A stretch of DNA of 16,907 nt. It comes from Rhizobiaceae bacterium (GTDB lineage: Bacteria; Pseudomonadota; Alphaproteobacteria; Rhizobiales; Rhizobiaceae). The stretch spans positions 1-16,907 of the forward strand of contig JAGWJK010000006.1 in assembly GCA_028865845.1 (NCBI GenBank), written 5' to 3'. Below the pieces are notes generated by a model that did no database searches, was not told the DNA's origin, and saw nothing but the letters and a program-made list of their open reading frames with translations. Numbering within the stretch: the stretch's first letter is position 1; each line of letters starts with the position of its first letter. The translations under genes and the position numbers were made by a program. This document shows positions 1 through 16,907 of this stretch, piece after piece.

Positions 1-123
1 TGCGACGAACTCGCCACGCGCGGTTTTTCGGAAAAGGATGTGCGCTCGCTCGTGCGTCTCCTGAAGGCCATCGACGGCAACCTCCAGGCTGGCGATCACG
101 ACGACGATGATGGGGAATTCTGA
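1..123 (+). CDS. C-terminal fragment of an unidentified protein (possibly MarR-type regulator)
   Basis: The reading frame is open from the first base to TGA at 121-123 and gives 40 residues, so this is the 3' end of a gene beginning outside the window. The fragment contains a probable helix (GFSEKDVRSLVRLLKAIDGN) followed by an acidic tail ending HDDDDGEF. Helix-rich endings of this kind occur in MarR-family winged-helix regulators, but nothing diagnostic is visible, so that identity is a guess. The LacI-type gene begins 120 bases downstream. Confidence 0.5.
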   Translation, partial: CDELATRGFSEKDVRSLVRLLKAIDGNLQAGDHDDDDGEF

Positions 124-153
124 AAAATCCCTCCGATTCGAGTTGCGCGGCGC

Positions 154-184
154 GATTTAACCTTTTAATTAAAGTTTTTAAATC
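154..184. promoter_or_regulatory. AT-rich inverted repeat upstream of the LacI-type gene
   Basis: GATTTAA (154-160) and TTAAATC (178-184) are perfect 7-bp inverted arms around an AT-rich core that contains the palindrome TTTAATTAAA (164-173). The element lies 60 bases before the LacI-type start. LacI-family proteins bind palindromes and often autoregulate, so it could be an operator or part of the promoter. It lacks the central CG common in LacI-family operators, which argues against it. Confidence 0.25.
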
Positions 185-243
185 TCGGAATCGTAAAACG
201 ACGGGATGTAATATTCGGCTGCGTTTCACGGGGAGGGGAGCGC

Positions 244-1266
244 ATGGCGCAAAAGATAAAACTGTCTACCATTGCCGAAACGCTTGGTATTTCAACGGCA
301 ACCGTATCCCTCGCCTTACGCGACAGCCCGCTGGTGGCGGTAAACACGCGCGAAAAGATCAAGGATCAGGCACGCACGCTCGGTTATATCTATAACAGAC
401 GTGCCGCCAGTCTCAGGACATCGCGATCCGGGATCATCGGCGTCGTCGTGCACGACATCATGAACCCGTTCTACGGCGAAATCCTGAAGGCGATCGAAAG
501 CGAACTCGATCGCAGCCGCCATACGTTCATCCTGTCCAACCACTATGATTCGGTCGAAAAGCAGCGGACCTTCGTCGAAACGCTGCTGCAGCTCGGCGGC
601 GATGGCGTGATCATGTCGCCGGCGATCGGCACGCCACCGGAGGATTTCGATCTCGCCGAGGAAAACGGCATGCCGGCGATCCTCGTTGCCCGCTCCATGG
701 AGGGGCTGGATCTGCCGACCTATCGCGGCGACGACAGCTACGGCATTTCTCTCGCGACCAATCACCTCATCAGCCTCGGTCATCGCTCCATCGCCATGAT
801 CGGCGGCACCGACCAGACCTCGACGGGTCGCGACCGCTACCAAGGCTACGTAAACGCCCTGCGCAAGGCTGGCATCGAGGTCGATCCCAACCTGCGCATT
901 CCCGGCGCCCGCTCCAAGCAGGGCGGTTTCGAGGCCGCTGTGCACTTCCTGTCGCTGCCGCAGAAGCCGACCGCTGCCGTCTGCTGGAACGATCTGGTCG
1001 CCATCGGCTTGATGAACGGTATTTCCCGCGCCGGCCTAGTGCCGGGCAAGGATATTTCGGTCACTGGATATGACGACCTGGAGGAAGCAGCGATCGCCAC
1101 GCCGGCGCTGACGACGGTGTGGAACGGCCAGGCAGAGGTCGGAAGGCTTGCGGCGCGCGCGCTTTTGGATAGGCTGGCGGGAAGCCACGAGCCTGATGGC
1201 ATTCACCTCATCAAACCAGAAATGCGCATTCGCCAATCCACGTCACCCCATCAGCCGCGCTCCTGA
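244..1266 (+). CDS. LacI-family transcriptional regulator
   Basis: This 340-residue protein has the full LacI/GalR layout and the family's usual length. An N-terminal helix-turn-helix lies at about residues 6-25 (KLSTIAETLGISTATVSLAL), a hinge at about 46-60 (GYIYNRRAASLRTS), and a periplasmic-binding-protein-like effector domain runs from about residue 62 (GIIGVVVHDIMNPFYGEI) to the end, with the typical SVTGYDDLE segment near 272-280. The ATG at 244 follows a purine-rich GGGGAGGGGAG stretch, a good ribosome binding site. The 2-hydroxyacid dehydrogenase starts 52 bases after its stop with no terminator between, so the two are probably co-transcribed and the regulator probably controls that gene. 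The effector cannot be read from sequence; a sugar acid or related metabolite is a reasonable guess. Confidence 0.93.
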   Translation: MAQKIKLSTIAETLGISTATVSLALRDSPLVAVNTREKIKDQARTLGYIYNRRAASLRTSRSGIIGVVVHDIMNPFYGEILKAIESELDRSRHTFILSNHYDSVEKQRTFVETLLQLGGDGVIMSPAIGTPPEDFDLAEENGMPAILVARSMEGLDLPTYRGDDSYGISLATNHLISLGHRSIAMIGGTDQTSTGRDRYQGYVNALRKAGIEVDPNLRIPGARSKQGGFEAAVHFLSLPQKPTAAVCWNDLVAIGLMNGISRAGLVPGKDISVTGYDDLEEAAIATPALTTVWNGQAEVGRLAARALLDRLAGSHEPDGIHLIKPEMRIRQSTSPHQPRS

Positions 1267-1318
1267 GCGCAATCAAGCTGCACCATCCCAGGTCTGCACA
1301 AGTCCGAGAGGAAAGATC

Positions 1319-2278
1319 ATGTCCGATAGCCGTATTGCCGTCCTCGTTCCGGGGAAGATACATCCGCGCGTTCTTGCAAAGCTCGAAGCCCGTTTCGATG
1401 TCGTCGCGCTCGAGCGTGGCGAGAGCCCGAAAATCGACGCCGAGGCGGCAGCCCGCATCCGCGGCGTTGCCGTGGCCGGTGGGTTCAATGCTGCGTGGAT
1501 CGATGCCTTCCCGAACATCGAGGTCATTGCCAATTTCGGTGTCGGCTATGATGGCATCGATGTCGGCCATGCGGCGTCGAAGGGCATCGTGGTAACGAAT
1601 ACGCCCGACGTGCTGAACGATGAAGTCGCCGACACGGCGATCGCCCTGCTTTTGAATACGCTGCGGCAATATCCGCAGGCCGAGACCTGGCTGCGCGAGG
1701 GCCGATGGGCAAGCGAGGGACCTTTCCCGCTTTCGCCCTTCTCGATGAAGGGCCGGCATGTCGGCATCTATGGCCTCGGCCGCATCGGTCTCGAGATCGC
1801 CAAGCGTCTTGAACCCTTCAAGGTCAAGGTCAGCTATCACACGCGCTCGGAGCGCGATTCCCTGCCTTACGACTATTATCCGACGCTGAAGTCCCTGGCC
1901 GAAGCGGTCGATACGCTGATCTCGATCGTGCCGAAGACGGCCGAAACGCATAAGGTGATCAACGCTGAAATCCTCTCGGCGCTGGGGCCTCAGGGCGTGT
2001 TCATCAATGTCGGTCGCGGCTGGTCGGTCGATGACGACGCGCTGATCGCCGCACTCGGCAATGGAACGCTGGGCGCAGCCGGCCTTGATGTGTTCTATGA
2101 CGAGCCGAACGTTCCTGCTGCCTATCTTTCGTTGCCGAATGCCACGCTGCTGCCGCATGTCGCGTCAGCCTCCGTGCCGACCCGCAACGCCATGGCGGAT
2201 CTGGTTGCCGAAAACATCATTCGGTGGTTCGAAAACGGCCGGGCGGTGACGCCGGTACCGGAAACGCCGGGCAAATAA
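1319..2278 (+). CDS. D-isomer-specific 2-hydroxyacid dehydrogenase (glyoxylate/hydroxypyruvate reductase-like)
   Basis: This 319-residue cytosolic enzyme should interconvert a 2-oxoacid and a D-2-hydroxyacid with NAD(P)H. The nucleotide-binding motif GLGRIG is at residues 152-157. The catalytic triad of the family is present: Arg233 in NVGRGWSVDDD, Glu262 in DVFYDEP and His280 in LLPHVAS. The N-terminal substrate-domain signature NFGVGYDGID is at about 72-81. I chose ATG 1319 because GAGAGGAAAG lies just upstream; an upstream in-frame start at 1148 would overlap the LacI-type gene by over 100 bases and adds residues unlike the family. The substrate is not certain; glyoxylate, hydroxypyruvate or a sugar-derived 2-ketoacid are the usual choices for this subgroup. 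It probably forms a transcription unit with the preceding regulator. Its stop lies only five bases from the stop of the convergent hydrolase gene. Confidence 0.92.
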   Translation: MSDSRIAVLVPGKIHPRVLAKLEARFDVVALERGESPKIDAEAAARIRGVAVAGGFNAAWIDAFPNIEVIANFGVGYDGIDVGHAASKGIVVTNTPDVLNDEVADTAIALLLNTLRQYPQAETWLREGRWASEGPFPLSPFSMKGRHVGIYGLGRIGLEIAKRLEPFKVKVSYHTRSERDSLPYDYYPTLKSLAEAVDTLISIVPKTAETHKVINAEILSALGPQGVFINVGRGWSVDDDALIAALGNGTLGAAGLDVFYDEPNVPAAYLSLPNATLLPHVASASVPTRNAMADLVAENIIRWFENGRAVTPVPETPGK

Positions 2279-2283
2279 TCAAC

Positions 2284-3075
2284 CTATTCCGCCGGCTGCT
2301 TGCGCAGGGAAGCGGCAGCCGGCTGCTCCTTCTCTGCTGCATAGTCTCGGACGGCGTCGCCGAAAGCGACAAACAGCGTCTGGGACGCGGAATCCGTTTC
2401 CGCCCAATATTCCGGGTGCCACTGCACGCCGACCGCGAAGGCTTTCGCGTCGATCACCGAAACCGCTTCGATGGTACCGTCCTCGGCGACCGCCTCGACC
2501 TGCAGGCGCGGCGCGGTTGCGGCGATCGCCTGACGGTGCAGCGAATTGACGCGGACTTCGCCGGGGCCGACGACGGCGGCAATGCACGAGCCTTCCTTGA
2601 CGAAAACGCTCTGGCGGATCGAATACATCGTATCCCGGTCGACATTCTGCGGCTTGCGGTGATCCCAGATCCCCGGCTGATCCTGAATTTCGCTGGCGAG
2701 CGTACCGCCGAGGGCGACGTTCAGCTCCTGAATACCGCGACAGATGGCGAGCATTGGGATGCCGCGATCGATGGCGCGGCGGATCAACTGCAGCGAGGTC
2801 GCATCGCGGGCGGGGTCGAAGGGACCGTCGACCTCCCGCGCCTCCTTGCCGTAGAGCGATGGATGCACGTTGCTGGCGGAACCCGAGACAAGCAACCCGT
2901 CGACACGATCGAGGATGGCGTCGATATCGTTGCCGTCTTCCAGTGCGGGAACCAGCAGCGCCATCAGCCCGGCGGCGTTGACAACGGCGCGGACGTATTG
3001 CTGCTGAACAGCATGCCAGCTCGTGCCGTCGAATTCTCTGATGTCGGCGGGAATGGCGATGATGGGTCTGGACAT
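2284..3075 (-). CDS. Gamma-glutamyl-gamma-aminobutyrate hydrolase family protein (class I glutamine amidotransferase-like, peptidase C26)
   Basis: This 263-residue protein matches the PuuD-type family, which hydrolyses gamma-glutamyl amides such as gamma-glutamyl-GABA in putrescine breakdown. The nucleophile elbow is MLAICRGIQELNVALGG with Cys112, and the catalytic His-Glu pair lies in GVQWHPEYW (His220, Glu222). The N-terminal MSRPIIAIPAD and the SGSASNVHPSLYG segment near 64-76 also fit. ATG at 3075 is preceded on the minus strand by CCGGAGCC, a good ribosome binding site; a longer frame beginning at 3195 lacks family similarity. No other putrescine genes are visible here, so the true gamma-glutamyl substrate is open. 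It converges on the 2-hydroxyacid dehydrogenase gene, with no terminator in the five-base gap. Confidence 0.92.
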   Translation of the reverse strand: MSRPIIAIPADIREFDGTSWHAVQQQYVRAVVNAAGLMALLVPALEDGNDIDAILDRVDGLLVSGSASNVHPSLYGKEAREVDGPFDPARDATSLQLIRRAIDRGIPMLAICRGIQELNVALGGTLASEIQDQPGIWDHRKPQNVDRDTMYSIRQSVFVKEGSCIAAVVGPGEVRVNSLHRQAIAATAPRLQVEAVAEDGTIEAVSVIDAKAFAVGVQWHPEYWAETDSASQTLFVAFGDAVRDYAAEKEQPAAASLRKQPAE

Positions 3076-3372
3076 GAAAGGCTCCGGAAAGATGCTGCTA
3101 TGTCGGGATCGGTTGAGAACCCGGAATGATCGTAGTGTCAATGCGGCAACCGTTTGCCTTCTCGAAAATCTACGCGAAGTGCGCTCATTCATCAACTCGT
3201 GATGGTTGCGCCGACGCTTTGTTGCGGTTCGTCATGACAGCGTACAGGAATCGCCATAATGCAGTGCAAAAGCAAGCTTGAAACAGAGTGCGCGCCGTGG
3301 TTAGCTCCATCGCTCGCGCCATGACCGGAGGAGAGCATCTTTTCCGGAATGCTATCTATACGGGAGGTTTCG
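3076..3372. other. Divergent intergenic region between the hydrolase and TRAP binding-protein genes
   Basis: This stretch of about 300 bases separates two divergently transcribed genes and must hold both promoters. The best-looking partial signal is TTGAAA at 3278-3283 on the plus strand, without a convincing -10 partner. Short inverted arms CCGGA (3325-3329) and TCCGG (3343-3347) lie just before the ribosome binding site of the TRAP gene. I see no credible gene, RNA or repeat in it. Confidence 0.4.
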
Positions 3373-4479
3373 ATGGATCGCCGTTCGTTCATCAAACGAA
3401 CTGGAGCAGTCGGCGCGGGCGCAGCCGCCTCTGCGCTCGCCAGTCCTGCGCTGGCCCAGGAATTTCCGAAGATCACCTGGAAGATGACCTCTTCCTTTCC
3501 AAAGACGCTGGATACGATCTACGGTGGCATCGAGGATATCGCTTCGCATGTTTCCGATGCCACCAACGGCAATTTCGTCATCCAGACCTATGAGGCCGGT
3601 GAAATCGTGCCGGGTGCGCAGGCAGCCGATGCGGTGAGCGCCGGCACTGTGGATGCCGCGCATACCTGTTCCTATTATTTCTGGAACAAGGACCCGACCT
3701 ATGCCATCGGCACGGCACTGCCCTTCGGGCTGAATGCGCGCCTGACCAATGCCTGGTTCTATCAGGGCGATGGCAACAAGCTGATGAACGAATTCTATGC
3801 CACGCAGGGCATTTTCGGCCTGCCGGCGGGGAATACCGGCGTGCAGATGGGCGGATGGTTTCGCAAGGAAATCAATACGCTCGATGATCTCAAGGGCCTG
3901 AAGATGCGCATTGCCGGGCTTGCCGGCAAGGTCATCGAAAAGGTCGGCGTGTTGCCGCAGCAGGACATTCCGATCAACGATGTCTTCGCCGCGCTCGACA
4001 AGGGCACGCTCGATGCGGTCGAATGGGTCGGCCCCTATGACGACCTGAAGCTCGGTTTCCAGAAGATCGCGAAATTCTATTATTATCCCGGCTGGTGGGA
4101 GGGTGGCGCTGTGGTGCACGCCTTCTTCAACCTGGAAAAATGGAACTCCCTGCCGAAGAATTACCAGACGATTCTTTCCGACGCCTGCGCCTTTGCCAAT
4201 ACCAACATGCTGGCAAAATACGATCTGAAGAATCCGCAGGCGCTGAAGGAAATCGTGCAGCAAGGCGTGACGTTGCGTCCTTTCAGCCAAGAAATCCTCG
4301 AAGCCTGCTTCCAGGCGGCAAGCGCGATTTATGCCGATCTTTCGAAGTCCAATGACTATTTCAAACGGATCTACGAGAACCAGGTTGCCTATAAAAAGGA
4401 CGCCTATCTCTGGATGCAGCTTTCCGAATATACGTTCGATACGTTCATGATGATCCAGCAGCGGGCAGGAAAACTTTGA
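3373..4479 (+). CDS. TRAP transporter periplasmic substrate-binding protein (DctP family, TakP-like 2-oxoacid binder)
   Basis: This 368-residue protein begins with a twin-arginine signal (MDRRSFIKRTGAVGAGAAAS, cleavage probably after ALAQ near residue 29), so it is exported folded to the periplasm. The mature part has the DctP-fold landmarks AGEIVPGAQAADAV, GNTGVQMGGWFRKEINTLDD, LKGLKMRIAGLAGKV and LDAVEWVGPYDDLKLGF, and a C-terminal TFDTFMMIQQ. As I recall it, this pattern closely follows TakP of Rhodobacter sphaeroides, which binds 2-oxoacids such as pyruvate with a metal ion; no alignment was run. ATG 3373 is chosen over 3349 because GGGAGG sits just upstream of it and the Tat motif then starts at residue 3. 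No DctQ or DctM membrane subunit gene lies on either side, so its permease partner must be encoded elsewhere or outside the window. Confidence 0.92.
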   Translation: MDRRSFIKRTGAVGAGAAASALASPALAQEFPKITWKMTSSFPKTLDTIYGGIEDIASHVSDATNGNFVIQTYEAGEIVPGAQAADAVSAGTVDAAHTCSYYFWNKDPTYAIGTALPFGLNARLTNAWFYQGDGNKLMNEFYATQGIFGLPAGNTGVQMGGWFRKEINTLDDLKGLKMRIAGLAGKVIEKVGVLPQQDIPINDVFAALDKGTLDAVEWVGPYDDLKLGFQKIAKFYYYPGWWEGGAVVHAFFNLEKWNSLPKNYQTILSDACAFANTNMLAKYDLKNPQALKEIVQQGVTLRPFSQEILEACFQAASAIYADLSKSNDYFKRIYENQVAYKKDAYLWMQLSEYTFDTFMMIQQRAGKL

Positions 4480-4709
4480 CCGCGCCGCTCGTTTAATTCA
4501 TATCTACCTTTTTTAGAAATTATTGATCCGAAAAATATATCGGGAGTAGAATAGGCGAAAATTTATTGCACGAATACGGTGCAAAATATAACTCAAAATT
4601 GGCATAAATGGGCGGCATTATTAGAAAATCCGTTCACATCCATAGTCTTTGCGCAATCAAATTTTAAAAAGTTTCACCTAGGGTGCCCGCCGCATAAGGG
4701 GAACTCTGA
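4480..4709. other. AT-rich intergenic region before the GGDEF-EAL gene
   Basis: This 230-base gap is clearly richer in A and T than the flanking genes. It contains a T-run at 4509-4514 without a GC-rich hairpin before it, so no standard terminator for the TRAP gene is evident. It also contains the inverted repeat and possible promoter at 4566-4592. AAGGGGAACTCTGA immediately before 4710 gives the downstream gene its ribosome binding site. Confidence 0.45.
4566..4592 (+). promoter_or_regulatory. Inverted repeat and possible promoter upstream of the GGDEF-EAL gene
   Basis: TTGCAC (4566-4571) and GTGCAA (4579-4584) are perfect 6-bp inverted arms with a 7-base spacer. They are followed by TATAAC (4587-4592), a five-of-six match to a -10 box, 15 bases after the left arm. 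The inverted repeat could be an operator laid over the promoter of the downstream c-di-GMP gene. The spacing is short for a standard sigma-70 promoter, so this remains tentative. Confidence 0.3.
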
Positions 4710-7013
4710 ATGAAGCCTCAAAGCTCGAACACCGTGCCGACGGATGTCTATCTGTCGTTCGTCAGTTCGCTATTCGGAAACCGCAAAACGCTGTTTACGG
4801 GCGTGTTCGTTCACATTCTGAGCTTCCTTATCGTCTACCTGAGCACCGGTGCTGCCGTTTACCTCGGTCTCTGTCTCGCCTTTGCCGTCGTTTTCACCCT
4901 GCGCATGTATTCGTTTCGGCAGTTCGACGCTGCTGATAAGCAAGCCTTCTCGCGGGCCGATATTGCACGCTGGGAGACCCGCTATGTCTTCGGTGCGGCC
5001 GGGACGGCACTTATTCTCGGCATCGGCACCGGCTATGCGATCCTGATCGTTCAGGACCCGCTGGCGGAATTCATCTGCATCGCCGTCACTATGGCCTCGA
5101 TGGTTTCGATCGTCGGCCGCAACTATGGTTCGCAAAAAGCGATCGACCTGCAGACCATGGCCTGCTGCCTGCCGATCATCGTCGCCTGCCTGGCGTCGGA
5201 GCAGCTTTACAAGGCGATCATGTCCATCATGCTCGTGCCTTTCGGCCTGACGACACGCTCGATGGCCAACGGCGTTCGCGAGTTTCTTTACAGGAACGTC
5301 CTTGCCTCACGCGAAATATCGCAGATCGCCGATCGGTTCGACACGGCGCTCAACAACATGACGCACGGCCTGATCATGCTGGATCCGGGCAATCGCATCA
5401 TGGTGATCAACCGCAAGGCATGCGAGCTCCTGAACCTGCCGCCCCAGCAACAGCTCCAGGATTGCGAGCTGGATGTCGTGCTGCGCTACGGCATTCGGCA
5501 GGAGTTCATGGATGGCTCGCTGCCGGGCCTGATCCGCCGGCAGATGGAGCAGCTCGTCAGCGGCTCGCTGTCGCGCACCCTCATTCAATTCAGCGATGAT
5601 CTCTTTCTCGAGTTTTCCGCGAGCCGCCGCGCAGACGGCTCGGTCATCCTGATTTTCGAAGACGTGACGGCGCGCATTCGCGCCGAGCGCAAGATCCTCC
5701 ATATGGTGCGCTTCGATTCCCTGACAGGATTGCCCAACCGCGAATATTTCGTCGAATTGGTGAACGAGAAGCTGGCGGCGCGGGCAGGAGATGGCTTGAT
5801 CGGCATCATGGTTCTCGATGTCGACGAGTTCAAGCATGTCAACGACACGAAGGGACATGTGGTCGGCGATCGGTTGCTGGTCGAGATTGCGGCGCGGCTG
5901 AGGGAGGTTGCCGGTGAAGCCGTGCTCCCGGCCCGTCTCGTCGCCGACCAGTTCGTGCTGTTTTTCCCGGATGGTGATGCCGCCTCCGATTTCGACGAGC
6001 GGATCCGTTCGTTGCATGCGGCGATGGCCGGGATCTACGAACTGGACGACAACAGTTTCCGCGTCACCTTCAGCGGCGGATACGTAATTATGCCCGGTCG
6101 GGAATTCCGATCGGAGGAATGGCAGATCAAGGCCGATCTGGCGCTGTTCGAGGCCAAGCTGCGCATGAAGGGTGGTTGTTCGGCTTTCGAAGAAGAAATG
6201 GATGCCCGCTATGTCGAGCGCCAGAAGCTGAAGGACGACCTGCGGGAAGCGATCGAAGCAGGCAGCCTGCATGCCGTCTATCAGCCGATGTTTTCGCCTG
6301 ACGGCAACAGGATCGATTGCTGCGAAGCGCTGTCGCGCTGGGTCCACCCTGAGAAAGGCTCGATCCCGCCCAATATCTTCGTACAGATGGCCGAGGAAAT
6401 GGGCATCGTCAACGGTATCACCCGATTCGTGCTGAACCAGGCCTGCCGGGATTGCGCGAGCTGGCCACAGGGAGTTTCGGTCTCCGTCAATCTCTCCGCG
6501 CAGGACCTGCGCAGCAACGATATTGTCGCGCTGGTCACCGAGGTGTTGGAAACTTCCGGGCTCGACCCGTCGCGGCTGCATCTGGAGGTGACGGAAAGTT
6601 GTCTCATGGACGAGGTGGCGATCGTCGGGTCGATCCTTGCCGACCTGCGCAGCAAGGGCATCACTATCGCGATCGACGATTTCGGTACCGGCTTCTCCAG
6701 TCTTAGCTATCTCGACACGCTGCCCGTCGATGTCGTCAAGATCGATCGATCCTTCGTGCGTGATATCAATGGCGACAGCCGCCGCTTCAAGCTTCTGCGC
6801 GGCATCGTCAATCTGTCGCGTGCACTCAGCCTGCAGATCGTGATCGAAGGCGTGGAGACGCAAGAACAACTGACGCTGATCCGCGAATACGAGCTTGCCG
6901 ACATCATCCAGGGCTACGTGTTTTCCGTCCCGGTTTCATCCGATGTCGTGGTCGAGATGGTCGGCAATCTTGCCCGCAGCCAACCGGCCTTGCGACAAGG
7001 CAATGTCGCATAG
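4710..7013 (+). CDS. Membrane PAS-GGDEF-EAL protein, probable c-di-GMP phosphodiesterase with degenerate GGDEF
   Basis: This 767-residue protein has about five or six hydrophobic segments between residues 28 and 180, a PAS-like sensor at about 205-325 (FDTALNNMTHGLIMLD), a GGDEF domain at about 330-490 and an EAL domain at about 505-750. The GGDEF signature is VADQF (411-415), and no RxxD inhibitory site precedes it, so diguanylate cyclase activity is unlikely. The EAL domain keeps its key residues: Glu539 in CEALSRW, Asn594 in SVNLSA, Glu626 in LEVTES, Asp656-Asp657 in IDDFGTGFSS, Lys677 in VVKIDRSFV, Glu713 in IEGVET and Gln734. The likely role is hydrolysis of c-di-GMP to pGpG at the inner membrane, with the GGDEF part perhaps binding GTP as a regulator. 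The sensed signal is unknown. Confidence 0.93.
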   Translation: MKPQSSNTVPTDVYLSFVSSLFGNRKTLFTGVFVHILSFLIVYLSTGAAVYLGLCLAFAVVFTLRMYSFRQFDAADKQAFSRADIARWETRYVFGAAGTALILGIGTGYAILIVQDPLAEFICIAVTMASMVSIVGRNYGSQKAIDLQTMACCLPIIVACLASEQLYKAIMSIMLVPFGLTTRSMANGVREFLYRNVLASREISQIADRFDTALNNMTHGLIMLDPGNRIMVINRKACELLNLPPQQQLQDCELDVVLRYGIRQEFMDGSLPGLIRRQMEQLVSGSLSRTLIQFSDDLFLEFSASRRADGSVILIFEDVTARIRAERKILHMVRFDSLTGLPNREYFVELVNEKLAARAGDGLIGIMVLDVDEFKHVNDTKGHVVGDRLLVEIAARLREVAGEAVLPARLVADQFVLFFPDGDAASDFDERIRSLHAAMAGIYELDDNSFRVTFSGGYVIMPGREFRSEEWQIKADLALFEAKLRMKGGCSAFEEEMDARYVERQKLKDDLREAIEAGSLHAVYQPMFSPDGNRIDCCEALSRWVHPEKGSIPPNIFVQMAEEMGIVNGITRFVLNQACRDCASWPQGVSVSVNLSAQDLRSNDIVALVTEVLETSGLDPSRLHLEVTESCLMDEVAIVGSILADLRSKGITIAIDDFGTGFSSLSYLDTLPVDVVKIDRSFVRDINGDSRRFKLLRGIVNLSRALSLQIVIEGVETQEQLTLIREYELADIIQGYVFSVPVSSDVVVEMVGNLARSQPALRQGNVA

Positions 7014-7256
7014 CCGCGGACCCCTTCATATCTCTTCATCGAGCGGTCGTTTAGGCGACTACCCCGCCTTGGCACTAAAGACGAGATATATATTTCTCTT
7101 TTCTAAATAAAATGTCGTTCGATCTACGCTTGCACCGGTATTGATGGAACGAGAAATTAACCTTGATGAACAATTAATTAATTAAAATTAAACCAATTAT
7201 TGAACGATTTTCTATTTAATACCATTAATGGCCGGTAAACGTAGCGGAATGCGGCC
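7014..7256. other. AT-rich intergenic region upstream of the FeeM-like gene
   Basis: This 243-base gap contains a weak hairpin, AGGCG and CGCCT with a 7-base loop at about 7052-7068, without a following T-run. An almost pure A/T tract with the repeated unit ATTA runs at about 7171-7190. The tract would be bent DNA and could be a binding site for a nucleoid protein or an UP-like element for the downstream gene. No convincing -35/-10 pair was found. Confidence 0.35.
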
Positions 7257-8012
7257 ATGCATTATATTAGTGCTTTTGAAAATAGCTTTTCCGGCAAGCT
7301 TATGAAGGTGCTTGATCATATCGAATATCGTCGGATCGAGAGCAGCGAGGACATGCAGGATGTCGCGCGGCTGCGCTACAAGGCATACAAGGCGCGCGAA
7401 GTGCTGCCGGTTGCCGCGAAAAACCTGATCGACGACATCGATTTCGACAAGCAGGCCTATATCTTCGGCGTCTATTATTACGAAGAGCTGGTCAGCACGG
7501 TCAGGGTGCATCATGTCACGCCCGATCACAGGGTCTGCCAGTCGAGCGGCATCTTTCCGGAGGCTGTCAATGCCTTCCTCGACGCGGGCATGACGTTGAT
7601 CGACCCGGCACGCTTTGCCATCGATCCCGATTTCGAGTTGGAGATGCCGGCGCTGCCCTATCTGACATTGCGGCCGGCGATCGTGGCGGCGGTCTATTTC
7701 GATGCCGACCGGGTGATGCAGCATGTCCGGCCGGCACACGCGGCGTTCTACAAGCGGGTATTCTATGCCGACACGATCGTGCCGCCGTGCATGACCGAGA
7801 CCTATGGCTTCGAACTGACCCTGCTTGCGTCGCGCTCGAAGGAGATTCGCGGCAGGCTGATGCAGCGATATCCGTTTTTCGATTCGGAAGCCTATGAACG
7901 GCGCCTGATGTTCTCACGCGGCAATGACGCCGGCTCGCCGCCGCTGACGATTCTGCCGACGGCACGTTTGGCATCTGGTAGCCGCGGCCCCATCCGCGGG
8001 CAGTTCGGCTGA
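7257..8012 (+). CDS. FeeM-type N-acyl amino acid synthase / LuxI-like acyltransferase
   Basis: This 251-residue protein fits the FeeM branch of the GNAT fold, which is related to LuxI-type acyl-homoserine-lactone synthases and joins a fatty acyl group to an amino acid. Landmarks are an N-terminal ARLRYKAYKAREVLP (38-51), a central YIFGVYYYEELVSTVRVHHV (68-87) resembling the LuxI core strand, LIDPARFAIDP (114-124), RPAHAAFYKRVF (158-169) and the C-terminal YPFFDSEAYERRLMFSRG (205-222). The amino acid and acyl chain cannot be read from sequence. ATG 7257 has only a weak upstream GGAAT; ATG 7302 (MKVLDH) is a possible alternative with an equally weak site. No acyl-carrier-protein or receptor gene lies beside it. 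It follows the c-di-GMP protein on the same strand but after a long gap, so it is probably a separate unit. Confidence 0.82.
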   Translation: MHYISAFENSFSGKLMKVLDHIEYRRIESSEDMQDVARLRYKAYKAREVLPVAAKNLIDDIDFDKQAYIFGVYYYEELVSTVRVHHVTPDHRVCQSSGIFPEAVNAFLDAGMTLIDPARFAIDPDFELEMPALPYLTLRPAIVAAVYFDADRVMQHVRPAHAAFYKRVFYADTIVPPCMTETYGFELTLLASRSKEIRGRLMQRYPFFDSEAYERRLMFSRGNDAGSPPLTILPTARLASGSRGPIRGQFG

Positions 8013-8195
8013 CACTGTCGGCCGTCTGCGGCGTTCTCGTGCATTGCATTTTTCCCAGGTTTATGTAACGCCTCGATTGAGGAAATTTGACCGGTGCATC
8101 TCGTTGCGATTTGTGCCGGCTTCAAAGGGTGATCTCCCGTCGAGCGGCGATTGCTAGGCCGATCGGGGGAGCGGATTGAGGGGAGATATTTGAGA

Positions 8196-8420
8196 ATGGC
8201 TGAACATCATACCGGACCGATCGAAACCGGTGCTCCGATGGATTACAAGGAGCATGAGAAGACCTACAACTTGTTCCTGCGGGCAGCGAAGGTAGGAACG
8301 GTTGTTATTGCCGCCCTGCTGATCGGTATGGCTGCCGGCTTTTTCGGTCACGCCGGCCTCTTCGGCGGCTTTTTGATTTTTGTTATTCTTGCCATTGCCG
8401 GCACTTTTTTGACGGCCTGA
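8196..8420 (+). CDS. aa3-type cytochrome c oxidase subunit IV family protein
   Basis: This 74-residue protein starts with a charged cytosolic segment containing GAPMDYKEHEKTYNLFL (about 11-27), the hallmark of the small bacterial aa3 oxidase subunit IV family. Two closely spaced hydrophobic segments follow, at about 31-49 and 52-73. AGGGGAG at 8179-8185 precedes the ATG. The family member is an accessory subunit of the proton-pumping terminal oxidase and has no catalytic residues. The other oxidase genes are not in the window. In related bacteria I recall this small gene sitting just before the transhydrogenase genes, as here, 108 bases upstream of pntAA. Co-transcription with pnt is possible, since the gap shows only a small hairpin. 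Confidence 0.85.
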   Translation: MAEHHTGPIETGAPMDYKEHEKTYNLFLRAAKVGTVVIAALLIGMAAGFFGHAGLFGGFLIFVILAIAGTFLTA

Positions 8421-8428
8421 TCGACGCT

Positions 8429-8442
8429 GGGCCGAATGGCCC
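8429..8442 (+). other. Small GC hairpin between the oxidase subunit IV gene and pntAA
   Basis: GGGCC and GGCCC are perfect 5-bp arms around a GAAT loop. No T-run follows, so it is not a standard intrinsic terminator. It could be an mRNA processing or attenuating structure between the two genes, or chance in GC-rich DNA. Confidence 0.25.
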
Positions 8443-8517
8443 GCGCCTTCCCTGAAATTCCGGCCTGATCCGCAGGCTGTTGCGCCGTTGTGTCGAGCAG
8501 CGGTGCCATTTGATGTG

Positions 8518-8531
8518 AGGAGGTGCCGTTG
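8518..8531 (+). promoter_or_regulatory. Strong Shine-Dalgarno that selects a TTG start for pntAA
   Basis: AGGAGGTG at 8518-8525 is a near-perfect Shine-Dalgarno sequence. Its core GGAGG (8519-8523) lies five bases before TTG at 8529-8531. The in-frame GTG at 8523 overlaps this sequence and so could not use it, which favours TTG as the true start. No ATG lies nearby in the frame. Confidence 0.65.
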
Positions 8532-9692
8532 GGCAACCTGGTTTTTGTGGCCAAGGAAACCGTGGGCGATGAGACGCGCGTTTCCGCGTCGCCGGACACA
8601 GTGAAGAAGATGAGGAGTCTCGGCTTCGACGTGGTGATCGAGGCAGGGGCGGGGCTTCGATCGCTGATCTCGGATGCCGATTACGAGGCGCAGGGCGCCC
8701 GCATCGGATCGCTGAGCGATGCTGCCGAGGCCGATGTGGTACTGAAGGTGCGCCGGCCGACGGGCGAAGAGATCACTCATTACAAAAATGGCGCCGTCGT
8801 CATTGCCATCATGGACCCCTACGGCAACGAGGCAGCCCTTGCCGAGATCGCGCGGGCCGGTCTCACGAGTTTTGCCATGGAGCTGATGCCGCGCATCACG
8901 CGTGCGCAGTCGATGGACGTTCTGTCGTCGCAAGCCAATCTCGCCGGTTATCAGGCAGTCATAGAGGCTGCGGCGGTCTATGGTCGCGCCCTGCCGATGA
9001 TGATGACGGCGGCCGGCACCGTTCCTGCGGCGAAAGTCTTCGTCATGGGCGCCGGTGTTGCGGGCCTGCAGGCGATTGCGACGGCGCGGCGGCTTGGCGC
9101 GCAAGTGTCGGCGACCGACGTTCGTCCAGCCGCCAAGGAACAGGTCGCCTCGCTCGGCGCGAAGTTCATCGCCGTCGAGGATGAGGAATTCAAGGCGGCG
9201 GAGACCGCAGGCGGTTACGCCAAGGAGATGTCCAGGGATTATCAGGCCAAACAGGCGGCCCTCGTCGCCGAGCATATCTCCAAGCAGGATATCGTCATCA
9301 CCACGGCGCTCATTCCCGGCCGTCCTGCGCCGCGGCTCGTCAATCGCGAGATGCTGAAGGCGATGCGCGCGGGTGCTGTTGCGGTCGATCTGGCGGTCGA
9401 GCGCGGCGGCAACATCGAGGGTTCGGAGTTCGGCGCCGTCGCCGATGTCGAGGGTGTGAAGGTGATCGGCTATCCCAATATGGCCGGCCGGATTCCGGCG
9501 AGCGCGTCAGCCCTCTATGCCAAGAACCTGGTCACCTTCCTGGAGACGATGGTCGACAAGAACAGCAAGACGCTTGGGCTCAACCGTGCCGACGAGCTCA
9601 TCAAGGCGACGATGCTGACCGATGCCGGCGAAGTCGTGCATCCGAATTTCGTCGACCCCGATCAGGCGACGGTCAACAAGGGAGATCTGTGA
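8529..9692 (+). CDS. pntAA: NAD(P) transhydrogenase subunit alpha, part 1 (soluble NAD(H)-binding domain I)
   Basis: This 387-residue subunit forms the NAD(H)-binding domain of the proton-translocating transhydrogenase, which transfers hydride between NADH and NADP+ at the inner membrane using the proton gradient. It contains VFVAKETVGDETRVSASPDT near the start, the family signature RITRAQSMDVLSSQANLAGY (about 122-141) and the dinucleotide-binding motif VMGAGVAGLQAIATARRLGA (about 172-191) followed by ATDVRPA. TTG is chosen as the start because of the strong Shine-Dalgarno five bases upstream; GTG at 8523 would add two residues. Its TGA overlaps the ATG of the next gene by one base (TGATG), so translation is probably coupled. 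The alpha chain is split into two genes, as usual in alphaproteobacteria, whereas E. coli has one pntA. Confidence 0.95.
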   Translation: MGNLVFVAKETVGDETRVSASPDTVKKMRSLGFDVVIEAGAGLRSLISDADYEAQGARIGSLSDAAEADVVLKVRRPTGEEITHYKNGAVVIAIMDPYGNEAALAEIARAGLTSFAMELMPRITRAQSMDVLSSQANLAGYQAVIEAAAVYGRALPMMMTAAGTVPAAKVFVMGAGVAGLQAIATARRLGAQVSATDVRPAAKEQVASLGAKFIAVEDEEFKAAETAGGYAKEMSRDYQAKQAALVAEHISKQDIVITTALIPGRPAPRLVNREMLKAMRAGAVAVDLAVERGGNIEGSEFGAVADVEGVKVIGYPNMAGRIPASASALYAKNLVTFLETMVDKNSKTLGLNRADELIKATMLTDAGEVVHPNFVDPDQATVNKGDL

Positions 9693-10090
9693 TGGCCAGC
9701 CAAGCAATGGACCAGGCGCTCCAGCAACTGGATGATGCCGTTACCGCCGTCAGGACGGCCGCAGCCCAGGCACCCAGCGCGGTTGGCGCAGTGACAAGCG
9801 GCGCGATCGACCCCTTCGTCTTCCAGTTTGCCATCTTCGTGCTGGCGATCTTCGTCGGCTACTACGTCGTCTGGTCCGTCACCCCGGCGCTGCATACGCC
9901 GCTGATGGCGGTGACCAACGCGATTTCCTCGGTCATCGTCGTCGGCGCGTTGCTTGCAGTCGGCATCTCAGTCAGCGGACTTGCGACCGGCTTCGGCTTT
10001 GTGGCGCTGGTGCTGGTCTCCGTCAATATCGTCGGTGGCTTCCTGGTCACGCAGCGCATGCTGGCGATGTACAAGAAGAAAGACAAGTGA
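9692..10090 (+). CDS. pntAB: NAD(P) transhydrogenase subunit alpha, part 2 (membrane domain)
   Basis: This 132-residue protein has a soluble N-terminal stretch of about 45 residues and then three or four hydrophobic segments (about 46-62, 70-90 and 94-120). The short cytosolic tail is basic, YKKKDK. It is the membrane part of the alpha chain and, with PntB, forms the proton channel. The typical segments DPFVFQFAIFVLAIFVGYYV and VTPALHTPLMAVTNAISSVI are present. The ATG at 9692 overlaps the previous stop by one base, and GGGAG at 9680-9684 is its ribosome binding site. The pntB start follows after only seven bases, so the three genes form one operon. Confidence 0.95.
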   Translation: MASQAMDQALQQLDDAVTAVRTAAAQAPSAVGAVTSGAIDPFVFQFAIFVLAIFVGYYVVWSVTPALHTPLMAVTNAISSVIVVGALLAVGISVSGLATGFGFVALVLVSVNIVGGFLVTQRMLAMYKKKDK

Positions 10091-10097
10091 GGACGGC

Positions 10098-11495
10098 ATG
10101 TTGAGCAATATCGCAGCCTTCCTCTATCTCGTGTCCGGCGTGCTGTTCATCCTGGCGCTGCGGGGTCTGTCGCATCCTGCCACCAGCCGCCGCGGCAATC
10201 TTTACGGCATGATCGGCATGGGGATCGCCATCGCCACGACGCTGGTGCTGGCAACGCCGTCTTTCGGCGGCTTCGTGCTGATCGTACTCGGCCTTGCCAT
10301 TGGCGGCGGCGCAGGCGCCTATATCGCCCGCGTCATCCCGATGACGTCGATGCCGCAACTCGTTGCCGGGTTCCATTCGCTCGTCGGCCTTGCCGCCGTG
10401 TTGGTTGCGGCTTCGGCGCTCTATACGCCATCATCCTTCGGAATCGGCGAAATCGGCCATATCCACACGGAAGCGCGTATCGAGATGGCGATCGGCGTTG
10501 CCATCGGCGCGCTGACCTTTACCGGCTCGATCATCGCCTTCCTGAAGCTTGACGGCCGCATGTCGGGCAAGCCGATCCTGCTGCCGGCGCGACATATCGT
10601 CAACGCCGCCCTGCTGGTGCTTATCCTGTTCTTCATTGTCGGCCTTGCGATCACCGAAAGCCATTTCGATTTCTGGGCGGTTGTCGTGCTGGCGCTCGCG
10701 CTCGGCGTGCTCCTGATCATCCCGATCGGCGGCGCCGACATGCCCGTCGTCGTGTCGATGCTCAACTCCTATTCGGGTTGGGCCGCCGCCGGCATCGGCT
10801 TTACGCTCGGCAATCTGGCGCTGATCATCACCGGCGCGCTCGTCGGTTCCTCCGGCGCGATCCTGTCCTACATCATGTGCAAAGGCATGAACCGCTCGTT
10901 CATCTCCGTTATTCTCGGTGGTTTTGGCGGCGAGACCGCCTCGGGCGGCGCCGACAATTCGGACAAGACCGTGAAGCTGGGTTCGGCGGAAGATGCCGCC
11001 TACCTCATGGCGAACGCGTCCAAGGTCATCATCGTGCCGGGTTACGGCATGGCGGTTGCCCAGGCACAGCATGCGCTGCGTGAAATGGCCGATCGGCTGA
11101 AAGCGCATGGCGTCGATGTGAAATACGCCATTCACCCGGTTGCCGGCCGCATGCCCGGCCATATGAACGTGCTGCTGGCCGAGGCCAACGTGCCTTATGA
11201 CGAGGTCTTCGAGCTTGAGGATATCAATTCGGAATTCGCGCAGGCCGACGTCGCCTACGTCATCGGCGCCAACGACGTGACCAATCCGGCGGCCCGCGAC
11301 GACAAGAGCTCTCCGATCTACGGCATGCCGATCCTCGACGTCGACAAGGCGAAGACCTGCCTCTTCGTCAAGCGTTCGCTTGGCTCCGGCTATGCCGGCA
11401 TCGACAATACTCTGTTCTACAAGGACGGGACGATGATGCTGCTCGGTGACGCCAAAAAGGTGACGGAAGAGATCGTCAAGGCGATGAACGAATAA
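10098..11495 (+). CDS. pntB: NAD(P) transhydrogenase subunit beta
   Basis: This 465-residue subunit has an N-terminal membrane part with about eight or nine hydrophobic segments (residues 1-270) and a C-terminal NADP(H)-binding domain III (about 290-465). His93 in GFHSLVGLAA corresponds to the conserved membrane histidine implicated in proton transfer. Domain III shows VPGYGMAVAQAQHAL (313-327), HPVAGRMPGHMNVLLAEANV, GANDVTNPAA (390-399) and KRSLGSGYAG. ATG 10098 is preceded by GAGGA, which overlaps the pntAB stop. With pntAA and pntAB it completes the enzyme that supplies NADPH from NADH. No GC-rich terminator follows; the next element is the antitoxin promoter and palindrome, 18 bases after the stop. 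Confidence 0.96.
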   Translation: MLSNIAAFLYLVSGVLFILALRGLSHPATSRRGNLYGMIGMGIAIATTLVLATPSFGGFVLIVLGLAIGGGAGAYIARVIPMTSMPQLVAGFHSLVGLAAVLVAASALYTPSSFGIGEIGHIHTEARIEMAIGVAIGALTFTGSIIAFLKLDGRMSGKPILLPARHIVNAALLVLILFFIVGLAITESHFDFWAVVVLALALGVLLIIPIGGADMPVVVSMLNSYSGWAAAGIGFTLGNLALIITGALVGSSGAILSYIMCKGMNRSFISVILGGFGGETASGGADNSDKTVKLGSAEDAAYLMANASKVIIVPGYGMAVAQAQHALREMADRLKAHGVDVKYAIHPVAGRMPGHMNVLLAEANVPYDEVFELEDINSEFAQADVAYVIGANDVTNPAARDDKSSPIYGMPILDVDKAKTCLFVKRSLGSGYAGIDNTLFYKDGTMMLLGDAKKVTEEIVKAMNE

Positions 11496-11513
11496 GGCCG
11501 CACTGTCCAATTC

Positions 11514-11541
11514 TTGACAAAATGCGTAAAATACGTATTTT
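11514..11541 (+). promoter_or_regulatory. Promoter of the toxin-antitoxin operon
   Basis: TTGACA (11514-11519) is a perfect -35 box. TATTTT (11536-11541) is a four-of-six -10 box after a 16-base spacer. The whole spacer and -10 box lie inside the 32-bp palindrome, so a bound repressor would block RNA polymerase. This layout is expected for an autoregulated toxin-antitoxin operon. Confidence 0.6.
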
Positions 11542-11550
11542 ACGCATTTT
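11519..11550. promoter_or_regulatory. Perfect 32-bp palindromic operator
   Basis: Positions 11519-11550 read identically on both strands, with the centre at TACGTA. The half-site is made of two 9-bp units, AAAATGCGT (11519-11527) and AAAATACGT (11528-11536); their mirror images are ACGTATTTT (11533-11541) and ACGCATTTT (11542-11550). It covers the promoter spacer and -10 box and ends 14 bases before the antitoxin ATG. The best reading is the operator for the antitoxin, two dimers being able to bind side by side. As RNA it would form a long A/U-rich hairpin followed by U residues, so it might also help end pntB transcripts. Confidence 0.75.
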
Positions 11551-11564
11551 TTAAGAGGTGTGTC

Positions 11565-11819
11565 ATGGCTGAGGTTTTAAGAGTTTCGGCGACTGATTTT
11601 GCGCGAGGCTTCGCAAAATACCAGGATGAGGCAATTTCCGCGAAAGTGATAGAAATCACCAGTCATGGACGGGTCGTGGGCGGTTACCTCTCGGCGAGCG
11701 AACTTGCGCATTACGAGTTGTTGAAACGCAGGGAACGGGAAGTTCTTGTGGTCGGCGAACTCGATGATGAAACGATCGCCGATATCGAAAATGCTCAATA
11801 TGGCGTTGCGCCCAAGTGA
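11565..11819 (+). CDS. Phd/YefM-type antitoxin of a PemK-like toxin-antitoxin pair
   Basis: This 84-residue protein has the N-terminal DNA-binding layout of the Phd/YefM family: VSATDFARGFAKYQDEA followed by KVIEITSHGRVVGGYLSASE, the usual pattern of helix then a strand with an iT.hGr core. The C-terminal third (from about residue 50) is charged and probably unfolded when free, and should be the toxin-binding segment. AGAGG at 11554-11558 is a good ribosome binding site for ATG 11565. The palindromic operator lies immediately upstream, fitting autoregulation. Its TGA overlaps the GTG start of the toxin frame (GTGA at 11816-11819), so toxin translation would be coupled. The gene itself looks intact, though its toxin partner is broken. 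Confidence 0.85.
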   Translation: MAEVLRVSATDFARGFAKYQDEAISAKVIEITSHGRVVGGYLSASELAHYELLKRREREVLVVGELDDETIADIENAQYGVAPK

Positions 11820-12259
11820 AATATCCAGAACCGCCTGCCGGCCTCGTCATTCGGTATGCGTTTCTTTGGAGCAGCGAATAAGAGCGAAGTCGATATGAAG
11901 CGGCCAAGGATCGCCCCTGCGCAATCGTGCTCGCTTCCAGGATCAAGAATAGCGGTCTCATCCAAACTGTCGTCGTGCCAATTACACATGCGGAACCAGC
12001 TTTGGGTGATCCAGCAGTCTCCATCGAAATTCCAAGGGAAGTTTGTAAGGGACTTGGCCTCGACGACGATAGGCATTGGGTTCGAATTACCGAACTGAAC
12101 CGTTTCATTTGACCTGGCTACGATCTACGGGAACGACCGGATAAGCCTGGCCGGATCGATTATGGTTTTCTGCCTGAGCCATTTTTCGAGACGATTAGGT
12201 CGGCCATCGTGGCGCAAAACAAAGTTCGTAAACTTCGCTTTACGCCACGAGATGAATAG
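11816..12259 (+). pseudogene. PemK/MazF-like toxin gene interrupted by two in-frame stop codons
   Basis: Read from GTG 11816 in a single frame, 147 codons run to TAG 12257-12259, interrupted only by TAA at 11879-11881 (codon 22) and TGA at 12110-12112 (codon 99). No frameshift is needed. The conceptual protein begins VKYPEPPAGLVIRYAFLW, continues with KDRPCAIVLA, TVVVPITHAEP and GDPAVSIEIP, and ends PGRIDYGFLPEPFF. These are the landmarks of the PemK-like toxins paired with this antitoxin type in rhizobia; such toxins cut mRNA. The family usually has Trp before PGYDL, where the TGA stands, so that change is probably TGG to TGA. The gene overlaps the antitoxin stop. The first stop leaves only 21 residues, so an active toxin is unlikely without readthrough. 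The frame is too well kept to be old decay. Confidence 0.8.
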
Positions 12260-12267
12260 GCCGTGCC

Positions 12268-12750
12268 TTAGATGGCCGCAGGGGCCAGCGTCAATTTTTC
12301 GACGCCGACGGCGACGTTGACGCCTTCCTGAACCTGGACGTTCAGCGGTTGCAGCATGAAGGCCTTGTCGGTGCCGCCGGCAATGACCTTGGCACCGCCG
12401 CCGGCGGCCATGCTGGCATCGGCGCCGACGCCGTAATATTCACCAGCCAGTGCGACGCTGCTCCAGGACGTGCCGGTTTTTGCAAGCACCGTCCAGGCCA
12501 TCACGCTGCGGCCGGTGATGCCGAGATCCACGCCGTATTTTTCGATCGTGCCGGCGTAACGGAAACTGTCGCCGCCGCCGCTCGGCTGGAATGTGCACAT
12601 CAGGTCTTTCTGTGACATGATGATCATACCCGTCGACCCTTTGGAGGTGCAGGTCAACTGGCCGAGGGTGGCGTAATCGGCCGAGCTTGCGGGTGTGGTC
12701 CACGCGGCGGCGGAAAGCGCTGCGGATGCGATGAGGATATGTTTCAGCAT
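12268..12750 (-). CDS. DUF992 domain-containing exported protein
   Basis: This 160-residue protein has a clear Sec signal peptide (MLKHILIASAALSAAAWTTP, probable cleavage after ASSA near residue 24). The mature part begins DYATLGQLTCTSKGSTGMII and is glycine-rich, with the pattern GQLTC, MCTFQP, YAGTIEKYGVDLGITG and LAGEYYGVGADAS. I recognise this as the DUF992 family, common in rhizobia, of unknown function. The two cysteines of the mature part may form a disulfide. ATG 12750 is preceded on the minus strand by AAAGGAGAAGG, a strong ribosome binding site; a longer frame from 12933 runs back into the kinase gene and is not used. It lies 70 bases downstream of the HWE kinase on the same strand, so co-transcription is possible. 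It converges on the toxin pseudogene. Confidence 0.85.
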   Translation of the reverse strand: MLKHILIASAALSAAAWTTPASSADYATLGQLTCTSKGSTGMIIMSQKDLMCTFQPSGGGDSFRYAGTIEKYGVDLGITGRSVMAWTVLAKTGTSWSSVALAGEYYGVGADASMAAGGGAKVIAGGTDKAFMLQPLNVQVQEGVNVAVGVEKLTLAPAAI

Positions 12751-12820
12751 GATCCTTCTCCTTTGGAAATGACCCGGCTGTAACGATCTCCAGGATTGAA
12801 TGTTCCGGCCGGCGGACGAG

Positions 12821-14482
12821 CTAGACGCGTTCCCGCTCGTGTTCCATCGTGCTGCGCAGGCCGGTAAGGATCCAGACAAGGCCCTCGTGGCGGAAGTCGA
12901 TTTCAACGGTGCCGCCGAATGCAGCGGCGGCATGGGCCTTGGTCACGGTCGTGCCGAAGCCCGTCTCGGTCGGCGCCTTGACTGACGGGCCGCCGCTTTC
13001 CGTCCAGGTGAACCGGATGGCCGGACCGATCTCGCTCTCCACATTTTTCCATTCGATTGCGATCTTGCCGTCGAAGGTGGAAAGGGCGCCGTATTTCACC
13101 GAATTCGTTGCGAGCTCGTGCAGCACGAGGCCGAGATTCTGCACGGCTTCCGGCTTCAGCAGAAAATCCTTGCCGGTGACGTCGAGCTGCTCCGGTCCCT
13201 GAAGGAAGGTGGCGAGGTGAATGTCGATCACGCGCCGCAACGACACTCCGGACCATTGCTCGCTGGTCAGAACCTCGATCGAGCGGGCAAGTCCCTCCAG
13301 CCGGTCGGCGACCGCGCGCTGGAATGTGTCGACGCTGTCGGTCTGCCTGGCGAGCTGGCGGGTCATCGCCTGTGCCAGCGCTAACAGGTTCTTGGTGCGA
13401 TGGACCAGCTCGTGCATGACGAAATGCAGCCGGTCCTCGGTCTCGCTACGGTCGAAGGAGGCGTTGGAGAGGGCGACCGCCACGTGATTGGCCTCGACGA
13501 CACTGGTGTCGATGGGAGCAACGATCTCGCCGCTGCCCATGCGGTCGGCCATATCGGCAATATTCTCGATGGTGGTGCGCACCTGTCGCGCCAGGGCGTA
13601 GACAGCGATGAGGGCGATCAGCAACAGGGTAACGCCACCATAGATGAGGAAGCGCCAGGTGCTCATCAGCGACGCCTGCGCCGAGGCGACAGGCCCCCAC
13701 ACGACTGCCTTCCACGACCAGCCGGGTATTTGCGCATAGCCGAGCAAGGCATGCGGCAGGATCTTGTCGTTCTGGTAGACGCCGCTCGAGGCGATCAGGC
13801 TCGGCAGGATATCACCATTGAAGGGATCGCCAGGCTGATGATTGGCCGGGCCGCTCGCCGCAACGACGTGGCCGGAATTGTCGATAATGGCGGCCGACCA
13901 GCCGGGGGCGAGCGCATCCGTCGTCACAAGCTTGCCGAGATCGCTGGCATTCTGCGTCATGATCAGCGCGGCGCCGGCAGGCGAACGGTCGAGCGGCAGG
14001 GTGACGTTATAGACCCATTCACCGCTCGTCGTTCCCCTGAAGACATTGGAGGCTTCGATGCGGCCTGACTCCAGCGCCGCCTGCAAGGCCGCCATATTGG
14101 CCATTTTTCCGAGCGGTTCGCCGAAGGGGCGGCGCGTATTCAGGCGCTGCTGGCCATCCTTGTCGACAAGGAGGACGAACAAGGAATCCGAGCCGAGCAC
14201 GGTTTCGGTGCGGTCGAAAAACGTGCCGATATCGTTGCGCTCGAGTTCAGGAGACGATGACAGCAGCCGAAGCGTCGTTGCCATGTCCTGCAATTGCCGG
14301 TCGACACTGCGTGCAAGCGCCTGCGCATCCTGGACCGTGTCGCGCTTCAGCACATCACGTTCATTGTCTTCAAGCTGGGCCAGCAGCAGTGCTACGAAAG
14401 CCAGAATGGGCAAGGCAATCGCCAGTGCAATGGCGATCAGATAGGCCCCAATAGAGGCCTTCGGAAAACGCGGCATTTTCAT
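12821..14482 (-). CDS. HWE-family sensor histidine kinase with periplasmic sensor domain
   Basis: This 553-residue membrane kinase has a transmembrane helix at about 10-36, a periplasmic Cache-like sensor (about 37-273), a second helix at about 276-297 and a HAMP-like linker (about 298-350). The phosphoacceptor motif is MHELVHRTKNLLALAQAM, with His361 in HRTKN. The ATP-binding part shows the N box LVLHELATNSVKYGAL (Asn460), the HWE-defining Trp493 and Glu495 in FTWTESGG, and GFGTTV. HWE kinases signal to response regulators such as light or general stress regulators; no response regulator gene is nearby, so the partner is unknown. I use ATG 14482 (MKMPRF); GTG 14506 would add eight residues, and neither has a clear ribosome binding site. 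The DUF992 gene follows downstream. Confidence 0.88.
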   Translation of the reverse strand: MKMPRFPKASIGAYLIAIALAIALPILAFVALLLAQLEDNERDVLKRDTVQDAQALARSVDRQLQDMATTLRLLSSSPELERNDIGTFFDRTETVLGSDSLFVLLVDKDGQQRLNTRRPFGEPLGKMANMAALQAALESGRIEASNVFRGTTSGEWVYNVTLPLDRSPAGAALIMTQNASDLGKLVTTDALAPGWSAAIIDNSGHVVAASGPANHQPGDPFNGDILPSLIASSGVYQNDKILPHALLGYAQIPGWSWKAVVWGPVASAQASLMSTWRFLIYGGVTLLLIALIAVYALARQVRTTIENIADMADRMGSGEIVAPIDTSVVEANHVAVALSNASFDRSETEDRLHFVMHELVHRTKNLLALAQAMTRQLARQTDSVDTFQRAVADRLEGLARSIEVLTSEQWSGVSLRRVIDIHLATFLQGPEQLDVTGKDFLLKPEAVQNLGLVLHELATNSVKYGALSTFDGKIAIEWKNVESEIGPAIRFTWTESGGPSVKAPTETGFGTTVTKAHAAAAFGGTVEIDFRHEGLVWILTGLRSTMEHERERV

Positions 14483-14506
14483 AGCGCGATCAACCGATCG
14501 GCCCAC

Positions 14507-14724
14507 CGTAGGGATAAAAAGCGTCTGCGAAAGCGGGAATAACCGAGATCGTCATCATGCCGAGTGCCCCCATGCGTTCCTCGAGCAGCATGCTCTCGAA
14601 AGCGCCATGTTAGGGCTCGGTAAAAAGCGTTGCAACATATGAAAATTTACCGCCGTTAAATCGTAAGCGATATTGCACGTTTTCGACGCTCTGGAATGGC
14701 GCTTCGTGAATGTCGCTTAACGAT
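14507..14724. other. Intergenic region between the FAD oxidoreductase and kinase genes
   Basis: This 218-base gap holds the start region of the minus-strand kinase and the trailer of the oxidoreductase. It contains a small hairpin, GAGCA and TGCTC around GCA (about 14583-14595), and an AT-richer part at about 14630-14665. I see no T-run terminator for the oxidoreductase, no GGAAC-type stress promoter for the kinase, and no gene. Confidence 0.4.
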
Positions 14725-15807
14725 CTATTCGGCTGCCGTCGCAAATCGTGACAGGCGGAACGGAGCAAGCTCCGGATCTTGATTTTCCTCGATAATTTCC
14801 TTTGCAGCCAGCAGCCCGACAAGTGGAGCGAGGGTCACGCCGGAATGCAGGACGGCGAGGTAGAGGCCGGGCGCGGCATCGACGCCGCCGATGATCGGAA
14901 AGCCGTCCTTGGGTGTCGGGCGGTAGCCGACCGTATGGAAATCGAGTTCCAGCGTCTCGCCATCGCGGAACATCGCCTTGACCTTGGCAAAGAGCGCATC
15001 CGCGGATTTGCCCGGATTTTCGCCCGGTTCCATGCCGCCGTAGTCGCTGCCGGCGATGATCCTGCCCTCTGCCGTCTGGCGCATGTGCAGCTCCGGCGCC
15101 ATGACAAGGCCGTTCAGCAAAGGCGGGTGAGGGTGGGAATGAACGATCAGGCCCGGCGGCGCTTCGAGTGGCACATCGACGCCGATCGAAGCCGCAAATG
15201 CCACGGTATTCGCGCCAGCCGCGAGGACGACTTGATCGGCGGTGAGTGTGCCTTTTGTGGTTTCGACGCCGATGACCTTTTCGCCATCCAGCAACAACCG
15301 TGTCACTTCTTCGCCGTAAAGCAGCTTGGCACCGTGGCGGGCAGCATCCTCAAGCAGCAGCTTCGCGGCGGCAACCGGCTCGACGGCGCCTTCTTCGGCG
15401 ACGTGCAACGCAAAGACGGGCGGATCGGCAAGCTGAGGCTCGATCGCGGCACTGGCCGCGCGGTCGATCGGCTTTATGCCGTAGCCCCAGCGACCGTGTT
15501 CAGCGGCATAATTCTCGAGTTCGGGTTGGGGCAGATCCCAGCAAAGGCCGCCGCACCAGGAGAGCGGCAGGCCGGGAACCTCCGTCGCCAGTCGCGTCCA
15601 CTCGGCCATCGAGCGATGGCGGAAGCGGAAATAGAATTCCGGATTGCCCCAGCTGGCGTTGATCCAGGCAAAGGAGTTCGGCGTCGCCTCGCCGCCGGCC
15701 TTGGTGGCGATCACGGTGACGGACGCGCCGGCGCGGCTCAGATGCCAGGCGATGGAGGCACCGATGATGCCGGCGCCGATGACGATGACGTTCTTGGGAG
15801 AGGGCAT
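14725..15807 (-). CDS. DadA/glycine-oxidase-like FAD-dependent oxidoreductase
   Basis: This 360-residue protein belongs to the D-amino-acid-oxidase (DAO) family, which oxidises amines or amino acids with FAD. The FAD-binding motif VIVIGAGIIGASIAWHLS is at about 7-24, followed by the family block ATPNSFAWINASWGNPEFYF (about 41-60). The C-terminal block is TPKDGFPIIGGVDAAPGLYL with AVLHSGVTLAPLVG. The position after the second strand, where an acidic residue usually holds the adenosine ribose, is Ala34 in VTVIATKAGG. No signal peptide is visible, so it is cytosolic or peripheral to the membrane. ATG 15807 has only a weak upstream GAAAG. The substrate cannot be assigned; it stands alone between a kinase and a TPR lipoprotein gene. 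Confidence 0.87.
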   Translation of the reverse strand: MPSPKNVIVIGAGIIGASIAWHLSRAGASVTVIATKAGGEATPNSFAWINASWGNPEFYFRFRHRSMAEWTRLATEVPGLPLSWCGGLCWDLPQPELENYAAEHGRWGYGIKPIDRAASAAIEPQLADPPVFALHVAEEGAVEPVAAAKLLLEDAARHGAKLLYGEEVTRLLLDGEKVIGVETTKGTLTADQVVLAAGANTVAFAASIGVDVPLEAPPGLIVHSHPHPPLLNGLVMAPELHMRQTAEGRIIAGSDYGGMEPGENPGKSADALFAKVKAMFRDGETLELDFHTVGYRPTPKDGFPIIGGVDAAPGLYLAVLHSGVTLAPLVGLLAAKEIIEENQDPELAPFRLSRFATAAE

Positions 15808-15861
15808 TGCGTATCTTTCGTCCGAATTTTGATTGGGACAAAGACTATGCGCTCGTCAGGG

Positions 15862-15900
15862 CAAAGAAAAGCCGCCGGGCGAGAATCGCCGAGCGGCTCG
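15862..15900 (-). terminator. Intrinsic terminator of the TPR lipoprotein gene
   Basis: Reading the minus strand, AGCCGC (15898-15893) pairs with GCGGCT (15875-15870). An inner stem TCGCC/GGCGA (15878-15882 with 15886-15890) closes a three-base loop. A TTTTCTTT run follows at 15870-15863. The hairpin lies 26 bases after the TPR gene stop and before the oxidoreductase start, so it separates the two transcription units. Confidence 0.75.
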
Positions 15901-15923
15901 TTTCGGTGCGATGTGGGAGAGCG

Positions 15924-16799
15924 TTACGCGCCTGCTCCGACGCGGGCCAGGCCATCCTTGGCCGGCTGGTAGGTCGGGTCGAGGTTGACCGCATGCTGGT
16001 AGGACCGGCGCGCCTTGGCCTTGTCGCCGCGACGCTCGTAGACGAACGCCTGGTTCGACCAGGATTCGGCGACGTTGTTGTTTAACTCGATCGCATGGTT
16101 GAAGTCGGCAAAGGCGTTGTCGTCGTCATTCTGGGCCAGATAGGAGACGCCGCGGCTGTTGTAGGGCTCCGGCGAATTCGGTGAGAGCGAGATAGCCTTC
16201 GAGAAATCGTCGATCGCCTTATCCTGCTGGTTGCGCTTCTGGTAGATCACGCCGCGGCCGTTATAGGCGCGGCCATCCGTCGTGCCGAGGCTGATGGCCT
16301 TGGAGAAATCGTTGAAAGCGTCATCGTCGCGGCCGGAGACGCGGTAGATATTGCCACGGCCGATATAGGCGACATCGTAGTTCGGATTGATCTGCAGTGC
16401 CGCATTATAGTCGGCAACCGCTTCCGGCATTTTGCCCATGTTGCGGTAGATGAGACCGCGGTTGGCGTAAGCCTGATAGAATTTCGGATTGAGCTGGATC
16501 GCCTGATTGAAGTCGGCCAGCGCCTTGCTGAATTCACCGGCGCGGCCGTAGGCGGTGCCACGAACGTTGTAGCCTTCCGGATCCTGCGGATTGGCATTGA
16601 TGACGGACGTCAGCGAAGCGATATTTTCAGAGGAGCCTTGCGCTTTGTCGATGTGGATGACCGTGTCGGTCGAGGCCGTCTGGCAGCTGGAAAGGCCGAT
16701 TGCGGCGAGAAGCGCCAAGGCCGGCAAAGCAGCAGCGCGCTTCGAAACAACAAGAGACAAATTCGAAGTGCGGAACTGTTTTGAAGTCGTTATTGCCAT
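15924..16799 (-). CDS. TPR-repeat lipoprotein
   Basis: This 291-residue protein has a basic N-terminus, a hydrophobic segment (AALPALALLAAIGL) and a lipobox LSSC with the acylated Cys39, so it should be a lipoprotein on the periplasmic side. After a linker, about six consecutive 34-residue TPR units run from about 74 to 276, with repeated features such as A.ADFNQAIQLNPKFYQAYANRG and KAIDDFSKAISL. TPR arrays bind other proteins or peptides; the partner is not known. The repeats are close in sequence to one another, suggesting an array with few losses. ATG 16799 has GGGGAAAG upstream at a rather long distance. The gene is followed by a strong intrinsic terminator, and another terminator lies upstream of it, so it is transcribed alone. 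Confidence 0.88.
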   Translation of the reverse strand: MAITTSKQFRTSNLSLVVSKRAAALPALALLAAIGLSSCQTASTDTVIHIDKAQGSSENIASLTSVINANPQDPEGYNVRGTAYGRAGEFSKALADFNQAIQLNPKFYQAYANRGLIYRNMGKMPEAVADYNAALQINPNYDVAYIGRGNIYRVSGRDDDAFNDFSKAISLGTTDGRAYNGRGVIYQKRNQQDKAIDDFSKAISLSPNSPEPYNSRGVSYLAQNDDDNAFADFNHAIELNNNVAESWSNQAFVYERRGDKAKARRSYQHAVNLDPTYQPAKDGLARVGAGA

Positions 16800-16840
16800 T
16801 TAATGGTTCGCTTTCCCCATGCCGTTCTATCAGGCCGCTC

Positions 16841-16873
16841 TGATTTATCCGCTTTTCGCCCGAGAATAAATCA
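16841..16873. repeat. 8-bp inverted repeat upstream of the TPR gene
   Basis: TGATTTAT (16841-16848) and ATAAATCA (16866-16873) are perfect inverted arms separated by 17 bases. The right arm overlaps the T-run of the terminator at the window edge. The left arm is 42 bases before the TPR gene start, a good place for an operator, or the repeat may be chance in AT-rich DNA. Confidence 0.3.
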
Positions 16874-16904
16874 AAAAGGCGGCGGCGACTGACTCGCCCC
16901 CGCC
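16873..16904 (-). terminator. Intrinsic terminator of a minus-strand gene beyond the right edge
   Basis: GGCGGCGGCGA (16878-16888) and TCGCCCCCGCC (16894-16904) form an 11-bp stem with one mismatch and a five-base loop. On the minus strand the hairpin is followed by five T residues (16877-16873) and more A/T-rich sequence. It therefore ends a transcript entering from the right of the window. Confidence 0.7.
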
Positions 16905-16907
16905 ACA

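Follow-up and report, generated by a model that had tools for sequence, protein, structure and literature searches.

What has become of a toxin-antitoxin module in which the toxin frame is broken by two stop codons and the antitoxin gene is open throughout? The question is raised by a locus in a 16,907-nucleotide stretch of DNA (hereafter, the window; contig JAGWJK010000006.1 of assembly GCA_028865845.1) from a soil-dwelling Rhizobium. An earlier note on this DNA had described a PemK-like toxin gene, recently disarmed, whose antitoxin might be retained as an anti-addiction factor or a repressor; deliberate readthrough of the stops was offered as a less likely reading. The features concerned are as follows.

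11514..11541, forward strand: putative sigma-70-like promoter, TTGACA-16-TATTTT, overlapping the candidate operator (consensus scan, 10 of 12 matches)
11519..11550, no strand: perfect 32-bp palindrome, candidate operator for the antitoxin (from sequence only)
11565..11819, forward strand: intact antitoxin gene, 84 amino acids, Phd/YefM-like (open reading frame, alignment, and Pfam)
11816..12259, forward strand: broken toxin gene, PemK/MazF-like, 147 codons (translation and alignment; fold from an intact relative)
11879..11881, forward strand: premature stop TAA at toxin codon 22 (translation)
12110..12112, forward strand: premature stop TGA at toxin codon 99 (translation and alignment of relatives)

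The toxin frame (11816-12259) consists of 147 codons and a terminal stop, and the TAA at codon 22 and the TGA at codon 99 are its sole interruptions. No indel separates it from the toxins of R. leucaenae and Rhizobium sp. BK602, each likewise of 147 codons, which bears out the description of the frame in the earlier note. The TGA was said to stand where the family usually has Trp, and Trp is indeed found at this position in all 52 aligned relatives; at both stop places, the codons are sense codons in seven intact relatives. With its frame interrupted and those of its same-site orthologues uninterrupted, the toxin gene of the window qualifies as a pseudogene. An antisense gene at 11656-12108 was taken as spurious because 5 and 6 stops (terminal codon included) occur in its frame in two syntenic relatives. 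A second antisense frame, 11795-12076, is open in both of these relatives.

The PemK-like identity proposed for the toxin holds at the level of predicted fold, whereas the sequence similarity is weak. A middle piece of the window toxin (76 residues) scores 17.1 bits against PF02452 and the R. leucaenae toxin scores 18.8 bits, both under the Pfam cut-off of 23.1. The same model matches all seven intact relatives at E <= 1 (best, 1.1e-4), and the toxin of one relative is annotated as PemK/MazF in its public record. In the predicted structure of an intact relative, the MazF/Kid (PemK) fold is clear, and on the strength of this model the toxin gene of the window belongs to the MazF/PemK-fold type. 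We infer that the intact family is toxic, and the modeled fold suggests that it acts as an RNase. A profile of the seven intact relatives detected no second toxin copy in the host genome at E <= 1e-10 (assembly 82% complete). A PF02452 search of the same genome also returned no match, a weak negative because the model misses the window's own toxin locus there.

The antitoxin gene lies directly upstream of the toxin frame and overlaps it by 4 nucleotides (GTGA), as in type II modules; among nine loci compared, the overlap is GTGA in eight and GTAA in the ninth. The antitoxin matches the Pfam model PhdYeFM_antitox with an E value of 0.0049, under the curated cut-off, and some of its homologues carry PF02604 as a precomputed domain. 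A palindrome at the promoter, here recognized from its letters alone, is likewise expected of a type II module. Each of its arms is 16 bases long; when the window was shuffled 200 times at constant mononucleotide composition, the longest perfect arm was 10. Similar palindromes occur at the same place in several relatives, but they are shorter or imperfect; that of one relative, L065, is nearly perfect, and the BK602 stretch has an insertion there. The earlier statement that antitoxin, promoter, and operator are preserved agrees with the open 84-codon frame, the TTGACA-16-TATTTT match, and the perfect 32-bp repeat, the latter two being candidate elements. Presumably, the antitoxin continues to be produced and to repress its own operon via the palindrome, a putative autoregulation.

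When was the toxin gene broken? The module of the window lies downstream of pntB, as do those of Rhizobium sp. BK602 and R. leucaenae USDA 9039, both of which have an uninterrupted toxin. A third relative, L065, also has an uninterrupted toxin, and the sequence preceding its module can be aligned with the 3' end of pntB. The window toxin shares 74 to 77% identity with the toxins of these three relatives, which are 73.5 to 83% identical among themselves; the antitoxin identities in the same comparison are 86 to 93%. We searched for a second strain of the window's species and found none. Codon models were fitted to 14 taxa, which remained after near-duplicates were dropped from 17 that we had chosen among near relatives whose toxin frame could be read; stops were masked. 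For the toxin, omega is 0.070 on the window branch and 0.097 elsewhere (2dlnL 0.58), and for the antitoxin, it is 0.028 and 0.079, respectively (2dlnL 2.66); these values are rough because dS is about 1 to 3 or not computable, i.e., synonymous sites are near saturation. Thus, no relaxed selection on the toxin was detected on the window branch with these 14 taxa. Adding a final neutral stretch to this branch never improved the fit at the values tried, and a stretch of 5% costs 1.8 lnL units. At 48 sites that are invariant in the 16 other rows of the alignment, the window departs at three (P8, S59, and the TGA), compared with 0 to 3 departures in the intact rows. We read the absence of relaxation in a broken frame as a sign of recency, not of function, and the inactivation therefore looks recent relative to the species split. 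The claim of a recent disarming is thereby supported, both by the uninterrupted orthologues at the same site and by the codon models. A second stop is somewhat unexpected after a loss this recent: at the 5% bound, about 0.28 further nonsense changes are expected, which puts its probability at no more than about one in four.

Damage to the toxin is found beyond the window. An antitoxin-anchored survey covered 51 of 55 distinct antitoxin places in the genus and family (the other four were without a locus). Of these 51 loci, 42 have an uninterrupted toxin, six have an interrupted one, and three have none; a toxin was scored as uninterrupted when a single stop-free tblastn match covered it, and some matches end short of the C terminus. 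Besides the window, the interrupted loci comprise two frameshifts (L064 and L066) and three in-frame stops (L077, L100, and L107). The frameshift of L066, representing R. phaseoli, is near the start of the toxin, and that of L064, representing R. pisi, is at about codon 113; the stop of L107 is at about codon 134. The late lesions of L064 and L107 may leave toxin activity, and single-base indels recorded in public genomes may stem from sequencing error. The antitoxin frames are open at all three loci without a toxin (L091, L103, and L106). By eye, the frame that follows the antitoxin of L091 starts like a family toxin and then departs from it, and a weak 31% toxin match remains at L103 (E 0.004), perhaps a trace of the toxin's start. 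Because it is anchored on antitoxins, this survey is blind to antitoxin loss and biased towards intact antitoxins. A toxin-anchored survey of 59 loci, which are a subset of the toxin places listed and many of which are common to both surveys, revealed an antitoxin match upstream in 58; the exception is a truncated toxin. All 53 uninterrupted toxins in this survey are paired with an antitoxin. Across the module family of the window, antitoxins are better conserved than toxins. At G023:C228:80782-81223, a family toxin is split into two frames, and no antitoxin is listed there.

Within a single species, R. phaseoli, we compared 17 strains, represented by the ATCC 14482 draft and by 16 plasmid records, one of which was deposited under the name R. 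etli CIAT 652. Eleven of them have a damaged toxin frame, the result of five primary lesions and one secondary lesion. Four of the damaged strains have a lesion at codon 77 or earlier. The remaining seven have a single lesion, located at codon 117, 121, or 127; it falls either ahead of or within the predicted C-terminal helix (residues 121 to 140) and is likely, though not certain, to abolish activity. The antitoxin gene is free of indels in 16 of the 17 strains. In R. phaseoli R630 (pRphaR630d; L176), a frameshifted antitoxin accompanies an open toxin, the sole such locus seen. Strain R630 counts against a simple toxin-first rule unless its toxin lacks activity or the base was misread; its state could reflect either a sequencing error or an already harmless toxin allele. 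Among the segregating codons of R. phaseoli, 17 are nonsynonymous and 4 synonymous in the toxin; for the antitoxin, the figures are 5 and 1. These counts do not suggest strong constraint on either gene. Slightly harmful variants inflate nonsynonymous counts within species.

We consider it highly probable that the window holds a case of ordinary toxin-first decay. The module would be a vertically inherited type II module of the chromosomal type, composed of a MazF/PemK-fold toxin and a Phd/YefM-like antitoxin, whose toxin gene was recently knocked out by nonsense mutation. Loss of the toxin would be tolerated and is probably neutral or favored, whereas a cell that lost the antitoxin while its toxin was still active would be harmed; decay would therefore start in the toxin, this asymmetry being the putative selective reason for the order. 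A left-over antitoxin, for which no other task has been shown, would be expected to decay in turn. Because the break looks too recent to have left time for antitoxin decay, the intactness of the antitoxin is no evidence of purposeful retention.

Could the two stops be artifacts, or could they be read through? Error in the sequencing or assembly of a fragmented draft (6.1 Mb, 1324 contigs, and 82% completeness) would leave the toxin really intact, and the undiminished constraint on the toxin is also what a truly intact gene would show. However, both lesions are substitutions, and the frame is conspicuous in the window, with two stops within 147 codons against none within the 4,899 codons of the 14 other gene frames (starts chosen by us), so that the stops do not reflect a generally poor quality. 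The neighboring genes that match open reading frames of R. leucaenae and BK602 in the coding frame are open, and the stops seen outside the toxin in this comparison fall in antisense frames or just upstream of a gene start. Damaged toxins are also present in relatives from other assemblies. We regard an error as very unlikely. Programmed readthrough of both stops, which would yield a low dose of toxin, fits the constraint on the whole frame and the position of the TGA at a Trp site, yet it would require that two different stops both be read through at places where the seven intact relatives have sense codons. The other interrupted loci have no stop at either place. In addition, TGA and TAA are ordinary gene ends in the window, TGA terminating 6 of the 14 frames, including the antitoxin gene. 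The deliberate readthrough envisaged earlier is hardly credible on these grounds, and genetic recoding was rejected because both codons terminate ordinary gene frames of the window.

The alternative that touches the antitoxin is that selection keeps it as an anti-addiction factor, which would neutralize the related toxins of incoming plasmids although its own toxin is gone. Related modules are present on 21 Rhizobium plasmid records, 11 of which have the toxin frame uninterrupted, and protection by the antitoxin is thus possible. The six annotated loci among the Rhizobium plasmid loci viewed (L170, L174, L179, L225, L229, and L230) occupy a site other than the pntB site of the window's clade; on one flank are a small hypothetical gene and a gene for a maltosyltransferase or an alpha-amylase, and the other has a gene annotated as encoding an MBL-fold hydrolase or beta-lactamase. 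The low antitoxin omega on the window branch and the open antitoxin frames at the three loci without a toxin would also suit such a role. Nevertheless, we rejected antitoxin constraint as proof of retention, as the death of the toxin looks too recent for the survival of its partner to mean much. Antitoxin omega is 0.104 on five branches with interrupted toxins and 0.088 on two branches without a toxin, each against 0.095, the latter two being 0.40 and 0.05 singly, and none of these differences is significant; this test, from which seven distant loci (L104-L110) were left out, has low power because the losses are undated. The R. phaseoli antitoxin counts do not suggest strong constraint, either. 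With a recent loss, conservation of antitoxins throughout the family, and an omega no different in toxin-dead lineages (at low power), retention as an anti-addiction factor or repressor, as proposed in the earlier note, is left unproven, and the anti-addiction role appears unlikely. A bolder possibility is that the toxin of this rhizobial family was lost repeatedly and convergently, both inside species and among them, the cell that keeps the antitoxin being protected from plasmids with intact copies, so that the antitoxin is a domesticated immunity gene. We consider this quite improbable, the more so as the R. phaseoli damage is mostly late in the toxin frame; if it were true, megaplasmid traffic would maintain the antitoxin as an immunity gene.

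Under toxin-first decay, the reading that we prefer, the window appears to catch the process near its start, since the same-site orthologues are uninterrupted, and relatives show what appear to be later stages, i.e., a frameshift, a toxin deletion, and a lone antitoxin. Together with the R. phaseoli lesions, this series would make it possible to test directly whether left-over antitoxins are retained for anti-addiction or are fading. The damaged toxins of several relatives are the part worth following.

The window locus is a fresh example of a known phenomenon, the decay of a toxin beside a surviving antitoxin. Among nine papers listed, none has a title that points to toxin decay in Rhizobium. 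Compared with the MazEF and PemIK (Kis-Kid) type II modules, the window's family has the MazF/Kid toxin fold in common, as far as the predicted structure indicates. It differs from them in an antitoxin that resembles Phd/YefM rather than MazE, in a longer toxin (about 147 amino acids) with <=17% identity to MazF-type chains among the matches listed, and in toxin scores under the Pfam cut-off where bits are shown; moreover, the toxin of the window is broken. For Klebsiella pneumoniae, a survey (PMC7192599) reports 2253 orphan antitoxins and describes antitoxins without a valid adjacent toxin as common, offering decay, anti-addiction, and regulatory readings alike. The evidence there is a population survey, whereas ours concerns a single locus with lineage-specific codon models. 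Other reports describe the anti-addiction model and ccdO157 degenerating within E. coli (PMC2654758), a parE pseudogene of Caulobacter that leaves ParD without a mate (PMC7354431), and yacB of Shigella, frameshifted beside its antitoxin (PMC7354431). These are decaying chromosomal modules like that of the window, but they belong to other toxin families. Unlike in these cases, the loss in the window consists of two nonsense changes, and the toxin of its family is damaged in several related species and strains.
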